Shown here piece by piece: positions 1-64,000 of a stretch of DNA of 64,000 bases (positions within the stretch are counted from its first letter, which is position 1; each line of letters starts with the position of its first letter). The position numbers were made by a program, and so were the translations under genes. Source of the stretch: Opitutia bacterium (lineage in GTDB: Bacteria > Verrucomicrobiota > Verrucomicrobiia > Opitutales > Opitutaceae); the NCBI GenBank assembly GCA_947472765.1, contig CANJCM010000012.1, positions 1 to 64,000 on the forward strand. Direction: 5' to 3'. The notes below the pieces were generated by a model that was not told the DNA's origin, did not search any database, and was given only the letters and a program-made list of their open reading frames with translations.

Positions 1-30
1 CCCTGCCACCCCACGGCTGAAGGCGGGGAA

Positions 31-53
31 GGGAGGGAGCTTCGCCCCCTCCC
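31..53. repeat. GC-rich hairpin at window edge
   Basis: Two 7-nt arms (GGGAGGG at 31-37, CCCTCCC at 47-53) can pair around a short loop. There is no clear U-run on either strand, so I do not call it a terminator. It sits downstream of the parC homologue and may belong to a feature beyond the window. Confidence 0.4.
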
Positions 54-95
54 TTTGACCCTCCCCATAAATATTTTACTTCCGCCAATCCCAAA

Positions 96-140
96 AGTGT
101 CAGCGATGATATGGCGGTAAGTGTCAGCGATGAGTGGCGG
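96..140. repeat. Two direct copies of AGTGTCAGCGATGA with TGGCGG
   Basis: The 14-mer AGTGTCAGCGATGA occurs at 96-109 and again at 120-133, each followed by TGGCGG (directly in the second, after TA in the first). Closely spaced direct repeats of this kind occur near the ends of IS21-type elements. No transposase is visible in the 240 bp before the first gene, so a mobile-element end is inference only. Confidence 0.4.
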
Positions 141-180
141 GGTGCCCGAGCCCTGCCCCTACAACTTTCGCCTGATACTT

Positions 181-207
181 GTAGGGACGCGCCTCGTGCG
201 CGCCCGA
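181..207 (+). repeat. REP-like hairpin, family A
   Basis: Matches the recurring motif GTAGGGGCGCGCCTCGTGCG with one change. The core is a GC arm, loop CTCGT, GC arm. Family A also occurs at 10039, 16076, 30793, 39830, 50571 and 52106, always between genes. Confidence 0.7.
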
Positions 208-239
208 TTGCGGACTGCCCGGTCGCGAAACTGCCCTGA

Positions 240-2381
240 CTAACCGAGAGCCAGATCGATCCGCTTCACATCCTTCACGGGCCATTTGCTGACCGTGAGC
301 CCCTTCGCGCTCCGGCTGCTGAGCGGAACGGGCACGAGATCGAAATCGAGCTCCCGCACGCGGGCGCCGCTGCGACCATCGATGGAAACGTGGAGCTTCT
401 TCGGCATGTCCTTCTCCGTCTTGCTGACGTCGAGGTAGATGATGTGTGAGCCCTCGGATTTGGTGAGCGGGTAGAGTTTGTCCCGCGAGAGGCCGCCGAT
501 CTGGAAGCGCTTCGCAAAGGCCTTCCCGGACTCTTTGTCCTGGTAAACCATCGTGTAAAAATTCGGGTCACCGTCCTTCGGGAAAACGCCGCAGTGAATG
601 ATGTCGCGGCCCATGAAAACCTTGTCCGCGACTTTGGAAACCTTGAGCGAGCCGTCGCGCATGATGCAGATCGCGCTGTCGAGAATCGTGCACTCCTGGA
701 TGAACTCGTGCTGGCGCCAGTTGAGTCCGATGAAGCCGTCCTCGCGATTCACGTACAGGCGCTGGTTCGCGGACACGACCTCGGAAGCATTGATCTGCTC
801 GATCTCGTCGTACTGGGTCCGGCGCTTGATGCCCTTGCCGTATTTCTCCTGCAGCATCTCGAACCAGGCAATCGCGTAGGCTGTGAGATTCTTGAGATGG
901 GTCTTCGTCTCCTTGATGCCCGCCTCAATCTTCTTGAGCGCCTCGTCGGCCTGGAAGCGGTTGTAGGCGGAGATGCGCTTGATGCGAATCTCCGTCAGTC
1001 GCGTGATGTCCTCCTCGGTCACCGGACGCCGGAGCGTCTTCACGAAGGGCTTCAAGCCCTCCTGAATTTCTTCGAGCACGCTCGCCCATGTCTTCGACTT
1101 CTCGATCCGGCGGTAGATGCGTTCCTCGATGAAGATGCGCTCGAGGGAATCCCAGTGCCACTGCTGCTCCAGTTCCTCGAGCTTGATCTCAAGCTCCTGC
1201 TTCAGGAGGTCCTTCGTGCGGTCCACGGAACGCCTGAGGATCTCCTTCACGCCGAGGAACTGCGGCTTGTCGTTCTCGATCACGCACGCCGCCGGCGCGA
1301 GGTTCTGCTGGCAGCCCGTGAAAACGTACAACTGCTGTGTCACCTGATCGGGGTCGCTGCCCTGCGGCAGGTGCACGAGGATTTCCACGGTGTCGGCCGT
1401 GTTGTCGTCGACATGGCGGACCTTGATCTTGCCCTTCGCGTTCGCCGCGAGGATCGACTCGATGAGAGATTCCGTCGTCGCACCGAAAGGCAGCTCCGTG
1501 ATTGCCAGCAGGTATTTCGAACGCTGCTCAATCCGGGCGCGGACTTTGACGCGGCCGCCACGCTCGCCGTCGTTGTACTCGGAAAAATCCGCCGTGCCGC
1601 CCGTCGCGAAGTCCGGGAAGATTCGGAATGTCTTTCCCTGGAGGTGATTGATCGCTGCCCGACAGAGATCGTTGAAATTGTGCGGCAGGATCTTGGTCGA
1701 AAGTCCAACCGCGATACCTTCGGCGCCGTCGAGCAGCACGAGCGGGAACTTCGCCGGCAGCGTCACGGGCTCGCGGGCGCGGCCGTCGTAGCTGAGCTGC
1801 CAGGTCGTGGTCTTCGGATTGAAGAGCACATCTTTCGCGAAACCCGTCAGCCGCGCCTCGATGTAGCGCGGCGCCGCCGCCTCGTCTCCGGTAAGCGTGT
1901 TGCCGAAGTTGCCCTGCGGCTCGATCAGGTAGCCGCGCTGGCCCATGCCGACGAGCGCCGCGCCAATCGAGGCGTCACCGTGCGGATGAAAACGCATCGT
2001 CGCACCGACGATGTTGGCCACCTTGTGGAAACGGCCGTCGTCCATCTCCCACAACGTGTGGAGAATCCGGCGCTGCACGGGCTTCAGCCCGTCGTCGATG
2101 TGCGGCACCGCGCGATCGAGAATGACATAGCTGGCGTACTCCAGAAACCAGCTCCGGTAACTCGTCGCGAGCGGCGAGTCTTCGTCCTGCACTTTCTCCC
2201 CGCCGCGACGCGGCGGTGGCGGCAGCACTGGCGCCGGGACCAGGCTCGTCTCCGCCGGGGGAATCGCGGCGGTCTCCTCGTTACTGCGCATCGGCTCTGC
2301 GCTCCTGCCGGTGGGCCCAGCGGCGGCACCGAGGGGCAATTCAGACTGGTCGGAGTTCCGGGAGGCTTTCTTCTTCGGCAT
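240..2381 (-). CDS. parC: DNA topoisomerase IV subunit A (ParC/GyrA family)
   Basis: Breakage-reunion subunit of a type IIA topoisomerase, which with ParE decatenates and relaxes DNA using ATP. From the chosen ATG (MPKKK) it is 713 aa. A low-complexity, Pro-rich N-terminal tail of about 65 residues precedes the winged-helix domain. The QRDR-type segment FHPHGDASIG lies at 131-140 and the catalytic tyrosine is Y173 in PRYIEARL. A coiled-coil region follows, then a short C-terminal domain without an obvious GyrA box, which fits ParC better than GyrA. A longer in-frame start at 2540 would add 53 low-quality residues and is not preferred. It is transcribed last in a minus-strand series parE, FIST, histidine kinase, parC, and the 251-bp gap to the kinase gene may hold its own promoter. 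Family assignment is secure; ParC over a second GyrA is inferred from pairing with the ParE-like gene. Confidence 0.93.
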   Translation of the reverse strand: MPKKKASRNSDQSELPLGAAAGPTGRSAEPMRSNEETAAIPPAETSLVPAPVLPPPPRRGGEKVQDEDSPLATSYRSWFLEYASYVILDRAVPHIDDGLKPVQRRILHTLWEMDDGRFHKVANIVGATMRFHPHGDASIGAALVGMGQRGYLIEPQGNFGNTLTGDEAAAPRYIEARLTGFAKDVLFNPKTTTWQLSYDGRAREPVTLPAKFPLVLLDGAEGIAVGLSTKILPHNFNDLCRAAINHLQGKTFRIFPDFATGGTADFSEYNDGERGGRVKVRARIEQRSKYLLAITELPFGATTESLIESILAANAKGKIKVRHVDDNTADTVEILVHLPQGSDPDQVTQQLYVFTGCQQNLAPAACVIENDKPQFLGVKEILRRSVDRTKDLLKQELEIKLEELEQQWHWDSLERIFIEERIYRRIEKSKTWASVLEEIQEGLKPFVKTLRRPVTEEDITRLTEIRIKRISAYNRFQADEALKKIEAGIKETKTHLKNLTAYAIAWFEMLQEKYGKGIKRRTQYDEIEQINASEVVSANQRLYVNREDGFIGLNWRQHEFIQECTILDSAICIMRDGSLKVSKVADKVFMGRDIIHCGVFPKDGDPNFYTMVYQDKESGKAFAKRFQIGGLSRDKLYPLTKSEGSHIIYLDVSKTEKDMPKKLHVSIDGRSGARVRELDFDLVPVPLSSRSAKGLTVSKWPVKDVKRIDLALG

Positions 2382-2632
2382 TGCGCGCAGATCGAGCCCG
2401 AACGCTGCCACGCTGGACCCACGCGTCAAGGGACTCGTTGGCCAGGATTCAGACCCGATCCGCTGCAGGGCGATCGCGCGGGGCGATCCGCGCTGCCCGG
2501 CGTGCCACCAAGCCTCCCGGGAGATCGACGCAAGGGACAATCATCCCTGCCGCCGGCGCAGCAGCCAGCCATGCATCCCGGGTTCCGGACCGAGCAGTCA
2601 GCGCCGGCTAGATCCGGAGATTGAAATCCCGG

Positions 2633-4585
2633 CTAAGCCCGCAACTCGTGAAGATCACCCTGCAAGGAGGAGTGGGCCCGGGCCAGGGCGCCCATCAGGT
2701 TCTGCAGCCGGACCGGTTTGCTGAGATAATCATTCATGCCCGCACTCACGCACGCCTGCTGATCTTCCTTCCGCGTATTGGCCGTGAGCGCGATGATGTA
2801 TGGCGGCGTCCCGGGAGGGACGTGCTGACGCAACCGGCGAGTCGCCTCCAACCCGTCGAGCTCCGGCATCTGGATGTCCATTAGCACCACGTCGGCCGGC
2901 TCCTGCGCCAGTCGTTCCAAAAGCAGACGGCCATTTGCGACGGCCTCCACGCGATAGCCCAGACGATCGAGGGTCTGGATAATCACTTTGCAGTTCGCCA
3001 CATTGTCCTCGGCGACGAGGATTTTCAGCGGGTGTCGCAGCGCGAAATCGCGATCAAACGGAGCGGAAAGCTTTCGCGGCGCAGCTCCCGCGCGGCCTCC
3101 CCGCAGTGCGGCAATCATAAGAGCGTGCAAATGGGAGGGGGCAACCGGCTTCGCGATCTCAATTCCCATCGGAATCTGATTCTCGGAGGCGCCGCCCGGT
3201 GGCGTCAGCACGACGATCGGCGTCAACCCGGCGCTAGATTTTTGCGCAAGAGCGGACGCCAGGTGTGCGGCATTCCGACTCGGCGTACGGATGTCGAGCA
3301 GGATCAAATCGAACGACTCACCCTCCTCGAGAAGGTCGACGGCGATGCGGCTATCGGCGATCGAAGTGACAATCACATCCCACGTCCCGAGATACGCTGT
3401 CAGGTGCTGGTTATCCTCCATGTCGTCGTAGACGAAGAGCACGCGTCGTCCGCGCAGGGTGGCGTTGGCTTGGCCTTCCGATGGAACGCTGGCATCCGGA
3501 CAACGGCTGGCGTTGATCTCGAACTCGAAACGTGAGCCCTCTCCAACCCGGCTACGGAGGCGAATCTCCCCCCCAAACAGCTCGACGAGCCGCGCAGAGA
3601 TGACGAGCCCGAGCCCGGTGCCACCATACTCTCGCGTCGTCGAGGAATCTACCTGCGAGAACGGCTTAAAAAGCCGGTCCATCCGATCTTCCGGAATTCC
3701 AATGCCAGTATCTTGAATCGCAAACCGGCACCGCCAGCCCGCTTCTTCAGGCGTAATGGAGACGGACACAACGATCTTCCCATGCGCGGTGAACTTGACC
3801 GCATTCCCGACCAAGTTAACGAGAATCTGGCGCAGTCGTATCGGATCGGTCCTGATCTTCGTCGGTAAATCTGAAGGACAATCCAGCAGCAGTCCGATGC
3901 CTTTTTGCGCACACCGCAGGGCGAACAGTCCCATGACTTGTTCAAGGCAATTCCTCAGGTCGACGGACTCTTCCAAGAGTTCCAGCCGGCCGGCTTCAAT
4001 CTTGGAAAAATCCAGGAGGTCAGAGATGATATCCAACAGTGAATTTCCGCTATCCCGGATGGTCTCGACGTGATCGCGCTGATCCGGCGCCAGTGGCGAA
4101 TCGAGCAGGAGACTGCTGATCCCGATGATCGCGTTCAGCGGCGTGCGAATCTCATGACTCATGTTCGCGAGGAAGGTGCTCTTGGCCTGATTGGCAGATT
4201 CGGCCGCTTCCTTCGCACTCCTCATCGCGTCATCGACTTCTTTCCGCCGCCGGATCGTTTCCTCCAGCGAGCCTGTGAGGGAAAGCAAATCGCTCTCGAG
4301 GTCACCGTCGCAGCCGACTTCAGTCGGGCGCAGCGCGCGGACCGCGACCTGGAGGCGCTCGAGCACTGCAAGATTGTGCGTATTTTGCCGCGCGAGTTGT
4401 TCGTTAAGTTCAATCAACTCCCGCGAACTCAAATCCATGGCCCGCTCCGAGAGCTTCTGGTCGCTGTCGTACTGGCAGTACGCCTCGTCGACCGCCTCTA
4501 ACAAGGCGACCACGTTCGACGGGAGCGTTTCGGAACCAGCGACATGCTTTTTCAGCTGACGCTCCAGCAAACGGTGTCGCTTCAT
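2633..4585 (-). CDS. Soluble hybrid sensor histidine kinase with two receiver domains
   Basis: Cytoplasmic hybrid kinase of 650 aa. The N-terminal region (about 40-135) is charged and probably coiled-coil, with no membrane segment. The HisKA domain carries H144 in [10 protein letters not shown]. The HATPase domain shows N261, DTGIGI at 292-297 and GGTGLGL at 321-327. Receiver 1 (about 382-490) keeps an acidic pair in VYDDMEDN and D431 in LLDIRTP. Receiver 2 (about 520-635) has EDN, D570 in VLMDIQMP and K623. No output domain is present, so phosphate must go to a separate partner. The start is fixed by a 4-bp ATGA overlap with the upstream FIST gene; the 66-residue upstream extension would lie inside that gene. 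The coupling implies that the FIST protein is the sensory input. Confidence 0.92.
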
Positions 4586-5712
4586 AGATCCTCCCGAATC
4601 GAGGTGATCGTCATAGTCTGATTGTGCAACTGGCAGGCCCCACTGCTGTCGGCCGGAGCCAATTCTCCATAGGAGTAGAAACCGGTCAGAACGACGTCGG
4701 TGCCCAGCAAGTCTTGAACCGCCTCGGTTTCCTCCTCGATTCTCTGCCCGAGAACGATCCGGCGTCCGACGCAGCTCACGCAAATCGCCAGTTGTGGCAT
4801 CTTCAGTTTTCCCGCGATTTCGGCGGCTTGGACGGCGCCGTCAATGAGGTCTTCGTACGACGCGCGCATGAAGCGAACCCGGGCCCCAAGGGGGATGTCA
4901 CCGGCGAAGGTCATGGACTCCTCCTGGTCGTCGATCGAAAGAATCGTGCGCACCACCGGGCTGGCGGAACCCACGGTTACGCCCAAGGGAAAGCGCAGCG
5001 CTGAGCCGGGCAATTTCACGGCATGTTCGCCGAGATAACTCTTGTAGAGGGCGAGCGCCGACTTGCCATCGAGCTCATGGAGAACATTGCCGATGGACCG
5101 GGTGACGGCGCGCTCCGGACCAAAGGGCTCCCAACCACCCGAAATGGCGAAAGCCGTCTTCAAGTGCTTGCCGTAAAAGGCCACCGCCACGACCCGCCCG
5201 GGCACGGGCTTTTCATCAAGGCCTACCAGGGTTTTCTCGAAACGATCGCCATCACCGGCCAATCCGCCGGTGAGCCTGACACCATCGGGCAGCGTTTCAT
5301 TAAACCCCCGCGCCAGCTCGGCACCGTTTACCAACCCACCATCTGATATCGCAAAGACGTGCACCAATTCCGGCCCGATCAGCCGCCGCGCGAGATCCTG
5401 ACCAGCGGCGTAGCTCTCCCGGGGGCTGGAAACCCGGGTCGCTTCGCACCAGACGCGGCTTCTTTCCAGCGCCACGGCAATGGACGTCAGCTTGTCTTCG
5501 GTCACCTCGGTGCCCGTAATCTCTCCAGACGTGGAGGCGGCAACGATCTGCGCGCCGGGATAACAACGCCTGACATCCTCCAATCCCTCACCCGCGTCTA
5601 ACAGGTACCGCCCACCAAAGACGAGCACGAGCTGGGCCTTCAACTGCCCCAGGCTCCCGGTGCGAATTTTCCAGCCGGAGGCGGGATCAAAGAAACGTTG
5701 CTCCAATTTCAT
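4582..5712 (-). CDS. FIST domain sensory protein (FIST_N plus FIST_C)
   Basis: A 376-aa soluble protein with the FIST_N/FIST_C arrangement: ASTSGEITG near 58-66, [10 protein letters not shown] near 148-157, and a C-terminal FIST_C with CVSCVGRR and the ending [13 protein letters not shown] proteins are proposed intracellular small-molecule sensors (amino acids have been suggested) that usually pair with signalling domains. It overlaps the histidine kinase gene by 4 bp (ATGA), so the two are very likely co-translated as a sensor and kinase. It starts 47 bp after the parE stop. The ligand cannot be read from sequence. Confidence 0.9.
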
Positions 5713-5759
5713 CGGCAGAGTTCAGGGAACACCGCCGCATTGGTCGAAACCTAAAAAAG

Positions 5760-7607
5760 TCAGCTCTCGATCGCCACTAAGTCCTTCTCTATTCGTAGAT
5801 TGTCGATAATAAATTCCTGACGCTCGGGCGTATTTTTACCCATAAAAAAGCCGAGCAAATCGTCGCTGTTGTGGAGATGAGCCAGCGTCACCGGCTCGAG
5901 CCGGATATTCTCGCCGATGAAATCCTTGAACTCACCGGCGGAAATCTCGCCGAGACCTTTGAACCGTGTGATCTCGTGACTCGCCCCAAGCTCCGCGATC
6001 GCCGCCTGCTTCTCGGCCTCGGAGTAGCAGTACATCGTCCGCTTCTTGTTCCGCACGCGGAAGAGCGGCGTATCGAGGATGTAGAGGTGGCCGTTGCGGA
6101 TGAGATCGGGAAAGAACTGCAGGAAGAAGGAAATCAGCAGCAGCCGGATATGCATGCCGTCGACGTCAGCATCGGTCGCGATCACCACCTTGTTGTAACG
6201 CAGCCCGTCGAGGCCTTCCTCCACGTTGAGCGCCGACTGGAGGAGGTGAAACTCCTCGTTCTCGTAAATCACCTTCTTCGACAGCCCGTAGGTGTTGAGC
6301 GGCTTGCCCTTCAGGGCGAACACCGCCTGCGTCTGGACATCGCGCGTCGCCGTGAGCGACCCGGCGGCGGAGTCGCCCTCCACGATGAAGAGCGTGCTCT
6401 CCTCGTTGCGCGGCGAACGGTCGCCGAGATGCACGCGGCAGTCGCGCAGCTTGCGGTTGTGCAGTGACGCCTTCTTGGCGCGTTCCCGGGCAAGACTTCG
6501 AATCCCTGCCAGTTCCTTTCGCTCGCGCTCGTTCTCTTCGATCTTGTTCTTGAGCGTCTCCGTCGTCTCCCGGTTCTTGTGCAGGAATCCGTCGAGGGCC
6601 TGCTGCATGAACTTGCCGACAAATTCCTTCAGGCTCGGCCCGTCGGGCCCGATGTTGGCTGAGCCGAGCTTGGTCTTCGTCTGCGACTCGAACACCGGCT
6701 CCATCACGCGCACGGCAACGGCGGCATCGATCGCCTGCCGCACGTCCGCCGCGTCGTAGTCCTTCTTGAAGAAATTCCGGACGGTATCGACCAGCGCTTC
6801 GCGAAATGCCGTCAGGTGCGTGCCGCCCATCGTGGTGTGCTGGCCGTTGACGAACGAGTAGTATTCCTCGCCGTAGTGCGCCCCGTGGGTAAAGGCGACC
6901 TCGATGTCTTCTCCTTCGAGATGGATGATCGGATACAGCGGTTCGCCACTGAGGTTCTTCGTCAGGAGATCGCGCAGGCCGTGCTCCGACTTGAAGACTT
7001 TGCCGTTGAACGTGAGCGTCAGCCCTCGGTTCAGGAACGCGTAGTTCCACAGCATGTCCTCGATGAACTCGGGCCGGAACCGGAAGTCTTTGCCGAAAAG
7101 AGCCTCGTCCGGGACGAATTCGATCAGCGTGCCGTTGCGCTCCTCGGACTTCGCAACCTTGTGCTCCTTCTTCAGCCGGCCCTTCTCGAATTCGACGAGC
7201 TTCGTCTGGCCGTCCCGGAAGGCTTGCGCCCGATACTCGATCGCCAGGGCGTTGACCGCTTTCTGGCCGACGCCGTTCAAGCCGACTGATTTCTGGAAGG
7301 TCTCACTGTCGTACTTCGCGCCCGTGTTGATGATCGAGACGCAGTCGATCAGCTTGCCGAGCGGGATGCCGCGGCCGTAGTCCCGGACCCGGAGCCGGTT
7401 TTCCTGCAGCTCGATCTCGATCTTGCGACCGAAGCCCATCGTGAATTCGTCGATGCAGTTGTCGATCGTCTCCTTGAGCAGGACGTAGATGCCGTCCTCA
7501 GCGTGGGTACCATTGCCGAGTCGTCCGATGTACATGCCTGGCCGCAACCGGATGTGCTCGAGCGAAGAAAGGGTCTTGATGCTGGCTTCGGTGTAGGCTT
7601 GGGCCAT
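5760..7607 (-). CDS. parE: DNA topoisomerase IV subunit B (ParE/GyrB family)
   Basis: ATPase subunit of topoisomerase IV, 615 aa from the ATG giving MAQAYTEAS. The GHKL ATPase shows E46 and N50 in [10 protein letters not shown] and GRGIPLG at 78-84. A transducer domain follows. The TOPRIM domain has VEGDSAAGS at 409-417 and metal-binding acidic residues in DADVDG at 479-484. The length fits a short ParE/GyrB without the proteobacterial insert. An in-frame start 41 codons upstream would run into the leader of the divergent gene and is not preferred. It is first in the minus-strand series that ends with parC, and head-to-head with the AsmA-like gene across about 160 bp. Confidence 0.94.
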
Positions 7608-7769
7608 GGAAATTTTAAATGCGCGTTCGCTGCGCCCAGCGTCCAACCGCGAGCGGGGCTGACAAGCGAAATTCTCGGACGCCAGGTTGTTGACTGACTT
7701 CCGTCTCCGCGCCTGATGCTTGCGCCGCAACTCCGCGCACCTCAGCTTCGCCGTCCCGCGCCTACCTTT

Positions 7770-8480
7770 ATGAAAAAGATCCTGCTCATCGTCTCTGCGT
7801 CTGTCGTCGCCCTGGTCGCGATTGGTGCCGTCGTCATGTGGTTCTTCCTGGGCTCGATCGTGACCGCGGGCGTCAACAGCTTTGGCCCCAAGATCACCCA
7901 GACGAAGGTCGTCCTCGCCGGCGCGAAGATCTCGCCCTTCACCGGCAGCGGGACCCTCACCGGCCTCGAAATCGGAAACCCCACCGGCTGGAGCGACGCC
8001 AACCTCGCCTCACTCGGCCGCATTCACCTCGATGTCGCCCCGCTTTCCCTCCTCGGCGACCACATCGTGATCAACGAAATCAGCATCGAGGCGCCCGAGT
8101 TCAACTACGAGACCAAGCTCGTGAACAGCAACGTGGCCGCCCTGCTGAAGAACATCGAGCAGTTCACGGGCGGCAAGGATCCGGCCAAGCCCGAGGCGGG
8201 CGGGAAATCGGTGAAGTTCGCGGTGAAGAAATTCCGGCTGCAGAACGGCTGGGTCCGGGTCGGCGTCGGCCCCGCGGCCCTCAAGCTCCCGATGCCGCCG
8301 ATCGAACTCACCAACCTCGGCACGGCCGAGGGCGGCATCACGCCCGATCAGTTGGTCGTGGCCGTCATGCGCAGCGTCACCACCAGCATCGTTTCCGCGA
8401 CGACCCAGGCAGCCGGCAAGATTGGCGGGACCGCAGGCGCCGCCGCCGCCGAGGCGCTGAAGGGTCTGTTTAAAAAGTAG
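7770..8480 (+). CDS. AsmA-like membrane-anchored protein
   Basis: A 236-aa protein with one N-terminal membrane segment (about residues 3-26) followed by a mostly beta region. The stretch from about 30 to 110, with [16 protein letters not shown] and [14 protein letters not shown], resembles AsmA/YicH-type repeats seen in envelope-assembly and lipid-transport proteins. The C-terminal third is Ala/Gly rich with a lysine tail. It probably faces the periplasm. It is divergent from parE; no partner gene points to a specific role. Assigned by local similarity only. Confidence 0.6.
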
Positions 8481-8511
8481 GGCGGAAAGGCTGCGCTCGC
8501 ACGCGGGGCGT

Positions 8512-8542
8512 GGATATTTTCGATTCTCGATTTTCGATTGGA
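8512..8542. repeat. AT-rich GATTTTCGATT-type repeat, family H
   Basis: Short units of the form GATTTTCGATTCTCGATTTT repeat with about 10-nt spacing. Related stretches lie at 29251, 30570 and 49370, each next to a gene boundary. It lies in the 253-bp gap after the AsmA-like gene; the rest of that gap shows nothing recognisable. Confidence 0.6.
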
Positions 8543-8733
8543 GGGCACCAGGCTCTGAATTCTGGATCTGCGAAACCGGCCAAACCACCGAGCCGGCGCG
8601 GCCGATGCTTTGTGCCTTCGTGGTTAATCCGGATTGATCCGGCACTGTGCCGGTCCGCCTCCCGCACACCTGACTCGGTTGGCTCCTCCGTGGTTCGTTG
8701 ACGCCCGCCCAGCCACGCGCTGCGCTCCATGGG

Positions 8734-9390
8734 ATGAAAGTCACCTACTACCTCGAAGTCACCTCATCCTGGTGTTTCTGGACGGAGCCGATGTGGGCGC
8801 AATTGAAGGCCCGCTACGCCGGCCGCGTCGAGTTTGCGTGGCAGATCGCGCAGATGAACGCGTCCGATTACCCGCGGTCGCAGGCGCAGTGTGACTGGTT
8901 CTACCGGCGGAGCGGGATGATCATGCAGTCGCCGTTCATGCTCAATTCCGGTTGGTTTGAACCCGTGGCAGAAGGTGCGATCGTGGCGCCCAATCTGGTC
9001 GCCGAAGCCGGTCGCGACTTCGGCATCCACGGCGACGAGATCCGCCTCGCGCTCGCGCACGCCGGGGAACGCGAGGGCCGGAAGATTCTTCGCCTGGATG
9101 TGGCCGTCGCGCTCGCCGCCGCCGCCGGGGGCATCGAGGCGGCGAAACTTCGGACCGCGGCCGAGTCACCGGCGGTCCGGGCCCGCATTGAGGCGAGCAC
9201 CAAGCGTTTCGCCGAGCACCAGGTTTCCCAGCGGCCGATGTTCGTCCTCGAGGATGCGATTGGCGACAAGGCGGTGTTCTCCGGACTCGTCCGCATCGAG
9301 CCACTCGCCGCCACGATCGACGCGATGCTCGCCGACACCGCGGCCTACGCGGCCCACGCCGCCCACTTCGGCGGACCGCCGGCGAGTTGA
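8734..9390 (+). CDS. DsbA-family thioredoxin-fold oxidoreductase
   Basis: A 218-aa protein with no signal peptide. Its N-terminus, YYLEVTSSWCFWTEPMW, follows the DsbA/FrnE/2-hydroxychromene-2-carboxylate isomerase pattern of a beta strand leading to S-x-W-C. Only one cysteine (C14) is present where DsbA has CxxC. That suggests a glutathione-S-transferase kappa or isomerase-like role rather than disulfide oxidation. QRPMFVLED near 180 matches the family cis-Pro region. The start is the ATG 36 bp inside the longest frame, placing the beta strand at residue 2. The next gene (TPR) is 93 bp downstream on the same strand. Confidence 0.72.
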   Translation: MKVTYYLEVTSSWCFWTEPMWAQLKARYAGRVEFAWQIAQMNASDYPRSQAQCDWFYRRSGMIMQSPFMLNSGWFEPVAEGAIVAPNLVAEAGRDFGIHGDEIRLALAHAGEREGRKILRLDVAVALAAAAGGIEAAKLRTAAESPAVRARIEASTKRFAEHQVSQRPMFVLEDAIGDKAVFSGLVRIEPLAATIDAMLADTAAYAAHAAHFGGPPAS

Positions 9391-9483
9391 GCTCCTCCGC
9401 CCAGACCGTCCCACGGCAATGGTCCCATTCGGCGGAAGCGTCGGCGCAGCCGGAAAGTTGACCGGAGGCGACCGCACGACACG

Positions 9484-9984
9484 ATGCCGACCATGCGCAC
9501 CGACCAGCACCTGACCCACGTTGAGGGCTACCTCGCGTTGGGGATGCTCGCCGAGGCGGCCGCCGAACTGGATCGTATCCCGCCTCCCGACTGCGACACG
9601 GTCACGGTCCTCGATTACCGGCTGAGCGTGCTCCAAGCCCAGGAGAACTGGCCGGAACTCGCGCGGATTGCATCCATCATTGCGAAACGCACCCCGCACG
9701 ACGCGGCCGCCTGGGTCACGTGGGCCTATGCCACCCGCCGCGCCGTCTCCATCGTCGAGGCCGAGAAGATTCTTTACGAAGCGTCCGTGCGGCATCCGGA
9801 CGACGCGACCATCCAGTTCAATCTCGGCTGCTACGCCTGCCAGCAAGGCAAGCTCGAGGCGGCCCGGCGGCGTGTGAAACACGCGATCTTGCTCGACCCC
9901 TTGTTCAAGGAAACGGCCGCCACCGATCCCGATCTGGCACCCTTGCGCGAGAGCACCGAGGCCGACGGAACGAAGCCGTCGTGA
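9484..9984 (+). CDS. Tetratricopeptide-repeat protein
   Basis: A 166-aa soluble protein with helical pairs typical of TPRs: YLALGMLAEAAAEL near 15-28, a central pair near 60-85, and FNLGCYACQQGKLEAARRRV near 118-137 (a good TPR consensus). No signal peptide or catalytic motif. It is likely a protein-interaction scaffold; partner unknown. An alternative ATG four codons in is equally possible. Confidence 0.75.
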   Translation: MPTMRTDQHLTHVEGYLALGMLAEAAAELDRIPPPDCDTVTVLDYRLSVLQAQENWPELARIASIIAKRTPHDAAAWVTWAYATRRAVSIVEAEKILYEASVRHPDDATIQFNLGCYACQQGKLEAARRRVKHAILLDPLFKETAATDPDLAPLRESTEADGTKPS

Positions 9985-10038
9985 GCGTTCGGTCCGGTTA
10001 AATCCGATTAAGTCGAAGGATAGCCGGTAAGATATGGA

Positions 10039-10105
10039 GGGCGCGCACGAGGCACGCCCCTACGAAGTGCGGTGGCCGCGTGAAGGGGCGTGGCTTGTCC
10101 ACGCC
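10039..10105. repeat. Pair of REP-like hairpins, family A
   Basis: A family A hairpin in reverse orientation (10039-10063, GGGCGCGCACGAGGCACG start) is followed about 20 bp later by a variant hairpin with arms GGCGTGG/CCACGCC and loop CTTGT (10084-10105). They fill the gap between the convergent TPR and PanE-like genes, so a role in 3'-end stabilisation is plausible but unproven. Confidence 0.65.
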
Positions 10106-10132
10106 TTCCGGCTACTCAAATTCCAGACGCCT

Positions 10133-11170
10133 CTAGCGGCGCGGGCGGATGATCCGTTCCAACTCGCGCACCGTGTAGCGCCCGGGTCGCTCACGCCGCG
10201 CGGCCATCGTGGCAATGACTTCGGCCACGCCTCGGTTCCAAGGCGTCGGCAGTCCGAGACTTTCGCCCAGTTGGACGATGACGCCGTTGAAATACGGCGT
10301 CTCCACGCTGCCGCGACGGCGATACAAACTCTGCCAGGTGGAGTCCGGAATGAGTCCCGCACTCGCCGCGTCTGACGGCACCACCAGTTGACCGCAGGCC
10401 TCCGCGGTGCGGCGGCGAAATTCTGCCAGCGGCTCGACGCTGAGCCCGCTGGCCCGCAGCACCCGGGAGGCTTCCGCCCGGAGCTTTGCCACCAGGAGCG
10501 CGGCCGCCGCGGGCTGGTTGGTGATGGCGATGACAGCGTTCGCCATGTTCACGATGAACTTGGCCCGCTTGCATGCCATGACGTCGGGCGAGGTCTGGAC
10601 GGAGAAACCGGCCCGCTTGAAGTCCCGGGCCACACGGCGCGCCAGCGAATCCAGCCCCGAAGGATAACGTCCAATCTCCAGGTGACCGTGGCTCCGACCG
10701 GTCGCATGAACCGCTTCGCCCGGGCGCACAAAGATGCCGTCGATCACGACCGCAACGCCATACACGCGATCAAAGAACAACGTCGTCTGCGGCTCGTTGA
10801 GGAATGAGTTCTGCGCGCAGAAGATTGGGAGACTTCGCGGGGCACCGGCGGCCCGAAGCTGACTGAGGCAGCGCAGCGTTTGCTGCGACTTCGCACAGAG
10901 CACCACCACATCGTCGGGCCGAAACGGCCGGACGTCGCGCGCCCGGGTCACGGCGCGGATCTTCAGGTTCAGCGTCTCCTGCGGCAGACGCAGCGTCAGG
11001 CCGCGGCGGCGAATCGCCTGCACGTGCGCGGCCGGACCGACGAGCACGACTTCGCCGCCGAGGCGGTGCAGGTGTCCTCCGAGAATCGAGCCAATCGCGC
11101 CGGCTCCGTAAATGATGTAGCGCACGGCTGACTCGTGTGGGGAAAATTGGCAGACGGGACGAGTACTCAT
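10133..11170 (-). CDS. Ketopantoate reductase family protein (PanE/ApbA)
   Basis: NAD(P)H-dependent 2-ketoacid reductase family, 345 aa from ATG, or 330 aa from a GTG at 11125 that starts right at the Rossmann strand (VRYIIYGAGAIGSILG). The GxGxxG motif, VVLCAKSQQT in the second half of the NADP domain, and the central CAQNSFLNE (family pattern QNG) are visible. The C-terminal all-alpha domain carries KFIVNMANAVIAIT, equivalent to the PanE catalytic K and N region. It may act on ketopantoate or another 2-oxoacid; many genomes carry several paralogues. It is divergent from the sugar ABC operon with only about 70-115 bp between starts. Confidence 0.82.
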   Translation of the reverse strand: MSTRPVCQFSPHESAVRYIIYGAGAIGSILGGHLHRLGGEVVLVGPAAHVQAIRRRGLTLRLPQETLNLKIRAVTRARDVRPFRPDDVVVLCAKSQQTLRCLSQLRAAGAPRSLPIFCAQNSFLNEPQTTLFFDRVYGVAVVIDGIFVRPGEAVHATGRSHGHLEIGRYPSGLDSLARRVARDFKRAGFSVQTSPDVMACKRAKFIVNMANAVIAITNQPAAAALLVAKLRAEASRVLRASGLSVEPLAEFRRRTAEACGQLVVPSDAASAGLIPDSTWQSLYRRRGSVETPYFNGVIVQLGESLGLPTPWNRGVAEVIATMAARRERPGRYTVRELERIIRPRR

Positions 11171-11239
11171 TTTGCGGGCCACGCCGGTTTTTCCGCTGGC
11201 GCCGGCCCTCGGGACTTCATCACCTTTGGGTTCCCCTGG

Positions 11240-12742
11240 ATGGCCCCACCCCTGCTCGAACTCCGCCAGCTCGCCAAGTCCTTCGGCGGCGCCCGCGCCC
11301 TGCGGGGCGTCGATTTCGATCTCCAGGCAGGCGAAGTACACGCGCTGCTGGGCGAGAACGGCGCTGGCAAGAGCACCCTCATCAAGATCGTCACCGGGGC
11401 TCACCAGCCCGATCGCGGCACGATCCGCGTCGCCGGCGAACTCGTGGACCACCTCACCCCGGCCACCGCCCACGCCCGCGGCATCGCCTGCATTTACCAG
11501 CAGCCCGCGCTGTTTCCCGACCTGACCGTGATGGAGAACATCGCGCTGCGCCTCGAAGCCGGGGCGCCGTTCGCCCGCGTGGATTGGAAGGGCCGGAGGT
11601 CGCGGGCGGTGGAACTGCTCCGGCGAATCGGCGCGGAGATTTCGCCGGACGCGGAAGTGCGTTCGCTCTCGATGCCCGAGCAGCAACTGGTGGAGATTGC
11701 CTGCGCCCTCGGCGCCGGGGCGCGGATCGTCATCATGGACGAACCGACGGCCTCCCTGACGCAGAAGGAGCAACACCTGCTCTTCGCGGTCGTCCGCGAA
11801 CTGCGGCGCAGCGGCGTCGGCGTCATCTACATCTCGCACCGGCTGGAGGAGATCTTCGCCCTCGCCGATCGCGTCACCGTCCTGCGCGACGGCGAAACCG
11901 TCGGAACGAATCCGATCGCCGCGATCAACGAGGCCGCGCTCATCCGCATGATGGTGGGTCGCGAGATGACCCAAATCTATCCGCCCAGTGAAGCGGCGCC
12001 GACCGAGGTCGCGCTCGAGCTTCGCAGCCTCGGTTGCGCCGAGGCCGGCGTGACGGACGTCTCCTTCCAGGTCCGCGCCGGCGAGGTCTTCGGCCTCGCC
12101 GGCCTCGTGGGCGCCGGACGCACCGAGCTGGCTCGTATTCTCTTCGGCCTGACGCCGGCGGACGCCGGCGAAATCCGTCTCCACGGCCAGGTGATTCACC
12201 CGCGTTCGGCCGTCGAGGCGGTCGCGGCCGGCATCGCCTACGTGCCGGAGGATCGCCGGCGACACGGGGTCGTGCTCGAACTGCCCATCGCCCATAACAT
12301 GACACTCGCCGTGCAACGGCGGTTGTTTCCCCGCGGCTGGCTGCGGACCGAGGCGGAGCAGAGTCTCGCGCTCGAGTTTATTCGCGACCTCGCGATCAAG
12401 TGCACCGGGCCTGACGCGCCCGCGGGCAGTCTCTCGGGGGGCAATCAGCAGAAAGTCTCCCTCGCCCGCTGGCTCGCGACGAAGCCGCGTCTGTTGATTC
12501 TCGATGAACCCACTCAGGGCGTGGATGTCGGCGCCAAGGGCGAGATTCACCGCATCATCCGCCGGCTCGCACGCTCCGGACTTCCCGTGCTCCTCATCTC
12601 GAGCGACCTGCCGGAAATTCTCGGCATGAGCGATCGCATCGGGGTCATGCGCGCCGGCCGGCTGGTCGGCGTCCTGCCGGGCGGCAGCGATGCCCACGCG
12701 GTCATGGCCGCGGCCCTCGGACAGGAGCAAGGCGCCGCATGA
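11240..12742 (+). CDS. Sugar ABC transporter ATP-binding protein (two ATPase domains)
   Basis: A 500-aa tandem ATPase of the carbohydrate uptake CUT2 group (RbsA/XylG/LsrA). Domain 1 has Walker A GENGAGKST near 38-46 and Walker B IVIMDEPTASL near 160-170. Domain 2 has a degenerate Walker A (GLVGAGRTEL near 290), the signature LSGGNQQKVSLARWL near 397-411 and Walker B LLILDEPTQGVDVG near 420-433. An active and a degenerate site is normal for CUT2 ATPases. It overlaps the first permease by 4 bp (ATGA). The start at MAPPLLEL puts the first strand at residue 5. Confidence 0.93.
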   Translation: MAPPLLELRQLAKSFGGARALRGVDFDLQAGEVHALLGENGAGKSTLIKIVTGAHQPDRGTIRVAGELVDHLTPATAHARGIACIYQQPALFPDLTVMENIALRLEAGAPFARVDWKGRRSRAVELLRRIGAEISPDAEVRSLSMPEQQLVEIACALGAGARIVIMDEPTASLTQKEQHLLFAVVRELRRSGVGVIYISHRLEEIFALADRVTVLRDGETVGTNPIAAINEAALIRMMVGREMTQIYPPSEAAPTEVALELRSLGCAEAGVTDVSFQVRAGEVFGLAGLVGAGRTELARILFGLTPADAGEIRLHGQVIHPRSAVEAVAAGIAYVPEDRRRHGVVLELPIAHNMTLAVQRRLFPRGWLRTEAEQSLALEFIRDLAIKCTGPDAPAGSLSGGNQQKVSLARWLATKPRLLILDEPTQGVDVGAKGEIHRIIRRLARSGLPVLLISSDLPEILGMSDRIGVMRAGRLVGVLPGGSDAHAVMAAALGQEQGAA

Positions 12743-13683
12743 ACCGCTATCTGCGCGAACTCTCGGTGGCCGGAGCCCTCGGGTTGCTGCTGCTCGCCAT
12801 GGCGATCTTCGCGCCCGGATTTTATCAACCGCAGCCGTTGCTCTCACTCGCGACGCGCGAAGCCCCGACGCTGGTCGTGGCTTGCGGGATGGCCCTGGTG
12901 ATTCTTTGCCGGCAAATCGACATCTCGGTCGGCTCGCAGTTTTCCGTCTGCGGCGTCGCGGCCGGACTGATGGCCGCAGCCAAGGTCCCGCTCTTTCTCG
13001 TGGTGCCCGCCGCGATCGGGATCGGCGCCCTGCTGGGCGCGATCAACGGCGTCCTGATTGCCGGCCTCCAGCTTCCCTCGATCGTCGTGACCCTCGCGAT
13101 GATGGTCACGCTGCGCCAGGGGTTGAACCTCCAGCAACAAGGCGTGTTCGTGAATCTGCCGGATGGAGTGCAGTGGTTCGGTCTGAGCCAGCTCCAGGGA
13201 CAGTGGCTGGTTGTGGCCATCGCGGTCCTGCTCACCGTCCTCCTCGGCCTCGCGCTTCGCCGACTGACCGCGGGACGCTGGGTGTACGCGATTGGCAGCG
13301 ATGCCGAGGCGGCCCGGCTCGCGGGGATTCGGCCGCAACTCGGCACCTTCCTCGTCTTCGTGGTCATGGGCGCGCTGACTGGATTCGCGGCGGCGCTCAA
13401 TCTCGTACAAGCCCCGCAAGTCCAACCGCTCTCCGGCAGCGGACTCGAGTTGAAGGTGATTGCGGCCGTGGTGGTCGGCGGCGTCGCGATTTCCGGCGGC
13501 CGTGGGAATCTTTGGGGCGTCTTCGTTGGCCTGCTCCTGCTCGCGGCGATCGCGCCTGCCCTCATCCATCTGCGCATCGAGGCCTACTGGGAAAAGGCGA
13601 TCCAGGGCACGATCATCCTCCTCGCGGTCGTCACCGACAGCATCCGGGGCCGTGCCCCGAAGCATCCGGCCCGCAGTCATTGA
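12739..13683 (+). CDS. Sugar ABC transporter permease (CUT2, RbsC/LsrC type)
   Basis: A 314-aa inner-membrane permease with about eight to ten hydrophobic segments. It contains the family-typical early motif ALVILCRQIDISVGS near 52-66 and YAIGSDAEAARLAGI near 184-198 (EAA-like loop contacting the ATPase). The ATG overlaps the ATPase stop. It is the first of two non-identical permeases, as in LsrC/LsrD and RhaP/RhaQ systems. Confidence 0.92.
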   Translation: MNRYLRELSVAGALGLLLLAMAIFAPGFYQPQPLLSLATREAPTLVVACGMALVILCRQIDISVGSQFSVCGVAAGLMAAAKVPLFLVVPAAIGIGALLGAINGVLIAGLQLPSIVVTLAMMVTLRQGLNLQQQGVFVNLPDGVQWFGLSQLQGQWLVVAIAVLLTVLLGLALRRLTAGRWVYAIGSDAEAARLAGIRPQLGTFLVFVVMGALTGFAAALNLVQAPQVQPLSGSGLELKVIAAVVVGGVAISGGRGNLWGVFVGLLLLAAIAPALIHLRIEAYWEKAIQGTIILLAVVTDSIRGRAPKHPARSH

Positions 13684-13686
13684 CCG

Positions 13687-14748
13687 ATGAGCGTCGCCAC
13701 CCCCACGTCCCCTGCTCCCCGCGCCTGGCTCGCGCTGCTGCGACGGCACGAGACCATTCTCCTCCTGGTCCTGGTGGCGGAGTGGCTGTTCTTTTACTGG
13801 GCCGGCACGAGCACGAACCGCCGCGGCGTGGTCGTGGGCTTCGGCACTCTCGACCGGCAGTTCGACATTCTCCGACACACCTGTGAAATCGGCCTGCTCG
13901 CCCTCGCGCTGACCCCGGTGATCCTCACCGCGGGCATCGATCTCTCAGTGGGCTCGTTGCTCGGGCTGTGCGCGATCGTGTTCGGTGGACTGTGGCGCGA
14001 CGTCGGCCTCTCGATTCCCCTCGCGATGGCGCTGACCCTGACCTGCGGCGCCGCCGCGGGCGGGCTGAACGCGGTCCTCATCACGGCGCTGCGACTGCCG
14101 CCCTTGATCGTGACGCTGGGGACCTTCTCGCTCTTCCGCGGACTCGCCGAAGCGATCACGCGGGGCGCGGTGACCTATACGGATTTTCCAACCGGATTTC
14201 TCGCCCTTGGTCAGGAACGCGCTCTCGGGCTGCCGACCCAGGCGTGGGTCTTCGCGTTCGCCGCCGTCGCCGTCTGGCTGCTCGTTCACCGCACCACGCT
14301 CGGCCGCAGTTTCCGTGCGATCGGTTTCTCCCCCGAAGGAGCGCGCTATGCGGGCCTGCCCGTGAATCGCCGGCTCGCGTTCGTTTATATCCTCGCCGGT
14401 TTCATCGCCGCCGTTGCCGCGGTGATCTACACGGCGCGGCTCGGCCAGGCGAAGGCCGACGCCGGACTCGGATACGAACTCTTTGCCATCACGGCCGTGG
14501 TGCTGGGCGGCACGAGCATCTTCGGCGGAGCTGGCAGCGTGCACGGCACCCTGCTGGGTGTCGCTGCCATTGCCGTGCTCAAGAATGGACTCGCCTCACT
14601 CCCGATCGTCATCCGGCTGAACGCCGCCGAGGAGTTGTCCGGCGTCTTGACGGGCGCGCTTCTGTTGGTGGCATTGACGGCCAGCGTCATTCCCCGAATC
14701 GTTTCCCGACTTCGCCCCCGTCCCGCCCCCCCCGTTTCCGTCCCATGA
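13687..14748 (+). CDS. Sugar ABC transporter permease (CUT2, LsrD/RhaQ type)
   Basis: Second permease, 353 aa, with the same fold. LTPVILTAGIDLSVGS near 75-90 is the conserved membrane motif and RAIGFSPEGARYAGL near 210-224 the coupling loop. About 45 extra N-terminal residues form an additional hydrophobic segment. It starts 3 bp after the first permease stop and overlaps the binding-protein gene by 4 bp, so all four genes are one transcription and translation unit. Confidence 0.92.
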   Translation: MSVATPTSPAPRAWLALLRRHETILLLVLVAEWLFFYWAGTSTNRRGVVVGFGTLDRQFDILRHTCEIGLLALALTPVILTAGIDLSVGSLLGLCAIVFGGLWRDVGLSIPLAMALTLTCGAAAGGLNAVLITALRLPPLIVTLGTFSLFRGLAEAITRGAVTYTDFPTGFLALGQERALGLPTQAWVFAFAAVAVWLLVHRTTLGRSFRAIGFSPEGARYAGLPVNRRLAFVYILAGFIAAVAAVIYTARLGQAKADAGLGYELFAITAVVLGGTSIFGGAGSVHGTLLGVAAIAVLKNGLASLPIVIRLNAAEELSGVLTGALLLVALTASVIPRIVSRLRPRPAPPVSVP

Positions 14749-15725
14749 AAACCCCATTCCTGCGTTTCACCGCGGTCCTCGCCGCGCTCTTCGCCGTTCT
14801 CAGCCCCGCCCTCGCAGCCGACAAGCTGATGATCGGCCTGCTGCCCAAGTCCAAGGGCAACGGCTACTTCATCGCCTGCAAGGTCGGCTCCGACAAGGCC
14901 GCCAAGGAACTCGGCGTCGACCTGTTGTTCGACGGCCCCACCGACAGCAACGCCGCGAAGCAGAATGAGATCGTCGAGAACTGGATCACGCTCGGCGTCG
15001 ACGTCATCGCCGTCGCGGCGGAGAACAAGGAAGGCATTTCCACCGCGCTCCGGAAAGCGCAGCGCCAGGGGATCAAGATCGTAACCTTCGATGCCGACGC
15101 GATGCCGGATGCCCGGTCATTTTTCGTCAATCAGGCCACGCCGGAAGGCATCGGCTACAAGCTGATGGACGAAGCCGCCCGACTCCTGAACGAGGAAGGC
15201 GAGTTCGCCGTCATCACCGCGACGGTGACCGCCGGCAACCAACGCGAGTGGATGAAGCACATCGAGGAGCGGCTGAAGAAGTATCCGAAGATGAAGATGG
15301 TGGCGGTTCGCCCGTCCGATGACCTCAAGGACAAGGCGCAGTCCGAGGCGACCGCGTTGATGAGCGCGAATCCGAATCTGAAGCTCATCATGTCGATCTG
15401 CTCGCCCGCCGTCCCCGGTGCGGCCGAGGCCGTGAAACAGGCGGGCAAGGCCGGCAAGGTGAAGGTCATCGGCCTCGGCCTGCCGAGCGAGAACCGCCGC
15501 TATGTCCACGACGGCGTGACCGACAGCGTGATTCTGTGGAAGACGGAGGATCTCGGCTACCTCACGATCTATGCGGCCGCTGCGCTGGCAAAGGGCGAAC
15601 TCAAACCGGGCGCCAAGACCTTGAAAGCCGGAACGCTCGGCACGTTCCAAATCACCGGCGACAACATCGTTCTCGGGACGCCGTTCGTCTTCAACAAGGC
15701 GAACATCGATCAGTTCAACTTCTAA
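14745..15725 (+). CDS. Sugar-binding protein of the LsrB/RhaS group
   Basis: A 326-aa periplasmic binding protein with a clear signal peptide (about 1-23, cleavage after ALA-A). The mature protein has the type I fold features of the AI-2/rhamnose binding group: LLFDGPTDSNAAKQNEIV near 65-82, TFDADAMPDARSFFVNQ near 112-128 and the ending FNKANIDQFNF, close to LsrB and RhaS. The order ATPase-permease-permease-binding protein matches lsrACDB. No lsrK/F/G or rhamnose catabolic genes are adjacent, so the ligand is open. ATGA overlap with the upstream permease fixes the start. Confidence 0.9.
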   Translation: MKTPFLRFTAVLAALFAVLSPALAADKLMIGLLPKSKGNGYFIACKVGSDKAAKELGVDLLFDGPTDSNAAKQNEIVENWITLGVDVIAVAAENKEGISTALRKAQRQGIKIVTFDADAMPDARSFFVNQATPEGIGYKLMDEAARLLNEEGEFAVITATVTAGNQREWMKHIEERLKKYPKMKMVAVRPSDDLKDKAQSEATALMSANPNLKLIMSICSPAVPGAAEAVKQAGKAGKVKVIGLGLPSENRRYVHDGVTDSVILWKTEDLGYLTIYAAAALAKGELKPGAKTLKAGTLGTFQITGDNIVLGTPFVFNKANIDQFNF

Positions 15726-15728
15726 GCG

Positions 15729-15749
15729 GCTCGCGCGGTGCGCGAGCCG
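15729..15749 (+). terminator. Hairpin after the sugar ABC operon
   Basis: A perfect 9-bp stem, GGCTCGCGC paired with GCGCGAGCC around loop GGT, starts 3 bp after the last stop codon. There is no U-run, so it may protect the 3' end rather than terminate alone. Confidence 0.45.
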
Positions 15750-15815
15750 GAGCAAGGGAAGTGGTGCCGATCTCCGACGATAGCCGTCTCATCGGAGGTA
15801 TCGAGCCACAGACTC

Positions 15816-16020
15816 CGGCCTTCGGGCACCCGTCTCGAGCCGGAACGAGGCAGTGGAACGAAATCGGCGGGTGTGGGCACCCGCCCTCCAGGGTAGGCGG
15901 ATCGTTCAGACATCCGTTAGCGTTCCTCTCCAAGAGCAATCCATGGAGGGACGGTGCCCCCACCGTCCAGGGCTGCCGAACATGCGACGGAACGTCCACG
16001 GATCGGTGTAGGGCCGGCTG
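15816..16020 (+). repeat. About 200-bp repeated element, family B, copy 1
   Basis: Aligns with 58437-58660 over its whole length with roughly 90% identity by eye, and with 16893-17068 in the opposite orientation. It contains two hairpins, GGCGGGTG-TGGG-CACCCGCC and GACGGTG-CCCC-CACCGTC. On the minus strand a frame stays open through the whole element in all copies. It occupies most of the 508-bp gap 15726-16233 with a family A pair. Confidence 0.8.
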
Positions 16021-16075
16021 CGGTCAGAGGCCGGCGCCACTCTAGAGCGGGTTGAAGAATACCGTAGCCATATTT

Positions 16076-16144
16076 GGGCGGGCACGAGGCACGCCCCGAG
16101 ACGAAATGACGATCGATGTAGGGGCGCGCCTCGTGCGCGCCCGC
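16076..16144. repeat. BIME-like inverted pair of family A hairpins
   Basis: Two family A hairpins in opposite orientation (16076-16099 and 16118-16144) are separated by about 18 bp. Similar inverted pairs occur at 50571-50649 and 52106-52194. No coding potential seen. Confidence 0.7.
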
Positions 16145-16233
16145 AATTTCTGGTCGGCTCCACTTCAACTTAATCTGCTCCAAGGAAGCGGAGGCGTCGG
16201 AACTACCCGATCGCCTCCGCCCCTTCGGCGGAA

Positions 16234-16629
16234 CTACCGACTCCGGTGCGCCACCCACTCGCGGGCCAGGCTGGTGCCGTCGGCCCCGGCCGGGCTTTCG
16301 ATCTTGCCGGTGATCGTGTCGCCTTCGAGACGACCCGAATACTTCGTCACCACCTTCTCCTTCTTCACGGTGCGATTGACCGTGAAGCTCACCACGTCGC
16401 CTTTCAGTGAGGCACTGGCGACTTTGATCGACGACTCCTTGCCGTTCCGACCCGGCGTGATGATCGAGCCGCCAAGCCGGCCGTCGGTGACAGCGAGGAC
16501 CAGTGTGCTCTCGGGGGCATCGCCGCCCGGACTGAACTTCCAGGTGCCGGAGGGATCCGCAGCCCAGACAGCCGTCGACAACAGGACAAAAGCGGCGAGT
16601 GCCGCGCAGGACTTGAACAATGATTTCAT
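16234..16629 (-). CDS. Small secreted hypothetical protein
   Basis: A 131-aa protein with a classical signal peptide (MKSLFK, hydrophobic core, cleavage after VWA-A near residue 23). The mature part is predicted to be all beta: SGTWKFSP, LGGSIITPG, VSFTVNRTV and GDTITGKIES. This resembles small lipocalin-like or 'SGxWxxxx' domains found in Verrucomicrobia and Planctomycetes. Function unknown. It is isolated between repeat-filled gaps. Confidence 0.7.
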   Translation of the reverse strand: MKSLFKSCAALAAFVLLSTAVWAADPSGTWKFSPGGDAPESTLVLAVTDGRLGGSIITPGRNGKESSIKVASASLKGDVVSFTVNRTVKKEKVVTKYSGRLEGDTITGKIESPAGADGTSLAREWVAHRSR

Positions 16630-16769
16630 GGGTTCGTGTTTTTTATTCGCGGTTCATCCGCGAACGCCGGCGAGTCCCGCGCTTTCTCCGCCCGACAACA
16701 ACGCCGCCAAAGCCCGGAAGTTGGGGGAGCACTTGGTGCGCGGTCGCCATGATTCAGCCTTAACGTTCG

Positions 16770-17220
16770 ACCTACCCCGCCCTTCGGGCACCCCGCTCGA
16801 GCGGGAACGATGCAGTCGAATGTAGGGCTGGCGCTCGCCGCCGGGCCTCTCCTTCGAACGGCGTGCAAGGCCTGCCGACGAGCGGCAGCCCTACACTGAT
16901 GGGTGAACGTTCCGTCCGACGTAAGGAGATCGTGGACGGTGGGGGCACCGTCCCTCCATGGATTGCGCTTTGAGAAGAGAGCGAACGGAAATCTCAACGA
17001 TCCGCCAACCATGGAGGGCGGGTGCCCACACCCGCCGATTTCGTTCCACTGCACCGCACCGGCTCCAGATGGCTGGCGCGCAGCGCCCGTGTCTGTTGCC
17101 CGGGACGTCGACCCGGTGCGCACCGAATAGCGCCGGTCTCTGACCGGCGAAGATCGTTAGGAGCGGCGTTCCGTCTTTCGCCGGTTGGAGACCGGCGCTA
17201 CTTCAATCCGCTCCGCGCGG
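16770..17220. repeat. Repeat-filled gap with family B copy 2 (minus orientation)
   Basis: The 596-bp gap 16630-17225 holds no gene. It contains an F-type hairpin region (about 16820-16895, GTAGGGCTGGCGCTCGCCGC and its complement), the reverse-oriented family B element (about 16893-17068, with both hairpins conserved), and an inverted pair around 17130-17205 built on GCGCCGGTCTCTGACCGGCG and GCCGGTTGGAGACCGGCGCT. Confidence 0.75.
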
Positions 17221-17225
17221 CACGC

Positions 17226-18377
17226 TCAGGTCTCGGAGCGCAGCACCTGCATCAGCGCCTGAATGTAGCCGAAGCAGAAGGCGAAGCCCTTCTGCCCGCC
17301 GGGATCGCCGACGATCTGCGGCACGTGATCGGGCATCACCATACCGTCGAATCCGACCTCGCGATAAGTCCGGAGCGCCCGCGGCATGTCGATGTCACCG
17401 TCATCCGGGAATGTCTCCTCGAACTTGAGGAACCGGCCGCGAATGTTGCGGAAGTGCACGTTGAAGATCTTCCCGCGACTGCCGAAATATTTGATGACGT
17501 CGAAAATTTCCTCCGCGGGATTCTCCAACATCTCGGTGACCGTGCCCTGGCAGAAGTTGAAGCCGTGATACGGGCTCGGCGAAGTGTCGACGAAGCGCTT
17601 CATACCGTCGACGGATCCAAGCACGGTGTGCACACCGCGCCAGCCGCGATCCTTCGGCATGCCGGGATCCTGCGGATGCAGCGCGATCTTCACCTTCGCC
17701 TCATGCGCCACGGGCACCACGCGCTTCAGAAAATACTCGATGCGGTCCCAATAGACCTGCTCGCTGACCGGACCGGCCTCCGTGAGCGCCGGCTCCTGGA
17801 CGGACTTGCTGTAGTCGAAGGCGCTCAGGCTCGCGCCGCCGCGGCCGACCGTGCGCTCGGTGCGGACGACCCCGATAAAGGTGAGATTGTATTTCACCAT
17901 CGGGATGCCGGCGCGGCCGCAATTCCGGATCATGGTGCAGATATCCTCGATCGCCTTGTCCCGCTCCGGATCCTTCGCGAGCAGGATCTCCGGCGTCTCG
18001 GCTTTGGTGATGTAGTTCGAGTTCATCGGGAGCGGCACGCAGTCCGCCTTGATGCCGAACGATTCGACGTGTTTCCGCAGCCGCTGCAGTTCGTCCACGC
18101 TCCAGCCTTCGATCTTCCGGCCCAACTGGCCGGTGCAGATGTTCGTGACGCCGAACGCCGCGAGCGCCCGGAGCGTGTTCTCCGAATGATCGTGCTGATG
18201 TCCGACCTTCATCAGGATCGGACGCCGCGCGCCACTGCTTCGCTCGGCCGTCGCCGCCGCCAACGCGGGAGATGAGACGAGTCCGAGGGTCGCGGCGCCA
18301 AGGGCCGCCTGGGTGAGAAAATCGCGCCGCTTCAACGGCGACGAGGGTGTAACGGAGCCGGATTTGGGGTGTGGCAT
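17226..18377 (-). CDS. Mannonate dehydratase homologue with Tat signal
   Basis: A 383-aa UxuA-family TIM-barrel protein. UxuA converts D-mannonate to 2-keto-3-deoxygluconate. Family motifs are HPQDPG near 250, NFCQGTVTEM near 290, VHFRNIRG near 318-325 and MPDHVPQIVGDP near 355-366, with metal-binding Cys and His positions kept. Unusually, the N-terminus is a Tat-type leader: KRRDFLTQAALGAA then an Ala-rich stretch ending near residue 36. Cytoplasmic UxuA has no leader, so this paralogue is probably exported. The start ATG gives MPHPKSG; the longer frame reads into the upstream repeat array. Substrate could be another sugar acid. Confidence 0.85.
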   Translation of the reverse strand: MPHPKSGSVTPSSPLKRRDFLTQAALGAATLGLVSSPALAAATAERSSGARRPILMKVGHQHDHSENTLRALAAFGVTNICTGQLGRKIEGWSVDELQRLRKHVESFGIKADCVPLPMNSNYITKAETPEILLAKDPERDKAIEDICTMIRNCGRAGIPMVKYNLTFIGVVRTERTVGRGGASLSAFDYSKSVQEPALTEAGPVSEQVYWDRIEYFLKRVVPVAHEAKVKIALHPQDPGMPKDRGWRGVHTVLGSVDGMKRFVDTSPSPYHGFNFCQGTVTEMLENPAEEIFDVIKYFGSRGKIFNVHFRNIRGRFLKFEETFPDDGDIDMPRALRTYREVGFDGMVMPDHVPQIVGDPGGQKGFAFCFGYIQALMQVLRSET

Positions 18378-18410
18378 ACGTGAATCGGAAGCTGGCACCG
18401 CTGAGTGAGC

Positions 18411-18736
18411 GGGTGAACCACTAATTTCGACGAGCGGAGGTGAACCACTAATGCTCACTAATTGAGCACTAATTCGAGCGAGACGTTGAACCACTAACTT
18501 TCACTAACGGGACACTAACTCCCGGCAGAGAACACAGCCTCGGATTCGCTTCCGAGCATCAGCGATTTCACTCCCTCCGGACGAAAGTCGCTCTGCGGAG
18601 ATCGAGTTAGTGCCCGGTTAGTGAAAGTTAGTGGTTAAAAGAGAAGCCGCCTAAGACGTGGAACCACTATTTGCTCACTGATATTCGATCCCTTGCCCGG
18701 GCTCGGATTAGTGACCGATTAGTGCCAATTAGTGGT
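18411..18736. repeat. Array of CACTAA/TTAGTG repeats, family E
   Basis: The 351-bp gap 18378-18728 is built from units such as GAACCACTAA, TTCACTAA and GGACACTAA at about 11-nt spacing, followed by their reverse complements (TTAGTG units). At least two large imperfect palindromes result. The same array type is at 25770-25952, and an ATCTGTGTCC-type relative at 40131. No ORF is supported. The 3' end overlaps the stop region of the DUF1684 gene. Confidence 0.8.
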
Positions 18737-19637
18737 TACCACTCCGGTAGTTTTTCTCGCCGGCGGGGATCGCGAAGGGCAGCCGGTTTTCCTTCGGCGG
18801 CAGCGGACAGGTGGCGAAGGCCGTGAACGCGCACGGCGGATTATAGAGCAGATTGAAATCGAGCACGATCGTGTCCCCGGTCGGCCGCGCCGCATAAAGA
18901 AACCGCGCCGCGCCGTACGTCTCGCGGCCGCTCGTCGCGTCGCTAATCACGAAGAAGAGCGTGTCCGCATCGCCTTCATCGATCGCGAGCAGTTCGTAGG
19001 TCCGGCCCTCGAAGTCGAATACCGCCCGGCCCGGCATGACGGTCATCTCCGCCTGGCCAAGGATGTTGGTCAGCGGAACCATTCGCGCCCTTTCGTAGGG
19101 CAGCCACCGCGCCTCGATCCGCCAGCGGGGGTCGATCGGAAAATAGTCGAGCCCGGCAAAGTGCGTGCGGGTCGGCGCCGCGGTGTCGCGGACGCGCAAC
19201 GCCTTTCGACCGCCCCGTTCAATGGCGAAGAACGTCAGCGTGCCGGTCGTGACGAGCGAAGGCTTCACGGTTCCCACCTCGACGCGCAGTTCCACCACCC
19301 CGGAAACGTCCCGCCCGTCCACGCGCACGTCGTGACCGGCCAACGGACGCAGAGTCACCCTGCCATCCGCGGTCACGGTCACGGTGCCGAGTTCCGCCGG
19401 ACCTCCGGCGAGCACCACGTCGTTGGCCGCGCCGTGACCCACGCGATTGTCGCCGGGCTGGAGAAAATGCAGCCCCACCAAGGCGAGCCAGCCATCGGGG
19501 GCGGTGAGCTGCTCGAGCCGTTCCGTCCGCAGCCGCTCCACTTCGCGCACGTGCTCGGGTTCGCCAACAAAAACGGCCGCGGCACCAGCCGCGACCGTTG
19601 AAAGACTAAACGTCAGCGCGATCAGGCGCAGCCGCAT
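18729..19637 (-). CDS. DUF1684 family secreted protein
   Basis: A 302-aa protein with an N-terminal signal sequence (about 1-20). It matches DUF1684 by its layout: RLTAPDGWLALVGLHFLQPG near 40-60, GHDVRVDGRDV in a FHA-like beta region, and the C-terminal signature LDFNLLYNPPCAFTAFATCPLPPKEN (shown in part) with conserved NPxC. Function unknown. It is translationally coupled to the upstream small gene through TGATG (or through a GTG one codon earlier). Confidence 0.85.
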   Translation of the reverse strand: MRLRLIALTFSLSTVAAGAAAVFVGEPEHVREVERLRTERLEQLTAPDGWLALVGLHFLQPGDNRVGHGAANDVVLAGGPAELGTVTVTADGRVTLRPLAGHDVRVDGRDVSGVVELRVEVGTVKPSLVTTGTLTFFAIERGGRKALRVRDTAAPTRTHFAGLDYFPIDPRWRIEARWLPYERARMVPLTNILGQAEMTVMPGRAVFDFEGRTYELLAIDEGDADTLFFVISDATSGRETYGAARFLYAARPTGDTIVLDFNLLYNPPCAFTAFATCPLPPKENRLPFAIPAGEKNYRSGNH

Positions 19638-19996
19638 CACTTTTTCTTCACGGCCTCGATCTTGGAGGCGGTGATTTCACGCTCGCCGACCGGGCCCTTG
19701 GCGACGCCGGTGACGGAGATTTCCATCTGCCCGCTGCACAGGTTGGAGTGGTAGTCCTGGCTGAGGGGATTCTGCGCGAGGAAGAAGGTCTCTTCCTTGC
19801 CGTCCTTGGTGACGACGAGCGCGCCCTGGCAGGAGGCGGTCAGGCCGAGCGAACACTTCGCGCATTGGCCCCAGCCGGTGAAGGTTTCAGCTTTGCCGGC
19901 ATCCTTGGAATCCTTCGGCGCCGCGGCTTCGGCGGCGGCAAAGACGGAGGATACGGTCAGGAGGGCGGCGGCAATCAACAAGGTGAGGAGTTTCAT
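19637..19996 (-). CDS. Small secreted Cys-containing protein (DUF6370-like)
   Basis: A 119-aa exported protein: signal peptide about 1-20 (cleavage after VFA-A), then an Ala/Lys linker. A compact domain follows with CAKCSLGLTASCQG near 46-59 and a fourth Cys near 90 (NLCSGQ), then VTGVAKGPVGER. The Cys spacing suggests metal binding or disulfides. DUF6370 proteins share the CAxC...C pattern; the match is from memory. Its stop overlaps the DUF1684 start, so the pair forms an operon. Confidence 0.72.
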   Translation of the reverse strand: MKLLTLLIAAALLTVSSVFAAAEAAAPKDSKDAGKAETFTGWGQCAKCSLGLTASCQGALVVTKDGKEETFFLAQNPLSQDYHSNLCSGQMEISVTGVAKGPVGEREITASKIEAVKKK

Positions 19997-20109
19997 AATG
20001 AATGGTGACGCTGACGTTGGAGAGCGGTGGTGTTTCACCGCGTCGGGAAACTAGGAATCCTTGCCCCGTACGCAAGTACCGTCTGGCGGGCTTCCGGGGC
20101 GCAAGGAGA

Positions 20110-22428
20110 CTACTTCAGGATAGAATACAGGTTGGTGAAATCGTCGGTCCAGAGGGGCATGGGCTTGGACAGGGCCAGCGGGGGCTCGGCCGCCTCGCGA
20201 ATCACAGATTGGTTGAGGAAGGCCTGGTTCTTCGAGACCAGCATCCAGGTCGTGGCGTAGATCCACCACTCCGGTTCCTTGTCGTCCGAGATGCTCACCA
20301 CCCCCATGCCAAAGTGCTCGGCGAGTTTCTCCACCACGGGCCGCAAATCGAGATAACGATTCGAGATATGCACCGCGATCACGCCGTCGGGCTTGAGCTG
20401 CTTCAGGTAGATCTCAAACGCCTCCTTCGTCAGCAGGTGCACCGGGATGGCATCGCTGCTGAAGGCGTCGAGCGCGAGCAGGTCGTACTGCGGGGAACGG
20501 TTCTCCGCGATTTCGTTCTCCATCGTGAGGCGGGCGTCGCCCATCAGGACATCGACCTTCGCGGGGGTCTTTTCGATATGGGTGAAGAACGTCCGGGCCA
20601 GGGTCTCCACCGCCGGATTAATCTCGTAGATCGTCAGATGGTCCCCCGCCCGTCCATAAACCGCCAGCGTGCCGGTTCCGAGGCCGACGAGGCCAAGGCG
20701 GCGCGCGCCTTCCGGCAGGTTGTTGATCGCCATGCCGATCCCGCTCGAGGGCGGATAATACGTCGTCGCCATCATCGAGCGCTCCGGATTCTGGAACTGC
20801 AGCCCATGCGTCGTCGCCCCGTGCAGCAGGAGATGATAGTTATCCTGCTCGTCGAAGGGATAGTAGTTAAAGACCTTCAGCGTGCCGTAGAAATTGCGGG
20901 AGGAATTGATGATCTGCACGCTGCCGCGGTCGCGCCACTGGATCATGAAGAGCACACCCAGAGCCATCGACAGCACCATGATCAAACCCGCCATACGCGG
21001 CTGCCAGGTCCGCAACAGCGAGCGCTGCCGCCAGTCGATCAGGCAGACAAGCAGCGCCGCCACGGCGACCAGCACATACCACTTCTTCTCGGTGAAAAAT
21101 TCCCGGAGTTCCGTCCAGAGGCCGCTGCCGCCGTCGTAGTGCGACGACAGCCAGGGCAGCACGAGCGCCAGCGCGATCGTGCCAAGGGCCGCACCGACGG
21201 CGAGGCTCCGGCTCTGGTGCCGAAAGCACACCACGGCCACCAGGTAGCTCAGGATCCACAGGCCAATCTGCAGCTCGCGGTAATCGTCGAAGATCGCCGG
21301 GGCCACCACCGCCACCAGGAACCCGCCCAGTGCCCCGCCGAACGAAATATAGAGAAAGTAGGACGTCAGCTGCCGCGGCAGCGGCTTCAACCGGTAAAGT
21401 TCACCGTGACACACCATGCATGCGACAAACAGGGTCGCGGTGTAGCCGATGATCTGGATCCGAATCGGAACCTCGTTCCCCAGTGGCAGCATCTGCGCAA
21501 TCATCGCGCCACCGATCACGAGCAGCGCGCTGAACACGCCACGATTGTACCAACGGGCGTGATCAAAACAGATGATGAATGTCAGCAAATAGAGGCTGAG
21601 CGGCAGCACCCACAGGAACGGGATGACTGCGACTTCCTGCGACAGCTTGTTCGTCGTTGCCAGCAGCAGGACCGACGCCACGGCCGGGAGTCCGATCCAC
21701 AGCAGTTTATCCGAGATATCCGGGTTCTCGACCGATTCCGAGCTGGCTGCCACCGCCGGCGTGGCTTCGCCCGAAAGCACCGCGCCGTCCGCCAACGGTG
21801 CTGGCTCCGGAGCGGGCGCAGGAGGCGTCACAACCGGGACGCGCTGGCCGAGCTTCCACACCTGCCACGCGCAAAAGCCGCAGAACACCACGAAGACCGC
21901 GAGGCCGGCGGACCACATGTTGGCCTGGGTGTGACGGGGAAACTTCACCTCGAACACGAACGGATAACTCAGCAGCGCGAGCAGCGAACCTACGTTCGAC
22001 AGCGCGTACAACCGGTACGGAGACACACCGGGATTGGTCTGGCTGAACCACTGCTGCATCAGCGGACCCGTCGAGGAGAGGACGAAGTAAGGCAGTCCAA
22101 TCGTGGCGACGAGCAGGAGGAGAATGCTCCAGGTCGGGTCCCCGGACGGATGCGGTTTCCAGGCGTCCGAGGGCGTGATCGGCAGCAGCGCCACGGAGAG
22201 TCCCAACAACACAAAGTGCAGAATCGCCTGCTGCTTCGGCTTCAGGTACGTCGACGTGAAGTGCGCGTAGGCGTATCCGCCCAGCAGCACGGTCTGGAAA
22301 AACAGCAGGCACGTCGTCCACACCCCCGGGCCACCGCCGAACCAGGGCAGGATGTACTTCCCGATGAGGGGCTGAACCTGAAAGAGCAGAAAGGCACCGG
22401 TGAAAATCGTCAGCGCGTAGGGAAGCAT
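20110..22428 (-). CDS. Membrane-fused spermidine synthase-like protein
   Basis: A 772-aa fusion. The first about 480 residues carry many hydrophobic segments (starting MLPYALTIFTGAFLLFQVQP), resembling the membrane half of 'fused MFS/spermidine synthase' proteins. The C-terminal third is an AdoMet/dcAdoMet-type Rossmann domain: GLVGLGTGTLAVYG near 540, IYEINPAVETLA, LMGDARLTME and the acidic LLALDAFSSDAIPVHL, equivalent to the spermidine synthase catalytic loop. True polyamine synthesis is not proven; such fusions are mostly uncharacterised. The ATG at 22428 is preferred because the upstream 100 codons are low quality and include repeats. Confidence 0.85.
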   Translation of the reverse strand: MLPYALTIFTGAFLLFQVQPLIGKYILPWFGGGPGVWTTCLLFFQTVLLGGYAYAHFTSTYLKPKQQAILHFVLLGLSVALLPITPSDAWKPHPSGDPTWSILLLLVATIGLPYFVLSSTGPLMQQWFSQTNPGVSPYRLYALSNVGSLLALLSYPFVFEVKFPRHTQANMWSAGLAVFVVFCGFCAWQVWKLGQRVPVVTPPAPAPEPAPLADGAVLSGEATPAVAASSESVENPDISDKLLWIGLPAVASVLLLATTNKLSQEVAVIPFLWVLPLSLYLLTFIICFDHARWYNRGVFSALLVIGGAMIAQMLPLGNEVPIRIQIIGYTATLFVACMVCHGELYRLKPLPRQLTSYFLYISFGGALGGFLVAVVAPAIFDDYRELQIGLWILSYLVAVVCFRHQSRSLAVGAALGTIALALVLPWLSSHYDGGSGLWTELREFFTEKKWYVLVAVAALLVCLIDWRQRSLLRTWQPRMAGLIMVLSMALGVLFMIQWRDRGSVQIINSSRNFYGTLKVFNYYPFDEQDNYHLLLHGATTHGLQFQNPERSMMATTYYPPSSGIGMAINNLPEGARRLGLVGLGTGTLAVYGRAGDHLTIYEINPAVETLARTFFTHIEKTPAKVDVLMGDARLTMENEIAENRSPQYDLLALDAFSSDAIPVHLLTKEAFEIYLKQLKPDGVIAVHISNRYLDLRPVVEKLAEHFGMGVVSISDDKEPEWWIYATTWMLVSKNQAFLNQSVIREAAEPPLALSKPMPLWTDDFTNLYSILK

Positions 22429-22505
22429 GTGGACAGGTAAAAGCTGGATAGGGGTTTGGCGGGGTACGGCCAGCGGGCCGCAACCGGGCATGACGTAGAA
22501 CATTT

Positions 22506-22539
22506 GGATCCGATGCAACGACAGCTTCGTTTCGGATCC
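22506..22539. promoter_or_regulatory. Inverted repeat between divergent genes
   Basis: GGATCCGA (22506-22513) and TCGGATCC (22532-22539) form a perfect 8-bp dyad with an 18-bp spacer in the 364-bp gap 22429-22792, between the divergent spermidine synthase fusion and secreted-protein genes. It may be an operator or a chance palindrome. Nothing else in this gap is recognisable. Confidence 0.3.
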
Positions 22540-22792
22540 CGAAGGCAGGACTTGCCGATAATCGGATGAACTGACACCCGCCACCCGTGACCCGCCGACC
22601 GCGTTGGGGTCCGCACCTGCTTCGCCTTGTCCCGGCGGAACCTGCTTGTGGCCAGATACCACTGCTCGCTCTGGCTCCGCGCTTCGCTCGCAGTCTCGGC
22701 CAATCGGCAATCGGAATTCGCCCCTCGGCAATTCCAAGCGGAACCGCGGGATTTGGCGTGAGTCTCAGTTCGCCGTGTTGCAGCGTCGGCTC

Positions 22793-23461
22793 ATGTTCCG
22801 CGTGTGGTGTCTCCTCCTTCTCGGCTGGCTCGCCCTGAGCGGGCCGGTTCGCGCGGCGGGTGATGATATCCGCTTTTCCCAGTCGCTCGGGCCGACCGAG
22901 CGCGCTGCCACCGGCGTCGAGCGGTTGAACTCGGATCAACTCGCGATTCTCGACGCCCTCGTCCGCCGCGAGGTGTCATCCCGGCTCGATCCCGAGACCG
23001 AGGCCGCCAAGGCTCCCGCGCGTTTCTCGACCCGGCTCACGGTCGGCGAACGCACGAACACCGGACTCGCCACCCTTACGACCGAGCAACTCGCCCGGCT
23101 CGATACGGCCGTCGAAAAGCACTCCGCGGGCGACCTCGCGCGCACCTTGCTCGCTCCACCTGTGTTCGTGTCGCATCGAACTGCGGCGCGGCCCACGCGC
23201 GATGCCCAGAAGGGCCTTGAGGTTCACGGCTCCGTTTCGCTCAGCTATGGCTGGGGCAAGGGCTACAATGTGAAAAGCGGATCGCTGGTCGTGAACATGG
23301 CCGACCCCGCCCAGCGCTACTCCGTCACTCTCGGCTACGGCGAAAGCCACCTCAGCGGCAACGACGACGCCCCGCTGTTCGTGCCGCCGTTGCGAGCCGA
23401 CCCGCGCGGCGACTTCATCGGCCCGCGCGTCTGGCCCGACGACGACTTCATCCGGCAGTAA
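22793..23461 (+). CDS. Secreted hypothetical protein
   Basis: A 222-aa protein with a signal peptide (MFRVWCLLLLGWLALSG, cleavage near residue 22). Two short similar segments occur, TERAATGVERLNSDQLAILDALV near 33-55 and GERTNTGLATLTTEQLARLDTAV near 83-105, suggesting an internal duplication. The C-terminal region has VSLSYGWGKGYNVKSG and ends acidic (DDDFIRQ). I do not recognise the family. The start at ATG 22793 makes the leader N-terminal. Confidence 0.65.
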   Translation: MFRVWCLLLLGWLALSGPVRAAGDDIRFSQSLGPTERAATGVERLNSDQLAILDALVRREVSSRLDPETEAAKAPARFSTRLTVGERTNTGLATLTTEQLARLDTAVEKHSAGDLARTLLAPPVFVSHRTAARPTRDAQKGLEVHGSVSLSYGWGKGYNVKSGSLVVNMADPAQRYSVTLGYGESHLSGNDDAPLFVPPLRADPRGDFIGPRVWPDDDFIRQ

Positions 23462-23488
23462 GTGGACTTTGGAGGAGCGCCGGATGCT

Positions 23489-23588
23489 GTCCCGCTGCGT
23501 GAGCAGCGGGACGGATTGAGGCGAAGCGATCAAGAAGTCCCTGTCCTCACGGACAGGGCCACGCCAAACCGTTTAGCTTCGGAATCCA
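23489..23588 (+). repeat. Two-hairpin element, family C, copy 1
   Basis: Contains CCCGCTGC-GTGA-GCAGCGGG and, about 35 bp on, CCCTGTCC-TCAC-GGACAGGG, with GGCGAAGCGATCAAGAAGTC between them. The right end keeps CTTCGGAATC, the terminal inverted repeat of the fuller copy at 55748-55865; the left end is missing. It lies between convergent genes. Confidence 0.75.
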
Positions 23589-23614
23589 GGTAGTACGTGA
23601 GGTGCAGTCTCCGG

Positions 23615-24445
23615 TTACTGGTTTCCGGCCCCCGGCGCCGGCTGAACCTGTCCAGTCGGCGGGCCGTGAAAGCGCTGGTGATGCGCGCGCAGCCGCCAGA
23701 TCAACAGGGCGCTGATCACGATTCCGAGCCCATCGACACCGAGCAGGAGGATCAACCGGCGCCCGCTGGGTTCGCTGCTCAGATCGCCCAGCAGAATCGT
23801 GACGTAGGACCGCAGGACATACACGACGAGGCAGACCCAGAAATAGACCCGCAGCCGGAGGTCCGCGAGCGCCAGCAGATAGAGCCGGATCACATACGGC
23901 ACCGCCGGCACCAGAGTCGCCACGAGCGCCACCGGGATTTGCTCTTCCTCGGGAATTTCGGGCAACCGCTGGTGCCGCCGGTCGACAAACCGCTGCAGTG
24001 GCTGTCGCAACACGCTGCGCGTGATTCCGTATGCCCCCAGCAGATGCACCGCCGTGGCCAACGCCACCACCACCCCGCCCCAAACCGGGCCGAAACGCGC
24101 GCCCGCCACCGCATAGACGATCGTCACCGGAAATCCGAAGATCGGCAACACTGCCATCCCCGGTATCACCAGCGCGGGCTGGAGTTCGTGAATCCAAGCC
24201 GTGACCCGGCTCCAATGGATCCAGCCGGCAAGGACGCGCCACTTAAAATCCATGAAGACGAACCCTGCCACGACGGCGAGCATCACCAGCACGATCCCTA
24301 CGAACAGCCGCCGCGCCACCCACCCTGTTCGCGGATCGCGAAACAGCAGCGTCTCCAGCGCACTGCGCGGCACCGGAACCTTTGTTCTCCCGGACACGCC
24401 TCCGGCCGAATTTAAAACCGAGAGATCTGGGAGGTTTCGCGGCAT
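23615..24445 (-). CDS. TVP38/TMEM64 (DedA-like) membrane protein
   Basis: A 276-aa inner-membrane protein with about five to six hydrophobic segments. The central VTT/SNARE-associated domain shows FPVTIVYAVAGARFGPVWG near 103-121 and ATLVPAVPYVIRLYLLAL near 178-195, where DedA relatives carry the conserved re-entrant loop. DedA-superfamily proteins move lipid carriers or act in membrane homeostasis; the exact role is unknown. An overlapping frame starting at 24242 is a shadow. Confidence 0.82.
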   Translation of the reverse strand: MPRNLPDLSVLNSAGGVSGRTKVPVPRSALETLLFRDPRTGWVARRLFVGIVLVMLAVVAGFVFMDFKWRVLAGWIHWSRVTAWIHELQPALVIPGMAVLPIFGFPVTIVYAVAGARFGPVWGGVVVALATAVHLLGAYGITRSVLRQPLQRFVDRRHQRLPEIPEEEQIPVALVATLVPAVPYVIRLYLLALADLRLRVYFWVCLVVYVLRSYVTILLGDLSSEPSGRRLILLLGVDGLGIVISALLIWRLRAHHQRFHGPPTGQVQPAPGAGNQ

Positions 24446-24643
24446 GGATTGTCCGACGGACTCCCTCCACTGACGTCTGCGGCGCCCGAAGGTTCACCGG
24501 GCGGGAACCCTGTACCTGCTCTTCGGTCAGTCGGCGCACCCCGATACCTCGCCTGCCGGGCACACTTCGTTCGCTAATCGACGGGACGGGTTCACCGAAA
24601 TTCAATCCCGGTGAACTTCGCCCGGCGTCTTCCTTCTCAAGTC

Positions 24644-25702
24644 CTACTTCTTACTTTGCCGGAGGAGCGCTTCGAGCTCCCCTTTCCACAGCCCTGCCAC
24701 CGTGTGCGTGCCGTGGCCGCGGGTCTCGGGGCTGAAGGGCAACACGATCGCGCGGCCGTTTTTCACGCGCTTGATCTCCCGTTCCAGGATGCCGAGTTCA
24801 GGCGGGTTGATCAGGTCGTCGGCCGAATTCACCGCGAGCAGCGGCGCGGAAATCTTCTCGAGGCCGGGATTGGGATCGTAGTCCGATGACGCCTCGACGG
24901 CGTACAGCAGGTCGTTCGCGTCGCCAGTCTTCAGGTAGTTCGCCACGAACGCATCGAGCGCCGTGTCCGCCGCCTCGCGGGTTGGCGCCTCGGCCTGCCG
25001 CAGCGCGGGGTTGCTCGCCATGAAGTACAATAGACCCGCGGCCGTCCGCAGCGAGCGCGGCTGGGTCTGGTAATTGCCGCCCTGCCATTCCGGATCGGTC
25101 CGGATGCCCTCGGTCATGACGCGCCGCCAGGCCCGGTTCCGGCCCGCGAGTTGCACCGGCAGGCTCGCGAGTGGCATCAGCGCATCCATGAACTCCGGAT
25201 GCATTTCGCCCCAGACCCACGTGTGCATGCCGCCCATCGAGGTGCCCATCACGAGCCGGAGGTGATTCACGCCCAGTCCCTCGGTCAGCAACCGGTGATC
25301 GGCCGTCACCATGTCACGGTAGCCATAGCGCGGAAATTTGGCGCGGAGCCCGTCGCTCGGCTTGCCCGACTGCCCGTGACCGATCCCGTCGCGCAGGATG
25401 ATGAAGTACTTCGTCGCATCGAGCGGCTGCCCCGGACCGAAGAGTTCCTGCGCAAACTCCGACCGGAGGAACTGGGTGCTGTCGCCACCCGTGCCGTGCA
25501 TGATGAGCACGGCGTTGCGCACCACGCCCGCCGCATCCCGCTGCGCTCGTCCAAGTGTCCGGTAGTGCAGTTTCAGCTCTGGCATCGTCTCGCCCGAAGC
25601 GAAGGCAAAGTTCCGCGCCACGAAGTCGCCCTCGGTGACCGGAGGCAGCCCGCCGGAGAATGCGTTGAGAACGAGCGCGAGGGAGAGGACGACAAGACGC
25701 AT
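24644..25702 (-). CDS. Secreted alpha/beta hydrolase of the MetX family
   Basis: A 352-aa protein with a short signal peptide (MRLVVLSLALVLNAFSG). It has the homoserine O-acetyltransferase-type fold: LIMHGTGGDSTQF near 67-79, nucleophile elbow GTSMGGMHTW near 155-164, acid in NSADDLINPPE near 292-302 and base in GHGTHTV near 330-336. Export argues against methionine biosynthesis and for an esterase or other acyl-transfer function. It is single gene; the upstream gap is filled by repeat families G and E. Confidence 0.82.
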   Translation of the reverse strand: MRLVVLSLALVLNAFSGGLPPVTEGDFVARNFAFASGETMPELKLHYRTLGRAQRDAAGVVRNAVLIMHGTGGDSTQFLRSEFAQELFGPGQPLDATKYFIILRDGIGHGQSGKPSDGLRAKFPRYGYRDMVTADHRLLTEGLGVNHLRLVMGTSMGGMHTWVWGEMHPEFMDALMPLASLPVQLAGRNRAWRRVMTEGIRTDPEWQGGNYQTQPRSLRTAAGLLYFMASNPALRQAEAPTREAADTALDAFVANYLKTGDANDLLYAVEASSDYDPNPGLEKISAPLLAVNSADDLINPPELGILEREIKRVKNGRAIVLPFSPETRGHGTHTVAGLWKGELEALLRQSKK

Positions 25703-25960
25703 GAGACTGAGAGTGGGAAAGTGAGAATTAAGAGGGAAGAATTAAGAAGCCATCCGGACACCAATCCCGCTTGAACCACTAATTTTCACTAATTGGACAC
25801 TGATGTCTCGGGCCTCCGAGTTAGTGCCCCGTTTAGTGAGCGTTAGTGGTTTTACCCGGCTCGGATTAGCGCCCATTAGCGTCAATTAGTGGTTCACCGA
25901 TTGGGCTCGAAGCCATCGGTCGGATTGGCGACCAATCAGTGCGAATTAGTGGTGCCCCCA
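25700..25960. repeat. Family G plus family E repeat array
   Basis: The gap 25703-26001 begins with GAGAATTAAGAGG-type units (family G, about 25700-25747). It continues with a CACTAA/TTAGTG array (25770-25952) that mirrors the one at 18411-18736: a left arm AACCACTAATTTTCACTAAT and right-arm units ending in TTAGTGGTTC. A promoter for the downstream gene must lie within or just after the array. Confidence 0.75.
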
Positions 25961-26001
25961 CAGCAGTTTCCTCCTTCTGCCCGCTTGGTTCTTACTTCCC
26001 C

Positions 26002-27066
26002 ATGAAAACCCGTCTCTTCCGTTTCCTCGCTCTCGGTCTCGTCGCGGTCGCTCCGCTTTGGTCGCAAGACATGCCCAAAAAGGCTGCCAAGAAGGCGCTC
26101 GTGTACGACAAGCCCCAGGCGCCCGCGACGCTCCCCGGCAAGGGACTCGCCGAGCATGACTTCCTCTTCGCCGGGCAGCAGGCCTTCCGCGAGAAGGGCG
26201 TGCAGATTGTCCGCGGCGGCAAGGTCGTCTGGCGTTACAACGATCCGGCCGCTCGCGGCGAAATCAGCGACGCCACCCTGTTGCCCAACGGCAACGTCCT
26301 CTTTGCCCACTCGTACGGCGTGCGACTGGTGAGCCCGGATCAGAAGATCGTCTGGCGCTATGACGTGAAGCCTGAGGAGCATGAAATCCACGGCGCGCAG
26401 GCCGTCGGCACCGACCGCGTCATCTTCCTCCAGACCGGTGCGCCCACCGGCAAGATCATCGTGGCCAACATCGGCACCGGAAAATTCGAGAAGGAGATCG
26501 CCATCCCACTCGGCGAGGAATCGAACCTTGGCCAGAAGGAGCCGCGCTACGTCCACATGCAGATGCGCCGGCTGCGGCTCACGCCGACCGGCACCGCCGT
26601 CATCGCGTATCTCGAGGCCAACCGCGTGATCGAGTTCGACGAGAGCGGAAAACAGATCTGGTCCGCAAAAGTGGATCGTCCGTGGTCCGTCGAACGCCTT
26701 CGCAACGGCAACACGCTGGTCAACCTCACCGCGATGGAAGCCCGCGAGTTGAATCCCAAGGGCGAAACCGTGTGGTCTTTCACCAAGGCGGATGCCGAGG
26801 CGCAGGGCTATGTGATGACGAAGTGGCAGGTCGCAACGCGGCTCCCCAACGGCAATACGCTCATCAACAATGAAGCCCGCTGGCAGCCCGGCGCGAGTTC
26901 CGAGCAGGACGCACCGGTGCAGGCCATCGAGGTGAATCCGGCGAAGAAGATCGTCTGGGCCCTCCGCTCCTGGGCCGGCGACAACGGCCTCGGTTCCGCG
27001 ACCACCATCCAGGTCCTCAAACCCGGCACCGCGGCAGATCATGCGCGGTTCGGGTCGATGAAGTGA
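26002..27066 (+). CDS. Secreted PQQ-like beta-propeller protein
   Basis: A 354-aa exported protein (signal peptide about 1-21, ending PLWSQ). Repeated blades of the type KVVWRYNDPA, KIVWRYDVKP, KQIWSAKVDR, ETVWSFTKAD and KIVWALRSW, each with a preceding LPNGNVL/LRNGNTL/LPNGNTL turn, are typical of PQQ-like or arylsulfotransferase-like propellers. No catalytic motif is evident; it may bind or scaffold. RBS is weak; the ATG at 26002 is chosen because it opens the leader. Confidence 0.82.
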   Translation: MKTRLFRFLALGLVAVAPLWSQDMPKKAAKKALVYDKPQAPATLPGKGLAEHDFLFAGQQAFREKGVQIVRGGKVVWRYNDPAARGEISDATLLPNGNVLFAHSYGVRLVSPDQKIVWRYDVKPEEHEIHGAQAVGTDRVIFLQTGAPTGKIIVANIGTGKFEKEIAIPLGEESNLGQKEPRYVHMQMRRLRLTPTGTAVIAYLEANRVIEFDESGKQIWSAKVDRPWSVERLRNGNTLVNLTAMEARELNPKGETVWSFTKADAEAQGYVMTKWQVATRLPNGNTLINNEARWQPGASSEQDAPVQAIEVNPAKKIVWALRSWAGDNGLGSATTIQVLKPGTAADHARFGSMK

Positions 27067-27084
27067 TTTTCCAGCCGGACCCAT

Positions 27085-27215
27085 GCAGTTGAAGGTCCGT
27101 ACACGAGGGCGGGCAAGAAAACCATCAGATGTAGGGCTGGCGCTAGTCGCCATGCCACGACTTTCATTCGCGAAGCGCCACGCCGGCGAGCGGCGGCCCT
27201 ACATTCAACTGCATA
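27085..27215. repeat. F-type inverted repeat
   Basis: GCAGTTGAAGGT... at the left and ...ACATTCAACTGCAT at the right form complementary ends. The interior holds GTAGGGCTGGCGCTAGTCGC and the complementary GGCGAGCGGCGGCCCTACAT. This is the same motif family as in 16820-16895, 30845-30868 and 58636-58662. It fills the gap between convergent genes. Confidence 0.65.
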
Positions 27216-27230
27216 CTCCCGGCTGAGCCC

Positions 27231-28118
27231 TTACGCGGGCCAGTAAGTCTTCAGTTTTTGCCGCACGAAGCGGACGCTTTCCTCGAGTTCGTCCATGCCG
27301 TTGACGCCGTCTTCGATGCTGACCCAGCCGTTGAAACCCGCGCCGCGGAGTTCGCGGAAGATCGCATCGTAGTCATTCAGGCCGCGGCCGATCGCGCCGT
27401 GGCGCAGCCGCTTCGCGTAGCCCTCGGCACCGTCTTCCTCGCGTCGCAGATCCTCGATCGTGCCGGAGATCAGGCTGCGGTCGCTGGCATGCATCGTCAC
27501 GACACGATCCTTTACGCGGCGCAGGAGCTCGAGGGGATCGTCACCGGCGAGGAAAGCGTTGCTGGGATCGTAGTTCACGCCGAAACGCGGATGACGGATC
27601 CGATCCACGAGTGCACAGAACACATCCATCTTCTGGGCGAACTCCGGGTAGCTCCAGAAGTCGTCCTTGTAGTGATTCTCGAGAATCAATGTGACACCGC
27701 ACGCCTCCGCCTCCGGGAGGCAGGCCTCGATGCACCCCACGACGAGATCGAGGCCCTGGTTGATGGTGAGTTCGGGGCGGCGCTGCCCAGACAGGACGCG
27801 GCAGTATTTCGCCCCGAGCGTGGCGGCCATCCGGATCCAGTTCTTCTCGCGTTCGATCTCCTGCCGACGCAGTTCCGGGTCCGGCAGCGAGAAATCCGGG
27901 GAACAGCAGAGCATGGGTATCACCATCCCGCGGGCCTCCACGGCGCGGCGGGCGGCGGGCCACTGGCTCGGGTCGGCGAGTTCGAGGAAGCCGGAGTAGT
28001 ATTCGAGCCCGTCGAGCCCGAGCGGCGCCGCGAGTTCGATCCACTGTGCGAGCGTCATGGTGCCGTCGCGGCACAGCGGCTTCATGAAGGCTTTGGGGAA
28101 GGCGGCGAGGAGGGGCAC
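27231..28118 (-). CDS. Sugar phosphate isomerase/epimerase (AP_endonuc_2 TIM barrel)
   Basis: A 295-aa soluble TIM-barrel protein. Family features are LGLDGLEYYSGFLE near 33-46, TLILENHYKDDFW near 143-155 (catalytic Glu of ENH), FGVNYDPSNAFLAG near 180-193 and WVSIEDGVNGMDEL near 268-281. Members isomerise or epimerise ketoses or inositol derivatives with a divalent metal. The SDR gene lies upstream on the same strand, separated by a family G palindrome; co-transcription is likely and suggests sugar or polyol catabolism. Confidence 0.85.
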   Translation of the reverse strand: MPLLAAFPKAFMKPLCRDGTMTLAQWIELAAPLGLDGLEYYSGFLELADPSQWPAARRAVEARGMVIPMLCCSPDFSLPDPELRRQEIEREKNWIRMAATLGAKYCRVLSGQRRPELTINQGLDLVVGCIEACLPEAEACGVTLILENHYKDDFWSYPEFAQKMDVFCALVDRIRHPRFGVNYDPSNAFLAGDDPLELLRRVKDRVVTMHASDRSLISGTIEDLRREEDGAEGYAKRLRHGAIGRGLNDYDAIFRELRGAGFNGWVSIEDGVNGMDELEESVRFVRQKLKTYWPA

Positions 28119-28242
28119 AGGGAAAGTGGGAGTTAAGAGTTAGGAGTTAGGAGGTGGAAGAAGGATAGGCTGGCCGGGAGCCCGGAGCGAAAAGTGAGAG
28201 CTCACGTTTCTTAACTCTTAACTCCTAATTCTCACTTCTCCC
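28119..28242. repeat. Family G palindromic repeat
   Basis: GTGGGAGTTAAGAGTTAGGA on the left and TTAACTCTTAACTCCTAATT on the right form inverted arms with about 50 bp between. They sit exactly between the SDR stop and the epimerase start. The same arms are at 41956-42088. Confidence 0.75.
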
Positions 28243-29013
28243 TCACTGCTTGTCCGGGTTGCGGCCGAAGAGGGAGTACTGCTCGAGCTCGACCACGGAG
28301 CCGCTGATCGGGCGGGATTCGTCGCCGAGCCAGTAGATCGTGGCGGCAGCGACTTCCTCCGGACGGATCAACCGCCCGGACGGCGCGAAGACAGTCGGGA
28401 CCTTGTCGGGCCAGTCGGGCGGCATGCCGTGCTCGATTTGGTGGTGATACTCGCGCGTGGTCAGCACCCAGCCGACATTGAGGTGGTTGAAGCGGACCTG
28501 GTCGGTGCAGTGGGCGTTGGCGAGATTGCGCGTGAGAGTCTGCAGACCGCCCTTCGACAAACTGTAGGCAAGCAGCGAGGGCTGGCCGCTGTAGGCGTTG
28601 ATCGAGCCGATGTTCACGACCGAGCCCTGCGTGGCCTTGAGGTGCGGGAACGCGGCCTGAATGAGAAACAGCGGGGCGCGGAGGTTCACGGCCATCATGC
28701 GTTCGAAGAAATCGAGCCGGGCCGTGGCGAGGGTGTCGCGCGCGACGATGGCGGCGTTGTTCACGAGTCCATCGATCCGGCCGAACGCGCGCAGCGCCGC
28801 CGCGACGATTCGCTCCGGGGACGCAGGATCGAGCAGATCGTCGAGATGGAGAGCGGCGCGCGCTCCGAGTCGGGCGACGACCGCCTCGCCATCGGCGCGT
28901 TCGATGCCGTGCACGAGCACGCGGGCGCCTTCAGCCACGGCGCGGCCGGCGATAGCTTCGCCGATGCCCGACGTGCCGCCGGTGACGATGATGACTTTGT
29001 CCTGGAGTCGCAT
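28243..29013 (-). CDS. Short-chain dehydrogenase/reductase
   Basis: A 256-aa classical SDR. TGGTSGIG near 11-18 is the cofactor motif, NNAA near 84-87, catalytic S near 138 in NIGSINAYSG and YSLSK near 149-153. The C-terminus ends in VVELEQYSLFGRNPDK rather than the common VDGG. It oxidises or reduces a sugar or polyol hydroxyl with NAD(P). It is transcribed ahead of the sugar epimerase, implying a shared carbohydrate route. The ATG at 29013 is preferred; the longer frame contains repeat sequence. Confidence 0.88.
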   Translation of the reverse strand: MRLQDKVIIVTGGTSGIGEAIAGRAVAEGARVLVHGIERADGEAVVARLGARAALHLDDLLDPASPERIVAAALRAFGRIDGLVNNAAIVARDTLATARLDFFERMMAVNLRAPLFLIQAAFPHLKATQGSVVNIGSINAYSGQPSLLAYSLSKGGLQTLTRNLANAHCTDQVRFNHLNVGWVLTTREYHHQIEHGMPPDWPDKVPTVFAPSGRLIRPEEVAAATIYWLGDESRPISGSVVELEQYSLFGRNPDKQ

Positions 29014-29125
29014 GGGGTAAGAAGAGACGCGCGCCGGTGCGGCGACGCGGTGCGGGGCAGGCAAGCCCAGCGAGGGAGGCCGGACGAGCTGAAAGTCGTT
29101 TTGGGAGGAGGCGATGTCTTGAAGT

Positions 29126-29284
29126 GGCCGGTGGGGGCACCGGCCCTCCATTGGGCGGGGTTTCGGCATCGTTCTCATGCTCGGGCCCGGTCGCACGAGA
29201 GAACGCCTACAAGAACGAAGGAAGGACCGGTTGGGTACGATCGGGGCCAATCGAAAATCGAAAATCCAAAATTGGAAATCTCAG
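29126..29284. repeat. Hairpin and family H repeat in the 379-bp gap
   Basis: The gap 29014-29392 between divergent genes holds a hairpin GGCCGGTG-GGGG-CACCGGCC followed by CTCCA (29126-29150) and an AT-rich block AATCGAAAATCGAAAATCCA (29251-29284, family H). Nothing coding is seen. Promoters for both flanking genes must lie here. Confidence 0.6.
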
Positions 29285-29392
29285 GGGATTCACTCTTGGC
29301 AATACGAAGCACGCAGGATAACCGGATTCCCCGGTCAACGCGGACTCCCGCAGTCGACTCCCCCAACCCCTCGGAAACCCTCTCCCCGCATC

Positions 29393-30571
29393 ATGTCAAC
29401 GAGCCCCAACCGGCGCGATTTTTTGAAATTCCTGGCGGCCAGCCCGCTCGCCGGCCTCACCGGCGCGAAGGCCGCAGATGCGGTCATCGCCGCTCCGGGC
29501 GACGCGCTGAACGTCTTCGATTTTGAAAACGCCGCGCGGCAGATCCTCCCGCCCGCGCACTTCGGCTACATTGCCACCGGCGTCGACGCGGACGTAACGG
29601 TCCGTGCGAACCGCGAGGGAATGGAGAAGTTCTACATCCGCCCGCGCCGGCTCGTCGACACGTCGAAGACGGATCTCTCGGTCGAGCTTCTCGGCACGCG
29701 CTGGCCGACGCCAATCGCCCTTGCGCCGATCGGCAGCCAGCGCGCCTTTCATCCGGAGGGCGAAATCGCCGTGGCGAGGGCCGCCGGCGCGAAGAAGCAC
29801 CTGCAGATTCTGTCGACGCAGACCACCTCCTCGATCGAGGACATCAACGCCGCCTTTGGCAGCCCGATCTGGTTCCAACTCTACGCCTCGACCAACTGGA
29901 CGCTGTCGCGGGCCATGGTGAAGCGGGCTGAGGCCGCGGGGTGTCCCGCCCTCGTCTATACCGTCGACCAGATCAGCGGCAGCAATCGTGAGACGCTGAA
30001 GCGCTTTTCGGCCCAGGACTCACGCGACTGCCGAGTCTGCCATGACAACACCTCTCTTGAGACGCGCAACATCCGGCGGCCGATGTTCCAGGGCTTGGAC
30101 CAAACGAAGACAGCGTTTCAGCCACCGACGAACTGGGACTACGTGAAGCGGCTCCAGGACACGACCTCGATGAAGATCGTGATCAAGGGGATCGTCACCC
30201 GCGAGGATGCCGAACTCGCCGCGAAGCACGGCGTCGCCGCGGTCGTGTGCTCGAATCACGGTGGGCGGGCCGACGACATCGGCAGTTCGTCGATCGAATG
30301 CCTTCCTGAAATCGTCGCCGGCGTCGGCGGCAAGATCCCGGTGCTCGTCGACGGCGGTTTCCGGCGCGGCACAGACATCTTCAAGGCGCTGGCGCTGGGC
30401 GCGCACACCGTGCTGATTGGCCGGCCCTACGTCTGGGGCCTGAGTGCGTTCGGACAGGAAGGCGTCGCGGCGGTCCTCGAGATTCTCCGGCGCGAGTTGC
30501 AACTCGCGATGCGTTACGCCGGTACGCCGAAGATTGCTGACATCACGCCGGCGCATGTGGGGAAGCACTAG
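29393..30571 (+). CDS. Tat-exported FMN-dependent alpha-hydroxyacid dehydrogenase with CxxCH
   Basis: A 392-aa member of the glycolate oxidase/L-lactate dehydrogenase (flavocytochrome b2) family. A Tat leader (NRRDFLKFLAASPLAGL) is followed by the FMN barrel: LAPIGSQRAFHPEGE near 110-124, QLY near 172-174, K265 in KIVIKGI, catalytic H289 and R292 in SNHGGR, and VDGGFRRGTDIFKALALGA near 319-337. The variable loop carries DCRVCH, a CxxCH motif (C213, C216, H217) typical of covalent c-type haem attachment. That would fit a periplasmic enzyme passing electrons to the respiratory chain. Haem binding is not proven; a single loop may instead bind metal. Substrate is probably lactate or another 2-hydroxyacid. 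Confidence 0.88.
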   Translation: MSTSPNRRDFLKFLAASPLAGLTGAKAADAVIAAPGDALNVFDFENAARQILPPAHFGYIATGVDADVTVRANREGMEKFYIRPRRLVDTSKTDLSVELLGTRWPTPIALAPIGSQRAFHPEGEIAVARAAGAKKHLQILSTQTTSSIEDINAAFGSPIWFQLYASTNWTLSRAMVKRAEAAGCPALVYTVDQISGSNRETLKRFSAQDSRDCRVCHDNTSLETRNIRRPMFQGLDQTKTAFQPPTNWDYVKRLQDTTSMKIVIKGIVTREDAELAAKHGVAAVVCSNHGGRADDIGSSSIECLPEIVAGVGGKIPVLVDGGFRRGTDIFKALALGAHTVLIGRPYVWGLSAFGQEGVAAVLEILRRELQLAMRYAGTPKIADITPAHVGKH

Positions 30572-30868
30572 ATTTTCGATTTTGGATTGGAGAAAGTAAG
30601 CCGGCATGGCTCCGCGTTTCCCTGGCTTGTCATTCTGAGCGCAGCGAAAAACTCAGGCGAGCGGCCGGCGTCTCGCGCGTGGCTGCGAGCGTGAGCGAGT
30701 GGCGCGGGGACGTGGATTCGGGGGCGCGGTGGGCCAGAGATTCGGAGTTTAACCACCGAGTGCATGGAGTGCGCAGAGTGGCAGAACCGGACGGGCGCGC
30801 GCGAGGCGCGCCCCTACGATGGGGTTCGAAATGGTGGGGAGGCCCGGCGGCGAGCGCCGGCCCTACAA
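30570..30868. repeat. Mixed repeats in the 321-bp gap
   Basis: The gap 30572-30892 between convergent genes holds family H (30570-30597), a family D unit TTGTCATTCTGAGCGCAGCG (30627-30648), a family A hairpin in reverse orientation (30793-30817) and an F-type hairpin GGCGGCGAGCGCCGGCCCTA (30845-30868). No gene is supported. Confidence 0.65.
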
Positions 30869-30892
30869 TTGCGCGGCCCGACAACGCGGGCC

Positions 30893-31870
30893 TCAGGCGC
30901 CGATGAAATCGTTCGTGAAGAACGCGTCGGCAGGGCGGTCGGTCTTGAGGCCGCCGTGCTGCTTGAGCACGTCGAGGGTCTGCTGAAGCGCGGCGGGCTC
31001 GATGCGTCCGGTCGGCTTCGCGCCGGTGGCGAGGCCCTGAAACACCTCGAGGCTGTTCGCGAGGAGCTCCGCGTTGAGCGGGGTCTCAGCGATTTTCACC
31101 AGCGCCTGCACCGCCGCCTTCGGATCCTCGAGCGCAGCGATCCAGGAACGCTGCGTCGCCGTGACCATCCGGCGCACGAGGTCGGGCTTTTCTCGAATCG
31201 TGTCCTGGTGCGTGATCAGGGCAGAGCCGAGCGTGGGCACGCCGAGATCCGCAAACGTCACCGCCACCGCAGGGAAGCCGGCTTTGCGCAACGTCACCGG
31301 CTGATCCGAAATCCCGCAGAACGCCGCGTCGACCCGGCCCGTGCGCAGCGCCGCGACCGCCGCCGTGCCGTCGAGGTAAACGAGCTCCACGTCCGATGCC
31401 TTCATGCCGTTCGCTGCCAGCACCGCGGGCCAGATCTGCGTGTTACCGTCGCCGGGCGTGGCCGAAACCTTCTTCCCGATGAGATCGCGCGCCGAGCGGA
31501 TCACGAGCCGGTCCTTCAAGGTGACGACGCCGAGGTTGCACTTCGTCATCATCATGACGGCTTTCACCGGCACGCCCTGCGAGGCGACGACGAGGAGCGC
31601 GGAGGTGTCGGCCCAGACGAAGGTGTCGAGCTTGGCGCCCGCCTGTCGGATGGTGGCGCCGGATCCCTTGCCCTGCCCGACGGTCAGGTCGATGCCGACA
31701 TCTTTGTAATAGCCGCGTTCGCGGCCGAGGACGACTGGCGCGTAGTTGCCGACCCAGGACCAGTTGAAACGAATGGAGACGGCATCCGGAGCGGCAGCGG
31801 CCGCCCGCGCTGCGAGAGGCCAGCCGAGTCCGGCAACGATTCCGGCTTTGAGAAAGTCGCGTCTTTGCAT
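30893..31870 (-). CDS. NMT1/THI5-like ABC substrate-binding protein, copy 2
   Basis: A 325-aa exported binding protein with a Tat-type leader (QRRDFLKAGIVAGLG). It belongs to the SsuA/THI5-like NMT1 group: FNWSWVGNYAPVVLGRERGY near 36-55, GKGSGATIRQAG near 67-78 and ISDQPVTL near 188-195. It is the last gene of the LacI-linked operon and a close paralogue of the gene just upstream; about two thirds of residues match by eye, including the ATPGDGNTQ and GRVDA segments. Two binding proteins sharing one permease may widen substrate range. Ligands of this group include sulfonates, pyrimidines and aromatic acids; none can be assigned. Confidence 0.88.
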   Translation of the reverse strand: MQRRDFLKAGIVAGLGWPLAARAAAAAPDAVSIRFNWSWVGNYAPVVLGRERGYYKDVGIDLTVGQGKGSGATIRQAGAKLDTFVWADTSALLVVASQGVPVKAVMMMTKCNLGVVTLKDRLVIRSARDLIGKKVSATPGDGNTQIWPAVLAANGMKASDVELVYLDGTAAVAALRTGRVDAAFCGISDQPVTLRKAGFPAVAVTFADLGVPTLGSALITHQDTIREKPDLVRRMVTATQRSWIAALEDPKAAVQALVKIAETPLNAELLANSLEVFQGLATGAKPTGRIEPAALQQTLDVLKQHGGLKTDRPADAFFTNDFIGA

Positions 31871-31891
31871 GGGGTAAAATCGAGGGCGCAC

Positions 31892-32887
31892 TCAGGCCGG
31901 CGCACCGGCGAACTCATTCGTGTAGAAGGCTGACGCCGGCAGATCCGTTTTCACGCCACCGTGCTGCTTCAGCACCTCGAGCGTCTGCTGCATCGCGGCC
32001 GGTTCGATGAAGCCGATGGGATTGGCCCGCGTGGAGAGCCCCTGGAAGACCTCGAGTCCGCCGCGCAGCACCGCCGGATTCACCGGGGTCTCGGCATAAC
32101 GCACGAGCGCGTCGACCGCGGCACCCGGGTCCTGCAACGCCGCCTGCCACGAACGCTGGGTGGCGGCGACGACCCGCCGCACGAGGGAAGGGTTGTCGCG
32201 GATCGTGTCGACGTGGGTGAACACGCCCTGGCCGAGCGTCGGGACGCCCATCTCGGCGAAGGTGAGAAATTTCGCCTTCAGACCCGCGGTCCGGAGTGTG
32301 ACCGGCTGATCGGACACGCCGCAGAACGAGGCATCGACCCGGCCGGCCCGCAGCGCGGCGAGGGCGGCGTTGGAGTCGAGGAAGACGAGTTCGATCGCCG
32401 AAGGTTTGATCCCGTTCGCCGCCAGCACGGCGGGCCAGAGCTGCGTGTTGCCGTCGCCGGGCGTGGCCGAAACCTTCTTCCCAATCAGATCGTGAACCGT
32501 GCGGATGTTCGTCCGATCCTCGAGCCACTGCACGCCGAGGTTGCTCTTCGCCATCACCATCACGGCGCGCACCGGGATGCCTTGGGCCGCGGCCACGACG
32601 AGGGCGGAGGTGTCGGCCCAGACGAAATGATCGTTCTTCGCGCCGAGTTGCCGGACCGTGGCACCGGAGCCCTTCCCTTGCCCTACTGTGAGATCGATGC
32701 CGGCGTCTCGGTAGAAACCACGTTCGCGACCACCGACCACGGGGGCGCAACCACCGACCCAGAACCAGTTGAAACGCAGCGAGACCTTCTCGAGCGGCGC
32801 GGGAATCTTCGCCCCGGCCGCCCGCAGGCGGACTCCGCCGGCCAGCGCCGCGACCGCTCCGGCAGAAATGAACGTTCGGCGATTCAT
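31892..32887 (-). CDS. NMT1/THI5-like ABC substrate-binding protein, copy 1
   Basis: A 331-aa exported binding protein, leader NRRTFISAGAVAALAGG (twin Arg). It has the same fold and motifs as copy 2: FNWFWVGGCAPVVGGRERGF near 40-59, GKGSGATVRQLG, ATPGDGNTQLWPAVLAANGIKP. Differences concentrate near the probable ligand pocket (GGCAP against GNYAP) and around residues 130-145, which suggests diverged specificity after tandem duplication. It lies 23 bp downstream of the ATPase gene and 21 bp upstream of copy 2. Confidence 0.88.
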   Translation of the reverse strand: MNRRTFISAGAVAALAGGVRLRAAGAKIPAPLEKVSLRFNWFWVGGCAPVVGGRERGFYRDAGIDLTVGQGKGSGATVRQLGAKNDHFVWADTSALVVAAAQGIPVRAVMVMAKSNLGVQWLEDRTNIRTVHDLIGKKVSATPGDGNTQLWPAVLAANGIKPSAIELVFLDSNAALAALRAGRVDASFCGVSDQPVTLRTAGLKAKFLTFAEMGVPTLGQGVFTHVDTIRDNPSLVRRVVAATQRSWQAALQDPGAAVDALVRYAETPVNPAVLRGGLEVFQGLSTRANPIGFIEPAAMQQTLEVLKQHGGVKTDLPASAFYTNEFAGAPA

Positions 32888-32910
32888 GGTCGGGGTAAAC
32901 CGGTGGCAGG

Positions 32911-33720
32911 CTAGTACTGAATGATGCCGCGCGCCATAAAACGTTCCGTGATGGCGTCGCAGTATTCGGCGAAGCGCTTGCTGGCAACGACCGCCTTGTC
33001 GCGCGGCCGGGGCAAATCGATCGTCAGCACCTCGTCGATCTGCCCCGGACGCGGCGACATGATCGCAACGCGGTCCGAAAGCGCGACGGCCTCGGCGATA
33101 CTGTGCGTGATGAAGAGCACGGTCTGCCGCCGCTGCAGCCAGAGTTTTTCCAAATCGATCTGCATCTGCACCCGGGTCAGGGCATCGAGCGCACCGAACG
33201 GCTCGTCGAAGAGCAGCAGCGAAGGATCGTGGACCAGCGCGCGGCAGATCGCGGCGCGCTGCCGCATGCCGCCCGAGAGTTCGTGTGGATACTTCGCCGC
33301 GAATTCCTCCAGCCCCGTCCGCCGCAGAAGTTCCCGGGCCCGCACTTCGAGCGGACCGAGCGGCAGCCGGCGAATCTCACCCTGAAGCATGATGTTCCCG
33401 AGAATGGTCCGCCAGTCGTAGAGGCCGTGCTCCTGGAAAACGATGCCGACATCGGTCACGGGCTCCGTCACCCGCTGGCCGTCGATCGCGATTTCGCCGG
33501 ATGTGGGGGCCTCGAGGCCGGCGACGAGCAGCAGGAACGTACTCTTCCCGCATCCGCTCGGCCCGAGCATCGAGAGGAACTCGCCGGCGCGAATGCCGAA
33601 GGACACCTCGCGGAGGGCGACGACCTCGCCATCGTGGGCCGGATAAATCTTCCCGACCTTCGACGCCGTGATGTGCATCGCGGCAGCCGGCACCGCGGCC
33701 TCGGGGGCGGGATTCGTCAT
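32911..33720 (-). CDS. ABC transporter ATP-binding protein (SsuB/TauB type)
   Basis: A 269-aa single-domain ATPase. Walker A is GPSGCGKST near 48-56, Q-loop FQEHGLYDW near 93-101, signature LSGGMRQRAA near 145-154, Walker B LLLFDEPFGALD near 165-176 and the switch His in ITHSIAEA. The Q-loop region and VTDVGIVFQE place it with nitrate, sulfonate and taurine importers. It starts 5 bp after the permease stop; a 14-residue longer start would overlap that gene. Confidence 0.92.
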   Translation of the reverse strand: MTNPAPEAAVPAAAMHITASKVGKIYPAHDGEVVALREVSFGIRAGEFLSMLGPSGCGKSTFLLLVAGLEAPTSGEIAIDGQRVTEPVTDVGIVFQEHGLYDWRTILGNIMLQGEIRRLPLGPLEVRARELLRRTGLEEFAAKYPHELSGGMRQRAAICRALVHDPSLLLFDEPFGALDALTRVQMQIDLEKLWLQRRQTVLFITHSIAEAVALSDRVAIMSPRPGQIDEVLTIDLPRPRDKAVVASKRFAEYCDAITERFMARGIIQY

Positions 33721-33725
33721 GGCGA

Positions 33726-34502
33726 TCAGAGGGCCGGGTTGAGCCGCTGCGAGACGTGCCACCCGGTCGTCAGCCGTTCGACGCCCTCGACGGCAAAATA
33801 GAGCACGATGCCCATGAGCGTGAGCAGCAGCATGCCGGCGAACGAGAGCGGTGTGTTCATCTCACCGTTGGCGACGAGCACGAGGTAACCGAGCCCGCGC
33901 TGGGACGCGATAAACTCGCCGACGATCGCCCCGATGGCGGAGGACGCCATGGCGAGTTTCAAGCCGGCGAAGATGTTCGGCAGCGCCTGCGGCAGCCGGA
34001 CCTTGAAGAAGAGCGTGGCACCTTTCGCGCCCATCGATCGCGCGACGCGGACCTGCTCGGGGCGAATCGAGGTGAAGCCCACCACCGACTGCAGCACGAC
34101 CGCGAAGAACGAGAGCAGGAACGCAATCAGGACCTTTGGCAGAAAGCCGAAGCCGAGCCAGATCACGAACAGCGGGGCCAGCGCGATCTTTGGCACCAGT
34201 TGCGAGAAAACCAGCATCGGGTACACGGTGCGGCGAAAAAGCGGGGAGAAGGCCACGGCGAGGGCCAGGGGAATCCCGATGATCGCGGAGAGCGCGAAGC
34301 CGGCGAGAATGATGCCGAGGGTCGACGAGGCGTGCCGCATCAACATGGGACCGTGCGTCCAGATTTCCTGAAAGATCCGGCTCGGCGGCGGAAGCAGGAA
34401 GACGGAGACGTTCGTCACCCGCACGCCGATTTCCCAAACCGCGAAGAGCAGCGAAATCCCGATGACCGGGCTGAGCGCGCTTTTCCAGAGCTGGGATTTC
34501 AT
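33726..34502 (-). CDS. ABC transporter permease (SsuC/TauC type)
   Basis: A 258-aa inner-membrane protein with about six hydrophobic segments and the coupling motif VRVARSMGAKGATLFFKVRLPQ (shown here as VARSMGAKG near 153-161). It begins with a 4-bp ATGA overlap on the Gfo/Idh dehydrogenase stop, tying transport to catabolism in one operon. Confidence 0.92.
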   Translation of the reverse strand: MKSQLWKSALSPVIGISLLFAVWEIGVRVTNVSVFLLPPPSRIFQEIWTHGPMLMRHASSTLGIILAGFALSAIIGIPLALAVAFSPLFRRTVYPMLVFSQLVPKIALAPLFVIWLGFGFLPKVLIAFLLSFFAVVLQSVVGFTSIRPEQVRVARSMGAKGATLFFKVRLPQALPNIFAGLKLAMASSAIGAIVGEFIASQRGLGYLVLVANGEMNTPLSFAGMLLLTLMGIVLYFAVEGVERLTTGWHVSQRLNPAL

Positions 34503-35608
34503 GGCGCAACGGCGGCCGGCGCCCGTGGCGTCCAGCCGTGGTAGCGGGGATGGTCCGGGCCAATCGGCAGTGACACCATCGTGCCGTTTTCGCCCGACTC
34601 ATACAGCGCGGTGATCAATTCGAGCGAGGCCCGCGCATCGGCGATGGTCACGGCAAACGGCTCGCCCGTGGCGAGCGCACGATGAAATTGTTCGTACTGG
34701 CCGGCGAACCAGGAGCGACCGGGCGCGACCTCGGCGAGTCGCGCATTGACCAGCGCCGCAATCTGCGGGGTCCGCGGCAGGATTTCCCACGGATCATCAG
34801 CCGGCCGGCTCTCGCCGTCGTGATCGCAGAGCTTCTGGAAAGTCACGTGCTCGAAGCAGAGCCGGAGTCGGGTCACCTGCCGCACCGACCCCAGCGTGGC
34901 TGTGAGCGAAGCCAGGGAACCGTCGCGGAACTGCAGGCTGGCCACCGCGCAGTCCTCGACCTCGATCGGGTTCACCCGGGTCGTCTTCAGGGCGGCGACC
35001 GTCGCGACTGAACCGACAAGCCAGGTAAGGATGTCATGGATGTGAATCGCCTGCGTCACGAGCACGCCGCCGAGTTCCGTCGCAAACTTCCCGCGCCACG
35101 CCTCGCGATAGTAATCCGCCCCGCGCCAGCGGGCCGTCTCGACCGAGGAAACGTAGTGCCGACCCACGATGCCGGAGCGAATCAGGTGCCGCACCTTGGC
35201 GAGCCCGGGACCGAAGCGATATTGGAAGACCGGCATCACCCGACCCTTCGAGCGCTTCTCCGCCGCCTCGACCGAGTCGACCTCGGCCAGCGAGCGCACA
35301 AATGGCTTTTCACAGACGACGTGTTTGTTGGCGGCCAACGCCTGCAGCACCATCGCGTGGTGCACCGCCGGCGGCGTGCAAATCACGACAACATCGATCT
35401 CCGGCCGCGCGCACACCGCCGCGTAGTCGGCCAGCCGAACCGGAATCCCGTACTTCGTGCCAAACTCCTCGGCGCGCGCGGCGCTGGTGTCGCAGCAGAC
35501 CGCGAGCGTAAACAGTTCCGGCAACAGTTTCAGATCAGCGGCGTGCCAGCCGCCGGCCCAGCCGCATCCGACGAGAGCGACTTGCAGCGGTGCAGTGGTG
35601 GGTTTCAT
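34499..35608 (-). CDS. Gfo/Idh/MocA family oxidoreductase
   Basis: A 369-aa NAD(P)-dependent dehydrogenase. Rossmann strand VALVGCGWAGGWHAADL near 10-26, IDVVVICTPPAVHHAMV near 71-87 and the catalytic motif CEKPF near 99-103 (Lys of EKP). The C-terminal sheet domain contains GGVLVTQAIHIHDILTWL, equivalent to the GGxxxDxGxH substrate region, with QAIHIHD here. There is no leader, so it is cytoplasmic. It probably oxidises or reduces a hydroxyl or keto group on the imported compound or its product. ATG at 35608 chosen; the longer frame would invade the CoA-transferase gene. Confidence 0.87.
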   Translation of the reverse strand: MKPTTAPLQVALVGCGWAGGWHAADLKLLPELFTLAVCCDTSAARAEEFGTKYGIPVRLADYAAVCARPEIDVVVICTPPAVHHAMVLQALAANKHVVCEKPFVRSLAEVDSVEAAEKRSKGRVMPVFQYRFGPGLAKVRHLIRSGIVGRHYVSSVETARWRGADYYREAWRGKFATELGGVLVTQAIHIHDILTWLVGSVATVAALKTTRVNPIEVEDCAVASLQFRDGSLASLTATLGSVRQVTRLRLCFEHVTFQKLCDHDGESRPADDPWEILPRTPQIAALVNARLAEVAPGRSWFAGQYEQFHRALATGEPFAVTIADARASLELITALYESGENGTMVSLPIGPDHPRYHGWTPRAPAAVAP

Positions 35609-35621
35609 CGGTTGACCGTTC

Positions 35622-36836
35622 TCAGGCCTTCGCCGGAGCGGGTTGCGCGGCCGCCGCCTTCGGGGCCCCGACGATGTTGCGCGCGAGCAGGTCATCGACC
35701 TGCGCGGCGGTATAACCGTGTTCGAGGAGGACCTCGCGGGTGTGTTCGCCGATCGAGAGCCCCTTGATTCGCAACGGCGGCGTCTGGCCGTCGTAGCGGA
35801 TGGGATGGTTCACGAGCACGACCTTCCGGCCGTTGATGTCTTCCTCGCGGAAAACCCCGGCGGCCTTCGCCTGCGGATCCTCGGCCACTTCGTCGAAATC
35901 GTTCACCTTGCCATACCAGATCGCGAGCCGGTCGAAGGCCGCGGTCACGTCGGCGTATTTCCTCGGCCGCACCACCTCGGCGAACACCGCGGCGATGCGG
36001 TCGCGATCACGATATGGATGCAGGTCCTGCAGCGCGCGCAGCTCCGGGCTGTCGAGCGCCTCGGCAAGTTTCGCGACGGGATTCGTGGAGACGGCAATCT
36101 CGGCGTCGGCGAGCGTGTAGACGCCGTAGGGAGCGTGGTGGTACCACGTCGCGAGATGCGGGTCGCGGGTCATCGTCTTTGCGCCCGGACGGACCGACAT
36201 GTACACCGTCAGCGGTTCGGTCTGCAGATCGAAGCCGGCGGTGAAAAGCGAACTCTCGACTCGACCGCCCTTGCCGGTGGTCAGTTTGCGGACGTAGGCC
36301 GCGACGATGCCCATGGCGAGCAATGCGCCGGCGTGCTGGTCAATGATGGCCGAGCCGACGGCCTTGGCCTGGCCATGCTGGTGGCCGGTCGCGCTCATCA
36401 ATCCGGTGCGGGCCTGGATGATCAGGTCCTGTGACTCGCGGGCGAGCATCGGCCCGACGCTCCCCCAGCCCGTGCCGCTGGCAAAAATGATCTCCGGGTT
36501 CCGCTTCTTGAGATCCTCGAAGCCGAGGCCGAGACGCTCCATCACACCGTGGCGGAAGTTTTCCACGACGACGTCGGCCTTCTCGACCAGCGAAAGGACG
36601 ACCTCGCGGCCCTCGGGGGATTTAAGATCGACGGCGAACAGCCGCTTGTTGCGGAACGCCGAAAGATAGAGGCCGCTGGCCCCGCCCATGTCGGCGCCGG
36701 CCCAGCGCCGGGAGCGCTCACCGGCGAGCGGTTCGATCTTGATGATGTTGGCGCCCATGTCGCCGAGGTACTGCGTGCACGCAGGCCCCTGGAGCACGTG
36801 GCAGAAACTCACCACCTTCATTTGATTCAGCAGCAT
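35622..36836 (-). CDS. CaiB/BaiF family (class III) CoA-transferase
   Basis: A 404-aa family III CoA-transferase, which moves CoA from an acyl-CoA donor to a free carboxylate. Motifs are FCHVLQGPACTQYLGDMGA near 11-29, IIKIEP, FRNKRLFAVDLKS near 62-74, VVVENFRHGVMERLG near 90-104 and a probable nucleophilic Asp in AIIDQHAGALL near 164-174. Full length for the family, with an Ala/Pro/Lys tail. It lies 21 bp after the enoyl-CoA hydratase gene, an arrangement also seen in carnitine-type caiB/caiD units. Acceptor substrate unknown. Confidence 0.9.
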   Translation of the reverse strand: MLLNQMKVVSFCHVLQGPACTQYLGDMGANIIKIEPLAGERSRRWAGADMGGASGLYLSAFRNKRLFAVDLKSPEGREVVLSLVEKADVVVENFRHGVMERLGLGFEDLKKRNPEIIFASGTGWGSVGPMLARESQDLIIQARTGLMSATGHQHGQAKAVGSAIIDQHAGALLAMGIVAAYVRKLTTGKGGRVESSLFTAGFDLQTEPLTVYMSVRPGAKTMTRDPHLATWYHHAPYGVYTLADAEIAVSTNPVAKLAEALDSPELRALQDLHPYRDRDRIAAVFAEVVRPRKYADVTAAFDRLAIWYGKVNDFDEVAEDPQAKAAGVFREEDINGRKVVLVNHPIRYDGQTPPLRIKGLSIGEHTREVLLEHGYTAAQVDDLLARNIVGAPKAAAAQPAPAKA

Positions 36837-36857
36837 GGAGAAAAAGGGACGGAGAAC

Positions 36858-37682
36858 TCAGACGCCTTTGAAATTCGGGGACCGCTTCTCGAGGAAGGCC
36901 GCCATGCCCTCGAGTCGGTCCTGCGACATATGATTGCGGAGGATCGCCACGCGCTCGAAGGCGAGCCCGTTCAGCGCGGAAGCCCCGACCGCCACCTGGA
37001 TGCACGCCTTCGTGCCCTGCACGGCAATCGGCGCGCGGGACGCAATCAGTTGAGCCAGCTCAACTGCCCGCGGGAGCGTCCGGGCGGGCGGGACCACTTC
37101 GACCGCGTAGCCCACACGATGCGCCGTGGCCGCGTCGATGGGTTCGCCGGTGAGCAGCATGTAGGTGGCGAGATTCGGGCCAACCTTGCGCGGCAGCCGT
37201 TGCGTGCCGCCGTCGCCCGCCATGCCGCCGGTCTTCACCTCGGGCTGACCGAACTTCGCGTTGTCGCCGGCAATCACGAAGTCGCAGCAGAGCGCGAGCT
37301 CGTTACCCGCGCCATAGGCGACGCCATTGACCGCGGCGATCAGCGGCTTCGGGAAAGTCTGCAGCGTATTCCAGGCTTCAACGCGGCGCGGATCGTTAAC
37401 GACGAGCGTCACGCCGTACTGCTGGAAATTCTTGATGTCGGCCCCGGCGGAAAAAATGGTCTCGTCGCCGGTGATCACAACGCAGCGAACATCGAGGTCG
37501 TCACGCGCCTCGGCGAGCAGCCGGCCCATTTCGACGACCATCGGATTGCTAAGCGCGTTGCGTTTCTCCGGCCGCGAAATCCGGATCACCATCACGTAGC
37601 CAGGCAGCCGCTCGGCCTGGATGCAGGCCGCGTCCGCCGGATCGCCGTAGGTCGGACGACTGTCAGGCGTGGAATCAGCCAC
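36858..37682 (-). CDS. Enoyl-CoA hydratase/isomerase (crotonase family)
   Basis: A 274-aa crotonase-fold protein. The oxyanion-hole segments FSAGADIKNF near 79-88 and VAYGAGNELALCCD near 118-131 are present. Both acidic catalytic positions seen in true hydratases occur (E in GNELAL and E in FGQPEVKTGG). It could hydrate an enoyl-CoA or do retro-aldol chemistry as in feruloyl-CoA hydratase/lyase. Start: a GTG with a GGGAG element about 8 bp upstream, overlapping the DapA-like stop by 8 bp; an ATG at 37745 would need a 71-bp overlap. Confidence 0.88.
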   Translation of the reverse strand: MADSTPDSRPTYGDPADAACIQAERLPGYVMVIRISRPEKRNALSNPMVVEMGRLLAEARDDLDVRCVVITGDETIFSAGADIKNFQQYGVTLVVNDPRRVEAWNTLQTFPKPLIAAVNGVAYGAGNELALCCDFVIAGDNAKFGQPEVKTGGMAGDGGTQRLPRKVGPNLATYMLLTGEPIDAATAHRVGYAVEVVPPARTLPRAVELAQLIASRAPIAVQGTKACIQVAVGASALNGLAFERVAILRNHMSQDRLEGMAAFLEKRSPNFKGV

Positions 37683-38622
37683 GGGCAGGGCTCCCGGCGG
37701 GGTGAAAGCGGGGGCTGGCCAGGTTGTGCGCCTTGAACGCCGCATCGATGTCGGCGCGGTCGGCCGGCGCGATCGTCGTGAACGGCGGGCGCACCTTCAT
37801 GTTCGGGAGAATGCCCTGGAGCTGCAGCGCGTATTTCGTCCGGACGCGATAGTCGCGGAGCGGCGTCCGCCAGCACACGCGAGCCAGCGGCCCGATCTTC
37901 TGCCAGATCTCGTAGGCCTCGGTGATCTTCCCTTCGACGGAGAGATTGTGCATCCGGACGATCTCGGCGGTCGCCGTGGCGGCGAAACCGATCAGCGCGC
38001 CGTCGCAGCCCATCAGCATGGCCTCGAGGATGAAGGTGTCGCTGCCGGTGAGGACACCGATCTTCCGCGGGGCGGAGTTGGCCTCGCGGACGTTGTCGAG
38101 CGTCTGCTCGACGTCGAAGGATGCGTCCTTGATCGCGACGATCGACGGAATCGCCGACAGCGCCGTGATGGTGCCCTTGGGGTATTTGCTGAAGACGGTC
38201 TGGAACGCGATCAGCGGGCACGTCGTCACCGCGGCGATCGCGCGATGGTAATCGACGACCATGTCGACGGTGACCGCGCCGATGAACGCGGGCAGCAGCG
38301 GGAAGAGCACGAGTCCGTCCGCCCCGGCCGCAATCAACTGCGGCGCCAGCGCGACGGCGGCGGCGGTGTGCGTGGCATTGACGCCCGAGAGCAGCAAACA
38401 GCGGCCACCGATCGCCGCCTTGCAGCGACGGATGACCTCGAGCTGCTCCGGAATCTCCAGGCAGCTCACCTCGCTGACCGCCATGTTCATGGCGATGGCC
38501 TTGGGGCCGCCGGCGGCGACCTGGCGGATGTAGCGATCGAGCGTGGGCCAGTCGATCGCGCCGTTATCGTCGTACGGAAGCACGGCAGCGGCGATGACAC
38601 CGGAGGACAGGGGATGGGACAT
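37675..38622 (-). CDS. Dihydrodipicolinate synthase-family lyase (not DapA itself)
   Basis: A 315-aa TIM-barrel class I aldolase of the DapA/NAL superfamily. The Schiff-base lysine is K165 in AIKDASF. The DapA signature GTTGE is replaced by NMAVSE near 46-51, and the catalytic tyrosine of LYN is replaced in AFQ near 139-141, so it is not a lysine-pathway enzyme. Relatives include keto-deoxy sugar acid dehydratases and hydratase-aldolases. First gene of the eight-gene operon and head-to-head with the LacI gene across a 117-bp gap holding an operator-like palindrome. ATG at 38622 is preferred over one 10 codons upstream. Confidence 0.87.
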   Translation of the reverse strand: MSHPLSSGVIAAAVLPYDDNGAIDWPTLDRYIRQVAAGGPKAIAMNMAVSEVSCLEIPEQLEVIRRCKAAIGGRCLLLSGVNATHTAAAVALAPQLIAAGADGLVLFPLLPAFIGAVTVDMVVDYHRAIAAVTTCPLIAFQTVFSKYPKGTITALSAIPSIVAIKDASFDVEQTLDNVREANSAPRKIGVLTGSDTFILEAMLMGCDGALIGFAATATAEIVRMHNLSVEGKITEAYEIWQKIGPLARVCWRTPLRDYRVRTKYALQLQGILPNMKVRPPFTTIAPADRADIDAAFKAHNLASPRFHPAGSPARG

Positions 38623-38658
38623 ACGCAGAGAGGGGTAAGAGCGACGCGACAAAAACGA

Positions 38659-38672
38659 TGAAAGCGCTTACA
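38659..38672. promoter_or_regulatory. LacI-family operator (cre-like palindrome)
   Basis: TGAAAGCGCTTACA fits the LacI/GalR-family consensus TGWAANCGNTNWCA with the central CG. It sits 37 bp upstream of the DapA-like start and 68 bp upstream of the LacI start, in the only gap between the regulator and the operon. Repression of both directions by the adjacent LacI protein is the simplest reading. Confidence 0.72.
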
Positions 38673-38739
38673 TCCGACCGGCAAGAAGATTTGGCGGCGT
38701 TTGCCGTGACAACGATTCCTCGCTCCGTAACGTGCCCGC

Positions 38740-39798
38740 GTGACTCGTCCGCACAAACCCGTCCGGCTCGCCGATGTGGCCCGTCGCGCCCGGGTCTCGA
38801 GCGCCACGGTTTCGCGGGTCTTGAACGATCCGCTGCTCGTGTCGGAGCAGGCCCGGAGCCGCGTCTTCCGCGCCATCGAGGAACTGAAATGGATCCCCAA
38901 CGGCGCAGCCAAGGCCCTGGCGTCCGCCCGTTCGCGAACGGTCGGCATTCTCATCCCCACCCTCGGCCACCAGAACTTCGGCGTGCTGATTGATGCCCTG
39001 CAGCGCGAGCTGAGCCGGGCGCATCTGACCCTGCTGCTCGCCTGCGACGAAGCCTCCCCGGAACGGCGCGTGCAGCAGGCCCGCAAAATGGTCGAACGCG
39101 GGATCGAGTGTCTCGTGTTGATCGGCGAGTCGCACCCGCCTGCCCTCTTCGATCTGCTCGACGCCTACCGCGTGCCGCGCGTCATCACTTACACCTCGGG
39201 CCGGGATCGCCGGCATCCGTGCATCGGTTTCGACAACCACGCCGCTTCGGTGCAGCTCACGCGTCACCTGCTTTCCCTCGGCCACCGCAGCTTCGGCATG
39301 ATTGCGCATCTCGTGGAGGGCAACGATCGCATCCAGCAGCGTATCGCCGGCGTGCAGGAGACGCTGCGCAAGGAGGGAATCACGATCCCTCCCGCGCATT
39401 ACGCCCAGGTTGACAGCCGTTATGTCACCAGCGGTCGCGACGGACTGCGCCGTATTCTGGCCGCGCGGAAGGATCGTCCGTCCGCGCTCATCTGCACGAA
39501 CGACTACATCGCCACCGGCGCCATCATCGAGGCCCGGCACCTGGGCATCGCCGTTCCGCAGGACTTAAGCATCGCGGGATTCGATGACACGGACATGTCC
39601 GCGCACCTGAATCCCCCGCTCACCACGATCCGGGTGCCGAGTCGCGAGATGGGCGAGGCCGTCGCGCGATATATCATCGATTACCTCGAGCACGGGAAGG
39701 CGCAGACGCCAGGCCCGATGGAGGCGCCGCTGATTGTGCGCGAGAGCACGGCGGCGGCGAAGAAGACAACGTCGCCTCGACGTTCCCGCGGCCGGTAG
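38740..39798 (+). CDS. LacI-family transcriptional regulator
   Basis: A 352-aa regulator. The N-terminal helix-turn-helix is RLADVARRARVSSATVSRVL near 9-28, with the hinge helix WIPNGAAKALAS near 51-62 that inserts into the operator's central CG. A type I periplasmic-binding-like ligand domain follows: TVGILIPTLGHQNFG, CIGFDNHAAS, GFDDTDMSAHLNPPLTTI. A basic tail (KKTTSPRRSRGR) ends the protein. The start is GTG at 38740. It probably controls the divergent operon; the inducer is likely the imported compound or a metabolite. Confidence 0.93.
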   Translation: MTRPHKPVRLADVARRARVSSATVSRVLNDPLLVSEQARSRVFRAIEELKWIPNGAAKALASARSRTVGILIPTLGHQNFGVLIDALQRELSRAHLTLLLACDEASPERRVQQARKMVERGIECLVLIGESHPPALFDLLDAYRVPRVITYTSGRDRRHPCIGFDNHAASVQLTRHLLSLGHRSFGMIAHLVEGNDRIQQRIAGVQETLRKEGITIPPAHYAQVDSRYVTSGRDGLRRILAARKDRPSALICTNDYIATGAIIEARHLGIAVPQDLSIAGFDDTDMSAHLNPPLTTIRVPSREMGEAVARYIIDYLEHGKAQTPGPMEAPLIVRESTAAAKKTTSPRRSRGR

Positions 39799-39829
39799 AG
39801 CGGGTAAGGAAGCGCGGAACGAAATTTGA

Positions 39830-40166
39830 GGCGTGGACGAGCCACGCCCCTACGAGGCTTTTCGTCCGGGATCACGCTACGACGCACCACACCCCGGCGC
39901 TGCGCGCGATCCCTCTCGAGAGGGGATCTTGGGAAATGCGCATCATGAAGGAACCTCGCGTAAGGGGTCAGGTGAACAGGAAGGCCGGGGAGTTCGGGAA
40001 GCAAAGACCCAGTTTCGAGCATCCGGTCGAGTTTCACTCCGTGTACTCAGTGTAATCCGTGGTCACAATCCGGACGTTTGACCGCGGAGCGCACCGAATG
40101 CACGGAATCGATGGTCGCCACTGCCACGACCCATCTGTGTCCATCAGTGTCCATCTGTGGTTCACT
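39830..40166. repeat. Repeats in the 387-bp gap 39799-40185
   Basis: Contains a family A-like hairpin GGCGTGGACGAGCCACGCC (39830-39853) and CCCCGGCGCTGCGCGC with CTCGAGAGGGGATC (39891-39930, shared in part with 52645-52675). It also holds an ATCTGTGTCC array of three units (40131-40166) at about 11-nt spacing. No gene; the flanking genes converge here. Confidence 0.65.
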
Positions 40167-40185
40167 GCCCGGCTTTGGAGCGTCG

Positions 40186-41214
40186 TCAGGACGCCGGACG
40201 CAGCACGGCCTTCACGATCTCACCGTGGTGCATTTTCTCGAAGGCCTCGTGCCATGACTCGAGCGCCCACACGCCACCGAGGATCGGCCGCACATCGAGT
40301 TTGCCGGAGGCGAGCAGCGCGAGGACGCGTTCCCAGATCGGCCAGTTGTGGCTGAAGCTACCCTGCAGCGTGACGTTCTTCTGCACCAGCGGATCGAGCG
40401 AGAAGTTCAGCGGCTGCGGACCCCAGCCCACTTTGGCAATCCAACCCGCGGGCCGTACCAGTTCGAGCGCGGTCTTCAGTGCCGCGGACACCCCGGCCGC
40501 ATCAACGACGCCATCAACGCCGAGGCCGTCGCGGGCCTTCGCCCACTCGGTCGCATCGCCGACGATCACGTCGCAACCGTAGGCCCGCGCCGTCTCGAGC
40601 CGGCGTTGATCGCGTTCGAGTCCCACGAGCGCCACTTCGGCCCCGGCCAGCCTGGCCATCGCGGCGCAGAGAATTCCAATCGGCCCCGGCCCGAGGACAA
40701 TCACGCGATCGCCGGGCTGGATGCGGGCATTCTGAATCACGGCATTGTAGGCGACGCAGCACGGCTCGGTGAGCGCGGCGTGCTCCATTAAGAGACCCGC
40801 CGGCACCGCGTGCAGGCAGCGCGCGGGGACACGGACGAAACGCGTCATCGCACCATCGACACCATAGCCAAAGCCACGCCGCGTCGGATCGAGATTGTAG
40901 AGTCCGGCGCGGGTCAGCGGGCTGTTCGGATCGATCACCGCGGCCGTCTCGCTCACCACGCGATCGCCCTCACTCCAGCCACGAACGGCGGCGCCCTTCG
41001 CGGCGATCACGCCGCCAAACTCGTGGCCGAGGACCACGGGATAATTGACCTTCCAGCTGTGCGAACCGGTCCACTGGTGCAGATCGCTGCCGCAGACGCC
41101 GACGGCCTCGACGGCGAGGATCACGTCGTCCGGTCCCGGCTCGGGCCGGGCGAACTCGCGAATCTCGACGCTATGCGGGACGGAGGAGAAATTGACGACG
41201 GCCGCGGATTTCAT
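40186..41214 (-). CDS. Medium-chain alcohol dehydrogenase (threonine/sorbitol dehydrogenase-like)
   Basis: A 342-aa MDR protein. Catalytic-zinc ligands are visible in GVCGSDLHQW near 38-47 and GHEFGGVI near 63-70. The Rossmann motif is VIVLGPGPIGIL near 170-181. The lobe that usually holds four structural-zinc cysteines (after GDRVV) reads SETAAVIDPNSPLTRAG without any Cys, so structural zinc is probably absent. It lies 25 bp downstream of the OMPDC-family gene and is likely co-transcribed. Substrate probably a sugar alcohol or keto-sugar. Confidence 0.87.
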   Translation of the reverse strand: MKSAAVVNFSSVPHSVEIREFARPEPGPDDVILAVEAVGVCGSDLHQWTGSHSWKVNYPVVLGHEFGGVIAAKGAAVRGWSEGDRVVSETAAVIDPNSPLTRAGLYNLDPTRRGFGYGVDGAMTRFVRVPARCLHAVPAGLLMEHAALTEPCCVAYNAVIQNARIQPGDRVIVLGPGPIGILCAAMARLAGAEVALVGLERDQRRLETARAYGCDVIVGDATEWAKARDGLGVDGVVDAAGVSAALKTALELVRPAGWIAKVGWGPQPLNFSLDPLVQKNVTLQGSFSHNWPIWERVLALLASGKLDVRPILGGVWALESWHEAFEKMHHGEIVKAVLRPAS

Positions 41215-41239
41215 GGGTAAATAGGTGCGGAGACTCGAC

Positions 41240-41950
41240 TCAACGACGCCCGCCCACCGGCACATCGCCGTAGGCATGAACGCGCTCGCAGATGTAACGC
41301 AGCTTGTCCTCGAGTCCGCCGCCGGCGGTCTTGAAGGCGGCATCGTCGATGGCGAGCGGCGCACCCAACACGACGAGCGGCGCGCCGTATTCGGGCGTGC
41401 GGATCGCCTGCTCCGTCGTCAACCCGCCGACAGCCTGCACCGGGACGCGCACGGCCGCCACGACTTCGCGGAGCTGATCAAGCGGACTCGGCATGCGGCG
41501 ACCCGCGGCCGCGATGCCGCGGCGTTCGTCGTAGCCGATGTGGTGAATCACGTAATCGCAGCCGAGATCCTCGATCCACTTCGCGCCGGCGATCATGTCG
41601 GGGCAGCCGAGGTTGTCGCCCATGACTTTCACGCCGCAGTCGCGCCCCGCCTTCACGACGCACTTCAGCGTCTCCTCATGTGCCCGGGCCATCACGACGA
41701 CATGCGTGGCGCCGGCCCGCGCCATCATCTCGGCCTCGAGGTAACCGCCGTCCATGGTCTTCAAGTCCGCCACAATCGGCACTCCCGGAAAACGTTCCCG
41801 CAATGCCCGCACGCCATGCAGGCCCTCGGCCAGGATGAGAGGCGTTCCTGCTTCCAGCCAGTCGACGCCGGCGCGGCGCGCGAGGGCGGCGGTCGCGAGC
41901 GCCTCGTCGAGGTTCGTCAGGTCGAGCGAGATTTGGACGACGGGGAGCAT
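41240..41950 (-). CDS. OMPDC-superfamily enzyme (hexulose-6-phosphate synthase/KGPDC-like)
   Basis: A 236-aa beta/alpha barrel. The superfamily DxKxxD motif is present as ADLKTMDGG near 61-69, and the N-terminus VQISLDLTNLDEAL and EAGTPLILAEG near 33-43 resemble 3-hexulose-6-phosphate synthase and 3-keto-L-gulonate-6-phosphate decarboxylase. There is an insertion after the DxK region (NLGCPDMIAGAKW) and a longer C-terminus. It pairs with the alcohol dehydrogenase downstream. No matching phosphohexuloisomerase is in the window, so formaldehyde fixation is not supported; a sugar-acid route is more likely. Confidence 0.8.
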   Translation of the reverse strand: MLPVVQISLDLTNLDEALATAALARRAGVDWLEAGTPLILAEGLHGVRALRERFPGVPIVADLKTMDGGYLEAEMMARAGATHVVVMARAHEETLKCVVKAGRDCGVKVMGDNLGCPDMIAGAKWIEDLGCDYVIHHIGYDERRGIAAAGRRMPSPLDQLREVVAAVRVPVQAVGGLTTEQAIRTPEYGAPLVVLGAPLAIDDAAFKTAGGGLEDKLRYICERVHAYGDVPVGGRR

Positions 41951-41955
41951 GGGGC

Positions 41956-42088
41956 GGAAAGTGGGAGTTAAGAGTTAGGAGTTAAGAGTGGAAGCGGGAA
42001 GACGATGTGCGGCGCAGGGCGGCACACTGCTGCTCAATACTGAACGTGGTGGCCGCGCGACTTCTCCCTCCTAACTCACAATTACTAA
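41956..42088. repeat. Family G palindromic repeat, second copy
   Basis: GTGGGAGTTAAGAGTTAGGA on the left and CTAACTCACAATTACTAACT on the right form imperfect inverted arms, as at 28119-28242. It separates the thioesterase stop from the OMPDC-family start. Confidence 0.7.
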
Positions 42089-42089
42089 C

Positions 42090-42518
42090 TCACACTTTCT
42101 TCTCCACTGAAGGGCGGGAGGCGAAAGCAGTATTCATCGCCGTCACCACATTCGCCGGCGGGCGCACGGGCTTGCCCTCGCGATCGACGAAGGCGTGCAT
42201 CGTCTGGCCGGTCGCGAGCAGCTCGCTGCCGCGATAAACTTCATACTCGAGGCGGATGCGCAGCGCCGGCTTCTCCCGCATCTTCGTCACGATGGTCAGC
42301 GTGTCGTCGTACAGCGCAGGCCGCACATATTTCACCGCGACCTCGAGCACGGGCAGGCGGAAACCATCGGCTTCGAGCTGGCGGTAAGGGAGCCCCATTT
42401 CCTTGAGCAGGGTCGTGCGACCGATCTCGAACCACGGGAGATAATTCCCGTGATACACGATGCCCATCATGTCGGTTTCGGCGTACCGAACCGTAACTTG
42501 TTGACGCGATTCAATCAT
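42090..42518 (-). CDS. Acyl-CoA thioesterase (4HBT/YbgC hotdog fold)
   Basis: A 142-aa hotdog protein of the 4-hydroxybenzoyl-CoA thioesterase/YbgC group: VRYAETDMMGIVYHGNYLPW near 10-29 holds the catalytic Asp (D16) and the GxVxxxxY motif, and YRGSELLATGQTMHAFVD near 95-112 is the second strand pair. It hydrolyses short acyl-CoA or acyl-ACP thioesters in the cytoplasm. Its ATG overlaps the glycosyltransferase stop by 4 bp, so the two genes are coupled. Confidence 0.88.
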   Translation of the reverse strand: MIESRQQVTVRYAETDMMGIVYHGNYLPWFEIGRTTLLKEMGLPYRQLEADGFRLPVLEVAVKYVRPALYDDTLTIVTKMREKPALRIRLEYEVYRGSELLATGQTMHAFVDREGKPVRPPANVVTAMNTAFASRPSVEKKV

Positions 42519-43672
42519 GGAACGGACCACGCAGGGTTGAACAAAGCCTCGGCCGATTCCCGCCAGCAATTGCGGGTGGCCCACTCCCGGCCGGCCGCGC
42601 CAAGGCGATGGCGGAGTTCCGGATCGTGAATCAATTTCTCGAAGGCGGCCGCGAGCTGCGCCGGACGGTGCGGCGGCACGAGCAGTCCGGTCACGCCATC
42701 GACGACCGCCTCGGCCACCCCGCCAACATCGTGCGCGACCACCGGCAGCGCGTGCGCCGCAGCTTCGAGGTAAACGAGTCCGAACCCCTCGACGCTGTGA
42801 TCGAGATCCACGCTGGTCATCGCGAAGATGTCCGCCCCTTCGTACACGGCCGCGAGTTCGGAATCCGGCAGGTTGCCGAAGAAGCGAACCGTCAAATCCG
42901 GCGTCGCGGTCGCAGCCGCGCGCAGCCGGGCCTCGTAGTCGCCCTTGTTCGCCGAGCCGACCACCCAGTATTCGATCCGGCGCCGCACTTCGGAAGGGAG
43001 CGCCTGCAGGGCCTCGAGCGTGAGCAACTGCCCCTTGCGCGGATGCAGGCGGCCGACGGTCAGGACGACGACCTTGTCCTTTGATCGCGGAACTCGCGGC
43101 GGCACGACGGCAAAATCCGAGCGCAGCGCGCCGGGAGTCAGGTAAATCTTGTCCGCCGCTTCCGGAAAATTCGCGAGCAGCAGTTCCTGGGTGTAGTTGC
43201 TGAGCGTGCTGATCCGGGTGGCCCGTCGAATCAATTGTCCCGCCAGCCAGCGGCGAAGCGGGTGCTGGCTGAGGGTGAGGATTTCGGACCCGTGGAAAGT
43301 CAGGATCAGCCGTTCCGGCCTGAAGGCGCGAAAGAACTGCAACAGCATCATCGTCATCATGGGGCCCGGCTCGGGCAGATAGACGGTGGCCCGTCGTAGT
43401 TGACGGCGATGGCGGACGAGTTCGACGGCCAGTTTGAGCTGACAGATTAAGTCGTGCGTCCCGCGGAGTGGCATCCGGCGAATCCGGAACGGCCAGTCCG
43501 CCTTCTCGTCGGCGGTTCCGGCCGACTGCGCCCAGACCTCGATATTGTAACCCAGCGCGGCCGAGGCCCGGGCAATCTCCTCGGCAAACGTAGCGATGCC
43601 ACCGCGGCGCGGGTAGAATTCGTGGGTGATGAGGAAGACCGGCAATCCGGGGGCCGAGGTGAGGGCGCTCAT
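42515..43672 (-). CDS. Glycosyltransferase family 4
   Basis: A 385-aa GT-B glycosyltransferase. The N-terminal acceptor domain begins FLITHEFYPRRGGIATF near 13-29. The C-terminal donor domain has VGRLHPRKGQL near 215-225, YEGADIFAMTS near 290-300 and EGFGLVYLEAAAHALPVVA near 307-325 (EX7E motif). It transfers a sugar from an activated donor to a lipid or glycan acceptor at the membrane. Coupled to a thioesterase and followed, divergently, by an ACP-dehydratase fusion, hinting at glycolipid synthesis. The ATG at 43672 is preferred; the 36 extra upstream residues are Pro/Arg-rich noise. Confidence 0.9.
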   Translation of the reverse strand: MSALTSAPGLPVFLITHEFYPRRGGIATFAEEIARASAALGYNIEVWAQSAGTADEKADWPFRIRRMPLRGTHDLICQLKLAVELVRHRRQLRRATVYLPEPGPMMTMMLLQFFRAFRPERLILTFHGSEILTLSQHPLRRWLAGQLIRRATRISTLSNYTQELLLANFPEAADKIYLTPGALRSDFAVVPPRVPRSKDKVVVLTVGRLHPRKGQLLTLEALQALPSEVRRRIEYWVVGSANKGDYEARLRAAATATPDLTVRFFGNLPDSELAAVYEGADIFAMTSVDLDHSVEGFGLVYLEAAAHALPVVAHDVGGVAEAVVDGVTGLLVPPHRPAQLAAAFEKLIHDPELRHRLGAAGREWATRNCWRESAEALFNPAWSVP

Positions 43673-43896
43673 GCGAGGGTCTCGCGCCGGCGAGGGACAC
43701 GTGGGACCGGGGGTGTCAGTAGGTGCAGCAGGATCGCGTGGCAAGCGCGCTGACCGCGACTGGGGAAAATCGGCGGACAACTTGCAGGGCCTGATGCGTA
43801 GCGCGGCACTTTGGTCTCCTGAAAGGGACGAAAGAGCATCTCTCGCCGGAAATAATGGGTTTACTTAAGTCCGGCCTAATCCCAAAAGGACGAACC

Positions 43897-44895
43897 ATGT
43901 CTGAAGCTGCCGCTCATGCTACGCCAGGCTCGAGCAAGCCAATTCCCAATACGCTTAAGCCATTCGCCCCCGAGGACGAAGTCGCGCTGCGGGAGACCTT
44001 AAAGCGTTGTTCACCGTCGACTTTCGAAGCTGCCGTCCAGTTCCGAAAGACGGGCAATGCGGAGCACGTTCCCGCGGTTGTCATTGGGGTGATCGAGCGT
44101 TTCGTGGAGCCCGATCTGCGGATCAAGCTGAAGGATGCCGGGGAGGACCTTCGACTCATCGAAGACCTCGGCATCGATTCACTCACGATGATGGAGATCG
44201 TCATCCTTGTGGAGGAGGTCCTCCAGTTGACTATCAACAACGACGAACTCCGGAATCTCCGAACCGTCGGCGACGTGAAGACCTTCATCGACTGCAAGAT
44301 TCGCGGTTTGCCGCTGCCGAAGCCGACGAAGTTCATCCCGATCGAACACATCGGAGCCGTGCTCCCGATGCAGCCGCCTTTCCTGTTCCTCAACGAGGCG
44401 ACCGTCAGTTCCACCACCGCGAACGGGAAATACAAGATCTCCGGCCAGGAGTACTTCCTCCAGGGCCACTTCAAGGACAACCCGGTCATGCCGGCCTCGA
44501 TCATGCTCGAGGCGCTGGGCCAGCTCGCGGTGCTGTATCTATTGGAAGGTGCGCCGACCGAACCGGGCAAGGTCATCAGTCCGCAAACCATTTTCTTCAC
44601 CGGTTGCGAAGGCGTTCGCGCCCATCGCGTCTGCAAGCCGGGCGACATCCTCAGTCTCTCGATCAAACCAAAGCGGATGAAGATGCCGCTCGCGACCTTC
44701 GAAGGTGCGATTCGCGTGGGTCAGGAGAAGGCCGTCATCGCCGAGGAAATCACGCTGACCTTTGCGTTTGTCGACGCGGTCAACGTCCCGGTTCCGATCT
44801 CGGAGACGGGGGTGCACGCCACGGGCACCGTCGCAACGGCCGAAGCGCCGGCGGCTACGGCGGCCTCTCCGGTCCGCGCCGCGATCAGCGCCTGA
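43897..44895 (+). CDS. Acyl carrier protein fused to FabZ-type dehydratase
   Basis: A 332-aa fusion. Residues about 60-135 form an ACP domain with the phosphopantetheine serine S95 in DLGIDSLTMMEIV. Residues about 148-310 form a hotdog domain of the 3-hydroxyacyl-ACP dehydratase type: LPMQPPFLFLNE near 156-167, catalytic H191 in GHFKDNPVMPAS and E205 in MLEALGQ. FabZ's PG is PA here. The Ala/Pro-rich tail is probably disordered. AAAAGGA lies about 7 bp before the ATG. A covalent carrier-dehydratase suggests a dedicated acyl modification (specialised lipid or polyene) rather than bulk fatty acid synthesis. It is head-to-head with the glycosyltransferase-thioesterase pair. Confidence 0.9.
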   Translation: MSEAAAHATPGSSKPIPNTLKPFAPEDEVALRETLKRCSPSTFEAAVQFRKTGNAEHVPAVVIGVIERFVEPDLRIKLKDAGEDLRLIEDLGIDSLTMMEIVILVEEVLQLTINNDELRNLRTVGDVKTFIDCKIRGLPLPKPTKFIPIEHIGAVLPMQPPFLFLNEATVSSTTANGKYKISGQEYFLQGHFKDNPVMPASIMLEALGQLAVLYLLEGAPTEPGKVISPQTIFFTGCEGVRAHRVCKPGDILSLSIKPKRMKMPLATFEGAIRVGQEKAVIAEEITLTFAFVDAVNVPVPISETGVHATGTVATAEAPAATAASPVRAAISA

Positions 44896-44935
44896 GTCGA
44901 AAGTGGTGGGGCCAGGGTTTTCGATTCCGCAATGC

Positions 44936-45056
44936 TGTCATTCTGAGCGAAGCAAAGAATCCATGCCTTGGATTGGCGGTCTCCGTCTAGCGGGCAGCGG
45001 GACGACGTGCTGCGAAGCGTCCAAGAAGTCCCTGCCCTCACGGACGTGGCTATACC
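44936..45056. repeat. Family D unit and partial family C element
   Basis: TGTCATTCTGAGCGAAGCAA (44936-44962, family D) is followed by a degraded family C copy (44986-45056) that keeps GCGAAGCGTCCAAGAAGTCC and CCCTCACGG but has lost one hairpin arm. It fills the gap 44896-45080 between convergent genes. Confidence 0.6.
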
Positions 45057-45080
45057 CGGGCCGCGCCCACTAATTGGAAA

Positions 45081-45845
45081 TCACGGCGCCTTGGCCGACT
45101 TCTCGAGCGAATAGAAGGCCGCCGCGTAACGCCGGCCAAACTCGCGCAGCGAATGACTGTCGAAGTGCGTCTGGTCGCCCTTGTCCGTGAAACCCTCGGC
45201 CGAAGCGCTCGCGCAGTGCGGGACGGTCTTGGGCAGAGAATTGAGCACGGCGTTCATCGGCGCGTTCGTCGTCCGTCCCTGAAAAAGTTCGCCCACGACG
45301 ATCGGCACGTCCGGCGCCCCGAGATCCGCGCGCAACTGGGCGACGAACTTCGCAAACCGCTCGGCGTAGGTCGCCCTCTTCTCGGGCCCGCTGTCCGCCT
45401 CACCCTGATGCCAGAGCAGCGCCCGCAGCCGGCCACCATGCGAGAGCGCCAGTTTCGCGCGTTCCACGGCATTGACGTAGAGTTTTCCTCCGGGAGCCCA
45501 TTCCTCGAGCGAGGTCCCACCAAAGGCCGCCGGCACGAGCCCAATGATCGCCTTCGGTTCCTTCTCCGCCACGACGCGCGCGAAACTGGATCCCAACCCG
45601 ACGCCGATGAGCGTCGGCTTGTCGAAGTGCAGCGGGTCAATCGACGGAACCCACGTCTTCGCCTCGGTCTGCTTGAAGATCCGCGGATGCACGACCAGGT
45701 CCTGCGCCTCCACCACCCCCCGACCCGCCATGTTCGACTGGCCGATCAAAAGGAAAATGTCGGTCGGCGTGGGTTCCGCAGCCGCCGCGGAGCCCTGGGC
45801 GACCAGTGCGAAAAGTACGACGCGGGCAAGAAAGCGAGGTATCAT
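45081..45845 (-). CDS. Secreted sialate O-acetylesterase-like carbohydrate esterase
   Basis: A 254-aa exported SGNH-type hydrolase (signal peptide about 1-24). Catalytic Ser block is LLIGQSNMAGRG near 33-44. Gly/Asn blocks are in PAAFGGTSLEEW near 105-116, WHQGEADS near 146-153 (a DUF303/SASA hallmark), and the Asp-His pair is in DQTHFDSHS near 225-233. Members deacetylate xylan, pectin or sialic acids, so this one probably works on plant or microbial polysaccharide outside the cytoplasm. Confidence 0.87.
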   Translation of the reverse strand: MIPRFLARVVLFALVAQGSAAAAEPTPTDIFLLIGQSNMAGRGVVEAQDLVVHPRIFKQTEAKTWVPSIDPLHFDKPTLIGVGLGSSFARVVAEKEPKAIIGLVPAAFGGTSLEEWAPGGKLYVNAVERAKLALSHGGRLRALLWHQGEADSGPEKRATYAERFAKFVAQLRADLGAPDVPIVVGELFQGRTTNAPMNAVLNSLPKTVPHCASASAEGFTDKGDQTHFDSHSLREFGRRYAAAFYSLEKSAKAP

Positions 45846-45923
45846 GACGAGAGTATGCAAATTGAGTGGAGGCTGCGGCAGCCAGGGGCTGCCGCAGATT
45901 GGCCGCGAGCGCAGCGCGCGGCC

Positions 45924-47099
45924 TTAGGTGAGCTTCTTCGCCGCCATCTGCGCCTTGAGGCAGAGTTCCGCCGCTTTGAAGATGTGCGCCTGGGTCATCG
46001 CGGTCTCGGTGCGATGAAGACAGTCGTCGATCATCTGGTAGAAGAATCGATAGCCGACGCGGCCGTTGCAGTCGAAGTAATGCTCTTTCTCCCCGTCGAC
46101 GAGGTAGAGGTGATTGGCCGTCTTCGCCCGGGCGACGTCGACGTACTTCCGCATTTCAAGGTAACCCTTCGTCCCGAGGATGAACGTCCGCCCGTCGCCC
46201 CAAGTACTCAGTCCGTCGGGAGTGTACCAGTCGACGCGGATCTGATTCGAGGCGCCGGTGTTCGCGACGAACGTCGCCTCGCCGAAATCCTCGAGATCGG
46301 GCGTGGCGGGATTCGCGAAATTACCGACCGCCGCATGCACGACCGTCGCATCGGTCGCATTCGCGTAAGCCAGGAACGCCTCGCACTGGTGGCTGCCGAT
46401 GTCGCAGAGGATGCCACCGTATTTTTCCTTTTCGAAGAACCAGGCCGGCCGCGTGTGCAGCCCTAGGCGGTGCGGCCCAAGCCCGACCACGCTCACCACC
46501 TTGCCGATGACGCCGTCGTTGATCAGATCGGTGGCGAACATCGCCGTTTCCGAGCTGAGGCGCTCGCTGAAATTGACGAAGTACTTTCGGCCGGTGCGCG
46601 CCGCGACCGCCTTGGCCTGATCGAGCTGCGCCATGGTCGTGAAGGGCGTCTTGTCCGTGAAGTAGTCCTTCCCCGCCTCCATCACGCGGCAGCCAATCGG
46701 GCCGCGCACGTTCGGCACCGCCGCGGCGGCGACCATCTTCACTTCCGGATCGGCGAGAATTTCGTCGAGGGAACGCGCGACCTTCGTCTGCGGAAACTTC
46801 TTCTGGAAATCCGCGCGCGCCGCCGCGTCGGGTTCAAAGACCCACTTCAGGTTACCGCCCGCCTCGATCAGGGATGAGCACTGGCCGTTGATGTGCGAGT
46901 GGTCGAGATGGGCCGCGGCGAAGACGAATTCGCCCGGCTTGATCTTCACCACCGGCTTGGGCCGCGGAACATACTTCGTGCTCGGAGCGGGAGTGCCGGA
47001 GCCCGTGGCGGCCGCAGCCGCGCCGAGCGCCAGGGGCGGAAACATGGAACCAGCGGCGACAGCGCCGGCGGCGTGAGTGAGGAAATTACGGCGATTCAT
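45924..47099 (-). CDS. Gfo/Idh/MocA family protein with Tat leader
   Basis: A 391-aa exported oxidoreductase. The twin-Arg leader MNRRNFLTHAAGAVAAG is followed by a linker, then a divergent Rossmann region (VFAAAHLDHSHINGQC) where the classical GxGxxG is not obvious. The EKP motif is replaced by DKTPF near 145-149; the GGxxxDxGSH region is kept as GGILCDIGSHQCEAF near 224-238. Tat export fits a prebound NAD(P). The loss of canonical motifs leaves open whether it is a catalyst. Such proteins are abundant in Verrucomicrobia and Planctomycetes. Confidence 0.83.
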   Translation of the reverse strand: MNRRNFLTHAAGAVAAGSMFPPLALGAAAAATGSGTPAPSTKYVPRPKPVVKIKPGEFVFAAAHLDHSHINGQCSSLIEAGGNLKWVFEPDAAARADFQKKFPQTKVARSLDEILADPEVKMVAAAAVPNVRGPIGCRVMEAGKDYFTDKTPFTTMAQLDQAKAVAARTGRKYFVNFSERLSSETAMFATDLINDGVIGKVVSVVGLGPHRLGLHTRPAWFFEKEKYGGILCDIGSHQCEAFLAYANATDATVVHAAVGNFANPATPDLEDFGEATFVANTGASNQIRVDWYTPDGLSTWGDGRTFILGTKGYLEMRKYVDVARAKTANHLYLVDGEKEHYFDCNGRVGYRFFYQMIDDCLHRTETAMTQAHIFKAAELCLKAQMAAKKLT

Positions 47100-47252
47100 A
47101 CGCGGGGGATGGAGGGGTTGCGAAACTGGCCGCGAGTTAGAACCCGCCGGGCACGCCCCGCAAGTCCCGCGACCAGTTCACCATCCGAGGCTCGAACTCC
47201 GCGGGCTTCGCACTTGTCAGACGGCTCCAGTCCCATGTCATCAGCCCACACC

Positions 47253-47690
47253 ATGGAAATTTCCGCGTCCACCGTCCTGCCCGCCCTCGCGGGCGGCGTG
47301 CTCATCGGCTTGGGCACTTTGATCGGCGCCGCCGCCAGTGGCATTCCGCCTGGAATCTCCGGACTATGTGCAGAGATTCTTCGCTCCGCGAAAGGTGAGG
47401 TCGCCTGGCGGGCTGTGTTCGTCATCGGCATGCTGGCCGGCGGACTCCTGATTTTTCAGTTTCATCCGGCCTCCGCGTCGTTCCATCCGCAAAAATCCCT
47501 GACCGTCATGGCGGTCGCCGGTGTGCTGGTCGGAATCGGCACACGTGTGGGCGGCGGTTGCACCAGCGGCCACGGCGTTTGCGGTATCGGGCTGGGATCG
47601 CGGCGCGGATTCACCGGCACGCTCCTCTTCATGGCCGTGGCGATGCTGACGGTGTTTATTGTGCAGAAGGTCGGGGGCGCAACGCCATGA
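47253..47690 (+). CDS. YeeE/YedE family transporter, N-terminal half
   Basis: A 145-aa membrane protein with about four hydrophobic segments and the conserved cysteine motif [12 protein letters not shown] near 100-111. The family imports thiosulfate or related sulfur species. Here the transporter is split into two ORFs that overlap by 4 bp (ATGA), as in other two-gene systems. An in-frame ATG at 47235 would add six residues. Confidence 0.85.
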
Positions 47691-48118
47691 GCCGCCGATT
47701 TCTCACCCTGCTCTTTGCCGGCATCCTATTCGGCGCCGGGCTCGCGCTGTCGGGCATGACCGATCCCGCCAAGGTCATCGGCTTTCTCGACGTCGCGGGA
47801 CACTGGGACCCCACCCTCGCCTTCGTCATGGGCGGAGCGGTCGGCACGTTCGGCGTCGGCCTGCTCGTCTGGCGGGCCCGCACCGGAGGACGCGGCTGGT
47901 TCGGACATGCCCTGCCGACCGCCGATACCAGCCCGATCGATCGGCCGCTCCTCGTGGGCACGACGATCTTCGGGATTGGCTGGGGCCTGAGCGGATTCTG
48001 TCCCGGCCCCGCGCTCGTTAATTTCGGCGCGCTGCGGCTCGAGGCGCTCATCTTCGTTCCGGCGATGGCCGCTGGCATGTTGCTCGCGCGATTGGTCTTC
48101 GGCGCGGATCGGGACTGA
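47687..48118 (+). CDS. YeeE/YedE family transporter, C-terminal half
   Basis: A 143-aa membrane protein with about four hydrophobic segments, GMTDPAKVIGFLD near 23-35 and the second conserved cysteine motif GLSGFCPGPAL near 102-112. Together with the preceding half it would build the full pseudo-symmetric channel. The ATG overlaps the partner stop. Confidence 0.87.
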   Translation: MSRRFLTLLFAGILFGAGLALSGMTDPAKVIGFLDVAGHWDPTLAFVMGGAVGTFGVGLLVWRARTGGRGWFGHALPTADTSPIDRPLLVGTTIFGIGWGLSGFCPGPALVNFGALRLEALIFVPAMAAGMLLARLVFGADRD

Positions 48119-48304
48119 ACACGTCCGGCGGAGCTTTCAGATTTCCGATTGGCGAGTGCCAATTGCCGAGTGACGTACCGGGCAGGTGGCTCGGCACGAC
48201 GGCTGACAGAGCAGCGGACGGTCGAGCGGCACGAGGCCTTTTGTCGCGTCAACTGTAGGTCCGACGCCAAAAATTCGGCACTCGGCATTTGGCACTCGGC
48301 ATTC

Positions 48305-49369
48305 CTACAGCAGTTCCTTCGGGAGCTTCGCCACGACCTTCTTGATGTCCTGCACCGCATCGCGATGGCAGACGAGGATGGCGTCCGCCGTCTCGACCAC
48401 CACGAGGTCCTTGACCCCACACAACGCGATCGTGCGACCGTTGCTGAGCGCGATGTTGTTGCTGGAATCGATCGCGATGACCGGCCCTCGCACGGTGTTG
48501 CCGGCGACGTCGCGCGGCAGATGTTTCGGGAGCGCGGTCCAAAGACCAACGTCGTCCCAGTCGAACTCGGTCAGCAGCGTCTCCACCGCCTTCGCCCGCT
48601 CCATGATCGCGTAGTCGACGGAGATTTTCGGGAGCGTCGCAAATTTCTCCGTGAGGAAGGCCGTGCAATCTCCAGACGGAAACGCGCGCACGAAGCTCGC
48701 CAGTTCCGGCGCATGACGATCGGCTTCCGCGAGAAATGTCCCGACCCGCCAGAAGAACATGCCCGCATTCCAGGCAAAGCGTCCGCTCGCGACATACTCG
48801 GTGGCGGTGGCGAGATTCGGTTTCTCGACGAACCGCTGCACGGTCCGCACCGCACCGCCGCTGCCCGTGGTCACGGTCGTTCCCATTTCGAGATACCCGA
48901 AGCCGGTCGCCGGGTGATCGGGCTTGATGCCGATGGTGAGAATCGCATCGCCCAAGGCCGCGCGGTCGAGGGCTGCAGCCATCTGCCGGCCAAAGGAGGC
49001 TGTGTCGGCAATGAATGCGTCCGCGGGCAACAAAGCTACCGTCGCCATTTCGCCGCCCCGCGCCCGAGCCAGTCCGGTCGCGAGCGCCGCCGCTGGCGCT
49101 GTATCGCGCTTCGCCGGCTCGGCAATGATCTGCTCGGCCGGCAGCACGCCGGCCAGCGCCCCGCGGGTGGCGGCCAGCTGGGCGACATTCGTCAGGACGA
49201 AGACGTTCGCCGCCGGCACCGCGAGCTGCGCCCGCCGGACAGTTTCCTCGAGGAGCGTCCGCTCCGAGAAGAGTTTCAGCAGGTGCTTCGGCGTCTGGGT
49301 ACGACTCATCGGCCAGAAGCGTTCACCGCTGCCACCGGCCATGATGCAGGCAAAATGAGTGGAATTCAT
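48305..49369 (-). CDS. manC: Mannose-1-phosphate guanylyltransferase
   Basis: A 354-aa nucleotidyltransferase that makes GDP-mannose from mannose-1-phosphate and GTP. The N-terminal pyrophosphorylase signature is IMAGGSGERFWPMSR near 9-23 and PKHLLKLF near 27-34, with VALLPADAFI near 108-117 and FVEKP near 174-178. The late WNAGMFFW motif near 190-197 is typical of ManC. It lacks the C-terminal phosphomannose isomerase domain of longer bifunctional forms. Product feeds glycan and GDP-sugar synthesis, which fits the glycosyltransferase nearby. Confidence 0.92.
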   Translation of the reverse strand: MNSTHFACIMAGGSGERFWPMSRTQTPKHLLKLFSERTLLEETVRRAQLAVPAANVFVLTNVAQLAATRGALAGVLPAEQIIAEPAKRDTAPAAALATGLARARGGEMATVALLPADAFIADTASFGRQMAAALDRAALGDAILTIGIKPDHPATGFGYLEMGTTVTTGSGGAVRTVQRFVEKPNLATATEYVASGRFAWNAGMFFWRVGTFLAEADRHAPELASFVRAFPSGDCTAFLTEKFATLPKISVDYAIMERAKAVETLLTEFDWDDVGLWTALPKHLPRDVAGNTVRGPVIAIDSSNNIALSNGRTIALCGVKDLVVVETADAILVCHRDAVQDIKKVVAKLPKELL

Positions 49370-49525
49370 ATTCGGATTTTGGATTTTGGATTCTCGATTT
49401 TGGATTTCGGAATTCCGATCCGAAAATCGGAGGAGCCGCCAGTCTCCGTGGTGGCATGGGTCTCCCGACCCATGAAGAGCGGAAGCGGATGCCGTCGGGT
49501 TTTCACGGGTCGGGAGACCCGTGCC
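49370..49525. repeat. Family H array and paired hairpins, family J
   Basis: GGATTTTGGATTCTCGATTT-type units cover 49370-49430. Two hairpins follow in opposite orientation: CATGGGTC-TCCC-GACCCATG (49455-49474) and CACGGGTC-GGGA-GACCCGTG (49504-49523), with GTGGCA and TGCCAC on their outer sides. They lie between the quinone-reductase stop and the manC start. Confidence 0.7.
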
Positions 49526-49535
49526 ACATCCAAAA

Positions 49536-50528
49536 TCACAGTGTCACCACAATCTTTCCGAACTGCGCACCCTGCTCCATCAAGGCGAACGCTTCGCCCG
49601 CCCGGTCGATCGGAAACTGGGCACTGACCACCGGCTGCAACCGGTGCTGGTCGACGAACCCGATCAGACCGGCCCAGTCCGCCGGCGAGCCCATCGTGGT
49701 GCCGAGGACGCTGATCTGCCGCCAGAAAACCTTCCGCATCGGCAACACCGGCGGATTTCCCCGCGTCGCGCCGAAGATCACCACGCGCCCTCCCGGAGCG
49801 GTCGCATCGAGGAGCTTTTCAAAACCCGGGCCGCCCGCGCTTTCGACCACGAGATCAAACAGCCCCGCGGTCTTCGCGGCTTCCTGGGTCCAGCCCTCCT
49901 GGGTATAAGTGAATCCACCACGCGCCCCGAGAGCGACGGCCCGGGCAATTTTTTCGGCGGAACTCGACGTCACCCAAACCTCCGCTCCGGCCGCGACCGC
50001 GAATTGCAGCGCGAAAAGCGCTACGCCTCCGCCCACGCCACTAATCAAGACGCGTTCGCCGCGTTGGAGCCTTCCTCGGGAAAACACCGCGCGGTACGCC
50101 GTCAATCCCGCTAGCGGCAGCGCGGCCGCTTCCGTCCATGTGAGGTGCGCCGGCTTCGGGGCCAGTTGGATCGCCGGGACCGCAATTTTTTGCGCCAGGG
50201 TGCCATCCCGGGGCAGTCCCAGGATCGAGAATTGGGGACCCGCGGCCTGCTCGCGATCTCCCCAGCCAAAACTCGGGTTGATGATCACGTCACGCCCCAG
50301 CCACGCGGCATCGACGCCCGCGCCGAGCGATTCAACCACGCCCGCGCCGTCCGAACCGGGGATGCACGGCCACTTCAGGCCCGCGTACTGCCCCGCCTTG
50401 ATCCAGACGTCGCGGTGATTGAGCGCCCCGGCCCGGATTGCCACGACGACTTCCCCGACCGCCGGGGCGGGCTCCGGAACTTCGACCACCGCGAGTTGAT
50501 TGATCCCGGCAAGTTGGACGGCGCGCAT
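49536..50528 (-). CDS. Zinc-independent MDR oxidoreductase (quinone reductase-like)
   Basis: A 330-aa medium-chain reductase. The N-terminal GroES-like domain has ALNHRDVWIKAGQY near 34-47 and IPGSDGAGVVE near 55-65; the Cys and His ligands of catalytic zinc are absent. The cofactor domain is VLISGVGGGVALFALQ near 161-176. This is the pattern of NADPH:quinone reductases and related enoyl reductases. It is probably cytoplasmic; substrate unknown. Confidence 0.85.
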   Translation of the reverse strand: MRAVQLAGINQLAVVEVPEPAPAVGEVVVAIRAGALNHRDVWIKAGQYAGLKWPCIPGSDGAGVVESLGAGVDAAWLGRDVIINPSFGWGDREQAAGPQFSILGLPRDGTLAQKIAVPAIQLAPKPAHLTWTEAAALPLAGLTAYRAVFSRGRLQRGERVLISGVGGGVALFALQFAVAAGAEVWVTSSSAEKIARAVALGARGGFTYTQEGWTQEAAKTAGLFDLVVESAGGPGFEKLLDATAPGGRVVIFGATRGNPPVLPMRKVFWRQISVLGTTMGSPADWAGLIGFVDQHRLQPVVSAQFPIDRAGEAFALMEQGAQFGKIVVTL

Positions 50529-50570
50529 GGGTTCAACGTGCCAGCACGGTCGCGGGGTTCAAGCGCCGCC

Positions 50571-50649
50571 GAGCCCCGCCCCTACGAGCCTCAACGTTTC
50601 GCCCCTCGCGATGGGAGCCGTCGTAGGGGCGTGCCTCGTGCGCGCCCGC
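50571..50649. repeat. BIME-like inverted pair of family A elements
   Basis: GAGCCCCGCCCCTACGAGCC and GTAGGGGCGTGCCTCGTGCG flank about 35 bp, including CTCAACGTTTCG, and are shared with 52106-52194. The 444-bp gap 50529-50972 also contains CTCCGCGTCTCCGCGGCTCC (about 50810-50830). The rest shows no gene. Confidence 0.7.
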
Positions 50650-50972
50650 TGCACTCTTCGGGCCTCGTGCACGGCTGTAGTTCCGGATCGTCGTCTCGTG
50701 CGAGGCTTTCAGAGGATTGGAACAGGAAGGCCGGGGAGGTCGGGAGGTCCGGAGCGTTCGCTTCCCGGTCGACCCTATCTCCCCGTTTTTGAATCTCTCA
50801 GCTCCGCGTCTCCGCGGCTCCGCGTGAAAAGGATCGTCAGTCGGCCCTTAGCGCCTTCGCAGCTTTGCGCTTAAACTCCGGAGTTCGACTGATCGAGGTC
50901 TGAGTTGCTTGCGGCTTCGCCGCCCTGGGCCCTCCCTTGACCACGGCGACCTCTGCGTTCCCGATCAGCGCC

Positions 50973-52214
<1,242 letters not shown>

Positions 52215-52227
52215 TCAACCAAGTCGA

Positions 52228-52521
52228 TTAAGCGAGCAACGGCCGATACTCAGAATGCCGCTCGATGAACTTGGCGACGTATGAACAGGCCGGCACGACC
52301 CGCATGTTTCGTTCGCGGGCGTATTCGAGGCCGCAACGCACGAGCGCTTCGGCCACGCCCCGCCCGCGGAGTTCCGGCGGCACAAAAGTGTGCGTGAACA
52401 CGAGGGCGCCATCGCGCTCTGCATAGTCCGCCACGGACAGGTGACCCTCGAGCTCGGACTCGAAGCGATGCTCCGCGGCATTGTGCCGCACGGATACCGG
52501 ACTTTTGGCGGGCTCACTCAT
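52228..52521 (-). CDS. Small GNAT-like acetyltransferase (YjdJ/GTL1 type)
   Basis: A 97-aa protein. VFTHTFVPPELRGRGVAEAL near 42-61 contains the acetyl-CoA-binding R/Q-x-x-G-x-G/A loop, and VVPACSYVAKFIERHSEY near 75-92 has the conserved C/S-Y-x-x-x-F/Y ending of the minimal one-domain GNAT group. Length (about 95 aa) is right for that group. The physiological acceptor is not known. ATG at 52521 gives MSEPAK. Confidence 0.85.
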   Translation of the reverse strand: MSEPAKSPVSVRHNAAEHRFESELEGHLSVADYAERDGALVFTHTFVPPELRGRGVAEALVRCGLEYARERNMRVVPACSYVAKFIERHSEYRPLLA

Positions 52522-52644
52522 GGCGTTGGCGGTCTCAACCGTGCGCCAGACGCGGCCGCATGACAAGTTGCGACGTGGAATCGCTCGCGGGCGCTGCGCT
52601 GTTGTCATCCATTAGATGACAAAATCGCAGAACGCCAACCCACC

Positions 52645-52940
52645 CCGGCGCTGCGCGCCACCCTTCTCGAGTCTGGCCCGCGCCGCAGAACTTTTGGTCA
52701 CTTGTCAGTGGGCACGCTCCGGGCGTAGCCCTGTCCGTGAGGACAGGGACTTCTTGATCGCTTCGCCTAAAGTCGTCGCGCTGCTGACGCAGCGGGCTAC
52801 AACGGCCAACGACTTCAAGCCTTCGCATTCTTCGCGGTTCAACTGCATGGTCCCGGCTCGACAGGATAACTTCGGAAGGCACTGCGCCAGCGTCCGCTCT
52901 TTGAGCGGAGTGCCCGAAGGGCGGAGGTGGCTCGGCCGCA
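52645..52940. repeat. Repeats in the 452-bp gap 52522-52973, including family C copy 2
   Basis: Family C in reverse orientation lies at about 52725-52800 (CCCTGTCC-GTGA-GGACAGGG, then GATCGCTTCGCC and GCTGCTGACGCAGC, a mutated second hairpin). CCCCGGCGCTGCGCGCCACC (52645) and CTGCATGGTCCCGGCTCGAC (about 52843) match parts of other gaps. No gene seen. It separates the acetyltransferase start from the murJ stop. Confidence 0.65.
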
Positions 52941-52973
52941 GTTGCTCCAGGACAGCTGTATTTTTCTCCAGGG

Positions 52974-54554
52974 TCAGCCCGCTGACTTACGCGACGCTCC
53001 CGTCAGCCGGGTTGCCACCTTCGCAACCATCGCACGGAGATCGTCGCGACCTTCAATTCGCAGCCACCACAGCAGCAGCCCGTAGGCCGCCACTCCGAGG
53101 GGAATCAATCCCACCAGCGCAACAAAGTCGGCCGTGCGGGCGGCGAGTCCGCTTCGCGCCAAGCCCTGCCAGCCGAGCGCCACCATGGCCGTCATCACCG
53201 CGGTACCGACGACAACCTTGCCCAAACTTCGCCAGAGGTCACCGAAGGCCAGCCCGGGCAAACGGCGCACCAGCGCGCGCTGCAGCAGAATCGTCTGCAC
53301 CACGATCGCCACGGTGCTCGCGATCACCAGACCCCTCGCGCCCAGCACGTCTTTCAGCACCAGCGTCAGTCCGAGATTAACGACGAAACTCAGCGCCGCG
53401 ATCTTCACGGGCGTCACGACGTCCCGTAGCGCGTAGCACGCCCGCACCGTGAGTGTCGTCATCGAGAAGAACGGCATGCCGATCGCGAAGAGCGCGAGGA
53501 GCGGCGCCATCATTGCAGTCTGGCTGGCGGTGAACTCGCCGCGTTGGAACAGGAGTCGCACAATGGGCTCGCTTAACACCGCCAGCCCCGCCGCGGCCGG
53601 GACATTGATCACGAAGATCAACCTCAGTCCCTTGCGGTAGTCTTCGCCCATCGCACGAAAATCCCGGGCCACCGCGTGCTTCGCGAGCAGCGGATAGATG
53701 ACCGTCGACACCGCGATCGCGAAGACACCAATCGGGAGTTCCATCAGCCGGTTCGCGAAGAAGAGCGCCGACGCCGCCGAGCGCTCGAGCGAAAACGCAA
53801 TCAGCCGAGAGACGTAGATGTTGATCTGGTAGATCGCCACGCCGAAGAGCGACGGCGCCATCAGCGCCGCGATGTCGTGGATGGCCGGCGTGCGCCGCAG
53901 ATCGAGCCGCGGCCGCCAGCCTTCGCGCACGAGGGCGAGTGCCGGTACCGCCATCTGCAGAAACCCGCCAAGCAGCACGCCCGCGCACAGCCAGTTCATC
54001 CGCGTCAGATCCGCCGCGCCGGTTTGCGATACCGCCAGGGCGAGTGAGCCAATCATCGCGAGATTGAGCCAGATCGGCGACAACGCCGGCTCGGTGAAGC
54101 GACCGAGGACGTTCAGCGCCGCACTCAGGACTGCGGCCACGCAGACAAACGCGAGGTACGGAAACAGCAGCAAACTCAAGTGCGCGACCAGCCGCCAGTC
54201 GCTGTCCTCGAAGGGAAAATTCTGCGCCACCGCGAGGGCGAGCATCGCGAGGCCGACCAGCCCGGACGTCACGAGCGCGAGCCAGCTCGCGACATTGCTC
54301 AGCAGCGCAAACGCGCCGGGCTTCGCTCGGGCCTGGAGTTCCTCCTGCAACTTCGGCACGAACGCGGCGGTGAGGGCTCCCTCGCCGAGCAGCCGGCGGA
54401 AGAGATTCGGCAGGCTGAACGCGGTTACGAACGCGTCCTGCATCGCCCCCAGCCCGAACACCGCGGCGCTGAAGGTGTCCCGGGCCAGCCCGAGCACGCG
54501 TGACACAATGGTCAGGAACGAGACGATCCCGATGTTCTGAAGTTTTTTCGACAC
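52974..54554 (-). CDS. murJ: Lipid II flippase MurJ
   Basis: A 526-aa MviN/MurJ protein with about 14 hydrophobic segments. The N-terminal SFLTIVSRVLGLARDTFSA near 12-30 holds the conserved Arg pair (R19, R25), and LPNLFRRLLGEGALTAAFVP near 48-67 is diagnostic. It flips lipid-linked peptidoglycan precursor across the inner membrane. It ends a three-gene minus-strand run fmdB-like, TM protein, murJ, with gaps of 7 and 52 bp. Confidence 0.94.
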   Translation of the reverse strand: MSKKLQNIGIVSFLTIVSRVLGLARDTFSAAVFGLGAMQDAFVTAFSLPNLFRRLLGEGALTAAFVPKLQEELQARAKPGAFALLSNVASWLALVTSGLVGLAMLALAVAQNFPFEDSDWRLVAHLSLLLFPYLAFVCVAAVLSAALNVLGRFTEPALSPIWLNLAMIGSLALAVSQTGAADLTRMNWLCAGVLLGGFLQMAVPALALVREGWRPRLDLRRTPAIHDIAALMAPSLFGVAIYQINIYVSRLIAFSLERSAASALFFANRLMELPIGVFAIAVSTVIYPLLAKHAVARDFRAMGEDYRKGLRLIFVINVPAAAGLAVLSEPIVRLLFQRGEFTASQTAMMAPLLALFAIGMPFFSMTTLTVRACYALRDVVTPVKIAALSFVVNLGLTLVLKDVLGARGLVIASTVAIVVQTILLQRALVRRLPGLAFGDLWRSLGKVVVGTAVMTAMVALGWQGLARSGLAARTADFVALVGLIPLGVAAYGLLLWWLRIEGRDDLRAMVAKVATRLTGASRKSAG

Positions 54555-54606
54555 AGAGTTTTCCGCTCCGCGGAAAACTTGGCGGGGCGTGGGCGGACCA
54601 GGCGCC

Positions 54607-55287
54607 TTAAGGCATGGTCAGCGTCAGCGTCTTTCCCTCGATCGCGACGTTGGCGAGCTTCGGCCACGCGGCGGCGAGGTCCTCGGGAATCGGCTGCGCC
54701 GACATGAACTGGCCTCGGACGTAGCCGGCGAGGAAGGGCAGCCGCTCGACCGGGCAGGAACCGACGTAGAGCTTGTCCGGCGAATAAACGAAACGGTCAC
54801 CGCTCTTCACGAAACCGCCGCGCGATTGGACGATGAGCTTCTGGGCCAGTCCCGCGACATTCAGGGTCACCGGCGCGGCAATCTGAAGACTGCCGTTGTC
54901 GATCCGGAAATTGGGCGTGCCGAAGGACAGTGGACCGGCGGACGGCGGAGGCGGCGGTGCTTCGCCGGGCTTGGCCGCGGGCGCAGCGGCGGCCGGGGCC
55001 CCGACGAGCGCATTGAGTTCGTCCTCCGTCACGCTGATGGACTTGCCTTGGGCAAACGTCGTGCGCTTGGCGGCGGCCTGCTTGGCCTTCGCGGTGTCGC
55101 GGCTTCCTTCGATGTAATAAACCGCCTTCGCATCGGGCTCCTTCGGCAGTTCCTTCGCGGTGACGACGGGCTTGAGCATCAGGGCGACGGCGCCGATGAC
55201 GATCCCGAGCCCGGTGCTCAGGACGACGCCGAGGATGATTTCAGCCCAGCTCGGGCCATGGGTCGCGCGATCGATTTTCTTGCTCAT
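54607..55287 (-). CDS. Membrane-anchored hypothetical protein
   Basis: A 226-aa protein: one membrane segment (about 16-40) near the N-terminus, a short charged stalk, a Pro/Ala-rich linker (about 97-118), and a C-terminal domain with beta strands (FGTPNFRIDNGSLQIAAPVT near 122-141). I do not recognise the family. Its position between an FmdB-type protein and murJ suggests an envelope role. Confidence 0.7.
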   Translation of the reverse strand: MSKKIDRATHGPSWAEIILGVVLSTGLGIVIGAVALMLKPVVTAKELPKEPDAKAVYYIEGSRDTAKAKQAAAKRTTFAQGKSISVTEDELNALVGAPAAAAPAAKPGEAPPPPPSAGPLSFGTPNFRIDNGSLQIAAPVTLNVAGLAQKLIVQSRGGFVKSGDRFVYSPDKLYVGSCPVERLPFLAGYVRGQFMSAQPIPEDLAAAWPKLANVAIEGKTLTLTMP

Positions 55288-55294
55288 GGGTAGA

Positions 55295-55648
55295 TTATTT
55301 TTTCTTCGCCGAGGACGAGGCCTTGGTGGGAGCGGCGGGTTTAGACTCGGTCGTGGGTTTTGATGCCGGGACGGCCTTCGAGTCAGTGGGCTTGGCGCCC
55401 GCGGTCTTGCTGTCGGTCGTCACCGTCGCGCTCGGCGTCTTGGACTCATCCGGTTTGCCGGACTTGGTCTTGTAATCGGTGATGTAGAATCCCGAGCCCT
55501 TGAAAATCAGTCCGGCGCCGGCGCCGACCAGCCGCTTAAGGCTCGGTTTTCCGCATTTCGGGCACTTCTTGAGCAACGCGTCGCTCATTGACTGAAAGTG
55601 TTCGAATTCGTGCCCGCACTTCTGGCAGGCGTATTCGTAGGTCGGCAT
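55295..55648 (-). CDS. FmdB-family zinc-ribbon protein
   Basis: A 117-aa protein: the first about 60 residues form the FmdB/CxxC regulatory domain (YEYACQKCGHEFE near 4-16, KCPKCGKPSLKR near 28-39, GAGLIFKGSGFYITDYK near 44-60). The remainder is a Ser/Thr/Lys/Pro-rich, probably disordered tail. FmdB proteins bind zinc and are often called putative regulators, with no firm function. Confidence 0.9.
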   Translation of the reverse strand: MPTYEYACQKCGHEFEHFQSMSDALLKKCPKCGKPSLKRLVGAGAGLIFKGSGFYITDYKTKSGKPDESKTPSATVTTDSKTAGAKPTDSKAVPASKPTTESKPAAPTKASSSAKKK

Positions 55649-55747
55649 GGTTCGAGGCCGTGTTATGGGAACCCGGTCGAAGCTTGGCGAGTGCGGAGTG
55701 CCGGTGCCGCGTGCTTCGCACGCGCCGCCACTGTCACCAGATACTTG

Positions 55748-55865
55748 GATTCCGAAGTTGGCTTCGTAGCCCGCTGCGTGAGCAGCGGGACGGCTTTAGG
55801 CGAAGCGATCAAAAAATCCCTGTCCTCACGGACAGGGCCACGCCAATCTGTTTAACTTCGGAATC
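55748..55865 (+). repeat. MITE-like element with perfect 12-bp terminal inverted repeats (family C, full copy)
   Basis: Ends GATTCCGAAGTT (55748-55759) and AACTTCGGAATC (55854-55865) are exact inverted repeats. Inside are CCCGCTGC-GTGA-GCAGCGGG and CCCTGTCC-TCAC-GGACAGGG. The total of 118 bp encodes nothing. Partial copies are at 23489, 44986, 52725 and 58864. It lies in the 515-bp gap 55649-56163. Confidence 0.8.
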
Positions 55866-55898
55866 TAGGGACAGGTGAAGTATCCCGGCAGACCCAAT

Positions 55899-55979
55899 TT
55901 GTCATTCTGAGCGCAGCGAAGAATCCAAGCGCAGCCTTACTCTCAGCCATGGATTTTTCGCTGCGCTCAGAATGACAAG
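55899..55979. repeat. Family D inverted repeat
   Basis: TTGTCATTCTGAGCGCAGCG begins a 29-nt left arm (55899-55927), and its reverse complement forms the right arm (55950-55979), with about 22 bp between. This short motif is common in many bacterial genomes. Confidence 0.75.
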
Positions 55980-55998
55980 ACCCCGGAAGTTCCTTCCT

Positions 55999-56070
55999 TG
56001 GAGGCGGGGTGTCCTCACCCCGCGGCGGCATGCAACCGAAGCTCGCGCGGTGGGGGCACCGCGCCTCCAT
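55999..56070. repeat. Paired GGAGG-type hairpins
   Basis: GCGGGGTG-TCCT-CACCCCGC and GCGGTG-GGGG-CACCGC are separated by about 30 bp, flanked by TTGGAGG and CCTCCAT. The same arrangement is found at 59810-59885. It lies just upstream of the ModA-like gene. Confidence 0.6.
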
Positions 56071-56163
56071 TGAAGCTGTCCGAGGCTGGCGTTGGGCGGG
56101 GCGGACCGCTTAGACGTATGCGCTCCCCTTTTCCTGCTTCGCGACCCGCGACCTGAAAACCCC

Positions 56164-56997
56164 ATGACCTCCCCCCGCAGTTCCCTCCCCTCATTCACCC
56201 GCCACCTCATCGTCGGCCTCTTCCTTTGCGCCCTCCCCGTCCTGCGCTGTGCCGAGTTGTACGTGATGACCTCGGGCACTTTCACGGCCGCGTATCTTGA
56301 ACTGAAGCCCCGCTTCGAGGCGGCCACCGGACACACGCTCGTCACCAAGGCGACCTCGATGGGGGCGGGAGAAACCACGATTCCCAAGCGACTCGAACGC
56401 GGGGAGCGCGCGGATATGGTCATCATGGACTCGACCGCGGTCGTGCGCGGCGTGAAGGACGGACTCATCCGCTCCGACAGCCATGTCGACCTCGTGCGCT
56501 CGCGCATCGGCATGGCGGTGCGCGCCGGGGCGCCACTGCCGGACATTTCAACCGTGGACGCGTTTCGGCGGACGCTGCTGGCCGCGAAATCCATCGGCTA
56601 CTCCGCGAGCGTCAGCGGTGATTATCTGGCGAAGGACGTCTTTCCCCGGCTCGGCATCGCGGACGAAATCCGCGCCCGCTGCCGGCGGGTCGAGGTGGAA
56701 CGCGTCGGCAACGTCGTCGCCCGCGGCGATCTCGAAATCGGCTTTCAGCAGATGAGCGAGCTGTTGCCCATCCCAGGCATCACGATCGTCGGACCGCTGC
56801 CGGCTGAAGTGCAGTACGAGGCGATCTTCGCCGCCGGCATCCCGGTGAAGTCGGAGAATGCGATCGCGGCGAAGACCTTCATCGCGTTCCTCGGCTCGGA
56901 CGTCGCGCGGGAAGTGATTAAGAAGACAGGATTGGATCCGCTGCCGGGAGCCCCGTCAAAACCGGCCGCGCCGGCCGTGAACGCCGCGGCGCGCTAG
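56164..56997 (+). CDS. Orphan ModA-like periplasmic binding protein
   Basis: A 277-aa exported protein (leader about 1-30, ending LRCA). It has the type II binding fold of molybdate or extracellular solute-binding group 11: VMTSGTFTAAYLELKPRFE near 35-53, ERGERADMVIMDS near 79-91, GDLEIGFQQMSELLPIPG near 195-212. The Ala/Pro tail is disordered. No permease or ATPase gene is adjacent, so it may be a sensor-type or orphan binding protein; oxyanion binding is a family guess. Confidence 0.78.
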   Translation: MTSPRSSLPSFTRHLIVGLFLCALPVLRCAELYVMTSGTFTAAYLELKPRFEAATGHTLVTKATSMGAGETTIPKRLERGERADMVIMDSTAVVRGVKDGLIRSDSHVDLVRSRIGMAVRAGAPLPDISTVDAFRRTLLAAKSIGYSASVSGDYLAKDVFPRLGIADEIRARCRRVEVERVGNVVARGDLEIGFQQMSELLPIPGITIVGPLPAEVQYEAIFAAGIPVKSENAIAAKTFIAFLGSDVAREVIKKTGLDPLPGAPSKPAAPAVNAAAR

Positions 56998-57403
56998 ACC
57001 GCGAACCGGTCGGTGGCGAAGCGAGACGCGAGGCCGGCCCACTTCGATTTGCGAGCCGCGCCAGGGTGTTGGCGAGCCGTTCGGCCGGGAAAGGCTTCAC
57101 GAGGTAATCGAGCGCGTTCACCTCGAACGCCCGCAGGGGATCCGCGGGCTTCCGCGTGGTCACGACGACGCGTGTCCCCTGCCGCAGATACGGCAGCAGC
57201 GACCAGGCATCTCCGCCGAGCAGCTTTTCGCTGAGAAAGACGAGTGAGTAACGGACGTCCTGCAGCAAACGACGGGCCTCGCTCCACCGCGCCGCCTCGC
57301 CGGCCACGCGCCAGCCCTCCGCTGCGAGCAGTCCATGCAACGCCCGCCGGTCGCCCGCCCAGCGGTCGAGGATCAAACACAACGGATCAGCGTGAAGTGG
57401 CAC
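56918..57403 (-). CDS. Degenerate receiver-domain protein
   Basis: About 161 aa from a GTG at 57403 (start uncertain; no good RBS). The domain parallels the receiver of the LytTR regulator at 58889: YSLVFLSEKLLGGDAWSLLP against YDVVFLDTDLHGVGTFELLP, and FEVNALDYLVKPF against FEVNALDFLLKPV. The phosphoacceptor Asp is Ser here, so it should not be phosphorylated. There is no LytTR domain; the C-terminus is a short Ser/Arg/Pro tail. Its 3' end overlaps the convergent ModA-like gene by 80 bp. It could be a decaying paralogue or a phosphorylation-independent regulator. Confidence 0.55.
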   Translation of the reverse strand: MPLHADPLCLILDRWAGDRRALHGLLAAEGWRVAGEAARWSEARRLLQDVRYSLVFLSEKLLGGDAWSLLPYLRQGTRVVVTTRKPADPLRAFEVNALDYLVKPFPAERLANTLARLANRSGPASRLASPPTGSRSSAPRRSRPARPVLTGLPAADPILSS

Positions 57404-57433
57404 AGAAGGAAACAGAATCGGGGATCGATGAAC

Positions 57434-57465
57434 AAAAAGCCCGCGCCGAAAAATCCGGCGCGGGC
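57434..57465 (-). terminator. Rho-independent terminator of the PEP-CTERM gene
   Basis: On the minus strand a 10-bp stem GCCCGCGCCG/CGGCGCGGGC with a 7-nt loop is followed by TTTTTGTT, starting about 20 bp after the stop codon. This is the clearest intrinsic terminator in the window. Confidence 0.82.
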
Positions 57466-57485
57466 GAAAGAGGAAGAACGAAAAC

Positions 57486-58247
57486 TTAAGCCGCGACCGG
57501 AGCCGCCGCAAACCGGCGCCGGCGCCAGACCGCGAGACCGAGCATCGCCGCCCCGGCCATCGCCGCATAGGTGGAGGGCTCGGGAATGGCGGTCACGGAA
57601 ACTGCGTCGATGTTCAACTGGGAGATTTGGCTCGTTCCCGGAATGTGCTGGGCGTCGTTGAAAATGAGCCGGGTGGTCGAACCAAGCGCAGTAAAGAGGA
57701 ATCCATACGCGTCCATCGTGTTGGAGGCGGCGGCCTTCGGCGTCATGGGGCTCGACACGGTTTGGCTATTCAGCGCCGAACCGTTCGTCGCTCCGCTCAC
57801 CACATCATAGACCTCGGTGAAGAGTGTCGCGTAGCTGCCATCGGTAGCGACGTCCGCATCCGCGCTGCCCATGAAGTACGAGAGCGAGTACTGTTGCCCG
57901 GGGCTGGTCGAGAAATCCTGAAAAATAGAGCCGTAGCCCCGCTCACGAGCAAATCCGCCGACATTGTACATCCACGTACCGTCGACCGCAAACGGCCGCC
58001 CTTGGTCGTGGTTCAAGACAGCAAAGGTCACCGTATGCCCAGTCGGGACCATCGAGGTCCAGCCGGTGACAAATGCCGCCGTAGGTCCAAGATCCTGATC
58101 TCCGAAGTCATTCCAACCGCCACCGTTGTTCTGGCTGAGGGCGTAGTTAGGCACGTCTTCGAAACTGCCGTTAACGATCAGGTTTTGTGCCATGGCAAAC
58201 GGCGTGGTCGCGAGCGCGACGAGGAGGGCGAGGGTCGATTTATTCAT
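57486..58247 (-). CDS. PEP-CTERM sorting domain protein
   Basis: A 253-aa exported protein. Signal peptide is about 1-20 (ALLVALATTPFAMA). The body is a beta-rich domain starting LIVNGSFEDV near 23-32, as in many PEP-CTERM proteins with a DUF642-like or carbohydrate-binding fold. The C-terminus has IPEPSTYAAMAGAAMLGLAV then WRRRRF, the exosortase-recognition PEP motif, hydrophobic segment and basic tail. An exosortase should be encoded elsewhere in the genome. It is flanked by the degenerate receiver gene and the LytTR regulator, all on the minus strand. Confidence 0.9.
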   Translation of the reverse strand: MNKSTLALLVALATTPFAMAQNLIVNGSFEDVPNYALSQNNGGGWNDFGDQDLGPTAAFVTGWTSMVPTGHTVTFAVLNHDQGRPFAVDGTWMYNVGGFARERGYGSIFQDFSTSPGQQYSLSYFMGSADADVATDGSYATLFTEVYDVVSGATNGSALNSQTVSSPMTPKAAASNTMDAYGFLFTALGSTTRLIFNDAQHIPGTSQISQLNIDAVSVTAIPEPSTYAAMAGAAMLGLAVWRRRRFAAAPVAA

Positions 58248-58436
58248 GCGAATCAGGACTGGGTGTTAGCGGTGAAAGGAGAAAAGCGAACGCCGACGAT
58301 TTGCAGCCCGCTGGCGCCTTTGCCGACAACCGTGGGGCCAGTGGCCGGTAAATTGTGGCGAATGGCGGATAGCGCTTCGTAAGGGCAAGTCTCGGGCGCA
58401 CCCGCTCAGTCTTGTCGACTTCACGGCCCGACACAC

Positions 58437-58660
58437 CCCGCCCTTCGGGCACCCCTCTCGAGCCGGAACGATGCAGTGGAACAGAAATCGGCGGGTGTGG
58501 GCACCCGCCCTCCAGGGCAGGCGGATCGTTCAGACTTCCGTTCGCGCTCCGCTCAAAGAGCAGTCCATGGAGGGACGGTGCCCCCACCGTCCACGGCTGC
58601 CTAATGTGCGACGGAACGTCCACAGATCGGTGCACGGCCGGCGCCCGTCGCCGGCCCACG
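58437..58660 (+). repeat. About 200-bp repeated element, family B, copy 3
   Basis: Near-identical in layout to 15816-16020. Both hairpins are intact. The minus-strand frame (V-D-V-P-S... to P-P-I-S) is open here too. The 641-bp gap 58248-58888 also holds an F-type motif (58636-58700) and a short family C end (58864-58888, GCCCT-GCCCGTGAGGGTAGGGC). No confident gene. Confidence 0.8.
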
Positions 58661-58888
58661 GCTTTCATTCGAGAAACGGCCCGGCGGCGAGCGCCGTTGC
58701 TACATTTGACTACATCGTTCCTGCTCGAGAGGGGACCTGTTGAACGGCTCACTCTAATAGGTCTCTCGCTTCAGCCACCTGCCGAGCCCGAATGCACGCA
58801 CGCGACTACACTCTCGCCGCGACCGGGTTCCGCCATCTTATAGCCAAAAGCCCGCTCGCGAGGTAGCCCTGCCCGTGAGGGTAGGGCC

Positions 58889-59662
58889 TCAGGAAATCCG
58901 CAGCCGGCTGCGGATTTCCGTCCAGCGATGACAACTCGCCGTCACCGGGTCGGAGACACCCTCGAGCCCGAGCAGGGCGTGACCGTCGCGATGCCGGCGA
59001 CAGGTCGTAAGGTGACCGAGGTTCACGATCTGGGTCCGGTGGATGCGCAGGAAGAGTTCCTCCGGGAGGGTATTCTCCCAAAACTTCATCGTCCGGCGAA
59101 TCATGGTCCGCGGACCGGACACGAACCGCACCTCGGAATAATTATCCTGCGCGCGAATCAGCACAATCTGCTGCACCGGAGCGAAGCGGTACGCGTGGCC
59201 GGATCGGACCCGCAGCACATCTCCCGCTTTAAGCCGGCGCGCGGAAGCCCCCATCGGCTCCGCGTCCAGATCGAGCGGCGCGGGACGCCTGACTGTCGGT
59301 TCCGGCTCGAGCCGGCGGAGCGTGTTGGCCAGCCGCGCAACCGCGACCGGCTTGAGCAGAAAGTCGAGGGCGTTGACCTCGAACGCGCGGACCACCTGCG
59401 ACTGCGTACGGGACACGAAGACGAACCGGGCGCCCGGACGAAGGTGCGGCAGCAGTTCGAAAGTTCCCACGCCGTGCAGGTCAGTGTCGAGAAACACCAC
59501 GTCGTAGTCCGCTTCCGCCAGAAGATCCCTGGCGCTGGCAATCGTCCCGGCTTCACCGACGCAAACCAGTGACGAGTGAGCCGCGAGTTGATGCCGCAAC
59601 ACGGCGCGATCAACAAGATTGGACTCGAACGAGAGGTAACGAAGAGCGGGGACCACAGACAC
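58889..59662 (-). CDS. LytTR-family response regulator
   Basis: About 257 aa from a GTG at 59662 (a GTG at 59656 or a TTG at 59698 are alternatives). The receiver domain has the phosphoacceptor Asp in YDVVFLDTDL near 50-59 and Lys in FLLKPV near 100-105; the N-terminal acidic pair is reduced to SFES. After a linker, a LytTR DNA-binding domain follows: IVLIRAQDNYSEVRF near 175-189 and FLRIHRTQIVNLGHL near 217-231. LytTR regulators commonly control surface and extracellular factors, which fits the neighbouring PEP-CTERM gene. No cognate kinase is adjacent. Confidence 0.85.
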   Translation of the reverse strand: MSVVPALRYLSFESNLVDRAVLRHQLAAHSSLVCVGEAGTIASARDLLAEADYDVVFLDTDLHGVGTFELLPHLRPGARFVFVSRTQSQVVRAFEVNALDFLLKPVAVARLANTLRRLEPEPTVRRPAPLDLDAEPMGASARRLKAGDVLRVRSGHAYRFAPVQQIVLIRAQDNYSEVRFVSGPRTMIRRTMKFWENTLPEELFLRIHRTQIVNLGHLTTCRRHRDGHALLGLEGVSDPVTASCHRWTEIRSRLRIS

Positions 59663-59809
59663 GTCAAAGCGGGGTAAAAATGCGACGTGCCCCAGCAAGG
59701 CGAAGAGTACTTACGTTTCGCAAGCAAAACGTACTAAAGGAATAAGTAGTTAGACGTATATGACTTGATAGGCCCGAATATCCTCCCGCCGCCATCCTGA
59801 GGCGGCGCG

Positions 59810-59885
59810 CGCCCTGGAGGGCGGGTGACCTCACCCGCCAGGCATTTCGACTACTTCTGGCCGGTGGGGGCACCGGCCCTCCATC
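59810..59885. repeat. Paired GGAGG-type hairpins
   Basis: GGCGGGTG-ACCT-CACCCGCC and GGCCGGTG-GGGG-CACCGGCC are about 25 bp apart, with GGAGG and CCTCC on the outer sides. They share hairpin sequences with 29126-29150 and family B. They lie between the FMN reductase stop and the LytTR start. Confidence 0.65.
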
Positions 59886-59911
59886 GGTCGGACAAAATTC
59901 GGCTCCAACGC

Positions 59912-60478
59912 TCAGCCGAGCTTTCGCGTCGTCGCAACGAGCATGGCGGCGATGGCGTCGGCCGCCTTCTGGTGGCGGGGTTCCTTGAAGGCTCCCTGCT
60001 CGTCGAACGCCTTGTCCGCCTGCGGCAGGATACACTGGGCGGGAATCACGTGACAGCCGAGGTGACTGAGCAGGGCCCGGGTGAGGGTCATCGAACGCAC
60101 GCCGCCGAGCGCTCCGGGCGACGCCGAAACCACCGCCGCCACCTTTCCCGTGAACGGGTTGTCTTCACCGCGCGTGCACCAATCGATCGTGTTCTTCAGC
60201 AGCGGCGTAATCTGCGAGTTGTACTCCGGCGACGCGATCAGCAGGCCGGCATGCTCGGTGATGAGTTTCACGAGCTTCACGGTACTGTCCGGCATTCCCT
60301 GGGCGTCCTCGAGGTCACCGTGGTAGAGCGGCATCGCGAATTCGTTCAGGTCCACCAACGTCACATCCCCACCCGCCTGTCGGGTCGCGAGCACCACCTG
60401 CTGGAGGAGTTTTCGATTCAGGGATTCACGGCGGGCGCTGCCGGAAAAAGCGAGGATACGGGGGGCGGAGGTTTTCAT
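59912..60478 (-). CDS. NADPH-dependent FMN reductase
   Basis: A 188-aa flavodoxin-fold reductase. FMN-binding loop is FSGSARRESLNRKL near 11-24, SPEYNSQITPLLKNTIDW near 83-100 is the family hallmark, and SASPGALGGVRS near 117-128 is a further cofactor contact. It reduces FMN or quinones with NADPH in the cytoplasm. It lies 90 bp downstream of valS on the same strand, separated by a 10-bp GC hairpin. Confidence 0.92.
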   Translation of the reverse strand: MKTSAPRILAFSGSARRESLNRKLLQQVVLATRQAGGDVTLVDLNEFAMPLYHGDLEDAQGMPDSTVKLVKLITEHAGLLIASPEYNSQITPLLKNTIDWCTRGEDNPFTGKVAAVVSASPGALGGVRSMTLTRALLSHLGCHVIPAQCILPQADKAFDEQGAFKEPRHQKAADAIAAMLVATTRKLG

Positions 60479-60518
60479 TCACCCCAACCTCCGCCATTGG
60501 GAGAAAATCTCAACTCTT

Positions 60519-60541
60519 GGACCGGCGCGCCGCGCCGGTCC
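60519..60541. other. GC hairpin between valS and the FMN reductase gene
   Basis: GGACCGGCGC and GCGCCGGTCC form a perfect 10-bp stem with loop GCC. No U-run on either strand. It could attenuate transcription or stabilise the valS 3' end. Confidence 0.5.
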
Positions 60542-60568
60542 GACGGTCGGAGACGCGGCGCCACTCGA

Positions 60569-63301
60569 TCAACCGAGCGACTTCAGCAGACGCTCGAACT
60601 CCGCGTGCTTGGCCTGCTGTTCGGCGAGTTGCTTGCGCGCGCCTTCAATCACGGCCGGCGGGGCTTTGTCGGTGAAGGCCTTGTTCGACAGTCGCGCCTC
60701 GGTGCCAGCGATGTGCCTGGCGAGAGCATCGACTTCCTTCTGCAGTCGGACTTTTTCAGCGCCGACGTCCACCGTGCTCGCAAGATCAAGATACAGCGTG
60801 CCGAGCTGCGTCACCGCCGCGGGCGCGCCGTCGACCTGTTCGCGTCGCACGACGGTCGCGGCGCCGGCCATCCGGAGAAGCTTCGAAAGATTCGCGGACA
60901 GCACCGCCCAGTCCGCGTCCGTCGTCGTGACAAAGAAACTCGTATCGCGTCGGCTGGCCACGTTGTGCTCGGCCTTGAGCACGCGGGCCTGCAGAGCGAA
61001 ATTCTTCAAGCGTTCCACCGAGGCGATCGCCGCCGGGTCGAGCACCAGCCCGTGGGCCAGCGAGGTGGACGCAAGGTGCGAGGCGTTCTCGATCCGCGTT
61101 TCCTCGATGAACGTTCCCGGCGCACCATAACCGAGCAGGCTCCACAGCTCCTCGGTGATGAAGGGAATAATCGGATGGAGCAGCAGCAACGTCTGCCGGA
61201 GGACCAGATCCTGAATCGCCAGGCAGTTCGCCTTCGTATCCGGCTCCTGGAGCTTGGCCTTCGAGACCTCCACGTACCAGTCGCAGAAGTCATTCCAGAA
61301 AAAACCATACAGCGCCTGCGCCGCCGCGCTGAACTCGAATTCGTAGAAACAGCGGTTCACCTCGCGCGACGTGGCGAGCAGGCGATCAAGAATGGCGTGA
61401 TCGTCCGCATCGAAACGCGCGGGATCGAGCCGGGCGACGATCGTGGTCAGCTTGGAATTATCGCCGGCCGGACCACTCATCTGCCGGAAGCGGCAGGCGT
61501 TCCAGAGCTTGTTACAGAAGTTCTTGCCGCTCTCGATCCGGTCTTCCTGAAAACGGATGTCCTGGCCCTGCGGCGCAAGCGACACGATGCCGAAGCGGAG
61601 ACCGTCAGCGCCGTACTTGGCAATCAGGTCGAGCGGATCGGGCGAGTTGCCGAGCGACTTCGACATCTTGCGGCCCTGGGCATCGCGGATGATGCCCGTG
61701 AAGTAGACGTGCTTGAACGGAATCCGCCGGTCGAGCGACTCGCCCGGCCGCATGTACTCGAGGCCGGCCATGATCATCCGGGCGACCCAGAAGAAAATGA
61801 TGTCCGGGCCCGTCACGAGCGTCGTCGTCGGATAAAAGCAATCCAGCCCCGCCTGCTTCATCGCCGCCTCGTCGGGCCAGCCCATCGTCGCGAACGGCCA
61901 GAGCCATGACGACGCCCACGTATCGAGCACGTCGTCTTCCTGGACCCAGTTCTCCGGATCCGCCGGACCGTCGAGCGAAACGTGCACCTTCGTCGGATCG
62001 CGCAGGTCGGCCTCAGTGAGCTTCTCCTTGTCGAGACCCTGACGGTACCAGACCGGAATACGATGTCCCCACCACAACTGCCGGCTGATGCACCAATCCT
62101 GGATGTTCTCGAGCCAATGGAGGTAAACCTTACTCCAGCGCTCGGGGTGAAACTGGATGTGACCGGCGCGGACCGCCGCCTTGGCCTCCTCGACGCGCGG
62201 ATAGCGCAACCACCATTGCCACGTGAGCCGCGGCTCGATCGGGACATCGGCGCGCTCGGAGTAGCCGACGTTGTTGGCGTAAACTTCCTCGGCGACGAGT
62301 GCGCCCGAGGCCTTGAGCAACTCCGCCGCTTTCTTGCGACCGGCGAAACGATCCAGGCCCGCGAGCTCGGGTCCGGCGAGTTCGTTGAGCGTGCCGTCGG
62401 CGCTGAGCACGTCGATGATCGGCAGGTGGTGACGCTGGCCGACCTCGAAGTCGGCCTTGTCGTGGGCCGGCGTGATCTTCAGCGCGCCGGTACCGAACTC
62501 GCGATCGACCGCGGTATCGGCGATCAGCGGAATTTCCGCGGTGGGTCCGAGCGGGCGACGCACCTTCTGGCCGAGCAGCTCGGCGTAGCGTGAGTCCTGC
62601 GGATGAACCGCAATCGCGACGTCACCGGGAATCGTCTCGGGCCGCGTGGTTTTCACTTCCACGTACCGGCCCGGGAAGTTCACGAGCTCGTAGCGGATGT
62701 GATACATCGAGCCGGTCACCGGCTTCATGATCACTTCCTCGTCGCTCAGCGCGGTGAGCGAGACGGGGCACCAGTTCACCATCCGCTTGCCGCGGTAAAT
62801 GTTTCCCTTGGCGAAAAGATCGACGAAGACCGAAAGCACGGCCTTCGAGTAGTGCGGATCCATCGTGAACTGCGTGCGGTCCCAGTCACAGGACGCACCC
62901 AGCCGGCGCAGCTGTTCGAGAATGATGCCGCCCTTCTCGTGCCGCCAGGCCCAGACCTTCTCGAGGAATTTTTCCCGGCCGAGATCGCGCCGGCGGATCT
63001 TTTCCTTCCGCAGCTCGCGCTCGACGACGGTCTGCGTGGCGATGCCGGCGTGATCGGTGCCCGGGATCCAGAGCGCGGACTTCCCTTCGAGCCGCGCCCG
63101 GCGAATCAGCATGTCCTGCAGCGTGTTGTTCAGGACGTGGCCAATGGTCAGCACGCCGGTGACATTCGGTGGCGGAATGACGATGGAGTAAGGCTCCTTG
63201 CCCGGGGTTACCTTGCCCGCGAAGGCATGCGCGGCCTGCCAGGCGGCATACCACTTCTTTTCGACGTCACGGGATTCGTACCCTTTGCTGATTTCGGCCA
63301 T
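60569..63301 (-). CDS. valS: Valyl-tRNA synthetase
   Basis: A 910-aa class I aminoacyl-tRNA synthetase. PPPNVTGVLTIGHVLN near 43-58 is the HIGH region; the editing (CP1) domain includes TTRPETIPGDVAI; the late KMSKSLGNSPDP motif closes the active site. It ends with the Val-type C-terminal coiled coil (DVGAEKVRLQKEVDALARHI). ATG at 63301 is preferred; a 22-residue extension is Arg-rich and unlike other ValS. It is divergent from glnD. Confidence 0.96.
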   Translation of the reverse strand: MAEISKGYESRDVEKKWYAAWQAAHAFAGKVTPGKEPYSIVIPPPNVTGVLTIGHVLNNTLQDMLIRRARLEGKSALWIPGTDHAGIATQTVVERELRKEKIRRRDLGREKFLEKVWAWRHEKGGIILEQLRRLGASCDWDRTQFTMDPHYSKAVLSVFVDLFAKGNIYRGKRMVNWCPVSLTALSDEEVIMKPVTGSMYHIRYELVNFPGRYVEVKTTRPETIPGDVAIAVHPQDSRYAELLGQKVRRPLGPTAEIPLIADTAVDREFGTGALKITPAHDKADFEVGQRHHLPIIDVLSADGTLNELAGPELAGLDRFAGRKKAAELLKASGALVAEEVYANNVGYSERADVPIEPRLTWQWWLRYPRVEEAKAAVRAGHIQFHPERWSKVYLHWLENIQDWCISRQLWWGHRIPVWYRQGLDKEKLTEADLRDPTKVHVSLDGPADPENWVQEDDVLDTWASSWLWPFATMGWPDEAAMKQAGLDCFYPTTTLVTGPDIIFFWVARMIMAGLEYMRPGESLDRRIPFKHVYFTGIIRDAQGRKMSKSLGNSPDPLDLIAKYGADGLRFGIVSLAPQGQDIRFQEDRIESGKNFCNKLWNACRFRQMSGPAGDNSKLTTIVARLDPARFDADDHAILDRLLATSREVNRCFYEFEFSAAAQALYGFFWNDFCDWYVEVSKAKLQEPDTKANCLAIQDLVLRQTLLLLHPIIPFITEELWSLLGYGAPGTFIEETRIENASHLASTSLAHGLVLDPAAIASVERLKNFALQARVLKAEHNVASRRDTSFFVTTTDADWAVLSANLSKLLRMAGAATVVRREQVDGAPAAVTQLGTLYLDLASTVDVGAEKVRLQKEVDALARHIAGTEARLSNKAFTDKAPPAVIEGARKQLAEQQAKHAEFERLLKSLG

Positions 63302-63505
63302 TGCGAGATTGAACCAGCGAAGGAACGAACCGGCGCGCCGGGTGGCAAGAGTTAGTTCCCGGACCACGGAAGCCGCGGCCCTGATGCGGCTGGCGCCGCG
63401 ATGAAGTTCCCTGCCGCCTCCACCGGCGCGGCGATTCGCCCGGTGACAAAGTTATCATTGAGTCCCCTACCCCGGTTGTTGGATGCTGCGGGGTTGTCAC
63501 GAACG

Positions 63506-64000
63506 ATGTCCGTCGAAATCCACCAGCACGCGACCAAGAGCCTCCTGTTTACGGGCGAAGTTCCGATCCCGGACCGGCTGGCCGCGTGCAAGGAGTTCCT
63601 CCGGACCGAGACCACCGCGCTGCGGGCCCGCCATGCCGCCGGCGAGTCGGGGCTGAATGTGGCCCATGAGCGGGCGGCGACGATCGACGAGTTGCTCTCG
63701 CACCTTTTCAATTACGCGATCGAGAGCTACAGCCGGACGATTCCGGTGCCGCCGCCGCCGGTCGCCTTGGTGGCGCTGGGCGGCTACGGACGCTCCGAAC
63801 TGTCGCCGCTGAGCGACGTCGACGTGATGTTCCTCTTTCCGACGAAGACCAAGCCGGCGGAGGCCAAGCCGCTGCAGCAGCATCTCACCAACGAGATCCT
63901 CTACATTCTCTGGGATTGCGGGCTGAAGGTCGGTCATTCGACGCGCACGATCGACGAGGCCTTCGACGAGGCGAGGCGCGAAATCCAGAGCAAGACCGCG
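63506..64000 (+). CDS. glnD: [Protein-PII] uridylyltransferase, N-terminal part
   Basis: The first 165 codons of a gene running off the window. The translated end contains ALGGYGRSELSPLSDVDVMF near 91-110, the nucleotidyltransferase signature of GlnD (GG, then DxD), followed by YILWDCGLKVGHSTRT near 138-153, as in GlnD/UTase proteins. GlnD uridylylates PII according to glutamine level and controls nitrogen assimilation. Downstream HD and ACT domains are not visible. Confidence 0.9.
   Translation, partial: MSVEIHQHATKSLLFTGEVPIPDRLAACKEFLRTETTALRARHAAGESGLNVAHERAATIDELLSHLFNYAIESYSRTIPVPPPPVALVALGGYGRSELSPLSDVDVMFLFPTKTKPAEAKPLQQHLTNEILYILWDCGLKVGHSTRTIDEAFDEARREIQSKTA

Follow-up and report, generated by a model that had tools for sequence, protein, structure and literature searches.

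The stretch of DNA analysed here (the window) comprises 64,000 nucleotides of contig CANJCM010000012.1, from a bacterium of the family Opitutaceae. On its forward strand it carries a gene for an FMN-dependent 2-hydroxyacid dehydrogenase with a predicted export signal (Table 1). The encoded protein matches the FMN_dh family of Pfam over residues 48-389, with an E-value of 4.8e-113 and 378.2 bits against a cut-off of 24.9, and by this profile and its catalytic residues it is a full-length FMN_dh enzyme, like glycolate oxidase, lactate oxidase and mandelate dehydrogenase in both fold and catalytic residues. A scan of the protein against NCBIfam returned nothing above a model's cut-off. The N-terminus, MSTSPNRRDFLKFLAASPLAG, reads by eye as a classical twin-arginine signal and passes the rule that we used on all 135 family members considered below, whilst the Pfam Tat-signal model gives it 20.7 bits, under that model's cut-off of 22.7; TatC is present in the same genome. 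This genome also holds two further FMN_dh matches over the cut-off, the better of which (contig 17) is full-length and lacks a CxxCH motif.

The feature that drew our attention is the CxxCH motif itself. Bases 30029-30043, TGCCGAGTCTGCCAT, comprise the codons TGC CGA GTC TGC CAT and encode Cys-Arg-Val-Cys-His at residues 213-217. When the window protein was shuffled, CxxCH arose in 239 of 200,000 sequences (~0.1%), which is rare yet possible by chance, so that a single sighting is weak evidence and the weight has to rest on conservation.

Table 1. Features of the FMN-dependent dehydrogenase gene, in window coordinates
Feature	Position	Strand	Basis
FMN-dependent 2-hydroxyacid dehydrogenase gene, 392 aa, predicted Tat-exported	29393..30571	+	translation from ATG at 29393; PF01070
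Twin-arginine signal region, aa 1-28 (end approximate), RRDFL at aa 7-11	29393..29476	+	sequence; Tat rule
His56, clade-specific invariant; proposed distal haem ligand	29558..29560	+	26/26 clade, 0/117 others
Tyr59, substrate tyrosine (Tyr40 of lactate oxidase by alignment)	29567..29569	+	25/26 clade
Loop 4, aa 191-247, lid between beta4 and alpha4	29963..30133	+	predicted secondary structure; loop 4 of lactate oxidase (PMC4908395, parts available)
Clade signature D209-x-R211-x-C213-x-x-C216-H217	30017..30043	+	26/26 members
C213-R-V-C216-H217 (CxxCH), proposed haem c attachment site	30029..30043	+	sequence, translation, clade conservation
Catalytic residues K265, H289, R292	30185..30268	+	26/26 clade, 56/56 thinned other members

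Conservation and spread of the CxxCH signature

When 90 ORFs were first aligned, the pattern D-x-R-[DQ]-C-x-x-C-H occurred in the nearest relatives of the window protein (80%, 73% and ~56% identity, and two Rhodoplanes MAGs at ~50%) and was absent from relatives at ~43% identity or lower. The family set comprises 135 rows, left after removal of partial matches (query end <375 or start >60), of ORFs shorter than 250 aa and of rows that did not differ beyond residue 40; sorting these rows by the presence of CxxCH gave 18 with and 117 without, figures that hold by construction. The motif-less rows were thinned to 56 for the tree and for residue comparisons. All 18 motif carriers fall on one branch of this tree with an SH-aLRT of 100, a value that is also obtained when the columns of loop 4 and the N-terminus are removed, and on this topology a single gain of the motif is enough.

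Further members of this clade were sought by profile. A seven-member profile was searched in 297 genomes from the order of the first Rhodoplanes MAG (G500), where 12 genomes had matches at E <=2.5e-140, each with the motif, and the next match (7.5e-82) was without it. Plasmid 1 of Methylobacterium bullatum (Hyphomicrobiales) carries a clade member, as does a second genome (G619), whose copy the duplicate filter merged with that of M. bullatum. Later members were found with an 18-row profile at a limit of E 1e-100, the columns of which include the motif. Among 252 genomes of the window's family, this gave eight matches at E <=1e-100 in seven genomes, seven of them with the motif; the only match under 1e-100 that lacks it (G004, 4.1e-101) lies outside the clade in the tree. 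The family of G619 (199 genomes) yielded nine matches in eight genomes, with the motif in 9/9. Eight new distinct members (L212, L215 and L217-L222) were added in this way and all eight have the motif, these having been chosen by profile score after the pattern had been seen. At the level of phyla, the 387 genomes searched from the window's own phylum held no match better than 9.6e-98 apart from that of the window, and when the 30 best matches were opened the motif was in none but the window's own. Six of the 398 genomes from the phylum of G500 carry the motif; the order search had already found all six, and the motif is missing from the match that ranks after them (7.2e-95). As far as sampled, the clade ranges over the Opitutaceae and the Hyphomicrobiales, in two phyla, and transfer of the gene between these phyla is possible.

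Across the resulting 26 distinct members, for which pairwise identity has a median of 52% and a minimum of 44%, D-x-R-x-C-x-x-C-H is kept throughout, and a chance motif was rejected on this ground. Within loop 4 (residues 193-247), T201 is the only other invariant beside D209, R211, C213, C216 and H217. In the 18 sequences of the family set, the pair of residues separating the cysteines is variable whilst the CxxCH spacing stays exact, and the codons vary synonymously (TGC in 17 and TGT in one for Cys213; 15 and three, respectively, for Cys216; CAC in 13 and CAT in five for His217). C213 and C216 are the sole cysteines kept throughout the clade, and H217 is as invariant as they are, which matches the requirement of CxxCH haem sites. 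An earlier note on this DNA had proposed that a single c-type haem, or else another metal, is held within the barrel, and took conservation of the two cysteines and the histidine in orthologues as a point on which this could fall; since 26/26 members keep all three and the Tat signal goes with this clade, the proposal survives and is partly supported, with the attachment of haem being the part that we infer.

The remaining catalytic residues behave similarly, with Tyr164 kept in 26/26 clade members like the residues in Table 1, and Tyr59 in all but one. This catalytic set being kept, a hydroxy acid should reduce the FMN. The exception at Tyr59 is the most aberrant member of the clade (L222, G1322:C119), in which Tyr59 is replaced by Ser and Asn288 by Asp. 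His56 and the whole signature are intact in this protein despite these changes, as would be expected if they form one site. The chemistry of L222 is perhaps altered.

Export, haem c maturation and gene neighbourhood

Applying a single rule to the whole ORFs of all 135 members, we found a twin-arginine signal in 18/18 clade members vs 2/117 others, and reading of the eight later members showed Tat signals in them as well. Given that the clade arose once, the association of Tat signal and CxxCH counts as one evolutionary event. The two exported proteins outside the clade (L016 in G073 and L007 in G061) are FMN_dh proteins from the Opitutaceae with a Tat-like signal and no CxxCH, and so represent natural controls. 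We also considered the machinery for haem c assembly. The family PF01578 was present in 17/17 clade genomes searched vs 9/14 control genomes; being common in the controls too, it shows no more than that haem c attachment is possible.

Neighbouring genes were clustered at 19 clade loci, with frames chosen by codon-position GC. The clusters that recur are DUF1523 (5/19 loci), a saccharopine-dehydrogenase-type protein (4/19) and a D-2-hydroxyacid dehydrogenase (3/19), one member of each having been Pfam-scanned; a conserved operon partner was rejected. Of the 19 loci, three have a class I cytochrome c gene near the clade gene. At two of these, both from Methylobacterium (L162 10614-11390 and L165 10990-11766), the cytochrome gene encodes a membrane-anchored protein and is directly upstream on the same strand, and the proteins at these two loci are identical and come from the same or nearly the same species; at the third (L142) it is on the opposite strand. 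This frequency does not indicate a dedicated partner. At two further loci (L176 and L092) one of the neighbouring ORFs contains CxxCH but, judged by eye, is not a cytochrome, and the window itself has a long membrane protein ORF with CxxCH (CMVCH) at 20110-22737 on the reverse strand that likewise does not appear to be a cytochrome.

Divergent SDR and xylose-isomerase-like genes lie beside the FMN gene both in the window (27231-29250, reverse strand) and in the 80% identical relative (L175 2105-3967), which offers a hint, and only a hint, that sugar-derived acids may be the substrate. Elsewhere in the window, two adjacent paralogous NMT1/THI5-like substrate-binding proteins (one identified by Pfam, the other by eye) are encoded at 30893-32887 on the reverse strand, and these adjoin ABC transporter genes at 32911-34502.

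The lid and candidate haem ligands

An AlphaFold model of the window protein, made with 50 of the 135 aligned members as input, shows the strands of the barrel and has a mean pLDDT of 90.8; a single-sequence model reached 39.4 and was set aside. The nearest solved folds to the model are the plant and human glycolate oxidases, with Z scores of 47-48. Profile and single-sequence searches of solved chains matched only known family enzymes and found no clade structure. In the model the motif lies between strand beta4 (186-190) and helix alpha4 (248-257), with block means of pLDDT between 78 and 91 over residues 201-250. The reading in the earlier note of a motif placed in a variable loop of a Tat-carrying FMN protein is thus borne out, the loop in question being loop 4 of the predicted barrel.

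The available portion of PMC4908395 has loop 4 of lactate oxidase closing over the active site and needing to move for substrate and product, and that of PMC10153336 locates FMN at the barrel's C-terminal end and gives loop 4 a part in catalysis. By homology with these enzymes, the clade loop carrying the motif would cover the active site, which is the position that electron transfer from FMN would need. The lid of the clade has been rebuilt, since the family lid arginine (R199 here; Arg181 in avLOX and R164 in sGOX) is kept in 7/26 clade members vs 55/56 others. Near the FMN, position 162 is Gln in the window protein and in 54/56 other members and is Met in 13/26 clade members, a change that may tune the flavin.

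A c-type haem in this position could draw its second axial ligand from elsewhere in the barrel, and His56 is the residue to which the comparison points. It lies on a predicted helix (aa 54-61), three residues ahead of Tyr59 and hence one helical turn from it. The residue of flavocytochrome b2 that matches Tyr59, Tyr143, contacts a haem propionate, and this would put a haem near His56. The equivalent residue of lactate oxidase, Tyr40, is named in the part of PMC4908395 available.

Other candidate ligands were examined and set aside. Among the 26 clade members there is no invariant Met after the motif; the candidate distal Met found 21-22 residues past the start of the signature (RRPMF/RKPMF) is absent in four members (L173, L174, L172 and L142) and so cannot be a general ligand. 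H136 was rejected as a ligand, being Asn in 5/26 members.

A possible haem c on the flavin barrel

Taking these observations together, we consider it probable, though well short of certain, that the active-site lid carries a covalent c-type haem, perhaps ligated by H217 and H56, which accepts electrons from FMN. A more specific version is one that we put forward tentatively, as somewhat less than an even prospect: the protein may be a minimal flavocytochrome c, made up of one (beta/alpha)8 FMN barrel with a mobile lid bearing one haem c, ligated by H217 and H56 and attached after Tat export. On this same tentative reading, the haem would occupy the active-site mouth, approximately the place taken in flavocytochrome b2 by the whole docked cytochrome domain.

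Such an enzyme would bind FMN and fold its barrel in the cytoplasm, and Tat would export the folded flavoprotein. The cytochrome c maturation system would then link C213 and C216 covalently to haem; H217 would be the proximal ligand and H56 perhaps the distal one. A hydroxy acid would reduce the FMN, which would hand single electrons to the haem at the active-site mouth, as happens with the b-type haem of flavocytochrome b2, and the lid haem would in turn reduce a periplasmic acceptor, for example a soluble cytochrome c. The lid haem would in this way be a stand-in for the haem domain of flavocytochrome b2, with no need of a cytochrome domain. Haem c attachment takes place outside the cytoplasm. 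A difficulty is that Tat cargo is folded whereas haem c usually joins chains that are still unfolded, though a mobile loop might permit attachment to a folded, exported protein.

The same residues could serve other ends. The first alternative, in our judgement unlikely, is that C213 and C216 together with H217 and/or H56 bind a metal, most probably zinc, in a site that is structural or redox-inactive and pins loop 4. Cys-x-x-Cys and histidines are common zinc ligands, His56 is co-conserved with the motif and could complete the site, and insertion of the metal in the cytoplasm would suit the Tat export of a folded protein. Adjacent Cys and His on one zinc would be unusual, yet H217 is invariant, and zinc would give no reason for the motif being confined to an exported clade. 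We regard as improbable a redox-active C213-C216 disulphide that would pass electrons from reduced FMN to periplasmic thiol partners, as does the CxxC of flavin sulphydryl oxidases. The presence of CxxC in a loop closing over the flavin site (in the model, and from the available part of PMC4908395) and the fact that no other cysteine is kept throughout the clade would both suit this role, but it leaves the invariant H217 and H56 unexplained, and no gene for a thiol partner stood out among the neighbours searched, of which nine ORFs were Pfam-scanned. Least probable of all is a purely structural role, in which these residues shape the rebuilt lid and hold no cofactor, whether or not the cysteines form a plain disulphide. 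In favour of it, an invariant residue may be kept for structural reasons, conservation of D209, R211 and T201 is just as complete as that of the motif, and exported members lacking the motif exist (L007, L016); against it, a plain disulphide requires neither His217 beside Cys216 nor His56, and the CxxCH spacing never changes although the intervening two residues do.

The favoured reading, a haem c on the lid, is best considered against known flavocytochromes. In p-cresol methylhydroxylase and flavocytochrome c sulphide dehydrogenase the haem is housed in a cytochrome domain or subunit, unlike the proposed clade haem, whose place would be a loop of the flavin barrel itself. Both of these enzymes couple a flavin to haem c via CxxCH, as set out in the accessible part of PMC6472588. 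The same portion of that source describes flavocytochrome b2 (L-lactate:cytochrome c oxidoreductase, EC 1.1.2.3) as an enzyme in which electrons from FMN reach cytochrome c by way of a haem close to the active site, this haem being b-type with His/His ligation in a separate domain of ~86 residues, at an FMN-haem edge distance of 0.53 nm. The window protein shares the FMN barrel family of this enzyme (1fcb is among the profile matches). However, neither it nor the 18 clade members has a Pfam match to a cytochrome b5-type haem domain (E up to 0.01), and no cytochrome family, and so no known cytochrome c fold, is among the Pfam matches of the 18. By domain content, the window protein is not a flavocytochrome b2; the clade is without the haem domain and has CxxCH in loop 4 instead. 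It differs equally from the 117 other FMN_dh members, in which CxxCH (by the way the set was split) and His56 are absent and of which most are not exported by the Tat rule. We found no description of a haem-c member of the FMN_dh family in the open literature, which mostly leaves out subscription journals.

Should haem attachment be confirmed, the wiring of a flavin to haem c would need no cytochrome domain, a short loop motif and one new histidine being sufficient. A haem c on a loop of a folded, Tat-exported protein would also be informative about substrate choice by the cytochrome c maturation system, and sensor builders could gain a compact hydroxyacid dehydrogenase that is self-contained and transfers electrons directly. 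The presence of the clade in two phyla argues that the arrangement has lasted and, if our reading is correct, it would represent an unusually small route for electrons from flavin to haem.
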